From contig JABJJW010000011.1 of the NCBI GenBank assembly GCA_018660685.1, positions 62,001-126,000 of the forward strand: DNA of 64,000 nt, read 5' to 3'. Shown here piece after piece: positions 1 to 64,000 of this stretch (the first letter of the stretch is position 1; each line of letters begins with the position of its first letter). The notes under the pieces were generated by a model that made no database searches, was not told the DNA's origin, and saw only the letters and a list, made by a program, of their open reading frames with translations. Source of the stretch: Flavobacteriales bacterium. Its GTDB lineage: Bacteria; Bacteroidota; Bacteroidia; Flavobacteriales_G; Salibacteraceae. The position numbers and the translations under genes were made by a program.

Positions 1-172
1 TGAGTAAGCGCACTGGTTTTAGGTCATTGGTGTCAATGAAGTCCTTGAGTTCTTCTTTTTCTTCTGGAGAATAACAGCCGGGGTCAATGATCCAACACTC
101 TTGTTCGTTGTTAAAGAGAACATATGTGTTTTCCTGAAATGGACTGAAGACAAATTTTTTAATTCTAACCAT
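1..172 (-). CDS. MBL-fold metallo-hydrolase, N-terminal part (runs off window)
   Basis: Partial minus-strand gene with its ATG at 170-172. The visible 57 residues begin MVRIKKFVFSPFQENTYV and continue to a WIIDPGCY segment, the usual first strands of the YcbL/glyoxalase-II-like metallo-beta-lactamase hydrolases, in which the FxPFQENTY and DPGCY motifs are typical. The HxHxDH metal-binding motif would lie further downstream, outside the window, so catalytic competence cannot be judged. Likely a cytoplasmic thioesterase-type hydrolase. It is divergent from the TolB-like gene, with about 80 bp between the starts. Confidence 0.8.
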   Translation of the reverse strand, partial: MVRIKKFVFSPFQENTYVLFNNEQECWIIDPGCYSPEEKEELKDFIDTNDLKPVRLL

Positions 173-255
173 CGGACGAGTACTTAGTTACGTCAATTAA
201 TATGTGGTCTTTACCTTTAGAGCGATTGAACTCCTGAATGAGCGGCAAAAGTAGA

Positions 256-3200
256 ATGATACGACTCTCTTCCTTTTTGTTTGTGTTATTGTTTAGCATG
301 AACGCTGGCGCTCAATTCTATCATGGAATGCATCATCCATTTGGAAAGAATCGAGTACAGTACGAGGAGTTTGACTGGCAGAAGTATGAGTTCGATCACT
401 ACACTGTCTTTTTCTATGGAAACGGTAAGAACTTGGCGGTCTACACTGCGAAAAATGCCGAAGAAATGGTGGAGGAGGTTGAACAATTCTTCGACTATTC
501 ATTGAAACGCAATCGTATCCAGTTCGTTGTTTATCAGAAGATGGAACACTTCCGTCAAAGCAATGTCGGAATCCCAGAAACGGATGAATCGAACATCGGT
601 GGTAGCACTCAAATTGCGGGATCGAAAATCTTTACTTATTACGATGGTGACTTGTCCACTTTTCGAACTCAGATCCGAAAAGGAGTCGCACAAGTGCTGG
701 TGGGCCAAATGCTCTTCGGTGATAATTGGAGGGAGATGATCAAGAACAACACCTTGATGAACTTTCCTGAGTGGTTTACAAAAGGCTTGATCAACTATGC
801 AGCTGAGCCTTGGAACGTGAATGCTGACGACCGACTTAAAGACCTGGTAGAGCGGGGTAAGTACAAGAAGTTCAATCGACTTCAAGGCTTTGAAAGTGAG
901 ATTGCTGGGCATTCACTCTGGTATTACATAGGCGAAACCTATGGAACCAACGTAATTCCGAATATCATGTACATGGCTCGGGTAACCCGAAACATTGAAA
1001 GTGGGTTTCTCTTTGTTCTTGGAATTTCATTGAACACCCTTTTAAATGATGCGAAAGAATACTTCGCTCATCGTTACGAGTTTGATACAGAAGGGTCACA
1101 AGAGTTTGTTCCCTTCATGGATATTAAAACCAAAAAGGCAAGGGATTATTCTGCCTTAAAGCAAAGTGACAATGGTCGCTTCGTGTCCTATGTGTCAAAT
1201 GATCTCAGCAAGACCAAAGTTTTTGTCTATGATCAAGAAAAGGAGAGACGTAAAAAGTACATGCGTCATGGACATCGCTTAGAGAGGATGTATGATCTCA
1301 GTTACCCGATCATGGATTGGAATCCGGTGACTGGAGAGCTTTTCATTGTAAATGAACGGCGTGGGAAGATCTGGCTATACCGCTATGATGCAACCAAGAA
1401 GAAGCGAATCAGTAAAATCGAACTGCTGCGGTTGGAAAAGGTGCTGGACATGGAATTTTCTCCGGACGGCAAACAGATTGCTTTTTCGGCCATTAATAAA
1501 GCTCAGAGTGATATTTACTTGTATAGCATTGCGGCGAATAGCTCCTTGCAGTTGACAAATGATATCTACGATGATCGTGATCCTGCTTTTTGGACGAATG
1601 ATGAGTTGTTATTCGTTTCGAATAGATCGATGGATTCTGTGGACATCGCCGATGATCACTTGGAGTTTGAGCCTAAACCGTTTACTGATTTGTACAGTCT
1701 TAATCTGGCTTCGCCGAAGGTGGTTTTTAACCTTTCGAATACGGAGTTCGCTAACGAAGCAAACCCAAGAAGGTTAAATAGGACTGAGTACGTGTTTTCG
1801 AGCGATCAAAGTGGGATTCGAAATAGATATAAAGGATTGAAGGACAGCTCGATTGTATCGATTGATACGGCGATTACATATCGTTACTACACGCGGAATG
1901 AGCCGATTTCTGGATATCCTAGAAACGTGATGGATTTCGACTATGTCACGAATTCCGACGAACCATCCTTGGTAGAAATGTTCTTCTATGACGGCAAGTA
2001 TCGCTTCCAGAATATGAAGGGTGCTGACATCTTGCAACCACATTTTCCTGCGAACTCAAGTTATCGTCAAGGTGAAGCTCTTCAGATTAGAAATAGAAGG
2101 CTGGAAGAAACGCCCGAGGAAGAACCTGATTCAACCGCGGGTGGTCTCATCATCATCAAGAAGAAAGTATTTGAAGACTTGGAGAATGGATCCATTGCAG
2201 ACGATGGAACCATCGACATCGACAATTATCAGTTCGACGCGGATGCTATTGCGGATGTAGAGAATGGTGAAACCTTCAGGGCAGAGGAAGTCGAAGAGGT
2301 CGATACGACTGCGGTGGAAGCTGAAGAGCCCTTCGTTTTACCTGAGCAACGGAATTACTATCTCGCCTTTGCTGCAACAGATCTCACAACACAATTCGAC
2401 TTTGATTATGCCACTGAGCTCTATCAACCTTTCAATGGTGGACCATATGTAATGCCGGGAATGGGAACCTTCCTCAAGGTTGGAATGTTGGACGTCTTTG
2501 AAGACTACAAATTGGAAGGAGGCTTTCGGTATTCTTTCAATCAGAGCGGTACGGAATTTTTCATTTCGTTGGAAGACCGATCGAAGCGTTTGGATAAAAA
2601 GTACATCGTGCAAAGACAGTCGTTGCGAACAGGAGAAGGCCTAGATCAGTATAATAATCGCTTGTATCAGTTGCGGGCCATTCTCCGATACGCTCTTGAT
2701 GAGGTGAACGCTCTTCAGATTACACCGACGGTTCGATATGATAGAAGAATTACACTGGGAAGTACTGAACAGCGAGTGGACGATCCAGACATTACAAACT
2801 ATTGGGTTGGTCTAAAAGCGGAATACATATTTGACAATACGCTGAACCCTTCTCTCAATATTCTTAATGGAAGTAGATTGAAAATTTTCGGAGAGCATTA
2901 TCGAGAAGTAATTGACCCCAATACGGACATTTCGATTGTAGGATTGGACGCTCGGAATTATATTAAAATCCACCGGGATTTGATTTGGGCAAACCGATTG
3001 GCAGCAAGTTCGAGTTTTGGTACTAGGAAGTTAGTCTACTACATGGGCAGTGTAGACAACTGGATTACGCTTTCCAATCGAGAGAAATTTGACCAAACCA
3101 CTAACATTGCCAACGATCAAGGTTATCAGTTTCAAACGATTGCCACTAACATGCGAGGGTTCATTCAAAATGCTCGGAATGGAAACAATTTTGCCGTGGT

Positions 3201-3552
3201 CAATAGTGAGGTCCGTTGGCCAGTTGTTCGATACTTCACCAACAAGCCAATTAAAAGCAAATTCTTGAGTACGCTGCAGGTGATTGGATTCGGAGATGTA
3301 GGAACAGCTTGGAATAGGCCCGATCCATATTCGGATGAGAACACGTTTAATAAAATTGAAGCGGACAATGGTCCCAATAGTTCGATTAAGGTCATCTACA
3401 AGAATCAAAACGATCCCATCATTGGCGGTGTCGGATGGGGATTAAGGGCTAAAATATGGGGATACTTTATCCGTTATGACTATGCTTGGGGCATCGAAAA
3501 CGGTGTATTTTTGGATCCGGTTTCATACCTCTCATTCGGACTCGATTTCTGA
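256..3552 (+). CDS. TolB-like beta-propeller protein with C-terminal outer-membrane barrel
   Basis: Large secreted protein (about 1,100 residues). The start at 256 gives a tidy signal peptide (MIRLSSFLFVLLFSMNAGAQ); an ATG at 238 would add six residues and cannot be excluded. After an N-terminal alpha/beta region (residues about 30-280) come PD40/TolB-type propeller blades (for example MEFSPDGKQIAFSA, about residue 400), then an acidic linker (about 680-730), and from about residue 740 alternating aromatic strands ending in ...YLSFGLDF, as in BamA/surface-antigen barrels. Such TolB-plus-barrel proteins are common in Bacteroidota; substrate and role are unknown, with transport or envelope biogenesis likely. 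Its TGA overlaps the ATG of the next gene. A TACCTTTA box at 212-219 resembles the -7 element. Confidence 0.75.
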   Translation: MIRLSSFLFVLLFSMNAGAQFYHGMHHPFGKNRVQYEEFDWQKYEFDHYTVFFYGNGKNLAVYTAKNAEEMVEEVEQFFDYSLKRNRIQFVVYQKMEHFRQSNVGIPETDESNIGGSTQIAGSKIFTYYDGDLSTFRTQIRKGVAQVLVGQMLFGDNWREMIKNNTLMNFPEWFTKGLINYAAEPWNVNADDRLKDLVERGKYKKFNRLQGFESEIAGHSLWYYIGETYGTNVIPNIMYMARVTRNIESGFLFVLGISLNTLLNDAKEYFAHRYEFDTEGSQEFVPFMDIKTKKARDYSALKQSDNGRFVSYVSNDLSKTKVFVYDQEKERRKKYMRHGHRLERMYDLSYPIMDWNPVTGELFIVNERRGKIWLYRYDATKKKRISKIELLRLEKVLDMEFSPDGKQIAFSAINKAQSDIYLYSIAANSSLQLTNDIYDDRDPAFWTNDELLFVSNRSMDSVDIADDHLEFEPKPFTDLYSLNLASPKVVFNLSNTEFANEANPRRLNRTEYVFSSDQSGIRNRYKGLKDSSIVSIDTAITYRYYTRNEPISGYPRNVMDFDYVTNSDEPSLVEMFFYDGKYRFQNMKGADILQPHFPANSSYRQGEALQIRNRRLEETPEEEPDSTAGGLIIIKKKVFEDLENGSIADDGTIDIDNYQFDADAIADVENGETFRAEEVEEVDTTAVEAEEPFVLPEQRNYYLAFAATDLTTQFDFDYATELYQPFNGGPYVMPGMGTFLKVGMLDVFEDYKLEGGFRYSFNQSGTEFFISLEDRSKRLDKKYIVQRQSLRTGEGLDQYNNRLYQLRAILRYALDEVNALQITPTVRYDRRITLGSTEQRVDDPDITNYWVGLKAEYIFDNTLNPSLNILNGSRLKIFGEHYREVIDPNTDISIVGLDARNYIKIHRDLIWANRLAASSSFGTRKLVYYMGSVDNWITLSNREKFDQTTNIANDQGYQFQTIATNMRGFIQNARNGNNFAVVNSEVRWPVVRYFTNKPIKSKFLSTLQVIGFGDVGTAWNRPDPYSDENTFNKIEADNGPNSSIKVIYKNQNDPIIGGVGWGLRAKIWGYFIRYDYAWGIENGVFLDPVSYLSFGLDF

Positions 3553-3935
3553 TGTCAATCAACGAAATAATCATTCTCATAACCATTGGACTAGCGGCTG
3601 GCGCATTCAGCGGTATGTTTGGAATTGGTGGTGGATTAATCATGGTTCCTGCCATGGTGTTCTTTCTTGGACTAAGTCAACACACTGCCCAAGGAACAAG
3701 TCTTGGAGTGCTAGTCATTCCTGTAGCAGCCGTAGCGGCCTATAACTACCACAAAGAAGGACAGCTGGACTGGAAATTTGCGGCGATCATCGCACTGAGT
3801 TTTGTCATTGGCGGATACTTTGGATCAAAAATCTCCTTGGGGATCAGTGAGGTCATGCTCAAACGAGTTTTTGGAATACTCATGCTTGTCATGGCAATCA
3901 AACTTATCTTCTTTACTAAAGGTTCGCCGGCTTGA
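3552..3935 (+). CDS. TSUP (TauE/SafE) family permease, half-size
   Basis: 127-residue membrane protein starting MSINEIIILITIGLAAG with the family signature GAFSGMFGIGGGLIMVPA, then helices with GTSLGVL and FVIGGYFGSKI. TSUP proteins export or import sulfite, organosulfonates and related anions; this is a half-size copy (about 4 helices against 7-8 in full-length members), which probably works as a dimer. The start was chosen because ATG 3552 overlaps the upstream TGA (TGATG) and restores the family N-terminus; upstream in-frame extension overlaps the preceding gene. The end again overlaps the next start by a TGATG. Confidence 0.85.
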   Translation: MSINEIIILITIGLAAGAFSGMFGIGGGLIMVPAMVFFLGLSQHTAQGTSLGVLVIPVAAVAAYNYHKEGQLDWKFAAIIALSFVIGGYFGSKISLGISEVMLKRVFGILMLVMAIKLIFFTKGSPA

Positions 3936-5110
3936 TGAAACAACAGATTCAGGATATTGCTGAACGCATCTTTCCTAAGCTCGTTGAGATCCGACGGCAT
4001 ATTCATTCCAATCCAGAGCTTTCATTCAAGGAATATGAAACTTGCTCCTATGTTTTTGAGAAATTGGGTAAGATGGGACTCGAGCCTCAAAAGCTTTCAG
4101 ACACCGGTGTAGTTTGTATGATTAAAGGGAGTGGAAGTAAAGTAATAGCGTTGCGTGCGGATATGGATGCACTTCCAATATTCGAAACCAATGATGTAGA
4201 ATATAAATCGAAGAACGAAGGCGTCATGCATGCTTGCGGTCATGATGTGCATACCACTTCTCTCTTAGGGGCGGCGATGATTCTCAATGAGCTCAAAAGT
4301 GAACTCAAAGGATCTATCAAACTCATCTTTCAGCCGGGAGAAGAAAAACTACCTGGAGGCGCTTCCATCATGATAAAAGATGGTGTTCTTGAAAACCCAA
4401 AGCCAGAAGCCATCCTCGGACAACATGTTTACCCTGAATTAGAAGCGGGAAAAATCGGCCTAAAGTCAGGACAGTACATGGCTTCCGCTGATGAAGTCTA
4501 TTTGACAATTAAAGGAAGAGGAGGCCACGCTGCATTACCTCACAGAAACATTGATCCGATAGTCATCGCATCTCACGTCATTCTCGGCCTACAACAAGTG
4601 GTGAGTCGACGAGCCAAACCGGATACTCCAACCGTTTTGTCATTTGGCAAGATCGAAGGAAAAGGAGCGACTAACATCATCCCTGACGAAGTTAAGATTG
4701 AAGGGACGTTTAGAACTTTCGACGAAGGATGGAGAAAGGAAGCGCACACGCTCATTGAAGAAATGGCACGATCCATTGCTGAAAGCATGGGAGCCACATG
4801 TGATGCGGAAGTGAGAAGAGGATACCCATTCGTGAACAATGATGAAGCTTTGACTTACGATGTACGGTCGAATGCGATTGAATTCCTTGGTGCCGAAAAT
4901 GTGGTTGATCTAGAATTGAGAATGACCGGTGAAGACTTTAGTTTCTACTCTCAAGAAATGCCCGGATGTTTCTATCGATTGGGAACTGGAAATGAGGCGA
5001 GAGGAATTAAAAGTCCGGTGCACACATCTACGTTTGATGTGGATGAAGAAAGCTTGAAAATTGGAGCTAGCTTGATGGCGTGGCTTACCATAAAAGAATT
5101 GGAGAAATGA
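3935..5110 (+). CDS. M20-family amidohydrolase (N-acyl amino acid / IAA-amidohydrolase type)
   Basis: 391-residue cytoplasmic metallopeptidase-fold enzyme that hydrolyses N-acyl amino acids or related amides. Visible metal-site motifs are HACGHDVHT (about residue 100), QPGEEKLPGGA (about 133) and the C-terminal GEDFSFYSQ near residue 330. RxxPDTPTVLSFGKIEGKGATNIIP marks the dimerisation lid domain. Length matches the family (about 390). ATG 3935 overlaps the TSUP stop; the upstream TTG at 3932 is less likely. Member of a translationally coupled cluster; the actual substrate cannot be inferred. Confidence 0.88.
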   Translation: MKQQIQDIAERIFPKLVEIRRHIHSNPELSFKEYETCSYVFEKLGKMGLEPQKLSDTGVVCMIKGSGSKVIALRADMDALPIFETNDVEYKSKNEGVMHACGHDVHTTSLLGAAMILNELKSELKGSIKLIFQPGEEKLPGGASIMIKDGVLENPKPEAILGQHVYPELEAGKIGLKSGQYMASADEVYLTIKGRGGHAALPHRNIDPIVIASHVILGLQQVVSRRAKPDTPTVLSFGKIEGKGATNIIPDEVKIEGTFRTFDEGWRKEAHTLIEEMARSIAESMGATCDAEVRRGYPFVNNDEALTYDVRSNAIEFLGAENVVDLELRMTGEDFSFYSQEMPGCFYRLGTGNEARGIKSPVHTSTFDVDEESLKIGASLMAWLTIKELEK

Positions 5111-5535
5111 GAATGCTGTTGTTTGCTGTTGTTGCTACTTTTTTCGTGACGTCATGTACGGATCCAAATCAAGAAAAAATTGATGCTTTGAAGGCGGAGG
5201 CCATCGCAGTGCATGATGAAGTGATGCCCCGTATGGGAGCGATTGCAGATTTGCGGTCTACGCTCAAAAAGCAATGGAAAGATGTGAGTGCGGATACATC
5301 CAGCACTGGAGATACCATTGCACAGTTTATTGCCGGCCGCATCAGCATGTTAGATAGTGCGGATGAAGCCATGATGAGTTGGATGGCGGACTATGATCCT
5401 ACGTATGAAAACGAACATCAAAGTGACTCTGCAGTGATTTACTACAGTGGACAAGGCGAAGAGATCAAAGAGGTGAAGTTGTTAATGGAGAAAGCGATTG
5501 AAGATGCAGAAGAATTGGCTGATTATTTTAAGTAG
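5107..5535 (+). CDS. small lipoprotein of unknown function (often labelled viral A-type inclusion protein)
   Basis: 142-residue predicted lipoprotein: MRMLLFAVVATFFVTSC gives a lipobox with Cys at residue 17, followed by a helical region with the motif AIAVHDEVMPRMGAI that I recognise from a short Flavobacteria-restricted family. The second half (KEVKLLMEKAIEDAEELADYF) is amphipathic helix. It starts inside the M20 gene (ATGA overlap) and its end overlaps the SCO gene by 32 nt, so it is translated as part of the respiratory-copper cluster; its role is unknown. Confidence 0.7.
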   Translation: MRMLLFAVVATFFVTSCTDPNQEKIDALKAEAIAVHDEVMPRMGAIADLRSTLKKQWKDVSADTSSTGDTIAQFIAGRISMLDSADEAMMSWMADYDPTYENEHQSDSAVIYYSGQGEEIKEVKLLMEKAIEDAEELADYFK

Positions 5536-6145
5536 CATACTCTTTCTGTCCTGTACGGAGACAGAGAAACCAAAAGAACTTCCTTTCCTAGGCCCTTATA
5601 ATTCTGGCGGCAAGATTCAAAACAGCGATTTCGATCAGGAAGCCGAGCTGGGTCAAATTCGAGCATTTGAATTTGTGGATCAAGACGGTAATGCGGTTAA
5701 TCATTCTACGATCAATGGGAAGATCTATGTAACGGACTTTTTCTTTACGAGTTGTCCGACAATTTGCCCGAAGATGAAACAACAAATGCTTCGGATTTAT
5801 GAAGAATTTGAAGCCGAAGAAGATCTCATCTTACTGTCACATAGCATTGATCCTAAACGGGATTCGGTGGGACGGCTAAAGACGTTTGCTGATAAACTTG
5901 GAATCACTTCTGATCGCTGGCACTTGGTTACAGGTGAAAAGGACAGCATTTACAGCATGGCAAAACACTATATGATCGCTGCCCAAAAGGATGATCTTGC
6001 CCTAGGTGGTTATGCCCATAGCGGACAGTTTTTGCTTATCGACAAGAAAAGACAAATAAGAGGGATTTACGATGGTACTGTTGCCGAGGACGTAGACATT
6101 CTGATGGAAGACATTCGCATCTTGTTGGGTAGTGAGGAAGAATAG
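5504..6145 (+). CDS. SCO1/SenC family copper chaperone lipoprotein
   Basis: 213-residue protein with lipobox (LSSILFLSC) and a thioredoxin-like SCO domain. The copper ligands are visible: CPTICPK (CxxxC) about residue 85 and the distal His in GYAHSGQFLLID about residue 175. SCO proteins deliver copper to the CuA site of cytochrome c oxidase or act as periplasmic thiol reductases. ATG 5504 is preferred over TTG 5498. The gene overlaps the preceding lipoprotein by 32 nt and the following cytochrome c by 14 nt, which fits a role in assembling a terminal oxidase. Confidence 0.9.
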   Translation: MQKNWLIILSSILFLSCTETEKPKELPFLGPYNSGGKIQNSDFDQEAELGQIRAFEFVDQDGNAVNHSTINGKIYVTDFFFTSCPTICPKMKQQMLRIYEEFEAEEDLILLSHSIDPKRDSVGRLKTFADKLGITSDRWHLVTGEKDSIYSMAKHYMIAAQKDDLALGGYAHSGQFLLIDKKRQIRGIYDGTVAEDVDILMEDIRILLGSEEE

Positions 6146-6527
6146 CATCATAATCGGTTCATTCTTGCTCATCATGCTATCGTGTGATTACAGACCTCGG
6201 AATCAGGGAGCCGCTCTTTATCGTGAGCATTGTCAGAACTGTCATATGGAGAATGGGCAAGGCCTTGGAACGCTCATGCCGCCCGTCGCTGATTCAGACT
6301 ATGTAATAGAAAACATTGATCTCCTTGCCTGCATCATCCGCTTTGGACAAGATGAGGTGGTTACTGTGAATGATCAGAAATACGAAGGAGTCATGCCAGG
6401 AAACAGGCAACTAAACGATGTGGAGATTAACAACCTTATTCACTTCTTGGTTGAGGTTCTCAACCACCAACAAAACACGTATACGATTTCTGATATCCGG
6501 AAGCAGCTCGAAAGCTGTGAAGACTAG
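6132..6527 (+). CDS. mono-haem class I cytochrome c lipoprotein
   Basis: 131 residues from GTG 6132, inside the SCO gene. It has a lipoprotein signal (SFLLIMLSC), then the haem-binding CQNCH motif about residue 35 and a candidate axial Met in YEGVMPGNRQL about residue 88; the spacing suits a cytochrome c of the cbb3/c6 type. Probably a periplasmic electron carrier membrane-anchored by lipid. It is the last gene of the cluster and its TAG shares a CTAG tetranucleotide with the stop of the convergent desaturase. Confidence 0.88.
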   Translation: MRKNSIIIGSFLLIMLSCDYRPRNQGAALYREHCQNCHMENGQGLGTLMPPVADSDYVIENIDLLACIIRFGQDEVVTVNDQKYEGVMPGNRQLNDVEINNLIHFLVEVLNHQQNTYTISDIRKQLESCED

Positions 6528-7330
6528 GCTTCCTGCTCAACCTCGACAGGCCGAGTAAGAGGTTTTGTTTTTGCCGGTTGCGCGTCAGGTTCAATCTTTA
6601 CAGGCTGAGACTTCAGCTTGATAATGTTGAAAGCACTCAACACCTTAATCGTAATATAGACGGGATCAATTTCGTGCCATTTTACACCAAAATTGGGGCG
6701 TCCACCGAACTTGTGATGATTGTTGTGATAACCTTCACCTAGCATGAAAATATCGACAGGTATGATGTTCTTGGAAGTGTCTCCAACCTTGAAATTAACA
6801 TAGCCATACTTGTGTGCCATCCAATTGATGATGGCTCCGTGGAACGGGCCCATGATGAAATGAATAGGGAGCAGCAGGTACATCCACCAGAACTCGGCAA
6901 ACTCAACATAGAACCATATGTAGAATAGACCCCAAAGAATTCTAATCGGCCAACTATCTGCAAACTTTTCAAAGGAGACCCATTCAGGTAAATCTTGCTT
7001 CCACTTGTCCTCAACTTCAACTCTGCCGTAGAAAATGTCTGAATACAGTTCTTTCGTTCTCCACATCATTTTGAAAGGGTTGCTGTCATATTTTGGAGAA
7101 TGCGGATCCTTCTCAGTGTCAGCGTATGCGTGGTGATATCTATGGAGAATGGCATAAGCGTACGCGCTCACGTAACTTGACCCTTGGAACACCCAAGAAA
7201 TGACCTGGAAGAACCGCTCCCAACCCTTGCTCATAGTGAACATTTGGTGAGCGGCATAACGGTGGTCAAAGAAAGTCTGTGTCCAAAGCGATAGGTACCA
7301 GTGCGCTACGAAAAAAATGAGAATCTCCAT
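6524..7330 (-). CDS. acyl-CoA delta-9 fatty acid desaturase
   Basis: 268-residue membrane enzyme introducing a cis double bond into acyl-CoA chains (membrane fluidity). The three histidine boxes of the di-iron site are visible: HRYAAH (about residue 23), HRYHH (about 64) and HNNHHKF (about 203). Four hydrophobic segments flank them. The short N-terminus starting MEILIFFVAHWYLSLW is typical of Bacteroidota members. The C-terminal tail (KPLTRPVEVEQEA) is Pro/Glu/Lys-rich and likely disordered. Monocistronic on the minus strand, convergent with cytochrome c. Confidence 0.92.
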   Translation of the reverse strand: MEILIFFVAHWYLSLWTQTFFDHRYAAHQMFTMSKGWERFFQVISWVFQGSSYVSAYAYAILHRYHHAYADTEKDPHSPKYDSNPFKMMWRTKELYSDIFYGRVEVEDKWKQDLPEWVSFEKFADSWPIRILWGLFYIWFYVEFAEFWWMYLLLPIHFIMGPFHGAIINWMAHKYGYVNFKVGDTSKNIIPVDIFMLGEGYHNNHHKFGGRPNFGVKWHEIDPVYITIKVLSAFNIIKLKSQPVKIEPDAQPAKTKPLTRPVEVEQEA

Positions 7331-7473
7331 GAATTTGCTTCTAGTTTACTAAAAATGCCCTCTGAAAAGCGCCACAAAAATAATCAATAAAACTCGCTTT
7401 ATGGCCTCCGGTCAAACCCAGATTAGTCTTTTAGCCGAACCTCGATTAAATCTCGATGAGTACAGAAAGGATA

Positions 7474-8361
7474 TCAGGCTGATTTCTCCTTATTCAGACA
7501 ACTAATGAGAAATTGGATCTCCTTTACCTTGTCCTCATTGTTCAGTTTCTTAAAGCTGTGTTCAAGGTTTTTAAGAACGCGTCGTAGGATAGACACATTG
7601 TGCGCTGGGCGAAAGTACTCGGGCTTTGTATCAAGCTTGAGTTGCTCCAGGAAGTGATCAATTTCCTTGTGGCTGAAAACAGTTCCCTTGCTGAAAGGAT
7701 TGATGTAAAATAAAACGTCTGTTTTGTAGATGTCATTTGTCTTATACAGACTGAATCGATCGAGATAGCCAAGGATGAAATGTCTGGGCAGGTTAATTCC
7801 GTAAATCGGAAGATCAAGGTTTTGAGCAATGATGGAATAAATCAGGCTAAGGCTGAGTGGGTTCCCTTTTTTGGTCTCGAGCACAACGCTTAGAAACGAA
7901 TTTGAGGGACTATGGTAGTTAGCAGTGTTACCGCTAAAACCATACAACTGAAACAGAATGTGATTAATCACCTTCACCTGTTCGAAAGCCGTCAAGTTAG
8001 AATTCAACTCAATCCAGATGTCTTGTTGAACTTGTTCTAATGTCTTGAGTACCTGCTCCTCATCAAAATCAGGATATTGATATCGATTGATGATCAATGC
8101 ACCATCAAGGAGGTTGTTGGCACCTTCTTCGACCCATCGGGTTAGATTCCTTCCTAGAAGCTCAAACTGAATATCATGAATGAGTTGTTCGATCCTTTGT
8201 TGGAAGAGCATTCCAAATAAGTTTGACTCCCACGCTTCTTCCAAGTTTGGAATAACGTCCGCTCCATAAGTAAGAAGCTGAGTCTTTACAAGCGCATAGA
8301 CACTCTCGTCAGGATCGTCGAGAAGTCCTATTAATGCTGATATATCCGTGCCTTCGTACAA
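7474..8361 (-). CDS. transglutaminase-like (SirB1/Transglut_core2) protein
   Basis: 295-residue cytoplasmic protein. Residues about 5-50 look like a HEAT-type helix pair (ALIGLLDDPDESVYALV), followed by the core with KKGNPLSLSLIYSIIAQ and INLPRHFILGYLD, characteristic of the SirB1/YchA transglutaminase-like family. I see no Cys at a catalytic position (the only Cys is near the C-terminus), so it is probably not a protease or transglutaminase; the biochemical role is unknown. The 128 bp upstream and 143 bp downstream hold no recognisable gene. Confidence 0.75.
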   Translation of the reverse strand: MYEGTDISALIGLLDDPDESVYALVKTQLLTYGADVIPNLEEAWESNLFGMLFQQRIEQLIHDIQFELLGRNLTRWVEEGANNLLDGALIINRYQYPDFDEEQVLKTLEQVQQDIWIELNSNLTAFEQVKVINHILFQLYGFSGNTANYHSPSNSFLSVVLETKKGNPLSLSLIYSIIAQNLDLPIYGINLPRHFILGYLDRFSLYKTNDIYKTDVLFYINPFSKGTVFSHKEIDHFLEQLKLDTKPEYFRPAHNVSILRRVLKNLEHSFKKLNNEDKVKEIQFLISCLNKEKSA

Positions 8362-8489
8362 TGTGAGCCAAAATTACGGGGGTTCTCAGCCGGCAAGATT
8401 TGGGAAATCAGGAGCTATTAAACATGCTTTGTTAATAGCGAAAGGCCTGAAGTCAGCGAATGACGTAGGATTGCGGTAGAAAATTAAGC

Positions 8490-9350
8490 CTAAATTGAGT
8501 CTAGTACGTTGCTAACCAATTGACCCACAGCCCGCTGATAGTCTACTCCAAACTTCTGAGACTTCCTGTTCGCAATAACAACACATAGGCAAATACAGTT
8601 GTGACCTAGCGAACCTCCCAAAGCATAAAGGGCTGAGCTTTCCATTTCATAATTGAGAATATTGAGACCATTGATTTCGAATCGGTCCACTTCGTCGTTG
8701 AAGTTTGGATTCGCCAGTGGAATTCTCAGTTGTCTTCCCTGTGGACCAAAAAAACCATTTGCACATAATGTAATACCGCGCTTGCCGAGATGCTCGAGTT
8801 TCGATAAGAGTTCGCTGTTTGCCACAGCGACGTATGGTCTGTTTACAGGAACATCATTCTCCGTAAACCCTTCGTAGGCAATTCGGACGTGGCGTTCCTC
8901 ATCACTTTCTTCTATATCGTAGAAATGACGCACACCGTCGAGTCCAATGCTGTACTCTGTAATTGCTGTGTCTCCAGAATCTATGCTGGCGTGAAGCCCA
9001 CCGCAGGTTCCTATACGAATAAGGTTGAGTGACCGAAGATTTTCCTTGGGTTCTCTGGTGATCGGATCGAAATTGATGGCGGCATCCAATTCATTTACGA
9101 CTATATCGATGTTGTCAGTTCCGATACCAGTAGACAGAGCTGTGATTCGCTTTCCTCTGAAAGTGCCTGTGTGTGTGGTGAATTCCCTGTTTGATATTTT
9201 AATGTCGATTGAGTCGAATAACGAGCTAATTGTATCAACGCGACTTGGATCACCAACTAGGATTACATTGTCCGCAATGTGCTCATCTTTTAAGCGTAAG
9301 TGATAAACACTTCCGTCAGAATGGAGGACCAATTCGCTTTCGGCTGGCAT
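8490..9350 (-). CDS. nucleoside phosphorylase (uridine phosphorylase type)
   Basis: 286-residue PNP/UDP-family enzyme, phosphorolysing nucleosides to base and ribose-1-phosphate in salvage. Motifs: ILVGDPSRVDTISSLF (phosphate loop, about residue 30), STGIGTDNIDIVVNEL (about 78), LIRIGTCGGLH (about 109) and YEMESSALYALG (about 234, the ExExxA ribose/base contact). The length fits uridine phosphorylase-like Bacteroidota proteins; the base specificity is inferred only. Divergent from cinA, 56 bp between starts. Confidence 0.85.
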   Translation of the reverse strand: MPAESELVLHSDGSVYHLRLKDEHIADNVILVGDPSRVDTISSLFDSIDIKISNREFTTHTGTFRGKRITALSTGIGTDNIDIVVNELDAAINFDPITREPKENLRSLNLIRIGTCGGLHASIDSGDTAITEYSIGLDGVRHFYDIEESDEERHVRIAYEGFTENDVPVNRPYVAVANSELLSKLEHLGKRGITLCANGFFGPQGRQLRIPLANPNFNDEVDRFEINGLNILNYEMESSALYALGGSLGHNCICLCVVIANRKSQKFGVDYQRAVGQLVSNVLDSI

Positions 9351-9406
9351 AGTGGGATAATTTTTACGCTTCCAAACCTATGACAAAATGATAGTTTTAT
9401 GGCGGA

Positions 9407-10687
9407 ATGAAAGGGAGGATTATCACCATCGGGGATGAGATACTAATTGGACAAGTCGTGGATACGAACTCAGCCTGGCTTGGTGCTGAGTTTAGTCAAT
9501 TGGGTATTGACAATGCTGGCATATGGACAATCCGGGATACTCGAGCCGCCATTCATGAAGCACTGAATCAAGTTGAGTCCGATGTTGACCTCGTCGTAAT
9601 GACTGGCGGGCTCGGACCCACGAAGGATGATCTTACCAAGAAAGCTCTAGCTGAATGGTTCGAAAGTGATTGGAAAACCGACGAAGGGGTTATGAATCGT
9701 GTAAAAGAGCATTTTGTCGAGCGCGGAGTTCCTGTTCCTGAAGCCAGTCTCGAACAGGCTCAAGTTCCATCAGTATGCACGGTTTTGGCAAACACACGGG
9801 GCTCAGCTCCGGGAATGTGGTTTGAAAAAAACGGGACCATCTTCATTTCAATGCCCGGTGTGCCATATGAGATGAAAGGCATATTCACGGATGTTGCGAA
9901 GTCCTTGATTCGAGATAGACTGAAAGATCAAAACATCGCTCATCGAACGATAATGACCCAAGGCGTGGGAGAGAGTACTCTCATGCAAATGCTCATCGAG
10001 TGGGAGCATGAAGTCGCTGAAGCTGGATTGAAATTGGCTTATCTGCCATCTGCTGGGTCAGTCAGACTTCGCGTTTCTGGGATGGAGAACGGAAATCAGG
10101 AGCTGCATTCTAAAATTTCCTCTATGGTCGATCGCGCTCTTCCAATTCTTGGAGACTTTGTATACGGATTCGACGAAGAACAATTGGAGCAGGTCATCGG
10201 ACGGTTATTGAAAGAACAAGGATTGACGCTTTCGACGGCCGAAAGCTGTACGGGCGGATACATCAGTCACATGATTACTTCGATCAGTGGTAGCAGCGAG
10301 TATTTTAAAGGTTCGGTTACGGCATATGCTAATGAAACCAAGGTGAACATTCTTGGAGTCGATTCTTCTGCATTAGACGAACACGGAGCTGTTAGCAAGC
10401 AGGTAGCGATTCAAATGGCTGAAGGCGTTCGACAGGCGCTGAATACAGACTTCGCTGTTTCTACCACCGGAGTGGCAGGGCCGTCCGGAGGTAGCGCAGA
10501 CAAGCCTGTTGGAACAGTGTGGATTGGAATTGCTGGATCCAATGGCTCTTATGCCCAAAAATTTAGGATGGGAAAGCTTCGAGAATCGAATATTAGAAAG
10601 TCTGCAATGCAGGCGCTTCAAATACTGCGGAAAGAAATAATAAGCACATCAAAATTATCCGCTCAGGATTCGCTTTATTTAAAATGA
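9407..10687 (+). CDS. cinA: CinA: competence/damage-inducible protein, NMN amidohydrolase
   Basis: 426 residues. The N-terminal MoCF-type domain ([50 protein letters not shown]) is the ADP-ribose/FAD pyrophosphatase part, and the C-terminal CinA domain ([16 protein letters not shown] about residue 277, [10 protein letters not shown] about 353) is the nicotinamide mononucleotide deamidase part of pyridine nucleotide recycling. Full length for the fused form. The stop codon lies about 10 bp before the rpmB promoter box, so L28 has its own start of transcription. Confidence 0.93.
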
Positions 10688-10694
10688 ATGTGTC

Positions 10695-10702
10695 TATATT
10701 TG
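10695..10702 (+). promoter_or_regulatory. rpmB promoter -7 box TATATTTG
   Basis: TATATTTG matches the Bacteroidota -7 consensus TAnnTTTG; a TTTA at 10674-10677 lies 17 bp upstream in the -33 position. It predicts a start near 10709 and a leader of about 26 nt before the rpmB ATG. The bases from TTTG onward, TTTGCGGCCGTTTTCG, are repeated exactly upstream of nqrA. Confidence 0.6.
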
Positions 10703-10734
10703 CGGCCGTTTTCGGAGAGTTAAAGAATTGGGTC

Positions 10735-10968
10735 ATGAAAATTTGTGAGATTACAGGTAAAACAGCGATGGCAGGAAACAATGTTTCCCATTCCAAGCGC
10801 AAGACGAAGAGGAGATTTCATGTGAATCTTCAAACAAAGAAATTTTATGTTCCTGAAGAGGATCAGTGGGTAACCCTTAAAGTTAGTGCTGCTGGCATCA
10901 GAAACATCAATAAGAAAGGTATTTCAGCCTGTCTTAAAGAGGCAAAAGAAAAAGGATACCTCTCATAG
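10735..10968 (+). CDS. rpmB: 50S ribosomal protein L28
   Basis: 77-residue basic ribosomal protein beginning [19 protein letters not shown] with [14 protein letters not shown] and a C-terminal [11 protein letters not shown], the Bacteroidota form of L28 that binds 23S rRNA in the large subunit. ATG 10735 is the family start; the upstream ATG at 10684 precedes the promoter box. A terminator follows 22 bp after the stop, so it is transcribed alone; rpmG (L33), which commonly follows rpmB in this phylum, is not here. Confidence 0.95.
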
Positions 10969-10989
10969 TACAATATCTAGGATGAATGG

Positions 10990-11019
10990 AACCCGAGTCG
11001 ATAGGCTCGGGTTTTTTTG
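10990..11019 (+). terminator. rho-independent terminator of rpmB
   Basis: Stem ACCCGAG / CTCGGGT around a short loop (GTCGATAG) followed by seven T, 22 bp after the rpmB stop. Confidence 0.85.
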
Positions 11020-11073
11020 TACCCAAAAGCCAAAGGCCAACTTGTGCGGCGTCAGTCTGAGGGCGACGATAGT

Positions 11074-11090
11074 CTTGTCTCGAAGACAAG
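11074..11090. repeat. perfect palindromic hairpin in cinA-rpmB/pepP spacer
   Basis: CTTGTCT-CGA-AGACAAG, a 7-bp perfect inverted repeat with a 3-nt loop, inside a GC-richer stretch (about 11040-11110) that contains GTCAGTCTGAGGGCGAC. This resembles the degenerate dispersed repeats found between genes in Bacteroidota. There is no T-run on either side, so it is not a simple terminator. Confidence 0.4.
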
Positions 11091-11198
11091 CCGTTGGAGT
11101 CTTACAATCTTTCGCGGCGGTGCCTTTACCACAAGTGTTTGTTTACAATTCAGTTAGTTGTCAACCTTATTTCGAGGCCTATGTAATTGCTTTGTGGT

Positions 11199-12635
11199 AT
11201 GAAGAAACTGCTCGTACTCAGTCTGCTGCTAAGCTCATCACTGATCACATTGTGTCAATCTCTGGGATCAACAATTGATGAATCACTATTCAAAGCAGAA
11301 AGGTTAGAGCAGCCAACAGTCCAGTTCAGTAAATCCTTCTTTGCCGAAAATCGAGATCGCCTACGTGATGCGATGCCCGACAGTTCAATGGTAGTGCTGT
11401 TTTCTGCGGCTCAAAAAACCAAGAGCAACGACATCGACTACCCTTTTCACCAAGATCCAAACTTCTATTACTTCACCGGAGTAAGGGAAGCAAATGCAAT
11501 GATGCTTATCTTCAAAAATCCAATGCGCATCGATGAGAAGTGGTATCGCGAAATTCTTTTTGTCGAAGAGAAAGATGATAAAAAGGAACGGTGGACAGGT
11601 AAAATGCTTGGATTGGAAAAGGCACAAGAGCTGAGTGGTGCTGCATCGGTCATGAGTAATGTTGAGTGGAAGTCGCTTCCGATAAACTTTGAAAAAATTG
11701 AAAAGGTGTTTACCAACTCCTTCAATGACATCGAACGTGATGATAAGATGGATCCAGGCGACTTGAAAAGCTTGGTGACCCATACATTGTCTAAAGTGTC
11801 ATTTGCAAAACAGTCCATTTCCACGAATGAAGGATTGGATCTCTTTGCATACCTGCGTCAAGCAAAAACAGACGACGAGGTCAAGATGATTCAACACGCT
11901 GCTGACATCACGTCGGAAGCGCAGAACCGCATCTATGAGAATGTGAAACCTGGGATGAAAGAATACGAGATTGAAGCACTCATCGAATACACTTTCCGAT
12001 CCAATGGGGCAGAGGGTGAAGCATTCCCATCCATTGTTGCATCAGGTTCCAACGGCTCCATCATGCATTATACAGCAAACGATGCGACGCTCAAGGATGG
12101 CGAAATGATGATCGTTGACATCGGAGCACAGTACAAAGGCTACGCCGCGGACATCACACGAACAATACCGGTCTCTGGAACATTTACGGAAGAACAAAAG
12201 CAGGTATACCAGCTAGTTCTAGACGCGCAGACTGTTGGAATACGATATGCTACTCCAGGATATAAATTCTGGACGCCGCATGAGGAGGCGTATCGAACGG
12301 CAGGTAAAGGGTTGATTAAGCTCGGTATCATCCAGGAATGGAGCCAGATTGATCTCTATTATATCCATGGCACCTCGCACTACCTTGGATTAGACGTGCA
12401 TGATCCGGGAGTGTATTCTTCCTTACAACCTGGTGAAGTCCTGACGGTCGAGCCGGGAATCTACATTCCAAGAGACTCTCCTTGCGACCCGAAGTGGTGG
12501 GACATTTACGTCAGAATTGAAGATGACATTATCATCACAAGAGGACCTGCCAGAATCTTGAGTGACAAAAGCCCACGGACCATCAAAGAGATTGAGGCGT
12601 TGATGGCAGGAGAAGAAGCTACTACCATAGAGTAG
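11199..12635 (+). CDS. M24-family Xaa-Pro aminopeptidase (aminopeptidase P), secreted
   Basis: 478 residues from ATG 11199 (the TTG at 11187 is an in-frame extension). N-terminal signal peptide MKKLLVLSLLLSSSLITLCQ, then the aminopeptidase P N-terminal domain (HQDPNFYYFTGVREAN) and the pita-bread M24 domain. Metal ligands are visible in MMIVDIGAQYKGYAADITRT (two Asp), the HGTSHYLGLDVHD segment (His) and TVEPGIYIP (Glu) with a last Glu in VRIEDDIIIT. It cleaves N-terminal residues before proline, here in the periplasm or outside. Downstream lies a palindromic repeat. Confidence 0.9.
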   Translation: MKKLLVLSLLLSSSLITLCQSLGSTIDESLFKAERLEQPTVQFSKSFFAENRDRLRDAMPDSSMVVLFSAAQKTKSNDIDYPFHQDPNFYYFTGVREANAMMLIFKNPMRIDEKWYREILFVEEKDDKKERWTGKMLGLEKAQELSGAASVMSNVEWKSLPINFEKIEKVFTNSFNDIERDDKMDPGDLKSLVTHTLSKVSFAKQSISTNEGLDLFAYLRQAKTDDEVKMIQHAADITSEAQNRIYENVKPGMKEYEIEALIEYTFRSNGAEGEAFPSIVASGSNGSIMHYTANDATLKDGEMMIVDIGAQYKGYAADITRTIPVSGTFTEEQKQVYQLVLDAQTVGIRYATPGYKFWTPHEEAYRTAGKGLIKLGIIQEWSQIDLYYIHGTSHYLGLDVHDPGVYSSLQPGEVLTVEPGIYIPRDSPCDPKWWDIYVRIEDDIIITRGPARILSDKSPRTIKEIEALMAGEEATTIE

Positions 12636-12644
12636 GGCAACTAC

Positions 12645-12710
12645 CTTACCAATTACCAATTATCAGTAGTCGACTGCTAACCGTTGATTGGTAATTGTCA
12701 TTGGTCAATG
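12645..12710. repeat. imperfect palindromic intergenic repeat
   Basis: Arms AATTACCAAT (12651-12660) and ATTGGTAATT (12687-12696) are exact reverse complements, and the centre contains the palindrome AGTCGACT (12668-12675) flanked by CAGT/ACTG-like sequence. A further ACCAATTACC / GGTCAATGGGT flank extends it. It sits between the convergent 3-prime ends of aminopeptidase P and ispH, as do REP/BIME-like dispersed elements. No T-run. Confidence 0.55.
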
Positions 12711-12712
12711 GG

Positions 12713-13942
12713 TCATTCCCGGATGCCTGCTTCAATGAGCGCCTGTGCCTTGGACTTGGAATTTGGAAAAAAGGAAACCAACCTTTCAATAACGGCTTCT
12801 ACCACACTATCTGGACAAGAAGCACCACTTGTTACGACCACCGTAAACTGGTCTTTCTCCGGTAAATAACCCTTAGAGATTTGCTTTGATTTCGCATGGT
12901 AGTCGAAGTGTTCTATAGTCTCAGGGTCGATGAGCTCACCCGGGCCATTGATGAAGTACGAATCAAATTTTGAAGCACAGAGGTCAACAATATGACTTGT
13001 GTTGGAGCTGTTGTAGCCACCAACAATCACAGCCAGATCAGCATCATGCTCTAACAGCGCAAGGGTTGAAGTCTGATTGTCATTTGTCGCATAGCACAAG
13101 GTGTCTCTGGTGTCTGCGAAATGACTTTTAATATTCTCTTCTCCGTGCTTGTCGATCATAACCTCTTTGAAGTATTCCGCTATTTCATGCGTATCCGACG
13201 CAAGCATGGTTGTTTGATTGATCACCCCAACCTTCCCTAAGTCCTTGGATGGGTCAAACCCTTTGGAGTATCGACCTTCAAACAAATCATAGAAATCTTC
13301 GGTTGGACGGATTCCTTCAATAATCTCTCCAAGTTGTTTTGCTTCGTCGATGTTTTTAATGACCACGGATGGAGACTCATTTAGGCTGTGTGAGAAAGTT
13401 GCCTTGGTCTCTTCATGGTTAAACTTACCATGTATGATGATAGAGTAATCACCAGATCCAAGCTTTCCGGCCATTTTCCACACCTTTTCAACGAAAGGGC
13501 AAGTAGTGTTGTATTCCTTCGTTTCAATTCCTTTTGATTCAAGAAAAGACTCGGTTTCAAGTGTTGTTCCAAATGCAGGAATGATCACGATGTCCTCAGA
13601 ACTCACTTCTTCCCATTCGGTAAGCTGATTTCCTTCCGTATCCAAGATAAATGACAAGCCGCGATCCTGTAAATCTCGATTCACAACGGGATTATGAATC
13701 ATCTGGCTAAGCATGTAGATTTTTTTGTTGGGATTTTCTTCAATTGCACGATAGGCAATCTCTATGGCATTTTCTACGCCGTAGCAGAAACCAAAGTGAC
13801 GTGCGAGTACAATCTTAACTGGCCCAAAATCAACGACAGTCGGAGTGAAGTCCTTCTTTCGAGGATCGCTTTGTTTTCTGAAATTCTTGATAGGCCCAAT
13901 GAACTCGCTGCGATAAAATGTCGGGATTTCAAATTGTTTCAT
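12713..13942 (-). CDS. ispH: 4-hydroxy-3-methylbut-2-enyl diphosphate reductase (long form)
   Basis: 409-residue [4Fe-4S] enzyme making IPP and DMAPP in the last step of the MEP isoprenoid pathway. The three cluster cysteines are visible: HFGFCYGVENAIE (about residue 50), YNTTCPFVEKVW (about 141) and SGASCPDSVVEAV (about 380). It is about 100 residues longer than the E. coli enzyme, with an N-terminal extension (IPTFYRSEFIGPIKNFR) like the cyanobacterial/Bacteroidota long type. ATG 13942 is preferred over TTG 13966. Confidence 0.93.
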   Translation of the reverse strand: MKQFEIPTFYRSEFIGPIKNFRKQSDPRKKDFTPTVVDFGPVKIVLARHFGFCYGVENAIEIAYRAIEENPNKKIYMLSQMIHNPVVNRDLQDRGLSFILDTEGNQLTEWEEVSSEDIVIIPAFGTTLETESFLESKGIETKEYNTTCPFVEKVWKMAGKLGSGDYSIIIHGKFNHEETKATFSHSLNESPSVVIKNIDEAKQLGEIIEGIRPTEDFYDLFEGRYSKGFDPSKDLGKVGVINQTTMLASDTHEIAEYFKEVMIDKHGEENIKSHFADTRDTLCYATNDNQTSTLALLEHDADLAVIVGGYNSSNTSHIVDLCASKFDSYFINGPGELIDPETIEHFDYHAKSKQISKGYLPEKDQFTVVVTSGASCPDSVVEAVIERLVSFFPNSKSKAQALIEAGIRE

Positions 13943-14073
13943 ACTGTGTTTCTGATCCGGCTTCAAAGGAGCGGATTCTTATTCAATTCAACAATTCATC
14001 ACTCGTGAAGTTTTGGAAAACTTGAATCGCATCGAAAATTTTAATTTCTTTGAGAAACTATAAACCCTGTTCT

Positions 14074-14478
14074 ATGAGATTTCTTCACGGTAAGGTCAAA
14101 GCTAAAAAAGGTGATACAGTCAAGATAGGCGTGTCTCAGCCTACCCGAGTTCTGGTTATGACCAAGACTCAATACAAGCGGTATGCAAAACATCGAACCT
14201 TCACCTACTTTGGTGGCCAGAAGGATTCGACCTATGATTTTTCTGTTCCCAAGGACGGCGTGTGGCACATTATCGTGGAAAAAGGGTCATTCCGAAATCC
14301 GAAGAATATTGAGACAACAGTCATTAGAGAATTAGGGCAGTTGCCTGCTGCTTCGGATAAGAAGAAAAAGAAAAAGAAGAAAAAGAAAGAACTTGAAGCA
14401 CCCGAAGTAACCGAGTCGATGGAGTCAAATGATGAAGCGTCAGCGGAAAACACGGACGAAACTCCAAGGGAGGAGTAG
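14074..14478 (+). CDS. DUF1883-like small protein with poly-lysine and acidic tail
   Basis: 134 residues from ATG 14074: MRFLHGKVKAKKGDTVKIGV with a YGG-like FTYFGG motif and VPKDGVWHIIVEKG, a pattern I recognise from DUF1883 proteins (about 90 residues, unknown function). The domain ends near residue 93, then comes a run of 10 consecutive lysines and a Glu/Ser/Asp-rich tail of about 30 residues. The lysine run is encoded by about 30 purine-only bases, a slippage-prone site. Cytoplasmic, single gene. Function unknown. Confidence 0.65.
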   Translation: MRFLHGKVKAKKGDTVKIGVSQPTRVLVMTKTQYKRYAKHRTFTYFGGQKDSTYDFSVPKDGVWHIIVEKGSFRNPKNIETTVIRELGQLPAASDKKKKKKKKKKELEAPEVTESMESNDEASAENTDETPREE

Positions 14479-14612
14479 AATATTATTTCGCGTAAAGCAA
14501 ATTGCATTTTGAGCCTGAAGAGAAATCTTCGGACTTTTTTGTAGTTATAAACAAAATCGAATCGGTTATTCCAATCTCGGGGATTCTGAATTTATTCTCT
14601 TAGCACCTCCAA

Positions 14613-14620
14613 TAACTTTG
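14613..14620 (+). promoter_or_regulatory. promoter -7 box TAACTTTG before a non-coding stretch
   Basis: TAACTTTG fits TAnnTTTG exactly; TTTA at 14591-14594, 18 bp upstream, is a weak -33 match. The continuation TTTGCGGTC resembles the start regions of rpmB and nqrA. There is no protein-coding ORF downstream before the terminator at 14814. Confidence 0.5.
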
Positions 14621-14626
14621 CGGTCA

Positions 14627-14859
14627 GTTCTTTGGTCAGACGTTTGTTTCGTCTGGTAGCTTAATTAAACTGTTGTTGATGGGTTAGCATTATTGAATCT
14701 AAAACGGACCGGAATTCACTTTAGAAATCCAAATCATTACTTGGACAACGGATGTTTGAAATTAAGTATCACCCAAACCTTACTAAGGAGGTCACATCAG
14801 GCTAAACAGACATAAAAAAGCTCCTTCCCTTCGATCAATGGGGATGGAGCTTTTGTTTT
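14627..14859 (+). ncRNA. candidate structured small RNA, about 230 nt
   Basis: The stretch 14479-14880 has no credible protein gene but holds a consensus -7 box (14613), internal stems and a terminator. A hairpin CAGACG-TTTGTTT-CGTCTG lies at about 14637-14655. Alternatively, GTCTGgTAGC near 14651 pairs with GCTAaaCAGAC near 14801-14811, closing a domain of about 160 nt; the two pairings exclude each other and could be alternative states. GGAATTCACTTTAGAAATCC forms an internal hairpin. I do not recognise it as 6S, SRP, tmRNA or RNase P RNA. Confidence is limited by lack of conservation data. Confidence 0.45.
14814..14859 (+). terminator. rho-independent terminator
   Basis: AAAAGCTCCTTCCC pairs with GGGATGGAGCTTTT (one T-T mismatch) around an 11-nt loop, followed by TTTTGTTTT. 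It ends the candidate RNA and lies 22 bp before the TRL gene start. The A-run on the 5-prime side makes it potentially bidirectional. Confidence 0.75.
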
Positions 14860-14880
14860 ATATGGGCTTATATTCGTCCA

Positions 14881-15159
14881 ATGAAGTTCACGAAGGCCTT
14901 GATTCTTATCTCTTCAGTAGCAATGATTGCTATGAGCTGTTCGATTACAGAACCTATTGCCGCTACTTCCAATGAAATTGGATCAAAGGTTGGAATCTCG
15001 AGTGGCAAATGCTACTTCGGACTTTGTTTAGGGGTTGATGCATCTATCATCACAGCTGCTAAGAACGGCAACATTTCAAAAATTAGCACGGTAGACTATC
15101 GAAGGAAAAACATTCTAGGAATTATTCAAGTCCGAGAATGCATTGTGACAGGGGAGTGA
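14881..15159 (+). CDS. TRL-like family lipoprotein
   Basis: 92-residue lipoprotein: MKFTKALILISSVAMIAMSC gives the lipobox, and the mature part has the TRL signature (ATSNEIGSKVG, CYFGLCLGVDASIITAAKNG, ISTVDYRRKNILGI, IVTGE). TRL proteins were named after a tRNA-associated locus; they are small envelope proteins of unknown function. Ends 4 bp from the stop of a convergent secreted-protein gene. Confidence 0.8.
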   Translation: MKFTKALILISSVAMIAMSCSITEPIAATSNEIGSKVGISSGKCYFGLCLGVDASIITAAKNGNISKISTVDYRRKNILGIIQVRECIVTGE

Positions 15160-15162
15160 GTA

Positions 15163-15603
15163 TCAGTATTGCTCGTTGACTTCCTTAAGCGTTGGAAACT
15201 TGGTCGTAATATCACCAGCTTCTCGCACCCACTTTAAGTATTTTCCATTTCCACGGCAAGCATACGCGTGAAGGGTGTCGGTTTGATCCATGTCAAGTCT
15301 GTAGAAACATCTCCATCGATCATTATCTCGTTGGACACAAGCCATTAAATCGACAAGTTCGCCACAAGTGTTTTGAAGGTGCACTGTGTACTTCTTATCG
15401 CTGAATCCATAATTCAGACAGCGACCACTCCACTCACTACTTTGCTTAGCTACGCACGAATTCCAGTCCTTTTGATCTAGACTTTCATCTAAATATACAT
15501 CGCTGGTTGCTTTTGCTACTTCTGGCTTAGGTGCCGAAGTGAATGAAAGCAGAAAGCCGGCAAGGCCAACAACACACAATCCAAGTATCAACTTTTTACT
15601 CAT
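15163..15603 (-). CDS. small secreted cysteine-containing protein, unknown
   Basis: 146 residues with a clear Sec signal (MSKKLILGLCVVGLAGFLLSFTSA). The mature part has six cysteines, including WNSCVAKQSSEWSGRCL, NTCGELVDLMACVQRD, WRCFYRL and YACRGNGKYLKW, an arrangement suggestive of disulfides. I do not recognise a family. Twelve bp after the TPR gene start region on the same strand, so possibly the last gene of a three-gene minus-strand set (16634 to 15163) of small exported proteins. Confidence 0.55.
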   Translation of the reverse strand: MSKKLILGLCVVGLAGFLLSFTSAPKPEVAKATSDVYLDESLDQKDWNSCVAKQSSEWSGRCLNYGFSDKKYTVHLQNTCGELVDLMACVQRDNDRWRCFYRLDMDQTDTLHAYACRGNGKYLKWVREAGDITTKFPTLKEVNEQY

Positions 15604-15615
15604 CTTCCTTTTAGA

Positions 15616-16128
15616 TTAACACTGATTGTTTTTCAATATAATTTTCGCCTCTTCATTACCCATCTTCTTCGAAGTTTTCCAATCCTGACAAGCACCATCC
15701 TTGTCACCTAGTCCTTTTTTGGACCAGCCTCTATTGTTATAAGCTTCAGAGTTTTTCGGGTCAATTTCGATGGCCATGTTAAAGTCACCCATGGCGGTTT
15801 CAAATTTATTTAGCTTATTGAAAGCACTACCACGACTGATATAGGCTTGGACAAATTTGGGGTTTAACTCGATAACCTTGGTGTAATCACTAACAGCTTT
15901 TTCATAATCTTTCAACACAGAGAAGACAAATGCTCTTCGAACATAGCTATCCATGAATTCTGAATCAAGCGCTATCGCCTCATCGAATGCAGACAGAGCT
16001 GCTTCGTAATCACCTGATTGAGTTAGTTTAAAGCCTTTGTCTACCAATGACTTTGCGTCTTGACCAACGGCAATTGTACCGAAAGAGAAGAGAGCGAAAA
16101 ATAGGATGGATGAAAGGCAGGTTTTCAT
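15616..16128 (-). CDS. secreted tetratricopeptide-repeat protein
   Basis: 170 residues: signal peptide (MKTCLSSILFFALFSFGTIAVGQ) then about four TPR units with consensus spacing (GDYEAALSAFDEAIALDSEF, KDYEKAVSDYTKVIELNP, NKFETAMGDFNMAIEIDPKN, and NRGWSKKGLGDKDGACQDW). TPRs mediate protein-protein contacts; the C-terminal DGACQDWKTSKKMGNEEA is typical of Bacteroidota TPR/SEL1-like secreted proteins. It lies 5 bp downstream of the preceding gene and 12 bp before the next, suggesting co-transcription. Confidence 0.75.
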   Translation of the reverse strand: MKTCLSSILFFALFSFGTIAVGQDAKSLVDKGFKLTQSGDYEAALSAFDEAIALDSEFMDSYVRRAFVFSVLKDYEKAVSDYTKVIELNPKFVQAYISRGSAFNKLNKFETAMGDFNMAIEIDPKNSEAYNNRGWSKKGLGDKDGACQDWKTSKKMGNEEAKIILKNNQC

Positions 16129-16133
16129 CTCAG

Positions 16134-16634
16134 TTAAAATGGCTCAGTTCGTTCTAAGTGTTTATCTGTGAACAGCAATAATAAGTGCTTCACGGCATTT
16201 ACCAAACTTTCGCAGTCTTCGCCGGAGCATCCAGTTGCTAGATTGGTTCGGTTGTAAAGTAGTTTGCTATCTCTCTTTACGACGTCTCTTTCGATGCATT
16301 TACCAGCCTTTTCATAGCAAGCAATCACCACAGCACCTTCACTTTCTGAATAAGAAATTTCTTCGATATTGATGCTTTCGGGAAATAAATAGTCAATTCT
16401 TACCACTTCGCCACCACCAGAATATTCAATTCGGACATTTTTCTTTTCAGCAAATAATTCACAAGAGCTTTCTAATTGGTCATTTATATACTTAACTGTA
16501 TAGTCTTGATCGTAGGTTTGTGCGCTGGAAACTAGAGGACTAAATATTGCAAGGGTCAAGAAACTGGCGACAGCTACAAATTTTCCGCCTAGCCGTAATA
16601 TCAGTGAGAAGTGATGAATTTTCGAATTATTCAT
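16134..16634 (-). CDS. secreted protein of unknown function
   Basis: 166 residues from ATG 16634 (MNNSKIHHFSLILRLGG), with a hydrophobic stretch about residues 18-38 and a cleavage-like SSAQ. The mature part contains four Cys (SSCELFAEKK, VIACYEKAGKC, ATGCSGEDCESL) and the segment VVRIDYLFPESINIEEISY. No family recognised. First gene of the small minus-strand set; divergent from the coiled-coil gene at 16753. A longer reading from 16688 adds 18 residues without a better signal. Confidence 0.5.
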   Translation of the reverse strand: MNNSKIHHFSLILRLGGKFVAVASFLTLAIFSPLVSSAQTYDQDYTVKYINDQLESSCELFAEKKNVRIEYSGGGEVVRIDYLFPESINIEEISYSESEGAVVIACYEKAGKCIERDVVKRDSKLLYNRTNLATGCSGEDCESLVNAVKHLLLLFTDKHLERTEPF

Positions 16635-16752
16635 TGGGTTTATTTTTAAGGTCGCTTCGAATTGCAATATTTGAACCAAAGTTATCATACTCTAGCCAAT
16701 CATTAAACCTGCCGCAGAAATAGCATTCGGGATTCGTGTTTTTATCCGTAGC

Positions 16753-18054
16753 ATGGTGATGATCGGGCTTGTATTGTTCGCTTTTGCCGCTTCGGCGCAA
16801 AATGGGCTCATCCTTGAAGGTAGATTCAAGGTTGACGGCGGATCGAACAATGGAGCCAAGATTGTCGTCGAGAAGAACGGTCAACGCCTACAAACCAAAG
16901 AAGGAACCTCTAGATTCGAGATCGAACTTGACTTTCAAGCGGTCTATCTGGTTTCGTTCGAAAAAGACGGCTTTGTTTCCAAAAAGCTCCGCTTCGACAC
17001 GCATGTTCCAACAGATCGAATTGAGTACGGTTTCGAAATATTCGAATTTAAAGTGGAGATCTTTGAGCAATATGATGATGTGAACATGGTCATATTTAAT
17101 CAACCAGTCGGTAAAATATCGTTTAGCGATCTGATCGATGAGTTTGATTATGACACAGATTACACGAAGTCCATCCAAGCTCAGATCGATGATACCATGG
17201 ATGAGATTGAGGATAAGAAAGAAGAGATTGCCGATCAAGTCGCTGCCGAAGAAAAAGCTCAAGCTGATGTAGCAAAACAAACTCAGAACCTCACAACTGC
17301 AGCTCAGAAGCTGGAGGATCAAGGCAAGTTAGAGGAAGCGATCCAGAAGTTGAAAGAAGCAAATGACATAAAGGAGAACCCACAGACAGAGAAGAAAATT
17401 CAAGAACTAGAAAAGAAACAAGAACAGCAAGCCAAGCAACAAGAAAAGCAGGATGAGTTTAACAAGGTTCTTGCCGATGCCGAAGCCGCAATGGCTCAGG
17501 GAGACTTGGAAGGAGCGAAGAAGTTGTTTGAGCAGGCGAATGGAGTGATTGGAGGAGATTCAAAAGTTCAAGCTGGCCTTGCGAAGATTGAGAAGGGCAT
17601 TGCTCAAGCAGCCAAGGAAAAGGAAGCTGCAGCAGCAGCTGCCGCGGCCGCAGAAGAAGCCGCAGCAAATGCAGCAGCTAAGACTGAGACCGAAGAAGCG
17701 GTTATTCCTGAAACTGGTACAGTCATATTGGGCGATGTTCGGGTTGGAGAAGAAGCGAGCCTAACGGCGCGCTTAAGTGAAGATGAGAAGTTTGACGGCA
17801 TGATGCGTCGGGCTGAGATCCAGCAGGAAGAATTCTACGAAGAAGAAGAGCAGAAACAACTGCGAGATGATTACCCAAGAAGGAAGACGGTCGAAACCGA
17901 AGAAGCAGGGAACAGTGTTATCACTTGGGTGTATATCAACTACGGTGAGTTTGTGAAAACTTACAAAAGGGTTAAACACAACTGGGGTGGCGAATATTTC
18001 TTCATTGATGGTCAAGCTACAAACCGTCGTTATTGGGAACACGAGACTCAATAA
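16753..18054 (+). CDS. secreted coiled-coil / TPR-like protein, unknown
   Basis: 433 residues. A short signal peptide (MVMIGLVLFAFAASAQ) leads to a carboxypeptidase-regulatory-like beta domain (about 20-120: VVEKNGQRLQTKEGTSRF). Then comes a long Lys/Glu/Gln coiled coil with helix repeats resembling TPRs (EDQGKLEEAIQKLKEAND and AMAQGDLEGAKKLFEQAN), an Ala-rich run of about 20 residues near 290, and a small C-terminal domain (ITWVYINYGEFVKTYKRVKHNWGG). Probably a periplasmic structural protein. The Ala/Gln-rich segment creates long shadow frames in both directions. A terminator follows immediately. Confidence 0.65.
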   Translation: MVMIGLVLFAFAASAQNGLILEGRFKVDGGSNNGAKIVVEKNGQRLQTKEGTSRFEIELDFQAVYLVSFEKDGFVSKKLRFDTHVPTDRIEYGFEIFEFKVEIFEQYDDVNMVIFNQPVGKISFSDLIDEFDYDTDYTKSIQAQIDDTMDEIEDKKEEIADQVAAEEKAQADVAKQTQNLTTAAQKLEDQGKLEEAIQKLKEANDIKENPQTEKKIQELEKKQEQQAKQQEKQDEFNKVLADAEAAMAQGDLEGAKKLFEQANGVIGGDSKVQAGLAKIEKGIAQAAKEKEAAAAAAAAAEEAAANAAAKTETEEAVIPETGTVILGDVRVGEEASLTARLSEDEKFDGMMRRAEIQQEEFYEEEEQKQLRDDYPRRKTVETEEAGNSVITWVYINYGEFVKTYKRVKHNWGGEYFFIDGQATNRRYWEHETQ

Positions 18055-18055
18055 A

Positions 18056-18085
18056 AAAAGCCCTCCATATTCTGAAGGGCTTCTT
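18056..18085 (+). terminator. terminator after the coiled-coil gene
   Basis: AAGCCCTYC-type arm (AAGCCCTCC) pairs with GAAGGGCTT around ATATTCT; A-run upstream and T-rich CTTATATTCTTT downstream. May act on both strands, since the decayed gene on the minus strand ends 25 bp away. Confidence 0.7.
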
Positions 18086-18109
18086 ATATTCTTTAAGGCT
18101 TAATTTCTT

Positions 18110-18960
18110 CTAGCCGTTATCATCGTTATCAGATTCATCATCTCCATCCGAAACTTCTTTGACGAAAATATCCTGAGGCTCGTCATCAGTAAAATCAATT
18201 GGAGGATTCTCATCATTCGAATTCATCTCAGAGGTAGATGCTTCTGGAAGGGTGGAATGTGAATGAAGCACAGTTTCAGCACGCCATTTGAATATGTATA
18301 TATGCCATCACCGTTAGTCGCTATTCAGTAGGTCGACCCATGATGTACGATGGCGTTCACACTTAGACTATCGTTGATCACTCGTACTTGATCTCCAGCA
18401 TGAATTTCAAACAATCCTTTTTTTGTGCCAGCTAGGTACGACGCAGGAATCCCCTCGATGCATCGCACAAAATTTTGATCTACTCCTCCTAGGCTTAAGG
18501 TCGTCTCAGGTTCATTCTCCCTATGGTATAGAATGCCCTTTCCATTGGTAGCGAGAATGCTCATGGTTTCATCGCTTATGGCATCGAACACTAGAATTTC
18601 GTCATAAGGTTCAGGAAATCTATAGGTAGATGTGTTTCGTTGATCTATCGCCACCAAACCTCCTTGGCATGCGACATAGACTCGACCATCACTGCCTTCA
18701 TATACTAAGTTCGCGAGGTTGTTAAGGAGCCCATTAGACTTATAGAATGTTTGAAAGGAGTTTCCATCAAACTTACTCACGCCACCTACTGTCGCTACCC
18801 AAAGGTGACCGTCGTTGGATTGGTAGATATCGCGCACTTGAGACTGGGCCAATCCTTCGTTTACAGAATAAGAAATGTAGTAGTGTCTTTGAGCTTGAAT
18901 GCTAAAGGATGCAACCACAAAAGCAAGAAGAACGTATATGAAATGGATTAAAGACCTCAC
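18110..18960 (-). pseudogene. decayed two-component regulator propeller (Reg_prop) gene
   Basis: From GTG 18960 the frame encodes a signal peptide (VLLAFVVASFSIQA) and Reg_prop propeller repeats (YSVNEGLAQSQVRDIYQSND, HLWVATVGGVSKFDG, VYVACQGGLVAID). These are the N-terminal part of proteins normally about 1,000 residues long that end in a histidine kinase or LytTR region. The frame stops at TGA 18325-18327 after HHGSTY. Read through in the same frame it gives IATNGDGIYTYSNGVLK, a perfect next propeller blade, so TGA most likely replaced TGG (consensus LWIATNGDG). About 40 bp later the frame breaks, and another frame gives an acidic tail (DFTDDEPQDIFVKE) ending at TAG 18110-18112. Nonsense mutation plus a large internal deletion. 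Confidence 0.8.
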
Positions 18961-19031
18961 TGGACGTAAAATTACTTCAAATATTAGGTGTAGATTCTTC
19001 GATTGAGTAAATGGTTATTTTTGCGCAACCA

Positions 19032-19916
19032 ATGCTGAAATCACGACTTTTAGGAATACTGATAAGCATAGCTTGCTTTGTAATTGCTCTTGACGCAGTT
19101 GCACAGCGAGGTGGAGATACATCATGGACCAAATACCGTCATGAAGCGGGAATCGGCTATGGAGTAAACACGCTGTTTTCTTCTCTAGGTGAAAAGGATC
19201 AGATAGGTTTTAATCCAGTGTTCCAGCGATCGACCTTCAATGGTTCTTACAGATATTTCATTCTGAAACGATTTTCTGCTCGTGCAAGTCTTACACACGC
19301 TTTTGCTCGTAAAAACGACAAGGACCTAAACCCAGAGACTAGACCGAGTATTAGATTAGATTACACAAGCACGGTCACCGAACTGGCGGCACTAGCCGCG
19401 TATCACATATTCGATGAAGCCGTAAAAGGCAAGAAAGGTAGAGTGAGAAGAGCGAGAGGCGGAACAACAAGAGGTGTCAATATGGGATGGAGTGTATATA
19501 CTGGTGTTGCACTCGGTTACTTCAGACCGTTCGGAGAGTACTTCGGACAAGAAGTTGAGTTGAAGCCGCTTCCTGCTGACACATCTGCTCTAAGCAATGA
19601 CAGCAAGTATCGAAGAATCAATTTTCACATTCCTGTAGGGAGTCAAATTCGATTCATTTTATCCGAAAACTGGCGGTTTGGGGCTGAATTTGGATATAGA
19701 ATTGGAATCAAGGAATACATCAACAATACAAGTTGGGTCTATTATAGAGATCCAGAAGTCAAGCATCCTGGAACAAACGCTTCTGTAGATCAGTCGAAAG
19801 TTGGGCCGGTGACTTTTGAAAAGGAACTTCCTCCAATTGAAGAGCTTGGAAGTAAGACAGGCCGTAAGAACTACATGTTCGTGATGCTCACGCTGGCCTA
19901 CCGGTTCAAGTCTTAA
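19032..19916 (+). CDS. PorG/DUF6089-like outer-membrane beta-barrel protein
   Basis: 294 residues from ATG 19032 (signal MLKSRLLGILISIACFVIALDAVAQ). The body has barrel strands (HEAGIGYGVNTLFSSLG, SYRYFILKRFSARASLTHAF, YTGVALGYFRPFG, SENWRFGAEFGYRIGIKEY) and ends in FVMLTLAYRFKS. This order matches DUF6089 proteins such as PorG, an outer-membrane T9SS component, but short inserts differ, so the role is inferred. A TATTTTTG box at 19016-19023 lies 8 bp before ATG 19032, which argues against the upstream ATG at 19011. Its stop interlocks with the channel gene (TTAA). Confidence 0.65.
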   Translation: MLKSRLLGILISIACFVIALDAVAQRGGDTSWTKYRHEAGIGYGVNTLFSSLGEKDQIGFNPVFQRSTFNGSYRYFILKRFSARASLTHAFARKNDKDLNPETRPSIRLDYTSTVTELAALAAYHIFDEAVKGKKGRVRRARGGTTRGVNMGWSVYTGVALGYFRPFGEYFGQEVELKPLPADTSALSNDSKYRRINFHIPVGSQIRFILSENWRFGAEFGYRIGIKEYINNTSWVYYRDPEVKHPGTNASVDQSKVGPVTFEKELPPIEELGSKTGRKNYMFVMLTLAYRFKS

Positions 19917-20839
19917 GAGACCGGCACCGTTTCATTCAACTCATCCGTTCTTATTACAATATCACCATCGTCATCGATGCTGAATATTCTCTTGAACTTT
20001 CGGCCTGAGAGCACTTCCTCCACCAAGTAACTATGTCTCAAGTGAACTTCTTGGGCGAACATCTCATCATAACCATGGATGTGAATGAGCAACTCACCAT
20101 CGGATTTAAGAATTTGTTCTGTCGTTAATTGAGCTAGCGGGCTTTGATCGTCAATGTGATGGACAATTGTCCAATTCAACGGGAAAAATTCAATATGATC
20201 AATTTCGAGGTTTAGCTTGGTGTAGATCCTATTGACCCTTCTTTCAATGGTGGATTCCATGTTAAGAGTAACAGAGGCATGAAGATTCATCAATTGGCTT
20301 GGCCGTTCGTTGACTATCCTAAAAACCAAGCTTCGGACTCCATTCACATCATGAATTAGGGCATTCTCTGAAAACTTGATCTTAGCAGTTGGTTTGCTGA
20401 ACCGGCCGAAGAGCAATCCTGTTGCAAGTGAAAATGACAGGAAACCAATTAGCGCTTCCAGCGAAGCGATAAAACTTGCTGCATTTGAGACTGGAGACAA
20501 TGCACCATATCCGACAGTTGTAAACGTTTGGGTTGAGAAGAAAAAGCAGTGCATGTAATGGTTCCAGCCTTCTAATCCCACTGTATCACTAATAGCATCT
20601 TGTCCCAGAGAATAGTACAGAAAAGCAAAGAAGGCATTCGCAACAAGGTAGGTGAGTAAAAGGCTTCCGAGAAACTGAATCCAGCTCATTTTAATGAAGA
20701 TGAGATATGCCTCGTTCATCTTAAACTTGGCACCTAGCTTCACCACATTGAAGGAACCATCCTTATTGATTATGCGTTTCGTTCTCCCTGAGAAGGAGGC
20801 GCCAGTTCCAGGATCGTATTTATTCGCACGTTTTGCCAT
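19913..20839 (-). CDS. inward-rectifier potassium channel (KirBac type)
   Basis: 308-residue tetrameric K+ channel subunit. Two transmembrane helices (WIQFLGSLLLTYLVANAFFAF about 52-72; LEALIGFLSFSLATGLLFGRF about 127-147) flank the pore helix and selectivity filter TVGYG (FSTQTFTTVGYGALSP, about residue 105). The C-terminal half is the cytoplasmic immunoglobulin-like Kir domain (RIVNERPSQLMNLHASVTL, FFPLNWTIVHHIDDQSPL). Starts immediately after the lplA stop codon, so it is co-transcribed with the lipoate ligase. Confidence 0.92.
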   Translation of the reverse strand: MAKRANKYDPGTGASFSGRTKRIINKDGSFNVVKLGAKFKMNEAYLIFIKMSWIQFLGSLLLTYLVANAFFAFLYYSLGQDAISDTVGLEGWNHYMHCFFFSTQTFTTVGYGALSPVSNAASFIASLEALIGFLSFSLATGLLFGRFSKPTAKIKFSENALIHDVNGVRSLVFRIVNERPSQLMNLHASVTLNMESTIERRVNRIYTKLNLEIDHIEFFPLNWTIVHHIDDQSPLAQLTTEQILKSDGELLIHIHGYDEMFAQEVHLRHSYLVEEVLSGRKFKRIFSIDDDGDIVIRTDELNETVPVS

Positions 20840-21778
20840 TTAAATCAATGATTCAATTAGGTTTTGTTTAGCCTCCGTTAAGAGATTCAGACTTGAAATA
20901 TAGGATGTAAGAACCGGAGGATGATGCTTCAATCGGCGGAGATTCAGTTCTAGTTCGCTTTGTCTTTCTCCCTTGAATGTAATTTCTGCCCTTTCAATAT
21001 CACCACCTCGAGCAACAGATAGTGAAACATCCCAGCCATTCGATGACTTTTCGAATCGATACTTTGGACCGTAGCCATAATTCCAATCTGGATTAGCATA
21101 TTTCTCAATGACTAGGCTTGAGAGTGTGAGCTTCTCCGCCTCAACGCTTTTAAATTGGTGGCCTTGTTTGATGAGTTCATTCTGAAGGTGGGTCATAAAG
21201 TCTTCTGCCTTACCAACATCTTTCACAGACCTTAGATTTTTGATTTTGCTGCGAACGGATTGCACGGCCTTACTTTCAAATGTTGCTTCAGGTTTGGCAA
21301 TTGACTTTCTCAGTGTCACTTCGTCGGAATCGTACAAAATGGTTCCATGGTGCAGAGCCTTCCTTCTTTTTATATGCTGTGCATTTCCAGAGATTTTGAA
21401 CTCTTCATAGTAAATGTCAAATCGCTCGTTAATTGTGATTTCGTAGCCCATGTGCCGAAGTGCGGATGCAATTATTTCTAGATTGGTTCCATAATCAATC
21501 TTGTGATCTTGGTCTAGTATCCGGAAGAAGCTAAAGTTGATGTTTCCGTGGTCGTGGTAAACTGTGCCGCCGCCGCTAATCCTTCTGAGAATTGGAATAT
21601 GCTCTGCTTCGCAAAAGGGATAGTTGATTTCGGCCAATGCACATTGGTGCTTTCCAATAATGACCGAAGGTGGGTTGATCCACAACCTAAGTGTGTCTCG
21701 CTCGAAGCGATCGAAGTAGAATTCTTCGAAAGCCAAATTTTCAGCTGGACTTGGATATGAGTTGGCTATGAGATCCAT
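20840..21778 (-). CDS. lplA: lipoate--protein ligase A family
   Basis: 312 residues; attaches lipoate to E2/GcvH lysines through lipoyl-AMP. Motifs of the biotin/lipoate transferase fold are present: SVIIGKHQCALAEIN (about residue 38), RRISGGGTVYHDHGNIN (about 64), and KISGNAQHIKRRKALHHGTIL (about 128) with a C-terminal accessory domain (about 240-312: PDWNYGYGPKYRFEKSSNGW). Full length for LplA. Divergent from nrnA with 79 bp between. Confidence 0.9.
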   Translation of the reverse strand: MDLIANSYPSPAENLAFEEFYFDRFERDTLRLWINPPSVIIGKHQCALAEINYPFCEAEHIPILRRISGGGTVYHDHGNINFSFFRILDQDHKIDYGTNLEIIASALRHMGYEITINERFDIYYEEFKISGNAQHIKRRKALHHGTILYDSDEVTLRKSIAKPEATFESKAVQSVRSKIKNLRSVKDVGKAEDFMTHLQNELIKQGHQFKSVEAEKLTLSSLVIEKYANPDWNYGYGPKYRFEKSSNGWDVSLSVARGGDIERAEITFKGERQSELELNLRRLKHHPPVLTSYISSLNLLTEAKQNLIESLI

Positions 21779-21833
21779 CGATGAAATTCGAAATCAAAGA
21801 CGAATGTGAATCTTTCAATCCAATTCTAACGAA

Positions 21834-21841
21834 TAGCTTTG
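21834..21841 (+). promoter_or_regulatory. nrnA promoter -7 box TAGCTTTG
   Basis: TAGCTTTG matches TAnnTTTG; a TTTC at 21813-21816 sits 17 bp upstream. The predicted start near 21847 leaves a leader of about 10 nt before the TTG start codon of nrnA. Confidence 0.5.
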
Positions 21842-21857
21842 AGGCAAAATTCTGAAC

Positions 21858-22847
21858 TTGGATTACAACATCGTCCGAAAGCTTTTCGAGTCACCGAAAA
21901 AAATTGTCATTACAGCGCATCGTTCACCAGATGCAGATGCCATCGGATCTAGTCTTTCATTGTCTCATGTCTTGACCAAAGTCGGGCATCATTGTGACGT
22001 TGTTATTCCAGATGCATTTCCCAGCTTTTTAGATTGGATGAGCGGTGCTTCGCAGATTATGGTGTTTGATTCTTCGGAACAAGAAGCAGCAGCGAAGATT
22101 AAGGAGGCAGACTTAATTTTTTGCTTGGACTACAATCGGCTTGATCGTATAGCTGCGGTAGGCGATCTTGTACGAAACGCGACGGCACCAAAAATTCTCA
22201 TCGACCACCATATTGATCCAGCCACGTTTGATTACATGCTCAGTGATACGAATGCTTCATCAACTGCAGAATTGGTCTTCGATTTTGTATCCAATTTGGA
22301 CTGGGTTGATCGGATTGATGCCGACGTTGCCGCCTGTATGTACGCCGGTATGATGACAGATACCGGGTCATTTAAATATCCCAGCACCACAGCCCATACC
22401 CATCGTGTGGCGGCTGAATTAATGGATCGAGGGTTAAAACCGACACATGTTCACCAAGAGATTTTTGACAATAATTCCTTTAGCCGACTCCAATTAATTG
22501 GATATGCTCTAACCAATAAACTTGAATTCAACGAGACAAATGGAGTCTCCATAATTTCTTTGAGCGTTGATGAAAAATCGCGCTTCAATTTTAAAAAGGG
22601 AGACACCGAAGGATTGGTGAACTATGGGCTTTCAATTGGAGGTGCTCGAATGGCTGTTTTTCTGAGCGAAGAACCAGCATACACCAAAATGTCCTTAAGG
22701 TCAAAAGGTGATCTTGATGTCAATGTGATCGCACGAGAACATTTTAATGGGGGAGGCCACAAGAACGCCGCGGGAGGAAAGCTAGATTTGGATATCTCAG
22801 CTGCTGTAAATAAGGTGAAAGATGTACTTGAATCGCTCGACAATTAA
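21858..22847 (+). CDS. nrnA: bifunctional oligoribonuclease / pAp phosphatase (DHH-DHHA1)
   Basis: 329 residues; degrades nanoRNA and dephosphorylates pAp. DHH domain motifs: TAHRSPDADAIGSSLSLS (about residue 20), LIFCLDYNRLDR (about 85), ILIDHHIDP (about 113), MMTDTGSFKYPST (about 163). The DHHA1 substrate motif is NGGGHKNAAGG near the C-terminus. No in-frame ATG exists near the conserved N-terminus, so TTG 21858 is the likely start. The FKBP (GldI-like) gene follows by 1 bp, a pairing I know from Flavobacteria. Confidence 0.92.
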   Translation: MDYNIVRKLFESPKKIVITAHRSPDADAIGSSLSLSHVLTKVGHHCDVVIPDAFPSFLDWMSGASQIMVFDSSEQEAAAKIKEADLIFCLDYNRLDRIAAVGDLVRNATAPKILIDHHIDPATFDYMLSDTNASSTAELVFDFVSNLDWVDRIDADVAACMYAGMMTDTGSFKYPSTTAHTHRVAAELMDRGLKPTHVHQEIFDNNSFSRLQLIGYALTNKLEFNETNGVSIISLSVDEKSRFNFKKGDTEGLVNYGLSIGGARMAVFLSEEPAYTKMSLRSKGDLDVNVIAREHFNGGGHKNAAGGKLDLDISAAVNKVKDVLESLDN

Positions 22848-22848
22848 T

Positions 22849-23373
22849 ATGCAATCACTACTGGCGTTCATAGCCACAATTATTCTGATGCAAGCCTGCA
22901 ATACTCAGGAGCAAGAGCAGACCCCAACAATTCCTGATCAGTTGGAGATCAATAAGGGAATGGAAGAGATCAATCGTCAATTCGTTATTGACGAGAATGC
23001 TCAAATCGACGGTTACATTGAACGGCATGGCTGGGAGATGACTAAGACTGGAACCGGCTTGAGGTACATGCTCATAGAAACTGGTGCTGGCCCAGTCGCT
23101 GTGGAAGGACAAATTATATCAGTAGCATTCATTGTATCTCTCTTGGATGGAGAAGAGCTTTATTCATCTGCAGATGGTCCAGCAAAGGACATTCTGATAG
23201 GCCAAGACAACGTAGAGTCCGGCTTGCATGAAGCCATGACCTATTTGCGCAAAGGAGACCGGGCGACGATCATTCTTCCGTCATACCTTGCTCATGGCCT
23301 CTCAGGAGATGGAAATAAAATCCCTCCTCGCTCAAGTGTTGTTTATGACATCCTTGTTGTTGATTTGAAATGA
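22849..23373 (+). CDS. GldI-like FKBP-fold lipoprotein
   Basis: 174-residue lipoprotein (MQSLLAFIATIILMQAC) with one FKBP domain (about 75-174: GPVAVEGQIISVAFIVSLLDG, LRKGDRATIILPSYLAHG). Several FKBP active-site positions are altered: the usual VHY is VAF, the FD pair is LY, the QGW Trp is Leu (ESGLHEA) and the LAYG Tyr is His. GldI, needed for gliding/T9SS in Flavobacterium, is also an FKBP lipoprotein next to nrnA; orthology is inferred from context. Possibly a chaperone rather than an active isomerase. Ends in an ATGA-type overlap with the next FKBP gene. Confidence 0.75.
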   Translation: MQSLLAFIATIILMQACNTQEQEQTPTIPDQLEINKGMEEINRQFVIDENAQIDGYIERHGWEMTKTGTGLRYMLIETGAGPVAVEGQIISVAFIVSLLDGEELYSSADGPAKDILIGQDNVESGLHEAMTYLRKGDRATIILPSYLAHGLSGDGNKIPPRSSVVYDILVVDLK

Positions 23374-24224
23374 GAGCATTAGTTCTAATTCTCACTATAC
23401 TTTTCTTCGTCGGGTGCGAATCAACAGATTACCCTGGTTACAAGAGGTTGGATGAATCACTTCACTACAAGCTCGCCGCTGTGGGAGATGAAAGTGTCCC
23501 AGTTTGTGAAAAGTGCTTTGTTACCTTGGAACTTCAAGTGTTCAATGCTACAGAGAAACCTGTAGCAATTAAGAGATTTGATCGCGTGGAGTTTGGAACA
23601 CTTTCGCTTTCTGAACCCATTGTAAGTCAATTGCTTAAAGGCAGCGAAGGAGATAGCATACTATTCAAAGGAACGGTTGCGGATTTCAATACGAACGATT
23701 GGATGAGTCCAATATCCTTTGACTCTTCTTCTCAAGTACTACAAATTAACCTGAAGGTGGACGAAGTATTGACCGCGGAAGAGCTGGTTTCAAAGAGAGC
23801 TGACGAACGCATGATGAAAGATTTGGAAATGCAAGGAGCCCGCTGGATGAGCCTTGCGGTTGATAGTCTTAAATTCCTGGAGGAAGAAAGTCAAAACGGA
23901 ATCTATTACAGAGAACTGGAGGCAGGAGATGGAGAATTCGCCAAGAGTGGTGAGTTTCTCACTGTTCATTATATCGCAAAGCTTCCAAATGGCGAACTTG
24001 TGGATAATACGTACATCGGGAATCCCTTGGAGTTTGAGGTTGGTCGGCCAGACCAGGTGCTGAAAGGCTTCGCGATAGGGATTTCGAAGATGAAAAAAGG
24101 GAGCAAATCCCTGATGTTAATTCCATCTAATCTAGCATTCGGAGAGAAAGGATCAACCGAAGGAATCGTTCCTCCATATGCGCCAATTATTTATGAAGTT
24201 GAATTGGTCGATGTAGGGGAGTAA
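23370..24224 (+). CDS. FKBP-type peptidyl-prolyl isomerase lipoprotein
   Basis: 284-residue lipoprotein (VLILTILFFVGC). The N-terminal half (about 25-140) looks like a diverged FKBP-like domain (VTLELQVFNATEKPVAI, LLKGSEGDSILFKGTV), and the C-terminal FKBP domain (about 190-284) has LTVHYIAKLPNG, VLKGFAIGISKMKKG and SNLAFGEKG. In the latter the conserved active-site Trp and Tyr are both Phe, and the FD pair is VD, so activity may be weak. Translationally coupled to the GldI-like gene by a 4-bp overlap. Confidence 0.85.
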   Translation: MRALVLILTILFFVGCESTDYPGYKRLDESLHYKLAAVGDESVPVCEKCFVTLELQVFNATEKPVAIKRFDRVEFGTLSLSEPIVSQLLKGSEGDSILFKGTVADFNTNDWMSPISFDSSSQVLQINLKVDEVLTAEELVSKRADERMMKDLEMQGARWMSLAVDSLKFLEEESQNGIYYRELEAGDGEFAKSGEFLTVHYIAKLPNGELVDNTYIGNPLEFEVGRPDQVLKGFAIGISKMKKGSKSLMLIPSNLAFGEKGSTEGIVPPYAPIIYEVELVDVGE

Positions 24225-24230
24225 TTCTGC

Positions 24231-24238
24231 TATGTTTG
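24231..24238 (+). promoter_or_regulatory. promoter -7 box TATGTTTG before the tandem FKBP gene
   Basis: Exact TAnnTTTG match, 13 bp before ATG 24252; suggests the third FKBP gene can be transcribed on its own. The -33 element is weak (TTG about 24 bp upstream). Confidence 0.45.
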
Positions 24239-24251
24239 CCAGCTTTAAGAA

Positions 24252-25094
24252 ATGAACATGAAAAGACTATTTATTGGACTAGGGCTCGTAGCCCTCATCG
24301 CTTCAGGTTGTGATCAAGGTGGTTCTACGACAGAGGATGGCGCTTCAGGTGAAGTTGATCAAGTTGAAGAGATCGTACTGCCATCTGGATTGAAAATCGA
24401 GATAGCCCAAAAGGGAGATGGTATCCTTCCTCAAGTTGGTCAACGAGTATCGGTTCACTACCGTGGAACGCTTGAAGACGGAACTCCTTTCGACAATAGC
24501 TACGATCGAGGTCAGCCTTACACCTTTCCAATTGGGAAAAGGCAGGTTATTCAAGGTTGGGATGAAGGAATTGCTCAGCTATCAACCGGAGCCAAAGCGA
24601 AACTTACAGTTCCATCCGAGCTGGCATACGGTGAAGCAGGAAGACCAGGGATTCCACCAAACAGCACTCTAATTTTTGAAGTAGAACTCGTTGAGATTAA
24701 GCAAGCTCCAGTAGCAATAACTCACGAGCCTTGGCCTTTGGATGGGGTCGAACTTCAGCAGACCAATTCCGGATTAAAGTACTACATAGTTGAAGAAGGA
24801 ACAGGGCCACAAGCTCAAGCTGGCAAAATTGTCAAAGTCCATTACTACGGTTACTTGAAAGCAAATGGAAACAAGTTCGATGGCTCATTCGAGCGCGGAG
24901 AACCGATAGAGTTTCCTCTTGGACAGGGAATGGTTATCCCAGGTTGGGAAGAAGGACTTGCTCTTCTCAAAGAAGGAACGAAGGCTGTGTTGGTCATTCC
25001 TTCATATCTCGCTTATGGAGATGAAGGCCGTCCTCCAGTCATTCCACCTCAGTCAGACTTAGTGTTTGACGTAGAGCTGGTTGGAGTCAATTAA
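24252..25094 (+). CDS. tandem two-domain FKBP isomerase lipoprotein
   Basis: 280-residue lipoprotein (FIGLGLVALIASGC) with two full FKBP domains, about 52-150 and 178-280. Both keep the active-site set: VHYRGTLEDGTPFDNS, QVIQGWDEGIAQL, SELAYGEAG in the first; VHYYGYLKANGNKFDG, VIPGWEEGLALL, SYLAYGDEG in the second. It is therefore the catalytically intact member of the three FKBP genes. Probably an envelope foldase. Start ATG 24252 or 24258. The stop interlocks with the plug gene (TTAA). Confidence 0.9.
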   Translation: MNMKRLFIGLGLVALIASGCDQGGSTTEDGASGEVDQVEEIVLPSGLKIEIAQKGDGILPQVGQRVSVHYRGTLEDGTPFDNSYDRGQPYTFPIGKRQVIQGWDEGIAQLSTGAKAKLTVPSELAYGEAGRPGIPPNSTLIFEVELVEIKQAPVAITHEPWPLDGVELQQTNSGLKYYIVEEGTGPQAQAGKIVKVHYYGYLKANGNKFDGSFERGEPIEFPLGQGMVIPGWEEGLALLKEGTKAVLVIPSYLAYGDEGRPPVIPPQSDLVFDVELVGVN

Positions 25095-26410
25095 TTTGAC
25101 GGGTATTTGATCGTTTTGAAACTTAGCAATCGATCAAAATCTCGCCCTAGTTGCCGGTGATATACTAAGATTGAGTACTCATTTTCAGTTTGAAAATGTG
25201 CCCCCTCAAATCGCATCAAATCAGGCTCGTATTCTCCATCATAGACAAAGGCGTAACAGTAATTGTAAAGCCCTTGTTTTAGATAAAGCGTGTTTTCATA
25301 CTGAAGGCTTTTTTGATTGTAAGTCATCTTTGCGTGAGGGACGATTCGCCAATCAGTAAGTGCACCATAAATGTACACGTCGCCATCAGCAATTGCCTTG
25401 TCTTGCTTAAGGCTGAAATGAGTTGAAACGTAGTCTGCATCAACTGTTCCTTCGCCGCCGAACAGATCATTCTTCACAAAATACCAGCCGTTCATATCTT
25501 CTCTTTGAAGATAAACCTTGCTCAATCGACTCTTATCTTGCTCCAGATATGCGTGATTTTCACTTTGGTTGAATTTGACGGAGGCCACCCCATAACCAGT
25601 AAATCGAGGATTGCTGATATCAATGAGACGAAACTCATTCATTCCACTCATGGCATTTTGGCCCTCATAATCATAGTCAAGTCGATCTTCCTTGACAAAT
25701 CTTGGCTCTAGGTCATCGATGCTCATTTCCCATGAGTGATTTTGGAGTACTACGACATGTAGATCGCGGTATGGATTTGTAATCATGTATTGATCTGGAA
25801 TAATCGAGAAATCAATTTCTTGATGTGAGTACCTCTGTTTAACCATGGTTGCTTGCTTCACTTTGGCTTCCACTTTAATCAAATCTTCGGTGACACAAAA
25901 ACGTCGTGTCAGAATCAGCTTTTCGCGATCATCGCTATCAAAGACCTTTAGCAGATAGTTTCCAGATTTGGTGATTCGAATATTGAAGTTGGGTATATCG
26001 AGATAATAGTGGGTGAACTTCTGAAATGTATTTCTAGAAAAATCGTAATCGGTCAAATAATCTTCTGGCGGGCCATCTAAATATTCCTGAACATCCAAGT
26101 CAGATTGAGTCCAATCGTGATCACAATGAATCACCGTGTACATATAATTGCCCATTGCCGAATCAAGCACGTCAAAATGCAGTTCTAATATGCTACCCTC
26201 TTCGTTCAATTCGATCACTGGAGGCCCTAGTTTCCAACCCTTGGGATGGAGGAGCACGGTCTTGACATTCTTTGCATAGGTGTAGTTATCGTAGCGCAAG
26301 TAGGTGGAGTCGTAGTACGAGACATCACCGTGGCTTCCGTCAATTTCCAATTGTGCCATTCCTAAGCTAGGCGCAAGGACAGTCACGCAGAGATAGATAC
26401 CAATTCTCAC
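25091..26410 (-). CDS. type IX secretion system plug protein (DUF5103 family)
   Basis: About 440-residue exported beta-rich protein. From GTG 26410 it has a clean signal peptide (VRIGIYLCVTVLAPSLGMAQ); TTG 26470 would prefix 20 hydrophilic residues. Family features: VLLHPKGWKLGPPVIELNE, LHFDVLDSAMGNYMYTVIHC, DHDWTQSDLDVQEYLDGPPE, SRNTFQKFTHYYLDIPN, then NPYRDLHVVVLQN and a C-terminal Ig-like region with YNYCYAF. In the SprA translocon the plug protein closes the extracellular channel when PorV is absent. Adjacent to GldI-like and PorG-like genes, consistent with T9SS. Confidence 0.85.
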   Translation of the reverse strand: MRIGIYLCVTVLAPSLGMAQLEIDGSHGDVSYYDSTYLRYDNYTYAKNVKTVLLHPKGWKLGPPVIELNEEGSILELHFDVLDSAMGNYMYTVIHCDHDWTQSDLDVQEYLDGPPEDYLTDYDFSRNTFQKFTHYYLDIPNFNIRITKSGNYLLKVFDSDDREKLILTRRFCVTEDLIKVEAKVKQATMVKQRYSHQEIDFSIIPDQYMITNPYRDLHVVVLQNHSWEMSIDDLEPRFVKEDRLDYDYEGQNAMSGMNEFRLIDISNPRFTGYGVASVKFNQSENHAYLEQDKSRLSKVYLQREDMNGWYFVKNDLFGGEGTVDADYVSTHFSLKQDKAIADGDVYIYGALTDWRIVPHAKMTYNQKSLQYENTLYLKQGLYNYCYAFVYDGEYEPDLMRFEGAHFQTENEYSILVYHRQLGRDFDRLLSFKTIKYPSN

Positions 26411-26593
26411 AATGAAGTGGTTGATTATGTGCCGTTTATTGTGTTGGAATTCTGTGTTGAAGTCGTTCAAATCTCTTCTTAGCTTGGCCTGAAATTATCT
26501 GAATTATTTTAGCTGATAATTCAATGTTAGTAAAACGGCTTAATAACGAATGATTTTCACGATGAATTGTGGGGATATAAATAAAAATTGCTG

Positions 26594-26601
26594 TAAGTTT
26601 G
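26594..26601 (+). promoter_or_regulatory. nqr operon promoter -7 box TAAGTTTG
   Basis: TAAGTTTG matches TAnnTTTG, 35 bp before the nqrA ATG. The 16 bases TTTGCGGCCGTTTTCG from 26598 are identical to the rpmB promoter/start region. Confidence 0.55.
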
Positions 26602-26636
26602 CGGCCGTTTTCGAGGCGATTTTTGAACGAAACTAG

Positions 26637-27983
26637 ATGGCTAACCAAGTTAAAATTCGCAGAGGGGCTGATATCAAACTTCAGGGGGAAGCAGAGAAAG
26701 TTAAAAGCGATGCACCACTCCCTAGCTCTTTTGCACTCAAACCAACCGATTTTCAAGGTCTAATTCCCAAAATGTGCGTAAAGCAGGGTGATACGGTGAA
26801 AGCCGGCGATCCGATTTTTTACGACAAGACCAATGAACACGTAAAGTTTACATCACCCGTCAGCGGAGAAGTCGCTGAGATTGTACGAGGTGAAAAAAGA
26901 AGAATTCTTGAAGTTCGGATCATACCCGATTCGACACAGGATTATGCCGCATTTGATGTGAGCAATCTCGATTCTGCTGAGGGCGTGAAGAAGATTCTGA
27001 TGGCAAGCGGATATTGGGGCTTTTTGAGGCAACGACCGTACGACATCATTGCTGATCCCACTCAAACTCCAAAAGCAATTTTCATCTCTGCTTTTGACAG
27101 TGCGCCACTCGCTCCGGATTATGACTTCCTTCTACATGGTCAAAAGAATGCTTTTCAAGCTGGACTGGATGCAATTTCCAAATTGACGAAGGGTAAAGTG
27201 CATCTGACTACGCGAGGGAGATCCTCTGCCGATGAAGTATTCACGGAAGCGAGCGGAGTTGAGAAAAACACCATTACTGGGCCTCATCCTGCTGGAAATG
27301 TAGGAATTCAAATTCATCACATCGACCCGATCAATAAAGGAGACATTGTTTGGACCATCAATGCGCAAGCAGTTGCAATGATTGGTCGATTCATAAAAAC
27401 AGGAAAGGTTGATTTTTCTAAGATTATTGCACTTGCAGGATCGGAAGTTGAAAAGCCGAGGTACTTGCATACTTGGGTTGGAGCTTCAATGAAATCCATC
27501 GTAGACGGTCAAGTAAATGAAGGAGATAACCGAGTTATATCTGGTAACGTACTTTCAGGTATTCAGGTAGAGGAGAACGGCTATCTCGGATTCCATGACG
27601 ATTTGGTCACCGTGATTCCCGAAGGGCGCGACCCACAGTTTCTTGGCTGGATTGCACCAAATCTCCGCAAGCTTTCATTTTCGAGAGCTTACATGAGTTG
27701 GTTGATGCCAAGTAAGGAATTCCGCCTTAATACCAATATGAATGGGGAGGACAGAGCATTCGTAGTTACGGGCCAATACGAACGTGTATTCCCAATGGAT
27801 ATCTATCCGGTCTTTTTATTGAAAGCCATCATGACAAAAGATGTCGAAAAGATGGAAGTGCTTGGTATTTATGAAGTTGCCCCTGAAGACATGGCGCTCT
27901 GTGAATTTGGTTGTACAAGTAAAATGGAGGTTCAACGCATCCTGCGTGAAGGGCTTGACCTTGCAAGAGAAGAACTGGGATAA
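26637..27983 (+). CDS. nqrA: Na+-translocating NADH:quinone reductase subunit A
   Basis: 448-residue peripheral subunit of the Na+-NQR complex on the cytoplasmic side, contributing to quinone binding and contact with NqrB. Recognised by the N-terminal lipoyl-like domain (IRRGADIKLQGEAEK, CVKQGDTVKAGDPIFYDK, FTSPVSGEVAEIVRGEKR) and the central RPYDIIADPTQTPKAIFIS. Full length. First gene of nqrABCDEF; 10 bp to nqrB. Confidence 0.96.
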   Translation: MANQVKIRRGADIKLQGEAEKVKSDAPLPSSFALKPTDFQGLIPKMCVKQGDTVKAGDPIFYDKTNEHVKFTSPVSGEVAEIVRGEKRRILEVRIIPDSTQDYAAFDVSNLDSAEGVKKILMASGYWGFLRQRPYDIIADPTQTPKAIFISAFDSAPLAPDYDFLLHGQKNAFQAGLDAISKLTKGKVHLTTRGRSSADEVFTEASGVEKNTITGPHPAGNVGIQIHHIDPINKGDIVWTINAQAVAMIGRFIKTGKVDFSKIIALAGSEVEKPRYLHTWVGASMKSIVDGQVNEGDNRVISGNVLSGIQVEENGYLGFHDDLVTVIPEGRDPQFLGWIAPNLRKLSFSRAYMSWLMPSKEFRLNTNMNGEDRAFVVTGQYERVFPMDIYPVFLLKAIMTKDVEKMEVLGIYEVAPEDMALCEFGCTSKMEVQRILREGLDLAREELG

Positions 27984-27993
27984 TTAGAGTTTG

Positions 27994-29214
27994 ATGAAGT
28001 TATTACAGAATTTATTTGACAGCGTTCGTCCGCACTTCGAGAAGGGCGGAAAACTCGAGAATTACTACCGAGTCCTAGAGGGGTTTGAAACACTCGTATT
28101 TGTTCCTGGGCATGTAACACACCGAGGAACACATATTAAAGATGCCATCGACCTGAAACGTACCATGTTTTTTGTGGTGATTGCGTTGGTTCCTTCTCTC
28201 TTGTTTGGAATGTGGAATACTGGACATCAGCATTTCCTTGCTACGGGCGAGTTTGGCGGTCTTGCAGAAGGTTTTATTGACAAGCTGTTATTCGGTGCCA
28301 TGTTGGTTCTTCCACTAGTCATTGTGAGCTATACAGTAGGTCTAGCCATTGAATTCGCGATTGCTGCTAAAAACAATCACCCGGTTAACGAAGGTTTCCT
28401 CGTTTCAGGGATGTTGATTCCACTCGTTCTTCCAGCGGATGTACCGTTATGGATGGTGGCTGTTGCTACAGCGTTTGCAGTAATCATTGGAAAGGAAGTG
28501 TTTGGTGGAACTGGAATGAATATTCTGAATCCTGCTCTTACCGCTAGAGCATTTCTCTTCTTCGCTTATCCGACTAAGATGAGTGGGAATATCGTTTGGG
28601 TTCCTACAGGTGATAAAACTCCTGTAGATGGATTCACGGGTGAAACACTTTTATCTCAGGCTTACAACGCCCCTGATGGAAGTAATTTTGGTGAAGTGGC
28701 CTATGACATGGCTGGCTATCAATACGGAAGCATGGCTGACACGATGTGGGCATCATTCTGGGGCTGGGTTCCAGGTTCGATTGGTGAAACGAGCACATTT
28801 GCGATCTTGATAGGAGCGGTTTTGTTACTATGGACTGGAATCGCTAGCTGGAGAGTGATGCTGAGCTTCTTCGCAGGAGGACTCGGAATGTCTATCCTCT
28901 TTAACTTATGGGGTGCAAATCCATTTATGGATGTCTATCCTCTGCAACAACTTTTCATGGGTGGGTTCATGTTCGGTTTGGTCTTCATGGCCACTGATCC
29001 TGTTTCAGCCACTCAGACAACCACAGGTAAATGGATTTATGGATTCTTCGGCGGATTCTTGAGTATCATGATTCGGGTCTTTAATCCGGCATATCCAGAA
29101 GGGGTGATGGTGGCCATTCTATTCATGAATGTGATGGCACCGCTCATTGATCATTACGTGGTACAAGCCAATATCAACCGAAGACTTAAACGAGCTAAAG
29201 TCGCAACTGCTTAA
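27994..29214 (+). CDS. nqrB: Na+-translocating NADH:quinone reductase subunit B
   Basis: 406-residue integral membrane subunit (about ten helices) carrying riboflavin, a covalent FMN and part of the Na+ path. The FMN attachment motif appears as DGFTGETLL (about residue 215), against the usual DGxSGAT; Thr in TGET is the candidate FMN acceptor for ApbE. Other landmarks: NHPVNEGFLVSGMLIPLVLP, GGTGMNILNPALTARAFLFF, MATDPVSATQT. ATG 27994; TTG 27991 is just upstream. Twelve bp to nqrC. Confidence 0.96.
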   Translation: MKLLQNLFDSVRPHFEKGGKLENYYRVLEGFETLVFVPGHVTHRGTHIKDAIDLKRTMFFVVIALVPSLLFGMWNTGHQHFLATGEFGGLAEGFIDKLLFGAMLVLPLVIVSYTVGLAIEFAIAAKNNHPVNEGFLVSGMLIPLVLPADVPLWMVAVATAFAVIIGKEVFGGTGMNILNPALTARAFLFFAYPTKMSGNIVWVPTGDKTPVDGFTGETLLSQAYNAPDGSNFGEVAYDMAGYQYGSMADTMWASFWGWVPGSIGETSTFAILIGAVLLLWTGIASWRVMLSFFAGGLGMSILFNLWGANPFMDVYPLQQLFMGGFMFGLVFMATDPVSATQTTTGKWIYGFFGGFLSIMIRVFNPAYPEGVMVAILFMNVMAPLIDHYVVQANINRRLKRAKVATA

Positions 29215-29225
29215 ATCTGATAGAA

Positions 29226-30005
29226 ATGGCAATCGATAAAGAATCACAAGGTTTTACGTTTCTGTTCTCAATCATCATGGTGGTTGTTGTAGCGACAGTT
29301 TTGTCGCTGGCAGCCATGGGATTGAAAGGTCCTCAGGATGAGAACATGAAGCAAGAGAAGATGCAGAACATCCTTGGCTCTCTTCAGATTGAAGTGAGTA
29401 GAGAAGAGGCTCGGCTCACATTTGGTGACTTCGTTAAGAAAAGGCTAATCTTAAACTACAAAGGAGAAGTTACTTCAGAATCAGAAGGAGCAATTAAGAG
29501 TTTGGCGGCAGATGGCAAGGCCGCTTTTGAAGCAGATGCATTCAACTTAGACATTAAAAAGCAATTTCGAGACAAGTCAAAGCCTGATTCGGAAAGAAGA
29601 TATCCGCTTTTCATTTGTGAGAAGGAAGGATCAAAGTACTATGTAATTCCACTCATTGGAACCGGACTTTGGGGCCCAATATGGGGATTCGTAGCCTTGG
29701 AAGGAGACATGAATACTGTCTTTGGTGCAACGTTCGATCACAAAACAGAAACCCCTGGTTTGGGAGCTGAGATCAATCAAGGCTGGTTTGAAAACCCATT
29801 CATTGGAGACAAGATCTTTGATGAATCAGGTGAATTCGTTTCCATCAAAGTCATCAAGGGTGGAACAACCCCAGATAATCTACACGGTGTTGATGCCATC
29901 ACAGGAGGAACGATTACCTCAAATGGTGTGTCGTCCATGCTAGAAAACACGCTTAAGGTGTATGTGCCTTATTTCAAGAACAACTCTGATATCGCTTCAA
30001 TCTAA
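29226..30005 (+). CDS. nqrC: Na+-translocating NADH:quinone reductase subunit C
   Basis: 259 residues: one N-terminal transmembrane helix (FTFLFSIIMVVVVATVLSLAA) and a periplasmic FMN-binding domain. The flavinylation motif is VDAITGGTITSNGV (about residue 226), in which the Thr of TGGT is the covalent FMN acceptor; usual SGAT is TGGT here. GLWGPIWGFVALEGD and TPGLGAEI are conserved RnfG/NqrC segments. Five bp to nqrD. Confidence 0.95.
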   Translation: MAIDKESQGFTFLFSIIMVVVVATVLSLAAMGLKGPQDENMKQEKMQNILGSLQIEVSREEARLTFGDFVKKRLILNYKGEVTSESEGAIKSLAADGKAAFEADAFNLDIKKQFRDKSKPDSERRYPLFICEKEGSKYYVIPLIGTGLWGPIWGFVALEGDMNTVFGATFDHKTETPGLGAEINQGWFENPFIGDKIFDESGEFVSIKVIKGGTTPDNLHGVDAITGGTITSNGVSSMLENTLKVYVPYFKNNSDIASI

Positions 30006-30010
30006 GAACT

Positions 30011-30691
30011 ATGAGTACTGAAGTTAAAGAAGTAGTAGAAGTAATAAAGGAACCGAGCGAGCCATTATTCTCGAAAAAGAATAGAACGCTTCTAACGGAT
30101 CCGCTCGATGACTCTAATCCAATTACCGTACAGGTATTGGGTATTTGCTCAGCATTGGCCATCACCGTTCAAGTGAAGCAGGCGGTGGTTATGTCGATCT
30201 CCGTATTGGCAGTGATGATCGGTGGAAACCTCATCATTAGTTTATTGAGAAACACCATTCCGAGTAGAATTCGAATCATCGTCCAATTGGTCGTCGTTGC
30301 ATCACTTGTAATATTGGTTGACCAAGTATTGAAGGCTTACGTTTATGATGTAAGTAAGGCTTTGTCCGTGTTCGTCGGTTTGATCATTACCAATTGCATC
30401 ATCATGGGCCGATTAGAGGCATTTGCGCTCGCAAATAAGCCTTGGCCATCCATTCTGGATGCGATCGGAAATGCAGCGGGCTATGCATGGATTCTGATAG
30501 CAGTCGCGGTTGTTCGTGAGCTTTTAGGATCAGGAACATTAATGGGATTCACGATTATTCCATCCGCAGTTTTTGACTTTGGTTATATGAATAACAACCT
30601 GATGATTCTTCCGCCCATGGCACTGATTACGGTTGGAGTGATTATCTGGGTTCAGAGAAGTCGTAATACCAAACTATTTGAAGAACATTAA
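30011..30691 (+). CDS. nqrD: Na+-translocating NADH:quinone reductase subunit D
   Basis: 226-residue membrane subunit with six helices. With NqrE it holds the intramembrane Fe centre: the two ligand cysteines are visible in VLGICSALAITVQVKQA and IITNCIIMGRLEAFA. Also conserved are GNAAGYAWILIAVAVVRELLG. A hydrophilic N-terminal extension of about 30 residues (EVVEVIKEPSEPLFSKKN) is usual in this phylum. Three bp to nqrE. Confidence 0.96.
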   Translation: MSTEVKEVVEVIKEPSEPLFSKKNRTLLTDPLDDSNPITVQVLGICSALAITVQVKQAVVMSISVLAVMIGGNLIISLLRNTIPSRIRIIVQLVVVASLVILVDQVLKAYVYDVSKALSVFVGLIITNCIIMGRLEAFALANKPWPSILDAIGNAAGYAWILIAVAVVRELLGSGTLMGFTIIPSAVFDFGYMNNNLMILPPMALITVGVIIWVQRSRNTKLFEEH

Positions 30692-30694
30692 GCG

Positions 30695-31312
30695 ATGCTA
30701 GAATTAGTCAACATATTCGTTAAGGGGATTTTCATTGAGAATATGATTTTCGCCTACTTCTTGGGGATGTGCTCTTATTTAGCGGTTTCCAAAACAGTCA
30801 AAACAGGATTCGGACTGGGTATGGCCGTGATTTTCGTATTGGGAATCACCGTTCCGGTAAATTACCTCATCGAAAACTATGTATTGAAGGAAGGAGCGCT
30901 TTCTTGGTTGAGTGAGGACTTCGCAGCCATAGATCTTAGCTTCTTAAGCTTTATCATGTTCATCGCCGTGATTGCCTCTATGGTACAGCTGGTTGAAATG
31001 ATGGTAGAAAAATTTGCTCCAGCTCTATATGGTGCTCTCGGTATTTTTCTTCCGCTCATTGCGGTTAACTGTTCAATTTTAGGTGGAGCACTCTTCATGC
31101 AAGAGCGCCAGTATGCTTCCATCATTGAGGCTACATCGTTCGGACTTGGTTCTGGCGTAGGATGGCTACTCGCAATTGTGGCAATTGCAGCTATCAGAGA
31201 GAAAATTAGATACTCCAACGTTCCTGCTCCACTACGCGGACTGGGAATCACATTTATAATCACCGGACTTATGGGCGTTGCGTTTATGGCCTTTATGGGA
31301 ATCGAATTATAG
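30695..31312 (+). CDS. nqrE: Na+-translocating NADH:quinone reductase subunit E
   Basis: 205-residue six-helix membrane subunit, partner of NqrD. The Fe-ligand cysteines lie in [17 protein letters not shown] and [15 protein letters not shown]. Starts [20 protein letters not shown] as in other NqrE/RnfA proteins. The stop is 7 bp before the nqrF ATG. Confidence 0.96.
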
Positions 31313-31319
31313 AATAGAT

Positions 31320-32615
31320 ATGGGAACTACGATCATATTAAGTATAGCAGTCTTTTTAGTTTTCATCTTGCTCTTGGTGTCTATCATCTTGTTTGCAAAA
31401 GCAAAGTTGAGCCCGAGCGGAAAAGTGAAAGTCACGCTAAACGGAGAAAAAACACTTGAAGTAGATGCTGGCGACACCGTTCTTTCAACTCTGAGCAACA
31501 ACGGGGTCTTTTTACCATCTGCCTGTGGTGGTGGTGGTACATGCATTCAATGTACTTGTCAAGTCATTTCAGGTGGAGGATCCATTCTGCCAACAGAAGA
31601 ACCGCATTTTTCACGCAAGGAAATTGCTGACAACTGGAGACTTGGATGCCAGGTTAAGATCAAGGAGGATATGGAAATCCAGATTCCAGAAGAAGTTTTT
31701 GGAGTAAAGAAGTGGGACGCTGTTGTTGTGAGAAATTACAACGTTGCATCTTTCATTAAGGAGTTTGTGGTAGAGATAGAGGAAGAGATGGGCTACAGAG
31801 CTGGTGGATACATTCAAATTCAGATTCCTCCATGTGAAATTAAGTTCAGCGACATGGATATCTCGGCTCACCCGAAAGAACACCCAGGCGAACCAGACAA
31901 GTTCAAGGTAGAATGGGATAAGTTCAACTTATGGCCAATGGTCATGAAGAATGATGAGCTTGTTGAGCGAGCGTATTCTATGGCTTCTTACCCTGCAGAA
32001 GGTCGCGAGATTATGTTGAATGTGCGTGTTGCGACTCCACCATGGGATCGCGCGAACAACAAATGGATGGATGTAAATCCGGGGATTGCATCTTCTTACA
32101 TTTTTGGTCAAAAGCCCGGTGATAAAGTGTCAATTTCTGGCCCTTACGGTGAGTTCTTCATTAAGGATAATCAATCTGAGATGTTGTACATCGGAGGAGG
32201 CGCAGGAATGGCTCCAATGAGAAGTCATCTCTACGAATTGTTCCGTACTATCAAGACCGGAAGAAAGGTAACGTATTGGTACGGAGGAAGATCGAAGAGA
32301 GAGTTATTCTATGTGGATCACTTCAGAGCATTGGAGAAAGACTTTCCAAATTTCAAATTCTACTTGGTTCTATCTGAGCCGATGGAAGAGGATAATTGGG
32401 TCGAGAAGAAAAGCATGGATGATCCCGAAGGCGATGGATTCTTAGGATTCGTTCACCAAACTGTGATTGATCAATACTTGAATACCCACGATGCTCCTGA
32501 GGATATTGAGTTTTATTTCTGTGGTCCACCAATGATGAATCAGGCCGTGTTGAAGATGTGCGACGATTGGGGAGTTCCTCCTGAGAACGTTGCCTTCGAC
32601 GATTTCGGAGGATAA
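31320..32615 (+). CDS. nqrF: Na+-translocating NADH:quinone reductase subunit F
   Basis: 431 residues; the NADH dehydrogenase subunit. One N-terminal helix (TIILSIAVFLVFILLLVSIILF split by a few residues), then a [2Fe-2S] ferredoxin domain (ACGGGGTCIQCTCQV with the fourth Cys in RLGCQVK), an FAD domain (ERAYSMASYPAEG) and an NADH domain (LYIGGGAGMAPMRSHLYE) ending FDDFGG. ATG 31320 gives the family N-terminus; an upstream in-frame start overlaps nqrE. A terminator follows. Confidence 0.96.
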   Translation: MGTTIILSIAVFLVFILLLVSIILFAKAKLSPSGKVKVTLNGEKTLEVDAGDTVLSTLSNNGVFLPSACGGGGTCIQCTCQVISGGGSILPTEEPHFSRKEIADNWRLGCQVKIKEDMEIQIPEEVFGVKKWDAVVVRNYNVASFIKEFVVEIEEEMGYRAGGYIQIQIPPCEIKFSDMDISAHPKEHPGEPDKFKVEWDKFNLWPMVMKNDELVERAYSMASYPAEGREIMLNVRVATPPWDRANNKWMDVNPGIASSYIFGQKPGDKVSISGPYGEFFIKDNQSEMLYIGGGAGMAPMRSHLYELFRTIKTGRKVTYWYGGRSKRELFYVDHFRALEKDFPNFKFYLVLSEPMEEDNWVEKKSMDDPEGDGFLGFVHQTVIDQYLNTHDAPEDIEFYFCGPPMMNQAVLKMCDDWGVPPENVAFDDFGG

Positions 32616-32621
32616 AAATTT

Positions 32622-32654
32622 TGATCCTTCTGCTGAAGCAGGAGGATTTTTTTG
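32622..32654 (+). terminator. terminator of the nqr operon
   Basis: GATCCTTCTGCT / AGCAGGAGGATT stem (with GU pairs) around GA, followed by seven T; 7 bp after the nqrF stop. Confidence 0.85.
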
Positions 32655-32707
32655 CCCTAATCTTTGCAGAATCATTCAATGAATAACTGGAAGCGGTCTA
32701 AATTTGT

Positions 32708-32767
32708 CGTCACTTCGAGCCCGAAGGAGTCATGGCGAAATGACGATTGAGGAAGAGTCGAGAAGTA
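32708..32767. repeat. degenerate inverted-repeat intergenic element
   Basis: CGTCACTTCGAGCCCGAAGG ... GTCGAGAAGT with an internal hairpin GTCAT-GGCGA-AATGAC (about 32729-32744). The pattern CACTTCGAG...GTCGAGAAGT resembles intergenic repeats dispersed in Bacteroidota. It lies within an artificial upstream extension of apbE. Confidence 0.35.
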
Positions 32768-32781
32768 AGACTATCAACCGG

Positions 32782-33873
32782 ATGAACCGAGCAACAATTA
32801 TATTTCTGACTATCGCCTTATCAGCCTGCCACGCTGATCTTCAAAAGACCACATCAGAAGAGTTCCGTCAAGAGATTCACGGTGAAGCTCAAGGAACGAC
32901 TTGGAGCATTGTTTACTACGATCTTCAAGAGCGTAATCTAAAACCAGCAGTAGACAGCTTGTTGGCAAGGTTGGATGAGTCTCTCTCCACTTATTTACCG
33001 GGCTCGATTATCGATGAATGGAATAAGTCTGATTCCGGCGCATACATCGATCAAGTGTTCCTCGAATTACTCTTGTTGAGTTATGATGCCTACCTCGTGT
33101 CAGAAGGTTCATTTGATCCGACCGTAAAACCATTGGTAAGTTACTGGGGCTTTGGTCCTGAACGCTTTCAACACCCAGAAATAGTGGATCAAAAGGCCAT
33201 CGATTCAATGCTGACCCTCGTAAACTTCGACACATTGAAAATTCGACAGGATGATGGCTTGTATCAGTTGAGCGAACAAGATGAAATCAGGAGTCTAACG
33301 GGCGAAGTGTTTCTAGTGAAGTCCATTCCAGGAATGCAGCTAGATTTCAATGCTGTCGGTCAAGGTTGGAGTGTTGACCTCGTTGTTGAGCATCTAAGGT
33401 CACTTGATTTAAAAGTTCTGTTCGTTGAAATAGGAGGGGAGATTGTTGCAGGAGATCCTAAACCGAATGGCGATCTATGGAAATTTGGTATCGATAAGCC
33501 GGTTGACCTCAACACAGAGCGGGAAATTCAAGCTAAGATTAACCTAAGAAATAAGGGTCTTGCAACGAGCGGAAGCTATCGGAAATACTACGAAAAGGAA
33601 GGCATTCGTTATTCACATACGATAGACCCAACAACCGGATATCCTGTCACGCACAGTTTGTTAAGCGCGACGGTAATAGCCAATGACGCTGCGACCGCGG
33701 ATGCAATGGCGACGGCTTTTCTTGTCATGGGAGCGGATTCTACCGTGAAATTTTTGAACGAACGGGACTACCTGAGCAATTACGTTTATCTCATTTCCAG
33801 TGAGGCAGATTCATATCAAACTTATACGAGTCATCAGATTGAATCCCTGATGGAGGAACGGGTCGAAAACTAG
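32782..33873 (+). CDS. apbE: FAD:protein FMN transferase (ApbE) lipoprotein
   Basis: 363 residues from ATG 32782, which gives the lipobox TIIFLTIALSAC; the reading from 32704 adds 26 residues encoded by the repeat element and is unlikely. ApbE transfers FMN from FAD to Thr of NqrB and NqrC. Motifs: GEAQGTTWSIVYY, SYWGFGPERF, LDFNAVGQGWSVDLV, FVEIGGEIVAGDPK, SGSYRKYYEKEG, and SHTIDPTTGYPV. It lies directly behind nqrABCDEF, so the NQR subunits are its probable substrates, although the nqr terminator and the spacer suggest separate transcription. Confidence 0.95.
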   Translation: MNRATIIFLTIALSACHADLQKTTSEEFRQEIHGEAQGTTWSIVYYDLQERNLKPAVDSLLARLDESLSTYLPGSIIDEWNKSDSGAYIDQVFLELLLLSYDAYLVSEGSFDPTVKPLVSYWGFGPERFQHPEIVDQKAIDSMLTLVNFDTLKIRQDDGLYQLSEQDEIRSLTGEVFLVKSIPGMQLDFNAVGQGWSVDLVVEHLRSLDLKVLFVEIGGEIVAGDPKPNGDLWKFGIDKPVDLNTEREIQAKINLRNKGLATSGSYRKYYEKEGIRYSHTIDPTTGYPVTHSLLSATVIANDAATADAMATAFLVMGADSTVKFLNERDYLSNYVYLISSEADSYQTYTSHQIESLMEERVEN

Positions 33874-33920
33874 GAACTGAACTGGGATAGGATAAGCCTT
33901 TATGGCTTAGAAGAAGAGTG

Positions 33921-34109
33921 TTAATCCTTTTGGCATTGCTCTGTTGGCATAGCACCACAGACTGCACATGAGCCTCCATCAGTCTTGAGCATTGGGTTAT
34001 TACCGGCACAAGTACCAGCAAATTCCCCATCTTTTTTTGCCCAAATTTTAATCGCAATACCAGCGAATGCAAGAGACAGAAGTCCGGCGGCAAGGAGGAT
34101 TACTAACAT
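33921..34109 (-). CDS. small four-Cys membrane protein, candidate NqrM-type NQR maturation factor
   Basis: 62 residues: one transmembrane helix (MLVILLAAGLLSLAFAGIAI) followed by KIWAKKDGEFAGTCAGNNP and a cysteine region (GGSCAVCGAMPTEQC) with four Cys in all. I recognise this as a short protein found beside nqr/apbE in Flavobacteria. It has the same topology (one helix plus four cysteines) as gammaproteobacterial NqrM, which is needed to insert Fe between NqrD and NqrE, but the Cys spacing differs, so function is inferred. Convergent with apbE. Confidence 0.65.
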   Translation of the reverse strand: MLVILLAAGLLSLAFAGIAIKIWAKKDGEFAGTCAGNNPMLKTDGGSCAVCGAMPTEQCQKD

Positions 34110-34177
34110 GAAACAAAGGTAAGAATCCGACCCATTACAAAAGTGCTATGAGTCACTTTCGAGCACAAGAACAGACA

Positions 34178-34903
34178 TTATTCAAAAATTAATTCGCCTG
34201 TGCCTATCTGCTCGAAGTTGACTTTCTCTGGATCTCCAAGAACGTAGATGTCAGCATTGGAGTGGATGGATGCGTTCAGTCTTCTGGTGGTATTGACATA
34301 AGCGTTGTTGGTGCTCCTTAAGGTCACCAAAGCTCCAACCGTTTCGAGGTCATAACAATCTGCGTATCCATAACTGGAGGCGTAGAGGAAGAGTTGTTTC
34401 GTTTTTCCAGCCGCAGTAATGTCTCCTGTGCCCGTGTGAAGTTTTATATCAACAGTATCAGCTTTTACAATCAAGTCATTGATTCCGCTGGCTGACCAAT
34501 GCTCAAAGGTGAAGTAGTCGGCGTAGACCGTATCTGTGATCGACACATTGCCTGAGTTATAGCACAAAACGTGTTCGAGCGAGGGCCCCGTTATGTAAAT
34601 GTTCCTATCTCTATCATAGCCTCTGACGAAATCACACTTGTTCTCATCTGTAATGGTGAGCACGCCATCCTCGATATCTGTGTAGATGAAGTCAACCAAG
34701 TTTTCAGGGCACTCGATGGTGGCCTTTCTATGGGGCCCAGGAGTGAAGATTAGATTTAGATTGTCATAAATCTCAATGGTGTGAAAATCAGTGAGAACAC
34801 GTTCTTCTTTTACATCTTCTCCAAATCCTTTCCAGCATTTACTTTTCTTGCAGCCAGAAAAGAATGCCGTAATGATCAACGCTATGAAGAGCCCTTTTTT
34901 CAT
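34178..34903 (-). CDS. DUF2807 (head GIN domain) lipoprotein
   Basis: 241-residue lipoprotein (MKKGLFIALIITAFFSGC) with a right-handed beta-helix-like DUF2807 domain: RVLTDFHTIEIYDNLNLIF, ATIECPENLVDFIYTDIEDG, HWSASGINDLIVKADTVDI, HTGTGDITAAGKTKQL. The family is abundant in Bacteroidota envelopes and is sometimes annotated as an adhesin head domain; function unknown. It overlaps the start of the PagL-like gene's 3-prime end by 4 bp, so both are co-transcribed. Confidence 0.8.
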   Translation of the reverse strand: MKKGLFIALIITAFFSGCKKSKCWKGFGEDVKEERVLTDFHTIEIYDNLNLIFTPGPHRKATIECPENLVDFIYTDIEDGVLTITDENKCDFVRGYDRDRNIYITGPSLEHVLCYNSGNVSITDTVYADYFTFEHWSASGINDLIVKADTVDIKLHTGTGDITAAGKTKQLFLYASSYGYADCYDLETVGALVTLRSTNNAYVNTTRRLNASIHSNADIYVLGDPEKVNFEQIGTGELIFE

Positions 34904-35976
34904 TTAAGTCGATATCCAAATCCCATTTCGAAATGATCGGCTCTAAACAGATGGGTTTTAAGCGTCCATCGTGCCACCCATTTATCATTCAATTTATACT
35001 GAACGCCTATTCTATGATAAAACAGTCCATCATCCTTGAACTTAGAGTTTAAATAGACACCATTGCCCACAACCACTGCAACACGATTAATGAGCACTTG
35101 ATACGAAAGCATGAATCCCTGCTGCATCACTTCAAATTCATTTTTCACGCTCATTCCTTCTTCGATCATTCTGGGTTTGAGCGAAGTATTGTAGAAGAAG
35201 TCAAGAGTGCCAACCAACCGACTTCGATAGCCGAATCGTTTGTAGAAGTCCGCGCTGAGAGAGTAGGATCCATATTTTCTACTTCCAACCGGATAGTTTT
35301 CTTTGAGTCCCGCGAGGCCATAAACAATGATTCCGTACTTCTCAATAGGCGGATCGACAACGACCCGATCGTTTAATAGGTTTGTTTTGAAATTGTAGTT
35401 CAAACCGAGGCTGATAGCCGGAATGTTGAGCCCAAGATTCGGAATCGTAAATGCACCATTCGAATAGTGAGTTAGTCCAAATCCAAAAGAGGTTCGAAGC
35501 CTCTCGGTGACATCTATCTCTAATTCCCCGACCATGCTTGCCACCATATTCAGGTGGGAGCCTATCATGACATTTTTGTAGTTGGTCTCTTCGTCAAACA
35601 CCTTAGAGATGTATCCAACTCCGGCGCCCAGGCGGTAATTAAGTCGGACGTTTTTACCCCCATTTACTTTGAAGCGTATGTATGGATAGAGAGCAGTGGA
35701 CCAACCTAACTGTCTGGGGTTGCCAAGGTCCGCGACGAACAAGCCAAGACCAACTCGTGGCAGTAACCATGCTTTTTCCCAGTGCTTGCTGCCCGTAGTC
35801 TGTCGTTCTACCAATACCTCTCCTGCCTTCACGTGGCCTTGAATCAGGTTCTTCAGTCCATCGCGATGCGGAATGATAAAACCATACTGAGGTCTTAATT
35901 CAGCGCTCAGTCCATTTTGTTGTGAATGAGCAGTTGCTGTTAGCAACGTGAGAATAAGTATTGAAATGATTCTCAT
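34900..35976 (-). CDS. acyloxyacyl hydrolase / PagL-like lipid A deacylase
   Basis: 358 residues from ATG 35976 (signal MRIISILILTLLTATAHSQ); the longer frame to 36027 adds 17 non-signal residues. The outer-membrane barrel contains FGFGLTHYSNGAFTIPNLG (about residue 180), where His and Ser are the PagL catalytic pair, and ends in FEMGFGYRLK. PagL removes the 3-O acyl chain of lipid A; the protein is longer than Pseudomonas PagL (about 170), as usual in Bacteroidota. Followed by the DUF2807 gene with a 4-bp overlap. Confidence 0.82.
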   Translation of the reverse strand: MRIISILILTLLTATAHSQQNGLSAELRPQYGFIIPHRDGLKNLIQGHVKAGEVLVERQTTGSKHWEKAWLLPRVGLGLFVADLGNPRQLGWSTALYPYIRFKVNGGKNVRLNYRLGAGVGYISKVFDEETNYKNVMIGSHLNMVASMVGELEIDVTERLRTSFGFGLTHYSNGAFTIPNLGLNIPAISLGLNYNFKTNLLNDRVVVDPPIEKYGIIVYGLAGLKENYPVGSRKYGSYSLSADFYKRFGYRSRLVGTLDFFYNTSLKPRMIEEGMSVKNEFEVMQQGFMLSYQVLINRVAVVVGNGVYLNSKFKDDGLFYHRIGVQYKLNDKWVARWTLKTHLFRADHFEMGFGYRLK

Positions 35977-36052
35977 TTGAGCAGTCACAAAGTTGCGAAT
36001 GATATCTTTCCTTTGAGCATACTTCAAAAGATCAAGCTAACAAACGAGCACG

Positions 36053-36838
36053 ATGGAAAAGAGTCCGAGTATGCAAGCGAAATTGGAAGCCTTTGAGCGC
36101 CTTCTCAACATAATGGACGAATTGAGGGCTAAATGTCCATGGGATCAAAAGCAAACCATTGAATCCATTCGGTATTTGACCATCGAAGAGATGTATGAAC
36201 TATCAGATGCAATCATCGACAATGATCTTGAAGAGGTGAAAAAGGAGTTGGGCGATTTAATGCTTCACCTAGTATTCTACTCCAAAATCGCATCGGAGAC
36301 CGACGAGTTTGATATCGCTGACGTGCTTAATGAGCAGTGTGAGAAATTGATTCGACGTCACCCTCATATTTATGGGGATGTAAAGGTCGAGTCTGAAGAA
36401 GATGTGAAACGAAATTGGGAACAGATCAAATTGACGGAAGGGAAGAAATCTGTTTTAGAGGGAGTTCCTAAAAGCTTGCCGGCAATGGTCAAGGCCAATC
36501 GTATCCAAGAGAAGGCGAGAGGTATTGGATTTGATTGGGATAATCAGAAGCAGGTGTGGGAGAAAGTGAAGGAAGAGCTGGGTGAATTGCAAACGGAAGT
36601 GGAGAATAAAGCATCAAAACAGCGAATTGAAGACGAATTCGGCGATGTCTTATTCAGCATGATCAATTATTCCCGCTTCATCGACATCAATCCTGAGGAT
36701 GCGCTAGAGCGGACTAACAAGAAGTTCATTCAACGTTTCCAATTCTTGGAAGCTAAGGCAACCAAGGCGGGAGTCAAGCTTGCTGATATGACGTTGGATG
36801 AAATGGAGGCGATTTGGCAAGAGGCGAAATCAGCCTAG
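36053..36838 (+). CDS. mazG: nucleoside triphosphate pyrophosphohydrolase MazG
   Basis: 261-residue house-cleaning NTPase with two MazG domains (about 15-120 and 140-250). The first carries LRAKCPWDQKQTIESIRYL and the Mg-binding EEMYELSDAI...LGDLMLHLVF set; the second has ELGELQTEVENK and DEFGDVLFSMINY. Hydrolyses (d)NTPs to NMP and PPi, possibly modulating ppGpp and mutagenic nucleotides. The last 9 bp overlap the 3-prime end of the convergent ZIP gene. Confidence 0.93.
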   Translation: MEKSPSMQAKLEAFERLLNIMDELRAKCPWDQKQTIESIRYLTIEEMYELSDAIIDNDLEEVKKELGDLMLHLVFYSKIASETDEFDIADVLNEQCEKLIRRHPHIYGDVKVESEEDVKRNWEQIKLTEGKKSVLEGVPKSLPAMVKANRIQEKARGIGFDWDNQKQVWEKVKEELGELQTEVENKASKQRIEDEFGDVLFSMINYSRFIDINPEDALERTNKKFIQRFQFLEAKATKAGVKLADMTLDEMEAIWQEAKSA

Positions 36839-37540
36839 AAGACCTAAAGCCACTCCAATAGCGATTGCCACCAATCGCGTAGGACTCAAGCGATGTTGGT
36901 CACTGCTTTCAAAAAGGATAGTTGTGGAAACATGAAGCAAAATTCCCACCGTTAGTCCGAGGGTGATGAACATCAATTTTCCCGAATCAAAACTGAGTTG
37001 AGAAGCGAGGAATTGTTGAAATGACGAACCGACCAGTGTACAAGCAATAAACCCAAGTAGCCAAATCAAAGCCTGATTCTTAGAAACATTTGACTTAATC
37101 AACACGCTGCTTAAGGCAACTGCCACCGGTATCTTATGCACCATGACGCCGATAATGAATTGGTTTTCTAGAGGAACTACGCTATTAAAGAGGGCAGGAG
37201 CAAGGGGCATTCCCTCAATCAGTGCATGAATGCATAAAGCGATGTAGGCTATAGTTAGTTTACCAGTGCTTTTAGACGGATGTGCGTGGCCGTGTTCGAT
37301 TCCTCGTGAATAATTCTCGAGTAATATTTGGATTCCAAATCCAATGAGGAGTACAATTCCAGCTTGATACCCGAGCTCTTCGAAAAGTTCAGGTAGGATG
37401 TGAGTGAACAAAATTGTAATAAGAAAAGCTCCACCAGCACTCAATAAAAGGATGATGGAAGTTTTGTCTTTTGGTGGCTGGTAGATGAACCAGATTCCAG
37501 CTCCTAAAGAGAGTAATAAACCAATGATGTAGATATACAT
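36830..37540 (-). CDS. ZIP-family metal transporter
   Basis: 236-residue membrane protein with about eight helices. Metal-binding motifs are ALCIHALIEGMPLAPAL (helix 4, HxxxEG) and IIGVMVHKIPVAVALSS (helix 5, HK). A short His loop (EHGHAHPSK) lies between. Probably imports Zn2+ or another divalent metal. Its start codon overlaps the methyltransferase stop by 1 bp, so the two are co-transcribed. Confidence 0.87.
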   Translation of the reverse strand: MYIYIIGLLLSLGAGIWFIYQPPKDKTSIILLLSAGGAFLITILFTHILPELFEELGYQAGIVLLIGFGIQILLENYSRGIEHGHAHPSKSTGKLTIAYIALCIHALIEGMPLAPALFNSVVPLENQFIIGVMVHKIPVAVALSSVLIKSNVSKNQALIWLLGFIACTLVGSSFQQFLASQLSFDSGKLMFITLGLTVGILLHVSTTILFESSDQHRLSPTRLVAIAIGVALGLLG

Positions 37541-38271
37541 TATCGCCTTTGTGCTATGATTATGACCCTTGGACTATCAGTTGCGAATCTATTCAATTCA
37601 TAGTCTCCGAAAGTGTCTTGAATGACGAATCCGCTTTCGATCATCATCTCACACAAGTTGTCATAAGTAAAGGCCATTACCTGCTCCTTAAACTCTCCAG
37701 AAAACTCAGCGTCCTGCACGTTGATGGTCTTCGTAATTCTGTTTCCATCCACAGCTTTGGAAATCGTGAATTTGACGCCATCAATGGTTTCCTCTGCCAT
37801 TGGGCAGAAGTCTTGCATCACCCGACTCACGTTTAGATAGTCAAGTACAAAGGTGCCAGAGCTTTTGAGTGACCTGCGAATGTTCTTGAGCATTTTTACG
37901 TGTTCTTCAACCGAATCGAAGTATCCGAAACTTGTAAAGAGGTTCAGAGCGTAGTCACAATCTTGAATAGGAAAAGGGTTCCTGATATCGTGATGAAGGA
38001 AGTTCAAGGTTGTGGATTCCAGCTTCTTTGCCTTGGTAATGCTATTTAGCGATAGATCTAGGCCGCAAACCTCATAACCCCTTGAATTGAGGTAGATCGA
38101 ATGCCTTCCTTTTCCGCATGCCACATCAATGAAGGAGGAGTTTGGTGGTGGTTTTAGCAAATGAAGAAGCGCATCGATAATTCGGTGCGCTTCGCCTTCG
38201 TTTCTATTTCGATAAAGTAAATGGTAGTACTTGGTGTCAAACCATGTCCTGAACCATTCTTTGTTTTTCAT
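37540..38271 (-). CDS. class I SAM-dependent methyltransferase
   Basis: 243 residues with the SAM-binding motif FIDVACGKGRHSIYLNSRG (motif I), GLDLSLNSI (motif II) and YALNLFTSFGYFD (motif IV). N-terminal WFDTKYYHLLYRNRNEGEA is recurrent in a Bacteroidota subfamily. Substrate unknown. One bp after the S46 peptidase gene and overlapping the ZIP gene. Confidence 0.88.
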   Translation of the reverse strand: MKNKEWFRTWFDTKYYHLLYRNRNEGEAHRIIDALLHLLKPPPNSSFIDVACGKGRHSIYLNSRGYEVCGLDLSLNSITKAKKLESTTLNFLHHDIRNPFPIQDCDYALNLFTSFGYFDSVEEHVKMLKNIRRSLKSSGTFVLDYLNVSRVMQDFCPMAEETIDGVKFTISKAVDGNRITKTINVQDAEFSGEFKEQVMAFTYDNLCEMMIESGFVIQDTFGDYELNRFATDSPRVIIIAQRR

Positions 38272-38272
38272 G

Positions 38273-40525
38273 CTATCCCTTGATCAGCTTCCCTTGTTGC
38301 GAAGCTTTCATATCTGGTGCCGGAGTGTCAACTTTTGGATTCGGTGGAGTTTTTACCACTTTCATTTCATCCACGAGGTGCTTCGCTCCTGCGTACTTGT
38401 CAATGATAAACAGAACATAGCGAATATCAACTGCGATCGTTCGCTGAAGTTTTGGTTCGAAGGCTATATCGCCACTCATGGCTTCCCAGTTTCCATCAAA
38501 CGCACAACCAATTAACTGACCTTTCCCGTTAATTACAGGACTTCCAGAATTACCTCCTGTGATGTCCGTATTTGTGAGGAAACACACGCGAAGATTTCCG
38601 TCCTGACCGTACCTTCCGTAATCCTTCTTCTCGTATAATTCCTTCAGCTTAGCAGGAACGATGAACTCATCATTCGAAGGATCTTCTTTTTCCATGATGC
38701 CATCGATGGTGGTATAGAAGTTATAATAGATCGCATCTGCTGGGTAGTAGTCTAGAACATTGCCGTAAGTCACCCGCATCGTGGAGTTCGCATTTGGATA
38801 GTACGTTTTGTCCTTGTTCATTTCTCGAAGTCCATGAACATACAACCGATTGGAGTTGTTAATCTTCTCCCTAGTTGGTCCAACCAAAGGTGAAATGGAT
38901 GCGCGGTAGTGATCTAGGTGAGCATTCATGTAGATGAACACCTTATCCTTAGACAATGTTTTTGCGCTTGGATTATCCAGAAATGCGTTGAATGCATCTT
39001 CAGATCGAAATACCGATTTAGCAAACATCTTTTCAACTAGGGCGTCAAAGTCACCTTTGAATTTTGAAACTTCTGATTTGAAAAATTCTGGCTGCATGTC
39101 TGATGGAATATCATCACTGAAGAACTTGAACATGGCTGCAGTCAGCTTTTTGTCCGTTGGCAGGTTGTAGTTTTTAAAATGCTTCGAGCCGCGTTCTCTG
39201 AGAGACGAAATTGCCTCCGCATTAGCCTCCGCATCTTGTTCTTCGGCACTTAACGCACGGTGAAGCTTAGAGCTACGCCATGCCATGAGAATCGCTTCGC
39301 TTCCGAAAATTGATTCGTTGAAATATGTTCGGTACAACGCCGTATTGTTTGAGGAGGAAAATCCTTCATCCCAATCTTTCAAAACGTTTCCGTAAATCTC
39401 TTTTCGCTTAGAATCGGACTCTACCCATTTTTGGAACTCCGCTTCCTCAGCCTCTTTTTGCTCTTTTACCTTGAGTCTCTTTAATCCTCGCTGCTGCCCG
39501 ATGAAATATTTCCAATAGTTGCTCACTCGAGCATACTTGGAAGCATATTGAATTCGAATAGCATCACTCGATTTCATGTCCTCTTTCATAAGAGCGAGTT
39601 TAGTCTCTCTAATTTTTACTGTGTTTGGCTGGGTGATGGCTAGAGCTTGCCCAACACCATATGAACTAAGGTATCGATCCGTACTTCCTGGATAACCCAT
39701 GATCATCGCGTAATCATCTTTTTCTACTCCATCCAAAGAAACTGGAAGGAAATGCTTCGGTTGATACGGAACATTGTCTTCCGAATATTCAGCAGGTTTT
39801 CCATCTGCTCCCATGTACACTCTCATAAGGGAGAAATCTCCAGTGTGACGTGGCCACATCCAATTGTCTGTGTCGCCTCCGTACTTACCTACAGATGATG
39901 GCGGTGCCCCAACCAATCGAACGTCTTTATAAGTCTCGTAGACAAAGGCATAATACTCATTACCCTCGAAGAAACTCTTGATTCTGATGTCATAGTGCTC
40001 CTCGACATCTTCCTTTATTTCCGCTTCGGCTTTCGTGATCGCTTCACGTACTGCCTTAGAACGCTCTTCTCCACTAAGGGTGATACTGACCTCTCCTAAA
40101 ATAGCGTCTGTAACATCCCTCATTTCTATGAGGAATCCAGCTGTCATTCCTTCGGCATGCAACTCTTCTTTCATTGCCATTGCCCAGAAACCGTCAGTCA
40201 AATAATCGTGATCCACAGAGCTGTTGTCTTGGATAACACCAAAAGCGCAGTGGTGGTTCGTTAAGAACATCCCCTTTGAACTAATCATTTCGGCAGTACA
40301 AGACCCACCATTGAGGACAACAATTGCATCCTTCAAACTCGATTGATTAACGCTATAAATTTCCTCGGCACTCAGTTTTAATCCGTGTGCCTTCATATCC
40401 TCATAGTTCAGTCTCTGAACTAATAAGGGCAGCCACATCCCTTCGTCGGCCTTCATCGCATTTGGACTGATCAAAAGCAGTCCAAGCATTGCTATCACTA
40501 TTCGGTTCATACTCATAATTTTCAT
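38273..40525 (-). CDS. S46-family dipeptidyl-peptidase, DPP7 type
   Basis: Up to 750 residues, secreted. Chymotrypsin-fold exopeptidase releasing dipeptides: catalytic His in GMFLTNHHCAFG (about residue 93), Asp in TDNWMWPRHTGDF region (about 225), Ser in ITGGNSGSPVING (about 670). The specificity position reads AFDGNWEAMSGD: Gly, as in DPP7 (hydrophobic P1), whereas DPP11 has Arg (acidic P1). Length fits S46 (700-750). A TACATTTG box (complement of 40534-40541) ends only about 8 bp before the first ATG, so one of the later in-frame ATGs (40516, 40510) may be used; MNRIVIAMLGLLLIS is then the signal. Confidence 0.92.
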   Translation of the reverse strand: MKIMSMNRIVIAMLGLLLISPNAMKADEGMWLPLLVQRLNYEDMKAHGLKLSAEEIYSVNQSSLKDAIVVLNGGSCTAEMISSKGMFLTNHHCAFGVIQDNSSVDHDYLTDGFWAMAMKEELHAEGMTAGFLIEMRDVTDAILGEVSITLSGEERSKAVREAITKAEAEIKEDVEEHYDIRIKSFFEGNEYYAFVYETYKDVRLVGAPPSSVGKYGGDTDNWMWPRHTGDFSLMRVYMGADGKPAEYSEDNVPYQPKHFLPVSLDGVEKDDYAMIMGYPGSTDRYLSSYGVGQALAITQPNTVKIRETKLALMKEDMKSSDAIRIQYASKYARVSNYWKYFIGQQRGLKRLKVKEQKEAEEAEFQKWVESDSKRKEIYGNVLKDWDEGFSSSNNTALYRTYFNESIFGSEAILMAWRSSKLHRALSAEEQDAEANAEAISSLRERGSKHFKNYNLPTDKKLTAAMFKFFSDDIPSDMQPEFFKSEVSKFKGDFDALVEKMFAKSVFRSEDAFNAFLDNPSAKTLSKDKVFIYMNAHLDHYRASISPLVGPTREKINNSNRLYVHGLREMNKDKTYYPNANSTMRVTYGNVLDYYPADAIYYNFYTTIDGIMEKEDPSNDEFIVPAKLKELYEKKDYGRYGQDGNLRVCFLTNTDITGGNSGSPVINGKGQLIGCAFDGNWEAMSGDIAFEPKLQRTIAVDIRYVLFIIDKYAGAKHLVDEMKVVKTPPNPKVDTPAPDMKASQQGKLIKG

Positions 40526-40533
40526 AGAGGCGT

Positions 40534-40541
40534 CAAATGTA
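40534..40541 (-). promoter_or_regulatory. S46 peptidase promoter -7 box TACATTTG
   Basis: Minus-strand TACATTTG matches TAnnTTTG. It sets transcription start near 40527, leaving almost no leader before ATG 40525, so it bears on start choice. Confidence 0.45.
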
Positions 40542-40639
40542 AGAAAGCAAAGCCCTGCTTGTTTTGACGATCTGCTTAACCGCTAGACATATGATAAACG
40601 GTTTGAATTTTGGGCTTTATTCTTCGAATCTTTTAACCT

Positions 40640-40647
40640 TATATTTG
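40640..40647 (+). promoter_or_regulatory. siaB promoter -7 box TATATTTG
   Basis: Exact TAnnTTTG match with TTTA at 40616-40619, 20 bp upstream; predicted leader about 13 nt before TTG 40667. Confidence 0.5.
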
Positions 40648-40666
40648 TCTTAGACCAATCGCCAAC

Positions 40667-41218
40667 TTGAGCCAAACCCTAATAGATCAATTCAAAAATG
40701 AAATGACTCCCTCTGGAGTTATGATCGATTTCCACGGTGAGATCAATGAAGAAAAGCTTAGTTCTATTCTCAGCGATGCCGAAACGAAATTGGAGGAGAA
40801 TGAAGAAAACTTCAAGAAGTCTCGCAAGGTTTACAACATCTTAGTTGAATCTCTTCAGAATTTATTTCATCATAGCGATGCGTTCGGAGATGCTGAATTA
40901 ATGGACGGAATTAAAAAAAGAACGACTTCATTCATTCTTGCTAAGAAAGATGAAGAATACAATATATTAGCCGCGAACTTCATTGAGATGGCTAACATCA
41001 ATCCTTTGAAGGGACGACTTGACAAAGTCAATGGTCTTGACAAGGAAGGATTGAGAAATTTGTACAAAGAAGTCCTCGATAATGGACAGTATAGTGTTCA
41101 CGGAGGAGGCGGACTTGGAATGATCGACATTGCAAGAAAGTCAGGTAACAAACTAGATTATACATTTGCCGAAGTCAATGATGATTATGGCTTGTTTATT
41201 TTAAAAATCAAAGTCTAA
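40667..41218 (+). CDS. SiaB-family protein kinase
   Basis: 183-residue cytoplasmic protein with a GHKL-like kinase fold (YNILVESLQNLFHHSDAF, SVHGGGGLGMIDIARKSG, NDDYGLFILKIKV), which I recognise as the SiaB family. In Pseudomonas SiaB phosphorylates SiaC on Thr to switch its partner protein. No ATG precedes the conserved start; TTG 40667 fits the promoter box at 40640. Twenty-five bp before siaC-like gene. The PP2C phosphatase SiaA that normally opposes it is not in the window. Confidence 0.8.
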   Translation: MSQTLIDQFKNEMTPSGVMIDFHGEINEEKLSSILSDAETKLEENEENFKKSRKVYNILVESLQNLFHHSDAFGDAELMDGIKKRTTSFILAKKDEEYNILAANFIEMANINPLKGRLDKVNGLDKEGLRNLYKEVLDNGQYSVHGGGGLGMIDIARKSGNKLDYTFAEVNDDYGLFILKIKV

Positions 41219-41243
41219 CCGAAACCCGTTTAAACTACTAGAA

Positions 41244-41624
41244 ATGGACCCAATAAATATTGAAGGAACACCCAAAACTCCAACCGTGAATTTTTCATCA
41301 GATTCAGGTGTATTAGAGATCAAAGGAAGATCGATTCCTGAGAACGCAGTGGAGTTTTACAAGCCTCTCGTAGATTGGATAGGAAGCTATGGAGATTCAG
41401 CACAGTCAAATACTGAAGTGAATATCCAACTTGAATATTTCAACACGAGTTCTTCGAAGTGTATCCTTGATGTATTCAAGAAGCTTGAGTCTGTCAATGG
41501 AAAAACGAACATCACCATTAACTGGCACTACGAAGAGGATGATGAGGATATGTTAGAAGCCGGCGAGGATTACCAAGCTATCATCAACATCCCATTCAAG
41601 ATGATTGAGATGGAGGAGATGTAA
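41244..41624 (+). CDS. SiaC-family regulatory phosphoprotein (DUF1987)
   Basis: 126 residues. The phosphoacceptor region LEYFNTSSSKCILDVFKKLE is intact (the Thr of NTSSSK corresponds to the phosphosite of SiaC) and the N-terminus has PTVNFSSDSGVLEIKGRS. An acidic loop (YEEDDEDMLEAGED) precedes the last strand. Acts with the adjacent SiaB-like kinase as a partner-switching pair; in other bacteria SiaC binds a diguanylate cyclase, and the target here is unknown. Confidence 0.85.
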   Translation: MDPINIEGTPKTPTVNFSSDSGVLEIKGRSIPENAVEFYKPLVDWIGSYGDSAQSNTEVNIQLEYFNTSSSKCILDVFKKLESVNGKTNITINWHYEEDDEDMLEAGEDYQAIINIPFKMIEMEEM

Positions 41625-41689
41625 TCTCAATCTGTCTAAAGATATTAATGCCTTTCTATGAAGCTTACTGGTTTCGAGAGAGGTATTTT

Positions 41690-43105
41690 TTATTTACCCC
41701 TTCCTTGCAGCACGATGAGCACAGTGTAGATTAGAATTTTCAAATCTACGAGCAGCGACATGTTTTCGATGTACAGGACGTCAAACTTCAATCTCTCGAC
41801 CATCTGCTCTACGTTTTCTGCATAGCCATATTTGACTTGTCCCCAAGAGGTGATGCCCGGCCTCACACTTTGTAAGTGCTTATAGTGCGGTGCAACCTGC
41901 ACAATTTTATCAATGAAGAATTGTCTCTCAGGTCTAGGGCCAACCATACTCATATCGGCTTTAAGCACATTGTAGAATTGAGGTAATTCATCCAATCTAG
42001 AGCGTCGTAGGAATTTTCCGAATGGAGTGATGCGTGGATCGTCCTTCTTACTAAGAGCAGGACCGTTGTTCTCTGCATTCTGATACATCGACCTGAACTT
42101 ATAGATATTGAACGGTTTGCCATGTAATCCGATACGCTCGTGGGAATATAGAAACGGACCTTTTGATGTGAACTTTACAATGAGACCAATAATCAAATAG
42201 ACAGGGCTGAGTAGGATGAGACAGAATATTGAAATGAAGACATCCATCATCCTTTTAAAACTTTGCTGCCAAGCAGGCATGATCTCATGACTGATATCAA
42301 TCAACGGTGCGCCCATGATCGATGTCATTCTCACCTGCCCACTTAGAATGTCGTACATATTCGGAATGATCTTCACATTGACCGGTTGCCCTTCGAGCTT
42401 ATTCAGAATCTGTCCTATTTTATCATGTTCACTGGTTTCCAACGCTATGATTGCGTCTTCGATGCCGTGTTCGCTGAGAATGCTGTTGATGTTTTCAAAA
42501 TGGCCTAAGTGAGGCACATTCCCTTCCAGAGCATGGTTGTGACCTCCATTGATGTGGACAAATCCTTTAAAGAGAAACCCAGAACCTCGCCGTTGTGATT
42601 GCAGTTCTTCATGAAGTTTCAATGCATTTTCATTGCTCCCAATGAGGAGCGTGTTGAATCCAATGCTCCTGGAGTGAATTCTATGAGCAGTTCTACTCGA
42701 GAGAATCAGTCGCCCCAGAGCAGTGAAGACGAAATGCACTCCAAATAGAATAGCGAAGGACTGATAGTAGCTCGTGTATGAATCTATGTAGTCGTCAAGA
42801 ATAATGGCAAAGAACAAGAAGACTGAACCTAGGAGACTCATTGAGAATGTCTGAACAAACTCTCTCAGGCGAGATCTGCGATATATATTCCTGTATACTC
42901 CGGTTATGGTGTGGATGGCAAGCCAAAACGCAACGATTGCAAGCAAACTCAAAACGAATTTATTGTCATAGAGTAGCAATACGTTATCCCCGAAAAGCTT
43001 TGGCTCGATGATGCTTTTTCGAAAAGTGAATACTGCCAGGTAGGCACACGAAGCTCCGATGGCGTCGCTAAGGATGTACTTCAGTATTTGCAGTGTCCGA
43101 TTCAA
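41690..43105 (-). CDS. undecaprenyl-phosphate sugar-1-phosphate transferase (polyisoprenyl glycosylphosphotransferase)
   Basis: 471-residue membrane protein: four to five N-terminal helices, a Rossmann-like CoA-binding region (about 150-260), one helix, and the PglC/WcaJ-type catalytic domain (KRMMDVFISIFCLILLSP, KGPFLYSHERIGLHGKPF, NIYKFRSMYQNAE, SRLDELPQFYNVLKADMS, MVGPRPERQFFI). It loads the first sugar phosphate on undecaprenyl phosphate for exopolysaccharide. The gene start overlaps the lipoprotein stop by 4 bp. No other polysaccharide genes are visible here. Confidence 0.9.
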   Translation of the reverse strand: MNRTLQILKYILSDAIGASCAYLAVFTFRKSIIEPKLFGDNVLLLYDNKFVLSLLAIVAFWLAIHTITGVYRNIYRRSRLREFVQTFSMSLLGSVFLFFAIILDDYIDSYTSYYQSFAILFGVHFVFTALGRLILSSRTAHRIHSRSIGFNTLLIGSNENALKLHEELQSQRRGSGFLFKGFVHINGGHNHALEGNVPHLGHFENINSILSEHGIEDAIIALETSEHDKIGQILNKLEGQPVNVKIIPNMYDILSGQVRMTSIMGAPLIDISHEIMPAWQQSFKRMMDVFISIFCLILLSPVYLIIGLIVKFTSKGPFLYSHERIGLHGKPFNIYKFRSMYQNAENNGPALSKKDDPRITPFGKFLRRSRLDELPQFYNVLKADMSMVGPRPERQFFIDKIVQVAPHYKHLQSVRPGITSWGQVKYGYAENVEQMVERLKFDVLYIENMSLLVDLKILIYTVLIVLQGRGK

Positions 43106-43986
43106 TTCTGGTATAGGAATTTCACATTGTCAATCAATACCACACCAGATGAAGGCGCTTCACTTGTGTTTAGTTGAGCGATGAAGTAAGGATACATGTC
43201 AATCGGGTTTGCAGCTCCGCTGATCACAGAAGTGAGGGCGATGTATGCCTTTTTCCATTTCAATTCCCCTGATTCTTCCCTGCGCAGTGTCAGATAGTCC
43301 ACCGTTTCATCTTGATATCCATTATTGTGGATGACCAATCCTACTGTGAGATCATAGTCGGTATAGTAGTCCAATTCCATGAACACTGTTTTTCCTTTGG
43401 CTGGCAGGTTGTAGTTTTCAGCCGTTCTAAACGCGGCAGCGTCCATCGTGTCATTAATGACCATCACTCCAGAACCAGTTCCTTCGAACACAAGTGATTC
43501 ATCAGAAGTTCGAACGAATTCTACGTCGCTCTGTTCATCTTTCGTGAAGGCTAAAAAGGAGCTTTCAAAATCATCCACAATTTCATAGGTATATGCCCCT
43601 TCATTGCGATATGATGTCGTGGCGAATACTTCTAAAGTTTCATCTTTCTGAAGGTTGATGACCTCTTCATGTCCCCTATAGAATAGGTAATTGTCTCTCA
43701 AGGTTGATACTGTGGACACCTTGATGCCAGGGCCAACCAATAAGCGGCGCTCTCCTTCCTCGAGAATTGGTATGGTGGCAGGAAGCTCATAGATTCCAAT
43801 CATTTCTTCATCAATGAAGACCCAAGCATCAGTAATGTCGTGTGATAGCGAACCTTCTGACACTTCAGGATTGTCCACCACATCAAATGATTCGATGTGT
43901 ATCCATGCTGGAACATGTTCTTCAGGTGTAAATAGGCTGCATGATGAAAGCACCATACCTAATAGTGTAACAATCCGATTCCCCAC
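43102..43986 (-). CDS. lipoprotein of unknown function next to the sugar transferase
   Basis: 294-residue lipoprotein from GTG 43986 (IVTLLGMVLSSC). Beta-rich: AWIHIESFDVVDNPEVSEGS, WVFIDEEMIGIYELPATIPIL, and a second jelly-roll-like half (MELDYYTDYDLTVGLVIHN ... GVVLIDNVKFLYQN). The N-terminal half recalls PEGA-like domains. I know similar proteins upstream of sugar transferases in Flavobacteriales but no function. Coupled to the transferase by a 4-bp overlap. Confidence 0.65.
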   Translation of the reverse strand: MGNRIVTLLGMVLSSCSLFTPEEHVPAWIHIESFDVVDNPEVSEGSLSHDITDAWVFIDEEMIGIYELPATIPILEEGERRLLVGPGIKVSTVSTLRDNYLFYRGHEEVINLQKDETLEVFATTSYRNEGAYTYEIVDDFESSFLAFTKDEQSDVEFVRTSDESLVFEGTGSGVMVINDTMDAAAFRTAENYNLPAKGKTVFMELDYYTDYDLTVGLVIHNNGYQDETVDYLTLRREESGELKWKKAYIALTSVISGAANPIDMYPYFIAQLNTSEAPSSGVVLIDNVKFLYQN

Positions 43987-44047
43987 TATGCTTTTGATTG
44001 TTCCGATAAAACGCTCAATCCGAGTCCTTATTTCAGGCTAGCCTCGT

Positions 44048-45049
44048 TTAGACTGCGAAAATAGAATTCGTGTAGTTGAGTTGCTCAAGAATTTGATAAG
44101 CAACTTGAATTGCTTGATAACCATCATCAACTCCAACAATCGGTGTGGTATCATTGATGATTGCTTGTCCAAACGTTTCGAGTTCTTCTTTGAGCGCGTT
44201 GGTATCGTCGATATCGGGATTGTCGAATACCAGTTGCTTGGGCTCTTTGCCAGTTCCTGGATCGATGGTCAAGGCAAATGGATTGCTTGGATCAACTTCT
44301 TGGATTTTGACTACTTGGGACTTCTTTTCGAAAAAATCTACGGTGATGTAGGCATTCTTTTGAAAGAACCTCGACTTCCGCATATTTTTTAAAGAAATCC
44401 TGCTCGCCGTAATGTTGGCTACGCAACCGTTGTCAAATTCGAGCCGGGCATTACAAATGTCTGGAGTATCACTGATGACAGCGACGCCGCTTGCCATCAC
44501 TTTTCTCAAATTCGCGTTCACCACACTCAAGACAATGTCGATGTCATGGATCATCAAATCAAGCACAACAGATACATCCGTCCCTCGTGGATTGAATTCA
44601 GCTAGGCGATGGGTCTCCACGAACATGACTTGATCAAACTTGTCTTCTACTGCTTTAAAAGCTGGATTGAACCTTTCAATGTGACCAACCTGAACCTTGA
44701 CTTTCGCTTCATGGGCAACATCAACTAACTTTTTCGCTTCGTCCACCGTATTCGTAACCGGTTTTTCAATAAAAGTGTGTTTACCATTTCTCAGCGCGTA
44801 AATGGCGCAATCGAAATGAGAGAGTGTAGGAGTAACAATGGAGACCGCATCGCTGTGATCTACCAGCTCTTCCATGCTTTCGAAGGATCGAATCCCAAAT
44901 TGCTCCAACGCTTCGCTAGCCTTCTGGTAATCAGGGTCGTAAAACCCAATTACATCATAGATATCCTCCAATTCCAACGCCAATTTGATATGGATCTTAC
45001 CAAGGTGACCAGCACCTAATATTCCGAGTTTAATTTTTTCCTTTCCCAT
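44048..45049 (-). CDS. Gfo/Idh/MocA-family oxidoreductase
   Basis: 333 residues from ATG 45049, the family start (EKIKLGILGAGHLGKIHIK, the Rossmann GxGxxG). Further motifs are VSIVTPTLSHFDCAIYAL and HTFIEKPVTNTVDEAKKL (the EKP catalytic Lys) and VGHIERFNPAFKAV. Oxidises or reduces sugar-type substrates with NAD(P). The longer frame to 45247 runs through the pcm promoter region. A complement of the box GAACTTTGCGGC lies just upstream, with about 10 bp to the ATG. Confidence 0.88.
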   Translation of the reverse strand: MGKEKIKLGILGAGHLGKIHIKLALELEDIYDVIGFYDPDYQKASEALEQFGIRSFESMEELVDHSDAVSIVTPTLSHFDCAIYALRNGKHTFIEKPVTNTVDEAKKLVDVAHEAKVKVQVGHIERFNPAFKAVEDKFDQVMFVETHRLAEFNPRGTDVSVVLDLMIHDIDIVLSVVNANLRKVMASGVAVISDTPDICNARLEFDNGCVANITASRISLKNMRKSRFFQKNAYITVDFFEKKSQVVKIQEVDPSNPFALTIDPGTGKEPKQLVFDNPDIDDTNALKEELETFGQAIINDTTPIVGVDDGYQAIQVAYQILEQLNYTNSIFAV

Positions 45050-45146
45050 TTGTCTGCCGCAAAGTTCACGGGTTCTGAACCATTGTCGATAAACAATCAC
45101 ACATTCGTTTAACATGTCATTGTCGAAATGGATAATTTCGGCTTCG

Positions 45147-45803
45147 ATGGAGGACAATTTTAAGCACCGTGGTTTAAGAAAGCAGTTGGTCGAATTGCTC
45201 AAACAGAAAGGGATTGAGGATGAGGGAGTTTTAGCTGCGATTGACAACGTACCACGTCATTTATTCTTCTTCGATACGGCCTTCCTGCAGCACGCATATG
45301 AGGATAAGGCGTTCCCAATTGGCAATGGACAAACCATTTCCCAGCCATATACTGTGGCTTTTCAAACAGAACTTCTGAATCTCAAGCCTAGAATGAAGGT
45401 TCTCGAAATTGGAACAGGTTCTGGCTATCAGTCAGCAGTGTTGGCGCAAATGGGTGTGAAGATTTTTACGATCGAGCGTCAACATCAATTGTATATGAAA
45501 GCTGAGGCGCTTCTTGATGAACTAAAAATAAAAGCACGTTGCTTTTATGGTGATGGGTATGAAGGACGACCTTCTTATGCGCCTTTCGATCGCATATTGG
45601 TGACTTGTGGAGCGCCTGAAATTCCTGAAGGGCTGAAGGGACAACTCAAAGTAGGGGGGCGAATGGTCATTCCAGTAGGTGGAGTAAACCAGGTTCAAAA
45701 AATGATGACACTTGATAAAATCAGCGAATCAGAGTACAAGATCACGGAACATGGAGACTTTCAATTCGTGCCCATGCTTGAAAACACAAATAATGCTCGA
45801 TAA
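45147..45803 (+). CDS. pcm: protein-L-isoaspartate O-methyltransferase
   Basis: 218 residues from ATG 45147 (MEDNFKHRGLRKQLVELLKQ); a possible ATG at 45114 lies before the -7-like TAATTTCG box. It repairs isoaspartyl residues with SAM. Motifs: FPIGNGQTISQPYTVAFQTE, VLEIGTGSGYQSAVLAQMG (SAM motif I), RILVTCGAPEIPEGLKGQL. Divergent from the oxidoreductase. The following barrel gene starts 46 bp after the stop. Confidence 0.93.
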   Translation: MEDNFKHRGLRKQLVELLKQKGIEDEGVLAAIDNVPRHLFFFDTAFLQHAYEDKAFPIGNGQTISQPYTVAFQTELLNLKPRMKVLEIGTGSGYQSAVLAQMGVKIFTIERQHQLYMKAEALLDELKIKARCFYGDGYEGRPSYAPFDRILVTCGAPEIPEGLKGQLKVGGRMVIPVGGVNQVQKMMTLDKISESEYKITEHGDFQFVPMLENTNNAR

Positions 45804-45849
45804 AATAATCACAGGAAGCCTTCGTTTTGAAAGCTCCAAAGCACACTAC

Positions 45850-46605
45850 ATGAAGATCCGAACCATTCTAACTTCCGTTGCATTCACGTTTCTAGCAATG
45901 ACTATTCATCTAGGCGCTCAAGCCCAGGATACGCTTCAGGCTACCAAACCTGACATTGGAGTGACTGCAAACGTCACCGGATTGATTCAGAATATTTCCT
46001 TTCAGAACAGAGCAGACCTCACGGGGTCACCGCTACTATACTTGAGATTTGTGCAATCGGATAGAATAACTTGGAGGATTGGGATCAGTCCAAACGTTTC
46101 AAGTATAAGCACACTCACTACCGATAGTGTCGGAAAAGATTTGGTTGAGTTCGATAGCACATTTAAGCAGTCCGCAGTTGGATTCCGACCTGGTGTGGAA
46201 TTTCATTTTGAGGGCACAAGACGACTTGATCCGTACATCGGAGTAGAAGCAGAATTAGGTATTGTTGGAAAACAAAGTATTGGCAGCGTGACGAATACTA
46301 CAGATACAACTGGAACGTCTCGATTGATTCGTACCATAACAGAAGATGGTGGATATACCCTGGGTGCTAGATTGAGCCTAGGTGCGAACTACTTTGTGGC
46401 TAAGAAGCTTTTAATAGGCTTGGAGTACGGAATGGGAATGAGCAGCATAGTTACGGGAGGTGATCGTCAAGAGGTGATCCAAATCGAGCCAGTTTCAGGG
46501 AGCAATGTGACCATTAGTAATCCCAGCTCCACTCGATCCACCGCAACTTACTTTCGGGTAGATCCAATGGTTCAATTTACAATCGGATACTTCTTCTCTC
46601 TGTGA
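45850..46605 (+). CDS. outer-membrane beta-barrel protein
   Basis: 251 residues from ATG 45850 (signal MKIRTILTSVAFTFLAMTIH...AQAQ). Strands typical of eight- to ten-stranded barrels: SPLLYLRFVQSDRITWRIGIS, VGFRPGVEFHFEGTRRLDPY, GYTLGARLSLGANYFVAKKL, and C-terminal DPMVQFTIGYFFSL with a terminal aromatic. Function unknown. Overlaps the next lipoprotein gene by 4 bp. Confidence 0.75.
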   Translation: MKIRTILTSVAFTFLAMTIHLGAQAQDTLQATKPDIGVTANVTGLIQNISFQNRADLTGSPLLYLRFVQSDRITWRIGISPNVSSISTLTTDSVGKDLVEFDSTFKQSAVGFRPGVEFHFEGTRRLDPYIGVEAELGIVGKQSIGSVTNTTDTTGTSRLIRTITEDGGYTLGARLSLGANYFVAKKLLIGLEYGMGMSSIVTGGDRQEVIQIEPVSGSNVTISNPSSTRSTATYFRVDPMVQFTIGYFFSL

Positions 46606-47225
46606 AAAAACTAATCGGAATATCGCTTGTAGTGGTTTTAATGCTTCCTGGTTGCAAGAAAGGCGAGGAAGACCCATTCTTCAGTTTTAGTTCTCGAAAA
46701 GGAAGACTCGCTGGTGAATGGGTTGTGTCATCCTACAACTGGTCCAGAAACTTTGGTGATACGACTTCCATCATCTTAAGCACTGATTCGATGCTCACTT
46801 ATTCGTATGGTGACAGCCTCGAATCCCAGACCAGACTGAGATGGCTATGGAGCTTTGACAAAAAAGGAAATTATGAATCGGGTAAAGAAGAGTTCTTCGG
46901 ACCGAAGGCTTTTGTCAATGAGCCGGACTCACAAGTTCCATACAGTGAAACCACCATTAATCGTGGTACTTGGGAGTTCACTGGAGGAAACGGCGAACCA
47001 GCAAAATCTCAATTGGCCCTTCTGCTGAAGGAGGTCGAGTATTCGAGAAGCGATCAAGGTGCCAATATCATTCTATACACAATTAGTGCTCCCAGAGAAG
47101 CGGCTGTTTACAGCTTGGTTAAGCTCACTAAAGATGAACTGAAACTGAGTTACAACGTGACGCGGTCATATTCATTCTATGACGAAGAAGAACAGCTGGA
47201 CATCATTTTAGTCCCTCGGAATTAA
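46602..47225 (+). CDS. lipoprotein of unknown function
   Basis: 207-residue lipoprotein from GTG 46602 (MKKLIGISLVVVLMLPGC). Segments RKGRLAGEWVVSSYNWSR and YSLVKLTKDELKLSYNVTR give a lipocalin-like pattern seen in Bacteroidota lipoproteins of unknown function. Coupled by a 4-bp overlap to the barrel gene, so the pair may act together at the outer membrane. The stop interlocks with smpB (TTAA). Confidence 0.7.
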   Translation: MKKLIGISLVVVLMLPGCKKGEEDPFFSFSSRKGRLAGEWVVSSYNWSRNFGDTTSIILSTDSMLTYSYGDSLESQTRLRWLWSFDKKGNYESGKEEFFGPKAFVNEPDSQVPYSETTINRGTWEFTGGNGEPAKSQLALLLKEVEYSRSDQGANIILYTISAPREAAVYSLVKLTKDELKLSYNVTRSYSFYDEEEQLDIILVPRN

Positions 47226-47674
47226 AAGGACTTTTTCAGTCGATCAAGGTCGCGCTGTGTATCTCTATCCTTTATAGAGTCACGTTTATCATGGATTTTC
47301 TTACCCTGAGCCAAAGCAATGTCAAGCTTTGCCAATCCCTTATCGTTAATGTAAAATGCTGTTGGGATGATAGTTAATCCTTTGGTGCTCACCTTTTTTT
47401 TCCAGCGTGCGAGTTCAGTTTTGTTCAAAAGCAGTTTTCTCTGTCTTTTAGGTTCATGATTGGCATGTGATCCAAACTTGTATTCTTCAATGTGCATGTT
47501 GATCACAAACATCTCCTCGCCTTTAAACTCACAGAAAGCTTCATTGATCGAAGCTTGGCCCGATCGAAGGCTCTTAATCTCAGTGCCTTGTAATTGAATG
47601 CCAGCAGTTAGCTTGTCGGTGAGTTCGTAGTCGAACTTAGCCCGGCGATTCTTTATGTAGATATCTGCGCTCAC
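47222..47674 (-). CDS. smpB: SsrA-binding protein SmpB
   Basis: 150 residues; binds tmRNA and brings it to stalled ribosomes. Motifs: YIKNRRAKFDYELTDKLTAG, LQGTEIKSLRSGQASI, FVINMHIEEYKFG, RKLLLNKTELARW, KIHDKRDSIKDRDTQRDLDR. GTG 47674 gives the normal length; the frame open to 47728 has 18 extra residues. A TTTGCGCC element lies immediately upstream, implying a very short leader. tmRNA itself is not in the window. Confidence 0.93.
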   Translation of the reverse strand: MSADIYIKNRRAKFDYELTDKLTAGIQLQGTEIKSLRSGQASINEAFCEFKGEEMFVINMHIEEYKFGSHANHEPKRQRKLLLNKTELARWKKKVSTKGLTIIPTAFYINDKGLAKLDIALAQGKKIHDKRDSIKDRDTQRDLDRLKKSF

Positions 47675-47780
47675 GGCGCAAATGTGAGAATTAATAGGGT
47701 AGGAGACCCAACCATAGGCTGTCCTCAAACGTTATATAGGTGGTTATTTACCTTAGGGTAAGGTTTAGTTAATTGAATGG

Positions 47781-47819
47781 CCCCGCTGATTCCAATTCAG
47801 TGGGGTTTTTCTTTTTTAA
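47781..47819 (+). terminator. terminator with no identified upstream gene
   Basis: CCCCGCTGA / TCAGTGGGG stem (one G-T pair) around a 7-nt loop, then TTTTTCTTTTTT. The plus strand upstream is only the region divergent from smpB (47675-47780), which has no ORF; contains ACCTTAGGGTAAGGT, a small palindrome. A short transcript or antisense transcripts may end here. Confidence 0.75.
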
Positions 47820-47880
47820 GGTTTCCGTTTGATTCGCCAAAGCTTTTCAATCTCAGTTTACTCTCACTTCACGCCAACTA

Positions 47881-47908
47881 AAAAGCCTCCGCTTTTGCGA
47901 AGGCTTCG
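47881..47908 (-). terminator. terminator-like hairpin
   Basis: AAGCCTTCGC / GCGGAGGCTT (one mismatch) around AAAA loop; T-run (TTTTTAG) on the minus strand, so it most likely ends transcripts from the lipoprotein genes at 48201-49560. Confidence 0.6.
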
Positions 47909-47913
47909 TTTCC

Positions 47914-48168
47914 TTGTCCGCCATTAGCGGTGCATCGCTTCTTCCAGGTTATATGAGGAGGTCAAACCAGAGAACCCTTGCTGCTGGCGGATACTTGCCT
48001 AATCAGTCCTATTCGGCTGAAGGAACTTCTCTTTCAGAGCTCGCAACTGAGCTTAAAGGTTTACGTGAGGACTTCCGAAACAGTCCGGTGAAACAAACGA
48101 TGGTATCAATAGATCGTATCGATTCAGCCTACTCAGAAAGAAATAGAGCCGATCGTTTAAGCAGGTAG
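47914..48168 (+). pseudogene. short ORF resembling the C-terminus of a phage tail tape-measure protein
   Basis: 84 residues if started at TTG 47914; ATG 47953 would give 71. The sequence GGYLPNQSYSAEG, LSELATELKGLREDFRNSP, and IDRIDSAYSERNRADRL recalls the end of Bacteroidota phage tape-measure or structural proteins (Gly-rich loop, short coiled coil, beta tail). The frame is open upstream through the hairpin at 47881-47908 to 47833 but does not look coding there, so the 5-prime part is missing. No other phage genes are visible. Could also be a small orphan gene. Confidence 0.4.
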
Positions 48169-48200
48169 GAATCTATATTGGGAGGAACTGCCCCTCATGT

Positions 48201-49001
48201 TTATGGAACCTCATAAGTCATGCTCACGCCGTTCATGATATAAAACGCGCACTTGTCTCCATTGGAGTCGGTATCCTCAGCATAATCGCCTCTTACTATC
48301 GTCATTGTGCAGAACTCCGCGTCAGATGGCATATCAGTTAAATCAGAGGAAGAGAGAGTATAGGATCCATCATCATCCTCAATGTGAATGTAGAAATCAT
48401 CGTCCGCAACTCCGAATTGATCCGTTTTTGGAGCGATGACCACGAGCAGCCCATAGTCATTGTCTGTATCTTGGTTCCATGTGATGACATTATTCGCTTT
48501 TACATCGCTGTAGTTATATGTCACCTCAAGCTCATCTGGGAAATACATTTCGACGCTGAACTCAACTTTGGTATTAGCGGCGTTTTTAATCTCAACTGTC
48601 TTTGTGTTCCCATATAGGCTCGTTGAGCTTATCTGCTCATACCATTGATTATCCGCGTCCTGTTGAAGGGTGTTTCCATTAATCTTCAAATCACCGTACG
48701 ATTGCCTAATGGCGTTGTTTGTGTCCGATATATTACCAATAACGTCGTACTCAGTATTCACCTCGCTTCCCGGCCGATTATTGATGTCTTTTATAAAGAT
48801 CATTCCCTGGCGAAGCTCATCAACGAAGTCAGTGAAATCAGAGTACTGCCAAGTAGTCCGTGAATCATCATCTTGGTCGTTCGGTCCGTTGTTAATTTGT
48901 TCTTGGATGCTAGGATCATCAGATTGAAGAACTCCAGGATTATCCGAACAAGAACTGGTGAAAATTGTTGTCAGTAAAGGCACTAACCAGAGAACAGACA
49001 T
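48201..49001 (-). CDS. secreted lipoprotein of unknown function
   Basis: 266 residues from ATG 49001 (MSVLWLVPLLTTIFTSSC); the frame is open to 49151 but overlaps the preceding gene. The mature protein is acidic (NDQDDDSRTTW) and beta-rich, with IFIKDINNRPGSEVNTEY, FSVEMYFPDELEVTYNYSD, and a DFYIHIEDDDGSYTLSSSD segment. No family recognised. It starts 14 bp after the upstream gene stop on the same strand, probably co-transcribed. Confidence 0.55.
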   Translation of the reverse strand: MSVLWLVPLLTTIFTSSCSDNPGVLQSDDPSIQEQINNGPNDQDDDSRTTWQYSDFTDFVDELRQGMIFIKDINNRPGSEVNTEYDVIGNISDTNNAIRQSYGDLKINGNTLQQDADNQWYEQISSTSLYGNTKTVEIKNAANTKVEFSVEMYFPDELEVTYNYSDVKANNVITWNQDTDNDYGLLVVIAPKTDQFGVADDDFYIHIEDDDGSYTLSSSDLTDMPSDAEFCTMTIVRGDYAEDTDSNGDKCAFYIMNGVSMTYEVP

Positions 49002-49014
49002 TGTGTTTTTGATA

Positions 49015-49560
49015 TTAAATTGCGGAACAAGCATAAGAATAACTGTATATATAAGGTGAAGGTAATGTGTAGGAGGCCGAATTTCCTGGTACGATATCTG
49101 TCTGCATCCAAGCAATGCGATCATATTGATATTGCATTCCGCTGCATTCATGGCATTTTCCAGCGATCAGCAAAAAAACGTTAGTTGCGTAAAAATCATA
49201 GGCTGTGACCTCAATTGCGCAACCAGCACTTACGGTAGAAACTAATGAGTGCATCCATAGTTTATAATTAATTGACTGACATTGGGAGGCATAGGTCTGA
49301 AACTCGCCGTAATGTTCATTGTCATCGGCTTCTTGGTAAACCTCAGACCATTGGATGCCTTGAGGAAAGCACCACCAGAGCTCCGTGCATGACGCGCCTT
49401 CTGGATGATTGTTTGGCTGCTCTGGCTCGAGAACAACAAGTTCCATTAGATGAGCATCGAAGCATTTGTTTCCGCATGCCCCACCAAGATTTATTCCTCC
49501 AATTAATATAACGAGTAGGTGGTAGATGACTTTTTTTAAGTGAGGTTGAGATATTTTCAT
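49015..49560 (-). CDS. small secreted cysteine-rich protein, unknown
   Basis: 181 residues from ATG 49560 (MKISQPHLKKVIYHLLVILIG), followed by GGACGNKCFDAHLMELV, EGASCTELWWCFPQG, AGCAIEVTAYDFYATNVFL, and GKCHECSGMQYQYD. About nine Cys in the mature part suggest disulfides or a metal site. The C-terminus is Tyr/Ser-rich (YIYSYSYACSAI). Family not recognised; the longer reading from 49620 lacks a better signal. Confidence 0.5.
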   Translation of the reverse strand: MKISQPHLKKVIYHLLVILIGGINLGGACGNKCFDAHLMELVVLEPEQPNNHPEGASCTELWWCFPQGIQWSEVYQEADDNEHYGEFQTYASQCQSINYKLWMHSLVSTVSAGCAIEVTAYDFYATNVFLLIAGKCHECSGMQYQYDRIAWMQTDIVPGNSASYTLPSPYIYSYSYACSAI

Positions 49561-49620
49561 AGAATTCTTGGACCCTAATGTTGATAATCCAAAACTGATG
49601 CATCTTCCATCAAATAGCAC

Positions 49621-49775
49621 TGGCGGTTTTCAGCTATTCTTTCTTGAACGGATAATCAAATGGCGGAAATGCCATTATCCTAGTCCGGCAGGCAAGCTGG
49701 TGCTGACCTTGTTAGGCTGGGCTTCAACTTGCATGACCTTTCGTAAGGCGGGTCGCCCAGCATTTTTATGCGCAC
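49621..49775. other. structured non-coding stretch beside tRNA-Lys
   Basis: No protein gene seen. Two strong inverted repeats occur: ATGGC-GGAAA-TGCCAT (about 49660-49675) and GCTGGGC (49716-49722) with GCCCAGC (49755-49761), the latter enclosing CCTT-TCGT-AAGG and followed by TTTTT on the plus strand. Purpose unknown; it may be a transcribed element or an old integration scar behind the tRNA. Confidence 0.4.
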
Positions 49776-49782
49776 AAGGCAC

Positions 49783-49812
49783 AAAAAAAGCCGCTTGCTT
49801 CGCAAACGGCTT
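49783..49812 (-). terminator. terminator of tRNA-Lys
   Basis: Minus-strand AAGCCGTTTGC-GAA-GCAAGCGGCTT followed by TTTTT, 10 bp after the tRNA 3-prime end. Confidence 0.85.
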
Positions 49813-49821
49813 GTGTCACTG

Positions 49822-49894
49822 TGACCCGGCTGGGGCTCGAACCCAGGACCCATACATTAAAAGTGTATTGCTCTACCAGCTGAGCTACCGAGTC
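49822..49894 (-). tRNA. tRNA-Lys (anticodon TTT)
   Basis: Cloverleaf is complete on the minus strand: acceptor GACTCGG / CCGGGTC (one G-U), D arm AGCTCAGCTGGTAGAGC, anticodon stem ATACA / TGTAT with loop CTTTTAA (anticodon TTT), and T arm CTGGG-TTCGAGC-CCCAG, discriminator A. CCA is not encoded. It has its own promoter and terminator. Confidence 0.95.
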
Positions 49895-49913
49895 TCTCAT
49901 TTTTTGAGGGGTG

Positions 49914-49944
49914 CAAATATATGCTCACAGATTTTTATTTCAAA
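49914..49944 (-). promoter_or_regulatory. promoter of tRNA-Lys
   Basis: Minus-strand TTTG (complement of 49941-49944), 19-bp spacer, TATATTTG (complement of 49914-49921): an ideal Bacteroidota housekeeping promoter. Start expected about 10-15 bp before the tRNA. Confidence 0.8.
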
Positions 49945-49975
49945 TGGTTTTGAAATTAAAATTTGGAAGGATGTT

Positions 49976-51457
49976 TTATCGAGGATTGTTCCAGAAGTCG
50001 AGGGCTCTACTTCCCACTTGTCCTACGTCAAAAGAATTCAGGTTGTTGATGTCCATCACCTCCTGACTTGTCTGAGGGTCATCAGTAACCAGTGGATTAG
50101 CGCTTCTTGTGCTCAACTGCAGATACCACGCGGCGTCAAATGGCTCACCAGGCACATTGGAATGGATCAATACGTAATCATTCGTCACGATCGTCTTGTC
50201 CACAAAGGCAAATTTGGCGTTGGCTCTTTTGGGAAGCTTGTAATACTGCCAGATTTCATACGGATAAGTGTTGGGTTCGCTCCTTTGCATTACCCTGGTT
50301 TCGGGTTTTCCATAGGTCAGAAATGTCTTTCCACGATCTGTGGCACATGCGTGCCGCCTTTGGATGTCGAACGTCCTTTCCACGAAACGAATTTTCTTGT
50401 AATACATTTTCCAAGATATCTCAGGATCCAATGGGTTTCTCTTCTGCCAGAATTCGTAAATAAACCTCTTTAACTCCGTGGTGTCTGCCTTGTTCCAGTT
50501 TGCTTCGAGGTACTGTCGCTCGACGGCCGTTCCTTGATAAATATGGCAGTAGCTCATGTTTCGAATCGAGTCTTCACCGGTTATTTTATGGACGAAGGTT
50601 TTTCCTAAATCCTCATCGCTCAAGGAGTCAGATTCAGTCGGGTGACTGTGCCTTTGCATGGCAATTGCCTTTGTGGCAATAACATTGTTCGTTCGATCGC
50701 GCGCCTCCGCTTTGACAATATAGTGTCCCGTTGGTAGATTTTCAATTTGCCATTGATGATACACAGGGAGAACATGCGCAGTCGTCATTCTCTTCATGGT
50801 GTGATACTGATCAATAGGTGTATTTGTTCGCAGGTCGATGATATCGAGATTCAATAAAAACGGTTGATTCTCGCCGAGCTTACTATCCACATTGTAGAGT
50901 TCGAGATAGAATTGAGCGTCCAAATTATCTGGGGATTGGTACGAGCTTATTCTAGGAATCATATCGACATTTCCCCGAGTGAAGATGTTTGGCTTCGTCG
51001 TTTTAACTACTTCCTCAATGAAAATGAAGTCGCTGAAAAAAGGTTGATCGTCATTCTCATCAATACTGACTGGTTGGGAGAACTCAATCGAGTCATTTCT
51101 ATTATTTGCATCAATCAGCTTGATGTTTAAATTGTATTCTCCTGGAATGAGATAGAATCGCTGGAGGTCGATGAAGTCACGAATGTTGTTGAGAGAGTCG
51201 GTGAATGGACTCCGGATCATGTTCTTCGAAAACTGGATGATGCTTTCTCCCTGTTTTATCACATAGGTAAGCTCAATCGAAGCTTGCCATCCAGATGCAC
51301 CTTGAATGTACTCAATGGATGACGCGTTGAACTTCATGTGAGCTTCAACGTAAGTTCCTTCTTCCGGAGAATTTAGGATGTAGTGATTGAAGTATGCATC
51401 GATACTCCATCCGAAAAATGGAGTCAAACTAAAAAGAAGAACTACTAGTCTTTTCAT
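49976..51457 (-). CDS. GWxTD domain-containing protein
   Basis: 493-residue secreted protein (signal MKRLVVLLFSLTPFFGWS) with an N-terminal beta-rich half (IYLIPGEYNLNIKLIDANN-like, TGHYIVKAEARDRTNN) and the GWxTD domain in the C-terminal part (RFIYEFWQKRNPLDPEISW, FVERTFDIQRRHACATDRG, TYGKPETRVMQR, YEIWQYYKLP). The family is restricted to Bacteroidota and relatives; function unknown. The upstream 700 bp is non-coding. Lies downstream-convergent with no gene but close to tRNA-Lys on the same strand. Confidence 0.82.
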   Translation of the reverse strand: MKRLVVLLFSLTPFFGWSIDAYFNHYILNSPEEGTYVEAHMKFNASSIEYIQGASGWQASIELTYVIKQGESIIQFSKNMIRSPFTDSLNNIRDFIDLQRFYLIPGEYNLNIKLIDANNRNDSIEFSQPVSIDENDDQPFFSDFIFIEEVVKTTKPNIFTRGNVDMIPRISSYQSPDNLDAQFYLELYNVDSKLGENQPFLLNLDIIDLRTNTPIDQYHTMKRMTTAHVLPVYHQWQIENLPTGHYIVKAEARDRTNNVIATKAIAMQRHSHPTESDSLSDEDLGKTFVHKITGEDSIRNMSYCHIYQGTAVERQYLEANWNKADTTELKRFIYEFWQKRNPLDPEISWKMYYKKIRFVERTFDIQRRHACATDRGKTFLTYGKPETRVMQRSEPNTYPYEIWQYYKLPKRANAKFAFVDKTIVTNDYVLIHSNVPGEPFDAAWYLQLSTRSANPLVTDDPQTSQEVMDINNLNSFDVGQVGSRALDFWNNPR

Positions 51458-51599
51458 CTACATCAAATCTACTTCCAATCTACCAGCCCACAATCAAGAT
51501 TGAGTGAGTTGCAATTCGAGCTAAGGGAAGTTAACAATTGTTGATAACCATATTTGAAAACATGTGAGTTTCTTCTACCCCAATTGTTCATTATAATAG

Positions 51600-52146
51600 A
51601 AATGGATATCCTATTATTGACTTGTCAACATGGGATAAAGATCCCAACTCACCTTAGGGTGATAGGCTGACAGGACCAACGTTCTTTGAAGTGTTACCGA
51701 AGGGGTTTTAACCTAGAATCTGAAACGCAAGTTTCTAATTCAACATGGCTAAAATCTGAAAGTCTGTCTCTCAATTATCTTTTCGGAGTTAAATGGGGCC
51801 AAAGGCAGAACAGAAGGTCATTACAAAGTAGGCCGCTTGATGAAAAGAGGGCGGAGGATGGCGAAAGTCCTAATTCAATTCAGTTTCGGCTGTATTGTTA
51901 GATTGCCTGGGACACCGTCCTAGGCAAGTGGCTATCGCACCACGCTGAGCGTGGAGCTTTCGAGTTTCTTTCGGGAAACAAAGGCAAGAGTTACCCCCGG
52001 GTTCCTTTTGTGAGTCATCTAGCTGAAGTGTGTAGTTAATTCTACGCCAGTTGAATTTTTGGAAAATGTTGTATGGTCGTTCCTTTACCGGATTGCGATC
52101 AGAGAACCGGAAAGCGATTTCGAAAGAAGTCGCTTTCTTTCTTTTA
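51600..52146 (+). ncRNA. candidate large structured RNA, about 500 nt
   Basis: Between the GWxTD gene and ridA lie about 710 bp without protein sense. On the plus strand it has consecutive hairpins: GGGAT-AAAG-ATCCC (51632-51645), CACC-TTAG-GGTG (51650-51661), GAAAC-GCAA-GTTTC with a GNRA loop (51722-51735), 51877-51896, an 11-bp stem TTGCCTGGGAC / GTCCTAGGCAA (51903-51927), CCACGC-TGA-GCGTGG (51940-51954) and a UUCG-loop stem (51964-51979). A 12-bp C(GAAA)G terminator with T-rich tail ends it at about 52146. GNRA and UUCG loops support the plus strand. Conserved RNase P, tmRNA, SRP and group II domain V signatures were not found. 5-prime end uncertain; a CATATTTG at 51549 and TATAAT at 51592 are possible promoter parts. 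Confidence 0.55.
52110..52146 (+). terminator. strong terminator of the candidate large RNA
   Basis: 12-bp stem GAAAGCGATTTC / GAAGTCGCTTTC (one G-U), GAAA tetraloop, then TTTCTTTT. T-run only on the plus strand, although ridA ends 24 bp further on the minus strand. Confidence 0.8.
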
Positions 52147-52169
52147 TACCCGTTGCTAACTGGAGTGAT

Positions 52170-52634
52170 CTACTTAGCCGCAATACAGCTAATCTCCACA
52201 TTCACACTTTTAGGAAGCGTTTTTACCGCAACTGTCTCGCGCGCAGGAGGATTCTCAATGAAATAGCGTCCATAAACCTCGTTGACCTCTCCGAACAAGG
52301 ACATGTCACTCAAGAAAATCGAACATTTCAAGACGTTAGAATAATCAAGCTCGGCTGCCTTAAGAACGGCCCCGATGTTTTTCATAACCAATTCAGTTTC
52401 GATTTGAATAGAACTAGTGTCGAGCTCACCTATTGATGGGTCGATGGCGATTTGGCCACTGACAAAGAGCATGTCTCCGAATTGAATAGCTTGAGAATAC
52501 GGTCCAATTGGTGCCGGGGCGTTGTCGCTCTTGATTACTTTTTTCATGTGTTTCGGAATGGTATGATCCGGATGATGTTGAATTGTACAGCCAAGTAACG
52601 ATGTTACCATCATTCCGAATATTATTGACCTCAT
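52170..52634 (-). CDS. RidA-family protein with lipoprotein signal
   Basis: 154 residues from ATG 52634: MRSIIFGMMVTSLLGC is a lipobox, then a linker, then the YjgF/RidA domain (APIGPYSQAIQFGDMLFVSG, LKAAELDYSNVLKCSIFL, NPPARETVAVKTLPKSVNVEIS). The substrate-binding Arg (ARETV) is kept. RidA hydrolyses reactive enamine/imine intermediates, normally in the cytoplasm. An internal ATG (MKKVIKSDNAPAP) would give a cytosolic form. A minus-strand TATATTTG box (52641-52648) rules out ATG 52661 and sits 6 bp before 52634. Confidence 0.82.
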   Translation of the reverse strand: MRSIIFGMMVTSLLGCTIQHHPDHTIPKHMKKVIKSDNAPAPIGPYSQAIQFGDMLFVSGQIAIDPSIGELDTSSIQIETELVMKNIGAVLKAAELDYSNVLKCSIFLSDMSLFGEVNEVYGRYFIENPPARETVAVKTLPKSVNVEISCIAAK

Positions 52635-52640
52635 TGCGCT

Positions 52641-52648
52641 CAAATATA
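52641..52648 (-). promoter_or_regulatory. ridA promoter -7 box TATATTTG
   Basis: Exact TAnnTTTG on the minus strand, with only 6 bp to ATG 52634; implies a leaderless or near-leaderless transcript. Confidence 0.5.
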
Positions 52649-52673
52649 GATTTTTGACCATCTCGACTTTCTA

Positions 52674-53243
52674 ATGAAGATTTACATCATTGATAACTAC
52701 GACTCTTTTACCTACAACTTGGTTCATCTGATCGAGGACATTGGGGTTGATTACATTTTAAGTAGAAATGATGATATCGACTTTGATGAACTTCGAAAAG
52801 CGAGTCATCTTCTCATTGGGCCAGGACCAGGGCTACCAGAAGATTCAGGTGATCTCTTGAAGGCAATTGAGATAAGTAACACTCACAACATCTCCGTTCT
52901 AGGAGTGTGTCTAGGCATGCAGGCCTTGCTGATTTCCTCGGGTTGTGAAATGACAAACCTCCACAACGTCCAACACGGAGCGGAGGAGGAGATTGAAGTG
53001 AAAAACATAGGAATCCTATATGAAGGCCTGCCTCAAAGCATTAAGGTCGGGAGATATCATAGCTGGGGATTTGATGCGAAGTCGATTGGCGCTGATTGGA
53101 CCATAACCTCATTGGCCAAAGATGGATTTGTAATGTCTATTGAAAACCAAGACTGGCGCCACTTCGGAGTGCAGTTTCATCCTGAAAGCATCATGACGAC
53201 TGGTGGCAAGAGGATTATGGAAAATTGGCTCCGCGCTGAATAA
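52674..53243 (+). CDS. glutamine amidotransferase, anthranilate/aminodeoxychorismate synthase component II
   Basis: 189-residue class I GATase supplying ammonia to chorismate: MKIYIIDNYDSFTYNLVHL at the start, GPGPGLPEDSGDLL, nucleophile Cys in VLGVCLGMQAL (about residue 83), and His-Glu in FGVQFHPESIMT (about 167). A complete TrpG/PabA; component I is not adjacent, so whether it serves tryptophan or folate synthesis is open. Divergent from ridA, 39 bp apart. Confidence 0.93.
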   Translation: MKIYIIDNYDSFTYNLVHLIEDIGVDYILSRNDDIDFDELRKASHLLIGPGPGLPEDSGDLLKAIEISNTHNISVLGVCLGMQALLISSGCEMTNLHNVQHGAEEEIEVKNIGILYEGLPQSIKVGRYHSWGFDAKSIGADWTITSLAKDGFVMSIENQDWRHFGVQFHPESIMTTGGKRIMENWLRAE

Positions 53244-53290
53244 TTGAAAGTTTTGCCACGCTTGATCGTCATACGTGTAAAGACTCAATT

Positions 53291-53662
53291 ATGGAACACG
53301 AGAAAAGACACTATGCCGTTGTTGATCCATTTCAACGAAAACTGACCATACAAAAAGACGGGCAAGTGATCGCGCAATCTGAAAATGCTTTGATTCTTAA
53401 AGAAGTCGGCAGATCTGTATATGATCCAGTACTATATGTGCCAAAGGCAGATGTGGTAGTGGATCTTGTATCAGAAGCTAAACGTCAGAGTCATTGTCCA
53501 ATTAAAGGGGACGCGACTTACTGGAATCTTGGAGAAAAGACGTCCAACTATTTTGCTTGGAGCTATGAAAATCCTCATCCGAAATCGGGTAAAATTGGCG
53601 GCTACGTAGCGATTAACCCGCAGTACGTCTCATTTTTATCCGAGCCGCTCAATTTGAATTGA
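53291..53662 (+). CDS. DUF427 domain-containing protein
   Basis: 123 residues: VIAQSENALILKEVGRSVYDPVLYVPKADV, then KRQSHCPIKGDATYWNLGEK and NYFAWSYENPHP are the standard DUF427 beta-barrel motifs. Small cytoplasmic protein of unknown biochemical role. Its last 14 bp overlap the convergent DUF547 gene. Confidence 0.88.
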   Translation: MEHEKRHYAVVDPFQRKLTIQKDGQVIAQSENALILKEVGRSVYDPVLYVPKADVVVDLVSEAKRQSHCPIKGDATYWNLGEKTSNYFAWSYENPHPKSGKIGGYVAINPQYVSFLSEPLNLN

Positions 53663-54356
53663 GACTCCAATCATATTCGCGAAAGACGATGGTGAATCCA
53701 GCCGGGATGCTGTCGGTTCTGAATCGATTGATGAAGCGAACGACACCACCATCTTGAACAAAATCCTCTTTGTACCAGTCAAAAATGGGAGAGAGCCTTA
53801 CGATTCTTTCCTCGTTTATGATCATTACATGAGTCGTGTCGTTTAACGCTTCACGAGTCAGATCATCAAGCTGTTCTTCGAGATCAGCCCCATTCAGGAT
53901 TTCTTTACTGAGCGGCGGACAGCTTGTAGCTCCACAGTTCAATGCGAAATGAATCCGCGGATCGTTGTATTGCGCCCTGAGTTCTAGGTGTTCAAGCTCG
54001 TCCAAACTCGCTGAATCGCCATTCATTGAAATTCGGTTTTGTTTGAAGAAGGCTGTATTCTCTTTTACTGTCTTCTCGATACCGCCCTGGACAATCCCGT
54101 GGATTACAAGGAAGTTGTAAGAATTGATGATGAAGGCCTTGCGATCGTTTTCTTCCATTGATTCAGGATCAATGCTTTGGATGATGGCGATGATTTCCTC
54201 AACGTCAGACGGGTTCTGTTTCAGGCTTTCATAGTCGACCATGCCGTCTTCTGATCGATACTGGTCGAGGAGTGTATTCATCCTTTTTTCGAGTGTTGGT
54301 TCTTGACAGGAGGATGCAATGGCTACCAACGCTATGAAAAGGAAAATTCTGATCAC
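53649..54356 (-). CDS. DUF547 lipoprotein
   Basis: 235-residue lipoprotein from GTG 54356 (IFLFIALVAIASSC). The DUF547 core is present: SENDRKAFIINSYNFLVIHGIV, LEHLELRAQYNDPRIHFALNCGATSCP, RLSPIFDWYKEDFVQDGG. The family is papain-fold-like and of unknown function; the Cys of NCGATSCPP is conserved. Single gene. Confidence 0.88.
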   Translation of the reverse strand: MIRIFLFIALVAIASSCQEPTLEKRMNTLLDQYRSEDGMVDYESLKQNPSDVEEIIAIIQSIDPESMEENDRKAFIINSYNFLVIHGIVQGGIEKTVKENTAFFKQNRISMNGDSASLDELEHLELRAQYNDPRIHFALNCGATSCPPLSKEILNGADLEEQLDDLTREALNDTTHVMIINEERIVRLSPIFDWYKEDFVQDGGVVRFINRFRTDSIPAGFTIVFREYDWSLNSN

Positions 54357-54416
54357 CGTTCAAAAGTACCATTGATCAAGCTCATCATACATAACCTTTG
54401 ATATGTTCGCGTATTG

Positions 54417-55100
54417 ATGAACATGGATGTGATCATACCTGCTCTAAACGAAGAAGCTTCGATTTCGAAAGTGATTCATGACGTTCCGGGAAATCTAGTT
54501 AGAAACATAGTTGTCGTCGATAATGGATCCTCTGACAATACCTCGGCAAATGCAGAGGCAGCCGGAGCAATTGTATTGCGTGAAGACCAAAAAGGTTACG
54601 GCGCAGCATGCCTCAAAGGGCTCACCCATCTTGATGCGTTAGAAAATCCACCAGATCGCGTTGCGTTTATCGATGGAGATTATTCAGATTACCCAGGAGA
54701 TCTGATTGAACTTTCGCAGTTAATGGATTCCAAAAACCTCGATTTGGTACTCGGAGAGCGTCGAACACTTTCAGATAGAGGAGCACTCACACCTCAACAG
54801 AAAGTTGGGAATTTTATCGCAACCCAAGCGCTCTGGCTAATCTATGGATATAGGTTTCGCGATCTCGGACCAATGCGGATCATTACGTTTGACGCGTTGC
54901 AGCGCATGAAGATGACCGATACAAATTACGGATGGACCGTTGAAATGCAAATCAAGGCGGCGAAGCACAAAATGGCTGTTGCCGAAATTCCAGTGCGTTA
55001 CCGAGAGCGAATTGGCGTATCTAAGGTGTCAGGTACGATAAAGGGTTCATTTTTAGCGGGCTACAAAATTCTATTCACATTTTTCAAATACAGCAAGTGA
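54417..55100 (+). CDS. GT2 glycosyltransferase (dolichyl-phosphate sugar synthase-like)
   Basis: 227 residues: MDVIIPALNEEASISKVI, VVDNGSSDNTSANAEAAG, GYGAACLKGL, AFIDGDYSDYPGDLIEL (DxD), and LGERRTLSDRGALTPQQ, with a C-terminal hydrophobic end. Transfers a sugar from an NDP or to a polyprenyl phosphate. Start ATG 54417 (TTG 54414 is an alternative). Its TGA overlaps the GTG of the next glycosyltransferase, so the two work in one operon. Confidence 0.88.
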   Translation: MNMDVIIPALNEEASISKVIHDVPGNLVRNIVVVDNGSSDNTSANAEAAGAIVLREDQKGYGAACLKGLTHLDALENPPDRVAFIDGDYSDYPGDLIELSQLMDSKNLDLVLGERRTLSDRGALTPQQKVGNFIATQALWLIYGYRFRDLGPMRIITFDALQRMKMTDTNYGWTVEMQIKAAKHKMAVAEIPVRYRERIGVSKVSGTIKGSFLAGYKILFTFFKYSK

Positions 55101-56593
55101 CCCTGATTGAATACATAGTCATTGCATTCTACTTCGGAGCTATTGCTTTCATTTTTAGCTATTCGCTCATTCAGCTGGACCTTTTGAGATTATACAAAAC
55201 CCACTCTAGATCAAAACCAGATCCGTTGTTCTCAAAGGAGAAACCTCTGGTGTGCATTCAGCTGCCCATTTATAATGAGCGCTACGTCGTTGAACGGTTG
55301 ATTGATTCTTGCTTGAAGTTTAACTATCCACATGACAGACTTGAAATTCAAATTCTTGATGATAGCACGGACGATACGACCAAAATCATTGAGGAGAAGC
55401 TATCTGCGATCCAATCGGAGATTTCTCTGGTTCATGTGAGGAGACCGGATCGAACAGGTTACAAGGCCGGTGCCCTTGCCTACGGGATGGAACGAACCAA
55501 AGCAGATTACATCGCCATTTTCGACGCCGACTTTATCCCGGACCCAGAGTTTTTGAATCGTACGATGTGTCAGTTTGTAGATAAGCGGGTAGGAGTTGTT
55601 CAAACTCGGTGGACACATTTAAATGAAGATGCCGACTGGATGACACGGATTCAGGCATTTGGACTCAATGCTCATTTTACTGTGGAGCAAATGGGCAGAG
55701 CGGAGGGTAATCACTTTCTCAATTTTAACGGAACAGCAGGCATTTGGAGGAAAGAATGCATTGCACAAGCGGGGGGTTGGCAGCACGACACGTTGACCGA
55801 GGATTTAGACTTGAGTTATCGGGCTCAATTCAAAGGATGGAGAATAGCGTACGATGAAGATATTGAGTCACCTGCAGAACTTCCAATCACAATGGGCGCA
55901 CTCAAATCGCAGCAATTTAGATGGACAAAGGGCGCGGCTCAGTGTTCAGTCAAGCATCTGCCGAATTTGATTCGTTCGAAAAACATTTCATTGAAATCCA
56001 GAATTCATGCGATTTTCCATTTGATGAATTCATTTGTTTTTATTGCCATTCTCATGGTCTCTGCACTCAGTATTCCAATCATGCACATTCGCTCCAAGTA
56101 TGATAACCCGATTTTGGTAGACCTTTTAGGAACCGTTTTCCTGTCGAGTTTGATGATTCTTGGGGTGTACTATCATACGGCTTACATAAAAGCGAATCCC
56201 AAAGGTGGGTTGCCAACGTTTCTGGGGACTTACCTTCTGTTTCTATCAGCATCAATGGGGATGAGCTTCCACAACAGCAGAGCCGTGTTTGAAGCATATG
56301 CCGGAATTGACTCAGCATTTGTTCGGACGCCTAAATTCAACGTTCAGCGAACAAAACAATGGATTTCAAACGAGTACATATCTCAAATCGCGATGTCAGA
56401 AGTGTTGGTAGAGATCTGTTTGTCCCTTTTGTTTACCGCTGCATTGATTTATGGAGTTTTCACCGCTGAATACGCATTTGTATTCTTTCACTCCTTACTG
56501 GCCGTAGGTTTCGGGGTGTTGGCGTTTACGGCTGTTGCGCAGAACAAAGCACTGACATCACATCATTCTACGATGAAAGCTTCCGCTTTGTGA
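55097..56593 (+). CDS. processive GT2 glycosyltransferase, cellulose-synthase-like
   Basis: 498-residue membrane enzyme: an N-terminal helix, then the GT-A domain with QLPIYNERYVVERLIDSC, LDDSTDDTTKII, DADFIPDPEFL (DxD), LTEDLDLSYRAQFKGWRI (TED) and QQFRWTKGAAQ (QxxRW), and four C-terminal helices. These D, DxD, TED and QxxRW motifs define hyaluronan/cellulose/glucan synthase-like enzymes; the polymer or lipid product is unknown. GTG start overlaps the preceding gene. The last 31 bp overlap the 3-prime end of the large T9SS cargo gene. Confidence 0.92.
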   Translation: MTLIEYIVIAFYFGAIAFIFSYSLIQLDLLRLYKTHSRSKPDPLFSKEKPLVCIQLPIYNERYVVERLIDSCLKFNYPHDRLEIQILDDSTDDTTKIIEEKLSAIQSEISLVHVRRPDRTGYKAGALAYGMERTKADYIAIFDADFIPDPEFLNRTMCQFVDKRVGVVQTRWTHLNEDADWMTRIQAFGLNAHFTVEQMGRAEGNHFLNFNGTAGIWRKECIAQAGGWQHDTLTEDLDLSYRAQFKGWRIAYDEDIESPAELPITMGALKSQQFRWTKGAAQCSVKHLPNLIRSKNISLKSRIHAIFHLMNSFVFIAILMVSALSIPIMHIRSKYDNPILVDLLGTVFLSSLMILGVYYHTAYIKANPKGGLPTFLGTYLLFLSASMGMSFHNSRAVFEAYAGIDSAFVRTPKFNVQRTKQWISNEYISQIAMSEVLVEICLSLLFTAALIYGVFTAEYAFVFFHSLLAVGFGVLAFTAVAQNKALTSHHSTMKASAL

Positions 56594-59580
56594 ATGCCCG
56601 CTTCCTCGTAGTGAAGAAAATATTGGCCACGACTAAAACTTGAGACGTCCAGCTCTACTGCGCCATTGATTGTACCAATCACTTGAATCACATTACCTTT
56701 TTGATCAAAAACCTGAGCACGCTGAATGCTTGTTGGGGAATTGATGTGTAGAACAGATCTCACGGGATTTGGGAAAATCTGGAGGTCGCTTGAATTCAGG
56801 TTTTCCAATCCAACGAATAGAATATCAACCAAAATCGTGTCGAAAGCGATACACCCATTATCATCGGTCTCCTTGATGATTATTTCACCTTGGGGGCCTG
56901 CATTCCACAGGATTGTTGCTGCGTTACTCGTACTGCTCGTCACAGAACCGCCTACTGCCCACCACTGAAAGACCGAGCCTCCGGTTGCCGGGACGAAGTA
57001 GTTGTATGAAACCCAAGATTGAACTGAAATCGGTCCGACGAGGTTGCCAATAATTGGAGGTGGGAATAGTGGATTCGAATGAACTGTGTCCCCAAGAATG
57101 AGCGTTTGTGCTTCATTGTCCGTGATCGTTACACTATAATATCCTGGACTAAGTGCATTCAAATCTTCTGTGGTTGCACCATTGCTCCAAGCGAATGAAT
57201 ATGGTTGTACACCGCTCGTTATCGTCAGATCAATAGAGCCATCTCCGGCGCCAATGCAGTTAATACTTGAGACAGTGAGATATCCGAGAAGCGGAGTGCT
57301 GCTTGTATCAATCGGGACAGAAACTAAACTATCGAGTGGATAAGTCATAAGCGAACGACCAAAGGTTCCAGCAATCAAACGATTGTTGACTGTGTCCAGT
57401 TCTACATCGAATGTGGCTACAATAGGCATGTTTGTGCCAACCCGCTCCCAGTCTAAACCTCCGTTTATTGTGCCATAAACTCCACCATCGGTTCCAACGA
57501 AGATGACTGAGTCTTCGTGACCCGGATAAATAAGGATGTCGTTTATAGCAGCCGTTGGAAGATCACTTGAGATGTCTAACCACGTATCGCCATTATTCAC
57601 TGATTTGTGAAGATGGGGGATGTAGTCATTGTACTTGTATCCTGAATGAGAAACATAGACAACAGAATCCCAAGTCGGAGAAGCTTTTACATCGGTTACG
57701 TACCTGTTGGGTAGCGTGGCATGCAAGGAATCCCAGTTAGTTCCACCATCTTCGGTTCTCCACACGTTTCCATCTGATGTTCCAACATAGAGATGATCCT
57801 CGTTGACTGGACTTTCGTCCAATGCTGAAATGGTGTGATGTGAGTCTCCAAATATGTTTCCATCGGTCAAGTCTCCAGAAATAGCTGACCAAGCGCCAAA
57901 AGGCGAAGAAGCATCCTTGTAGACACGATAACTACCGCCATACATTGTTCCTGGATCATGATGACTGAGCATGTACGGTGTATCCCAATTTCTCCGTTCA
58001 GATGACCACGGTACGTTTACACCATTGAAGGAAAGACCACCGTTGGAGGTGTGCACGATATTACCATTCTGAGTTTCAGCAAAAAATGAATTCGAATCAG
58101 TAGGGTGGAAGCGCATTTGAAATCCATCACCGCCATAAATTCTTGGCCATTCGGACATCAGATGATTGCCGCCGGTCGAGCCATTGTCTTGGAGGCCGCC
58201 GTAATATCGGTTTGGTCTCAAGGGTGAATGAGCAACTCTATAGAATTCGTTCGTTGGGTTATTCTCGATTTTTGACCAGTTTGCTGTGTTGTCTTCGGTT
58301 CGATAGAGTCCTCCGTCGGTGCCCAACAGAAATTTATTCTGACCTAAAAAGGCCATACAATGCTTGTCGGCATGTACGTCATACAGCCACCAACTGGGAT
58401 CTGCGGTTGCCCAAGAGGAACCACCATCCGTTGTTCGCCATAGTTGAATCCCTTCTACAAAGACGTCCTCGTAATCATAGGGATTCACATATATTCCACT
58501 GAAGTACCAACCAAAACCTCCGAGGGCGTTGCTCATAGAAAAGGTATTCGTTGCAGTCCAATTTGCTCCACCATCAAAGCTGCGATAAACGCCTTCCAAT
58601 TGAGAGTTGGAGCCAACATAGAGTGCATACAATGTGTCGGGGTCGGGTGCATACATGGCAATTCCAGTTCTTCCTGATCCGGCTCCTGGTAATCCATTAG
58701 TAAGTTCAGTCCACGAACTACCGCCATCAATGCTTTTCCAGATCGTAGAACCTGAGCCCGAAACGATGGAAGCTTGATTCGTTCTAATCCGCGTCCAACC
58801 TGAGGCGTAAAGGATGTTTGGGTTATTCGGATTCACAACCAAGTTGTTCACACCGCTGCTGTCATTAATATGAAGAATGTGGGTCCAAGTCGTACCGCCG
58901 TCGATGCTCTTGTAAACACCTCTGTTGGTGTCTGGAACACTTGGCAGACCCATGGCAGAAACGTATATGATATTAGTGTCTGTCGGGTCAATATCGATGT
59001 CCGAAATGATACGAGTGTCGCCTAGGCCAATGTTTGTCCATGTGTCACCACCGTCATTGCTCTTATAGACTCCGTCACCGATTCTATAAAGACTGACGAG
59101 ATTTCGATCACCGGTTCCAGCATAAATGTTTTGATCATTTTCAGGGTTAATGGCGATCGCTCCGATGGACAATCGTTCTTCATTTTCAAAGATGTCTTCC
59201 CAAGTTGATCCACCGTCATATGTTCTGAAGATTCCTCCCAAGGCATATCCGATGTATATCGTGTCTTCTTTTCCGGCGGGCACTGCCATTGCGTTGATCC
59301 GAGCTCCAATGTTCTTAGGTCCTTCAACCCTCCATTCAAGATCGAATCCATCGCTACGAGATGCGCTCATCTTATCGGCTTTCACCTCCAGCATTGCTTG
59401 TTCATAGCCTCTGATATCCATGACCTCATCAGGATAAGACCGGATCAATTCAAAGTGATCGTTGGGTGCGTGAAAATCTTGCAGTTTAGAGGAGCGGGTC
59501 ACCTCCATGATAGTACTGTCGCCAATCAGAATGATCAATAAGATGGAACAATAGAAGAGATGGGATTTGAATAGGTTCAT
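56563..59580 (-). CDS. T9SS cargo: VPS10/BNR-repeat protein with SprB repeat and C-terminal sorting domain
   Basis: 1005 residues. Signal region (FKSHLFYCSILLIILIGDST), then a sortilin-like propeller rich in Asp-box repeats (SxDGGxTW: YDGGSTWEDIF, SNDGGDTWTNIG, SIDGGTTWTHI, SVNNGDTWLDI). Residues about 765-830 form a SprB-type repeat (GAGDGSIDLTITSGVQPYSF, LSPGYYSVTITD). The end is a type A T9SS sorting domain (LQIFPNPVRSVLHINSP, YFLHYEEAGIHKAEAFIVE). Probably a surface-exposed adhesin or hydrolase-like protein. Not similar in base use to an import. Confidence 0.9.
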   Translation of the reverse strand: MNLFKSHLFYCSILLIILIGDSTIMEVTRSSKLQDFHAPNDHFELIRSYPDEVMDIRGYEQAMLEVKADKMSASRSDGFDLEWRVEGPKNIGARINAMAVPAGKEDTIYIGYALGGIFRTYDGGSTWEDIFENEERLSIGAIAINPENDQNIYAGTGDRNLVSLYRIGDGVYKSNDGGDTWTNIGLGDTRIISDIDIDPTDTNIIYVSAMGLPSVPDTNRGVYKSIDGGTTWTHILHINDSSGVNNLVVNPNNPNILYASGWTRIRTNQASIVSGSGSTIWKSIDGGSSWTELTNGLPGAGSGRTGIAMYAPDPDTLYALYVGSNSQLEGVYRSFDGGANWTATNTFSMSNALGGFGWYFSGIYVNPYDYEDVFVEGIQLWRTTDGGSSWATADPSWWLYDVHADKHCMAFLGQNKFLLGTDGGLYRTEDNTANWSKIENNPTNEFYRVAHSPLRPNRYYGGLQDNGSTGGNHLMSEWPRIYGGDGFQMRFHPTDSNSFFAETQNGNIVHTSNGGLSFNGVNVPWSSERRNWDTPYMLSHHDPGTMYGGSYRVYKDASSPFGAWSAISGDLTDGNIFGDSHHTISALDESPVNEDHLYVGTSDGNVWRTEDGGTNWDSLHATLPNRYVTDVKASPTWDSVVYVSHSGYKYNDYIPHLHKSVNNGDTWLDISSDLPTAAINDILIYPGHEDSVIFVGTDGGVYGTINGGLDWERVGTNMPIVATFDVELDTVNNRLIAGTFGRSLMTYPLDSLVSVPIDTSSTPLLGYLTVSSINCIGAGDGSIDLTITSGVQPYSFAWSNGATTEDLNALSPGYYSVTITDNEAQTLILGDTVHSNPLFPPPIIGNLVGPISVQSWVSYNYFVPATGGSVFQWWAVGGSVTSSTSNAATILWNAGPQGEIIIKETDDNGCIAFDTILVDILFVGLENLNSSDLQIFPNPVRSVLHINSPTSIQRAQVFDQKGNVIQVIGTINGAVELDVSSFSRGQYFLHYEEAGIHKAEAFIVE

Positions 59581-59663
59581 ATGCTTAGTTAGGCTAGCTA
59601 TAAGACGTAAAACTAGAAAAGGGGATTGGATCGACTGAGAATATTTTGACCCGTTATAAAAAG

Positions 59664-59699
59664 AAAAAGCCCGTTCCGTAGAAACGGAACAGGCTCTTT
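59664..59699. terminator. bidirectional terminator
   Basis: AAAGCCCGTTCCGT-AGAA-ACGGAACAGGCTCTTT, stem with 1-2 mismatches; lies between the thioredoxin gene end and the cargo gene start, both on the minus strand. Confidence 0.7.
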
Positions 59700-59712
59700 C
59701 AACCCTATAAAC

Positions 59713-60159
59713 CTAGCTTTTCTGGCTGATCACTGATCTGCCTAATTCTATTAGCTGTTGCGCTGGGTGATAACCAACAGCCTTTTTAATCATATTTCCT
59801 TCTCCGTCGATGAAGAGAAGCGTGGGATACACTGTCACTCTATATCTCGATGATAATTTCCGACCAATTCCTTTTTCCATATCAACCTTTACGTTGATGA
59901 AATTCTTGTTGTAAAATTTCCCAACCCTTTCATTTGGGAAGACATTTCTCTTAAGTAGCTTACATGGTCCGCACCAAGTAGTATAGGCATCGAGAAAAAT
60001 CATCTTGTTTCCCTTCTCGGCTGTCTGAAGCGCTTCTTCCCAGGTTCCTTGGAAGAATTCAATACCAACGGATTCTTCCTCTGCAAGCGGTATGGCTTGA
60101 ATGAAGAATAAGCTAACTAGCCCAAGCAATATGCCTTTTGAAATGTTCATGATTTTCAA
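59713..60159 (-). CDS. secreted thioredoxin-like protein
   Basis: 148 residues with a signal peptide (ISKGILLGLVSLFFIQAIPL) and a thioredoxin fold; redox motif TTWCGPCKLLKRNVF about residue 62, and cis-Pro in VYPTLLFIDGEG. It belongs to the DUF255/thioredoxin_7-like group of periplasmic disulfide reductases. Flanked on both sides by terminators, so it is monocistronic. Confidence 0.88.
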   Translation of the reverse strand: MKIMNISKGILLGLVSLFFIQAIPLAEEESVGIEFFQGTWEEALQTAEKGNKMIFLDAYTTWCGPCKLLKRNVFPNERVGKFYNKNFINVKVDMEKGIGRKLSSRYRVTVYPTLLFIDGEGNMIKKAVGYHPAQQLIELGRSVISQKS

Positions 60160-60216
60160 ATCGAGTTGTAGGTCGAATCATTTTTTGATTCCTTACAATC
60201 AAGGACGTCGAAAATG

Positions 60217-60245
60217 AAAAAAGGCACCCTAGGATGCCTTTTTTT
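60217..60245. terminator. terminator between thioredoxin and cargo remnant
   Basis: AAAAAAGGCA-CCCTAGGA-TGCCTTTTTTT, 10-bp stem; U-run on either strand. Confidence 0.85.
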
Positions 60246-60265
60246 AACTTCTATTTAGAAAAGAA

Positions 60266-60820
60266 CTAGTTCTTAAAGAATGGTTGTGTCACTGATTCTT
60301 GACCATTGTCCAATCGAATGGTGTACATGCCCATCGTTAGGTTTTCGACAGAAAGGTCCTGCTTTATTCCAGTCAATTTCCCTGTTAGAACTTGACGACC
60401 TGTAACATCAAACACGGTAAAGTTTGCATTTGCAAAACCTTCCATAACCTCCACAGTTAAATTCTGTTCGCTTGGGTTTGGATAAATCTTGAGCGCATTG
60501 TTCGTTATCGAACTAACTCCAGTCAACCAAGGATCTGGCGGTTGCACGATCAAAAGTGTTTCTGTTTCAACGATGATAATCCCAGATCGAGATGTGTCGG
60601 CCGAATTTTCAATGACAGTAATGTCAATCGTTCCGCTGCCGTTCCCATCAGAATTACAAACGATCCAATTTCCGCCTTGAGTTACTTCCGCGTCCCATAC
60701 GCAGCCATCAGAAACATTCACAATTGCAATGTTGTTGTGAGTTCCCGCTAGGTAATCAGGACAATTGTATATCGCTGGATTGATTTCATAATCACAAGAA
60801 ACCTTGGGATCATCGATCAC
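60266..60820 (-). pseudogene. 5-prime-truncated T9SS cargo remnant (BACON-like plus sorting domain)
   Basis: 184 residues from GTG 60820. Residues about 5-90 look like a BACON-type domain (HNNIAIVNVSDGCVWDAEV, GGNWIVCNSDGNGSGTIDI, SGIIIVETETLLIVQ), and the end is a T9SS type A sorting domain (ALKIYPNPSEQNLTVEV, FTVFDVTGRQVLTGK, TMGMYTIRLDNGQES). There is no signal peptide, and a TAG lies in frame immediately before the GTG. Cargo of this class must pass the Sec system, so this is most likely the surviving 3-prime part of a longer gene fused by deletion behind uvrB (8 bp away). Confidence 0.6.
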
Positions 60821-60827
60821 CTAGAAT

Positions 60828-62849
60828 CTACTTTTTATCCTTCAACTTTTCCTGCATGGCAAACATTTCATCGCGCAATAGAGCTGCGAGTTGGAAGTCG
60901 AGCTCTTTTGAAGCCTTTTCCATCTTGGAACGTGTCTGACGTATGGCCTTTTCTAATTGCTCTGCACTCATGTACTCAACAATTGGGTCGGCGGCAAGCC
61001 CCATTGTCATCTCTAGTTCTTCTGACCTCTTGTATTCTCTTCCCCTCACGGAGGATTCAGAGTGAATCAATGCATCAAAGCTTTTCTTGATGGCTTTAGG
61101 AGTTATTCCATGCTCGACGTTATAGGCTAATTGCTTTTCACGTCGTCTATTCGTTTCCTCAATCGTCCGACTCATGCTGTCTGTGACTTTGTCGGCATAG
61201 AGTATTGCCTTACCATTAATGTGGCGAGCTGCTCGCCCTATGGTCTGGGTAAGTGATCGATTGCTGCGTAGAAACCCTTCCTTGTCGGCGTCAATAATGG
61301 CGACCAACGAAACTTCTGGAAGATCCAGTCCTTCTCGAAGAAGGTTGATGCCAACAAGAACGTCAACCTTTCCCATTCTCAAGTCCCTCAAAATCTCGAC
61401 CCTCTCCAACGTATCTACATCTGAATGAATGTAGTGGGTTTTAATGTCCAAGTCCCGTAGGTACTTCGCCATTTCTTCCGCCATTCTCTTCGTTAACGTG
61501 GTGACCAAGACTCTTTCTTTAGCCTCAATTCGAGTTCTTATTTCCTCGAGAAGGTCATCTATTTGATTAGCCGAAGGACGAATTTCAATGATGGGGTCTA
61601 ACAGACCTGTTGGTCTTATCAGTTGTTCTGCAATTACACCTTCGCTAAGTCTTAGCTCATAATCTGCTGGGGTAGCGCTGACATAAATCACTTGATTCTG
61701 TAGCGTCTCAAATTCCTCGAATTTCAATGGCCGGTTGTCGAGTGCGGAAGGCAGTCGGAATCCATATTCAACCAAGTTTTCTTTTCTCGAGCGATCGCCA
61801 CCATACATCGCACTGACTTGAGATACTGATACATGGCTCTCATCTATAAACATGAGATAGTTATCTGGAAAGTAATCCAAAAGACAGAATGGTCTATCGC
61901 CTGCATGTCTCCCATCGAAATAACGAGAGTAGTTCTCTATTCCAGAGCAGTAGCCTAATTCACGCATCATCTCAAGATCGTAGTTCACTCGGTCTTCCAA
62001 TCTCTTTGATTCAATAGGTTGTCCACCTTTGACGAATTGATCCATCCGTTCTACCAAATCATCTTGGATTTGAACCATCGAACTGCGCATCCGCTCTTTC
62101 GTAGTCACAAAGATGTTCGCTGGGAAAATTCTAATTTCTTCTAATTCTTCAATGACCTTATGGTTAAATGGGTCAATGGATTCAATCAGTTCGATTTCTT
62201 CACCAAAAAAGTGGAAGCGGAATGCGTGATCAGCATAAGCAAGAAACACATCTACCGTGTCACCTTTTACCCTAAAGTTCCCGCGCTTAAAATCTCCTGT
62301 TGTTCTTGAGTATAGGGATTCGACAAGCCTGTGAAGGAATTTATTTCGTCCGAACATTTCACCTCTCTTGGCTTGAATTATGTTTTCATGGAAGTCACTT
62401 GGATTTCCCATACCATAAATGCAAGAGACAGAACTCACTACAATTACATCTTTTCGACCGCTCAACAGGGCAGAGGTGGTGCTGAGTCGGAGTTTTTCAA
62501 TTTCAGCGTTGATGCTAAGATCTTTCTCTATGTAGAGATCTGAAGTCGGTACATATGCCTCTGGCTGATAGTAGTCATAGTAACTCACGAAATACTCTAC
62601 ACGATTCTCTGGAAAGAACTGCTTGAATTCTCCATAGAGTTGCGCTGCCAGTGTTTTGTTATGGCTTAGTATGAGTGTCGGTCTTTGGGTCTCATTAATG
62701 ATGTTGGCCATGGTAAAAGTCTTACCAGAGCCAGTAACCCCCAAGAGCGTTTGGTGCTGTATGCCATCATTAATTCCCGAGACGAGTTGTGCAATTGCAC
62801 CCGGTTGATCTCCTGTTGGCGAGAAATCTGAGTTAAGTTTAAATTCCAA
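60828..62849 (-). CDS. uvrB: excinuclease ABC subunit B
   Basis: 673 residues, full length. UvrB is the damage-verifying helicase of nucleotide excision repair: Walker A GVTGSGKTFTMANII (about residue 38), beta-hairpin YYDYYQPEAYVPTSD (about 92), DEADx-equivalent MFIDESHVSVSQV, helicase motifs VLVTTLTKRMAEEMAKYL and TQTIGRAARHINGKAILY, and the C-terminal UVR domain (MEKASKELDFQLAALLRDEM). A TATGTTTG box on the minus strand (62874-62881) lies 25 bp upstream. uvrA is nearby on the same strand. Confidence 0.97.
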   Translation of the reverse strand: MEFKLNSDFSPTGDQPGAIAQLVSGINDGIQHQTLLGVTGSGKTFTMANIINETQRPTLILSHNKTLAAQLYGEFKQFFPENRVEYFVSYYDYYQPEAYVPTSDLYIEKDLSINAEIEKLRLSTTSALLSGRKDVIVVSSVSCIYGMGNPSDFHENIIQAKRGEMFGRNKFLHRLVESLYSRTTGDFKRGNFRVKGDTVDVFLAYADHAFRFHFFGEEIELIESIDPFNHKVIEELEEIRIFPANIFVTTKERMRSSMVQIQDDLVERMDQFVKGGQPIESKRLEDRVNYDLEMMRELGYCSGIENYSRYFDGRHAGDRPFCLLDYFPDNYLMFIDESHVSVSQVSAMYGGDRSRKENLVEYGFRLPSALDNRPLKFEEFETLQNQVIYVSATPADYELRLSEGVIAEQLIRPTGLLDPIIEIRPSANQIDDLLEEIRTRIEAKERVLVTTLTKRMAEEMAKYLRDLDIKTHYIHSDVDTLERVEILRDLRMGKVDVLVGINLLREGLDLPEVSLVAIIDADKEGFLRSNRSLTQTIGRAARHINGKAILYADKVTDSMSRTIEETNRRREKQLAYNVEHGITPKAIKKSFDALIHSESSVRGREYKRSEELEMTMGLAADPIVEYMSAEQLEKAIRQTRSKMEKASKELDFQLAALLRDEMFAMQEKLKDKK

Positions 62850-62873
62850 TTAGTCCGTGGCGTTCGTGAGCGG

Positions 62874-62881
62874 CAAACATA
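62874..62881 (-). promoter_or_regulatory. uvrB promoter -7 box TATGTTTG
   Basis: Exact TAnnTTTG match on the minus strand, 25 bp before the ATG; continues TTTGCCGC. A GTTG 20 bp upstream is a weak -33. Confidence 0.5.
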
Positions 62882-62934
62882 CGTGTGAGGTTATTCCTTC
62901 GCAACCACAATAGAGAAAAGACCATTTTTGTACT

Positions 62935-63096
62935 ATGTTTTTGAAGAGACTTTTAACCTACTTAAATCCACTGACCATATTTCGCAAGAGTGATCACGAT
63001 TTTAGTTTGAAGGCAATGCACAGTGTGAATCGCATTTCTATCTTTTTATTTCTCTTTTGCCTTATCGTTATGCTAATCCGCTGGCTAGAGCGATAA
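62935..63096 (+). CDS. small one-helix membrane protein (DUF6728-like)
   Basis: 53 residues, starting MFLKRLLTYLNPLTIFRKS, then the segment DFSLKAMHSVNRISIFLF and a transmembrane helix (IFLFLFCLIVMLI) ending IRWLER. I recognise the pattern FNLK-x-MH-x-INRISI plus helix from short Bacteroidota proteins classed as DUF6728. It is too short for the usual 60-residue cut-off. Divergent from uvrB; it ends 35 bp before the barrel gene on the same strand. Confidence 0.7.
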   Translation: MFLKRLLTYLNPLTIFRKSDHDFSLKAMHSVNRISIFLFLFCLIVMLIRWLER

Positions 63097-63131
63097 TCTG
63101 CTTCAAGCGCTTCCAATATCTTCGTGGAGGC

Positions 63132-63899
63132 ATGAGAATTCTCAGACTCATTGGTTTGCTTCTTTTGATTTTGACTGGATGGCAGTTGAAAGCACAAGAC
63201 TTCTCCCTTCCCAAAGGTGAAGGACAACCTGCAAGCCCTGAAATTCACGACTTCGGATTTTTTGGTGCAGGAGCTGGGATTGCTTTTCCGCTGGGGTCAT
63301 TTGGCTCCAAGGATTACTTGAACAATGGCGCAGGTTATGCAGATGAAGGCTACTTCATCAACTTCATCAATTTTCATCATCGCCTTTCGAAACACTATGG
63401 CATCGGAGTAAACTGGACACGCTCCGCCTTTAACCTCGATGAAGATCAATACATATCGCCTTACGATGACTTTTACCAAGAATTGACCTTTTTAGGAATC
63501 AATGATGATCCATGGGTCTTGCACAGCGTAATGGTCAATGGTGTCGTTACGATTCCTCATTCATTTTTGGACCTAGATGTGAGGATTGCACTAGGGCTTG
63601 GTCATGCGGTTCGTCCAAAGCTTACGATCACCGCCTTTGAAACAAGTACTGGGTATTTAGCCATTGATTGGGTTCAGGAACAAAGTGTGATGAACGACTT
63701 TGCCTGGGGATTTGGAACTGACGCACGTTTTCATGTTCTGAAGGATTTGGATTTCTTCATCACCCTGGATTATCTGCGGTTCCACACTACGTTCAACGTG
63801 CAAAATGTTTACAATTTCAGCTCGATTGAGCAAGAGAAGATGAAGCAGACAATAGAGATGATCCAGCTCGGAGTTGGCTTTGGTTACCGCCTTAACTAG
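63132..63899 (+). CDS. outer-membrane beta-barrel protein
   Basis: 255 residues from ATG 63132 (signal MRILRLIGLLLLILTGWQLKAQ); the frame open to 63057 is out of phase with, and overlaps, the small DUF6728-like gene. Barrel strands: FGFFGAGAGIAFPLGSFG, FHHRLSKHYGIGVNWTRS, DLDVRIALGLGHAVRP, DFFITLDYLRFHTTFNVQN, MIQLGVGFGYRLN. Function unknown. The last 8 bp overlap the 3-prime end of uvrA. Confidence 0.75.
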   Translation: MRILRLIGLLLLILTGWQLKAQDFSLPKGEGQPASPEIHDFGFFGAGAGIAFPLGSFGSKDYLNNGAGYADEGYFINFINFHHRLSKHYGIGVNWTRSAFNLDEDQYISPYDDFYQELTFLGINDDPWVLHSVMVNGVVTIPHSFLDLDVRIALGLGHAVRPKLTITAFETSTGYLAIDWVQEQSVMNDFAWGFGTDARFHVLKDLDFFITLDYLRFHTTFNVQNVYNFSSIEQEKMKQTIEMIQLGVGFGYRLN

Positions 63900-64000
63900 A
63901 TGGTGTATGGGCGATTGTCCATTCCAGTTCTTTCTTCAAGAATTGACCGGTATGGCTTTCTTTCACTTTAGCGACTTGTTCTGGAGTTCCTGTTGCGATG
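63892..64000 (-). CDS. uvrA: excinuclease ABC subunit A, C-terminal end (runs off window)
   Basis: Minus-strand 3-prime end: the last 35 residues read IATGTPEQVAKVKESHTGQF and then LKKELEWTIAHTPSS before TAA 63892-63894. The ATGTPEQVAKVxxSHTGQFL block is the standard UvrA C-terminus. UvrA is the damage-sensing ATPase that loads UvrB. The 5-prime 2.7 kb is outside the window. Confidence 0.88.
   Translation of the reverse strand, partial: IATGTPEQVAKVKESHTGQFLKKELEWTIAHTPSS

Follow-up and report, generated by a model that had tools for sequence, protein, structure and literature searches.

What is encoded by the 712-bp gap at 51458-52169 of the window (the whole 64,000-nt stretch of DNA that was analysed), which a preliminary description took to hold a structured plus-strand RNA of no known class? 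Few bacterial RNAs are both large and structured, and among the ones with assigned jobs several are ribozymes or core ribonucleoprotein (RNP) machines. The locus is read here, with a probability of about 0.7, as a free-standing gene whose product is a large structured non-coding RNA that would be conditionally expressed and would act in trans.

The gap, its hairpins and the known RNA families

The ORF list places the gap between a gene for a GWxTD-domain protein and a gene of the RidA family. A blastn search of 60 relatives recovered homologues in three further Flavobacteriales assemblies of uncultured organisms, G009 (contig CALSRJ010000003.1), G004 (CAJXNO010000065.1) and G015 (DIYJ01000004.1, UBA6057), at the same place as in the window's own genome (G000), so that the conservation in relatives that the preliminary description had left to be checked was found. 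All homologues lie between GWxTD and RidA genes, the former divergent and the latter convergent; in G004 (L020 1772-2874) two genes, one SIMPL/DUF541 and one encoding a 122-aa protein with no Pfam match, lie between the RNA and RidA. The comparison thus comprises four sequences from two genera. The main features of the locus are:

49976-51457, minus strand: GWxTD-domain protein gene (Pfam PF20094), divergent neighbour, present in all RNA-positive genomes
51530-51548, no strand: promoter-side palindrome GTTAACAATTGTTGATAAC, possibly an operator bound by a dimeric regulator, aligned in the four RNA-positive genomes
51624-52146, plus strand: inferred structured RNA (alifold z -8.2, conserved synteny)
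52110-52146, plus strand: intrinsic terminator, a 12-bp stem (52110-52137) with a T-run to 52146, kept in the four genomes
52170-52661, minus strand: RidA / L-PSP family gene (Pfam PF01042), convergent neighbour

The gap holds no believable ORF, as had been claimed. The longest plus-strand ORF that runs from a start codon and is wholly contained in it specifies 71 aa from a TTG start, and two more plus-strand frames begin in the gap and continue into the RidA gene. Reading frames are not conserved between the genomes, and the best conserved block is not coding because single-base indels between genomes fall within it.

The ordered plus-strand hairpins of the preliminary description are present. 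Folding of 51580-52150 yields -179.9 kcal/mol on the plus strand against -153.8 +/- 7.3 for shuffled sequences (z -3.6; none of 100 shuffles as good), and the minus strand is weaker (z -2.6). The three tetraloops are also in place, GCAA in the hairpin GAAAC-GCAA-GUUUC at 51722-51735, UUCG at 51964-51979 and GAAA within the terminator hairpin; the tetraloop sequences themselves are not conserved, and relatives have hairpins at most of the equivalent positions. The 12-bp terminator stem, followed on the plus strand by a TTTCTTTTA-like sequence, stands as first described and retains 12 of 12 pairs in all four genomes, with some pairs changed on both sides. The bounds of 51580-52150 given earlier required correction on the left, where conserved structure begins at about 51624-51649 and the promoter-side palindrome extends the locus to about 51530. 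The 5′-end of the inferred RNA is uncertain, between 51550 and 51650, and its 3′-end corresponds to the T-run of the terminator.

The Rfam scan that the preliminary description had proposed assigns the locus to no known class. At 51450-52200, none of the 4227 families of Rfam 15 (OLE, ROOL, GOLLD, HEARO, group I and group II introns, RNase P, tmRNA, SRP and 6S included) scores above its gathering threshold. A permissive scan of the locus gave as its best match BTnc231, at the terminator end, with 20.8 bits against the 80.4 needed, and two further matches at chance level. Across the whole window the sole Rfam 15 match is a tRNA-Lys at 49822-49894; this tRNA-Lys (TTT; 49821-49894, minus strand) lies just downstream of the GWxTD gene. 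Literature searches returned no description of the RNA itself, no paper on any RNA of the clade and no paper on GWxTD.

The earlier view that the RNA is neither RNase P nor tmRNA agrees with the presence of both RNAs elsewhere in the same genome (RNase P RNA at G000:C26:24312-24639, 197.5 bits; tmRNA at G000:C22:214983-215380, 153.9 bits), and ARAGORN detected no tmRNA in the 64-kb window. There is a loose likeness to RNase P RNA in words such as GAGGAAAGUCC and ACAGAA, which occur in the opposite order, but kinship through these shared words was rejected, as the locus, aligned locally with the RNase P and tmRNA loci of its own genome, showed no significant similarity to either. The model for 6S RNA of Flavobacteria (RF01685) has no match at the locus. 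That 6S-Flavo model also has no match in G000, G003, G004, G006, G009 or G015, with the controls silent too, and the 6S RNA of the clade may be divergent or simply missed by the model.

Conservation and architecture of the fold

The comparison of four genomes carries the case for a conserved fold. RNAalifold on the plus strand of the four sequences reaches -67.7 kcal/mol, where column shuffles that preserve gaps and conservation average -28.7 +/- 4.8 (z -8.2; 0 of 200 as good); the reverse complement has z -3.3. Two-sided compensatory changes are found in many helices, including the long-range helix H2 (5′ strand 51684-51693, 3′ strand 51819-51828), which covaries from C-G to U-A. The parts of the RNA, all on the plus strand, are:

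51649-51662: helix H1, UCACC-UUAG-GGUGA; G015 keeps 5 of 5 pairs, three of them changed on both sides
51673-51693: conserved block 1, GGACCAACGUUCUUUGAAGUG, 72-77% identity to each relative
51703-51757: helix H3, GGGUUUUA (51703-51710) with UAAAAUCU (51750-51757), apical hairpin 51722-51735; two-sided changes at 5 of 9 pairs
51763-51809: helix H3b, UCUGUC (51763-51768) with GGCAGA (51804-51809), from sequence reading, partly counted
51811-51934: core junction, CAGAAGG..UUACAAAG, from models R1/R2 and pair counts
51940-51954: helix H9, CCACGC-UGA-GCGUGG; the hairpin differs from genome to genome, with complete pairing in all four
51955-52105: variable 3′ domain with the UUCG hairpin (51964-51979), 28-45% identity between genomes

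The core junction is closed by pairing of GUAGGCC with GUGGCUA (51928-51934) and contains hairpins at 51835-51852, 51855-51871 (AGGAUGGCGAAAGUCCU, nearly invariant), 51876-51897 and 51903-51927. By hand reading, H3b is UCUGUC/GGCAGA in G000, UCCAC/GUGGA in G009, AUCGG/CCGAU in G004 and CUCCGG/CCGGAG in G015, and H9 in the same order is CCACGC/GCGUGG, CCUGC/GUAGG, CGCUGC/GCAGCG and ACCAGAC/GUUUGGU. Because MAFFT misplaces some hairpins, counts for single helices are partial.

For the 5′ half (structure A4, with variable internal loops excised for model building only), 89.8% of cells are paired and 8 pairs are changed on both sides where shuffles have 2.9, and 0 of 500 shuffles reach 8; when the register is slid, pairing drops to 33-52%. 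For the core (structure A2), 84.7% of cells are paired, with 8 two-sided pairs against 4.3 in shuffles, a less extreme result (6 of 500). Both structures derive in part from the same sequences, so that the slide control is biased towards them, and support from four sequences stands below R-scape grade. Within the core, the hub at about 51811-51871 (alignment columns 475-540) shows 91% identity to G009, 88% to G004 and 72% to G015, and the RNA core is better conserved than the neighbouring proteins (identity to the window's GWxTD protein is 50% in G009 and 39% in G015). Taken as a comparison of sequences, conservation and covariation in the three relatives support the predicted fold, and with it the claim that the plus strand encodes a structured RNA, about 500-600 nt long, outside Rfam. 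That the hairpins arose by chance in a non-functional spacer would suit a family of only four homologues that is missing from most relatives, but the compensatory changes, the z of -8.2 and a core conserved above the neighbouring proteins refute this explanation in practice.

Distribution, possible mobility and probable loss

All four genomes are recovered with covariance model R1, at 103-143 bits, and again with R2, at 113-135 bits. The RNA is present in 4 of the 42 genomes of the order, in one copy each. Beyond these four, R1 and R2 returned nothing credible in 35 genomes of the family, 42 of the order, 295 and 395 of the class and 395 of the phylum, in searches where weak matches can be lost once more than 40 genomes are covered, and absence from a draft genome may reflect incomplete assembly. 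Phage and plasmid records contained no match to the RNA. When 41 genome and 11 viral contig stretches were scanned with a DNA pattern, only the three Flavobacteriales contigs matched the structure in full. The scanned set did include a Phycisphaerales contig with the exact 19-nt core hairpin GGAGGACGGCGUAAGUCCU of the model consensus (L068 4763-4781), a match that is probably due to chance because the pattern used to fetch the DNA already required most of its letters. Four weak matches were dropped: two inside genes (L022, in a protein gene, and L028), one that straddles the boundary between two successive genes (L164) and one that is intergenic and has no block-1 motif (L027).

A large, hairpin-rich element with a patchy distribution could be the remnant of a mobile element, for example a group II intron or a HEARO/omega-RNA-like guide, and an eroded group II intron had been offered as the alternative in the preliminary description. 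The RNA occupies the same site in four genomes of two genera, however, in one copy per genome, and keeps its own terminator; no Rfam intron family matches, and in the relatives other hairpins stand in place of the GCAA hairpin of the proposed intron. The ORF list and Pfam reveal no reverse transcriptase or nuclease gene adjoining the locus, the features of group II introns and HEARO elements (such a gene, and mobility) are not seen, and there are no phage genes beside this fixed chromosomal site. The intron alternative is not supported by these results, and a mobile origin of any kind is very improbable.

In three RNA-less relatives (G002, G006 and G011) the junction between GWxTD and RidA is short, about 90-140 nt. 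G011 has the GWxTD-RidA pair twice, on different contigs (L034 and L042), possibly through contamination (4% reported). In a tree of GWxTD proteins G015 branches first, with the fork above it drawn open (support 83/84), and G000 and G009 are interspersed with RNA-negative genomes. This pattern fits one origin of the RNA followed by several losses, with gene transfer to the same site a less likely explanation. Given a neighbour-protein tree that agrees with a single origin and recurrent loss, the RNA is dispensable, its absence from most relatives being observed and its loss read from that tree.

Proposed expression and role

Three known groups of RNAs invite comparison. OLE RNA is about 600 nt long, with an intricate structure and islands of highly conserved nucleotides (PMC9723947); the locus RNA resembles it in size and in an intricate fold with conserved islands, but OLE belongs to Gram-positive extremophiles and anaerobes, is a member of a protein complex and has no model that matches the locus. 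ROOL and GOLLD are large ornate RNAs, one ROOL being 659 nt and many GOLLD RNAs more than 800 nt, and ROOL was non-essential in one strain (PMC12286853); unlike the RNA at this fixed chromosomal site, which their models do not match, they are encoded by phages or prophages and often lie near tRNA islands. 6S-Flavo and Flavo-1 are candidate structured RNAs of Bacteroidetes (PMC2864571), the same phylum as the locus RNA, but 6S-Flavo has a model of only 108 positions and neither matches the locus. Covarying conserved structure, a free-standing gene and a terminator are all found here, as in large trans-acting non-coding RNAs of the loose kind of OLE, ROOL and GOLLD, and the locus RNA is best read as comparable in type to these, while matching none of their models.

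Transcription, action in trans, binding of a partner and regulated expression are what we infer for this RNA. Transcription would start at a promoter around 51530-51600, although a standard promoter was not recognised at the locus, and would proceed rightwards as far as the terminator (52110-52146). The fold that the comparison supports has a hub at which the long-range helix H2 gathers a two-hairpin domain (H3 and H3b); next come the junction closed by GGCC/GGCU and holding four hairpins, a further hairpin, the variable 3′ domain and the terminator. The folded RNA would most likely act in trans, its invariant unpaired stretches binding a protein or another partner, in a mode that may be likened to OLE-type ribonucleoproteins or to RNA assemblies of the ROOL/GOLLD type. 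A role as a leader is not indicated, since both the terminator and an opposing gene separate the RNA from the next gene on its strand, with two extra genes intervening in G004; because the RNA ends before the opposing gene, a leader or riboswitch is unlikely.

Unpaired AGUA, GGCGAAAG, UCUGA and ACAGAA are invariant or nearly so in and around the multi-helix junction, and these loops around GGCC could be the active or binding site of a ribozyme or ligand-binding RNA rather than a scaffold for protein. This seems improbable, as no Rfam ribozyme or riboswitch family is matched and a ligand-driven switch would have no same-strand downstream gene to control. More ambitious than the reading of a trans-acting RNA gene, and put forward tentatively as a doubtful prospect, is that the locus represents an undescribed class of large RNA with its own architecture, a novel activity and a dedicated regulator, confined to a small uncultured clade of Flavobacteriales; that activity, if real, would be catalysis, an RNA-only assembly or a dedicated RNP unlike known families. 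The RNA has no Rfam relative, and its architecture already has good support from the four genomes; it offers structural work a defined target and raises the question of what a dispensable yet strongly constrained RNA does.

The trans-acting RNA would probably not always be on, with a dimeric transcription factor acting at the palindrome. The palindrome lies 5′ of the RNA in all four genomes, as GTTATCAACAATTGTTGATAAC in G015 and TTATGAACAATTGTTCATAA in G009. It is near-perfect over 19-22 bp (L021 and L019 equivalents). The G000 copy is imperfect, and that of G004 is only half conserved. Between G015 (arms TTATCAACA and TGTTGATAA) and G009 (TTATGAACA and TGTTCATAA) the two arms change together, symmetrically as expected for a dimeric DNA-binding site, and the conserved palindrome suggests control of the RNA by such a factor. 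Alternatively, the RNA could act in cis on the divergent GWxTD gene, with the shared promoter region and palindrome regulating that gene and the RNA forming part of the switch. In 4 of 4 RNA-positive genomes the gene directly next to the RNA on the divergent side is that for GWxTD, and the palindrome sits between the two starts, but the GWxTD gene persists in G002, G006 and G011 with neither the RNA nor the palindrome core ACAATTGT upstream of it. The strongest conservation, moreover, falls 200-400 nt from the shared promoter, within the RNA structure, and a switch would leave this constraint on the distal core unexplained, which makes action in cis quite improbable.

Outside the locus, the four genomes contain a single exact match to the palindrome, in G004, and matches with one mismatch are not clearly above the control count. 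G000, G009 and G015 have no second exact match, and therefore provide no co-regulated genes to learn from. The palindrome arms resemble DnaA boxes (TTATCCACA), which is a lead only.
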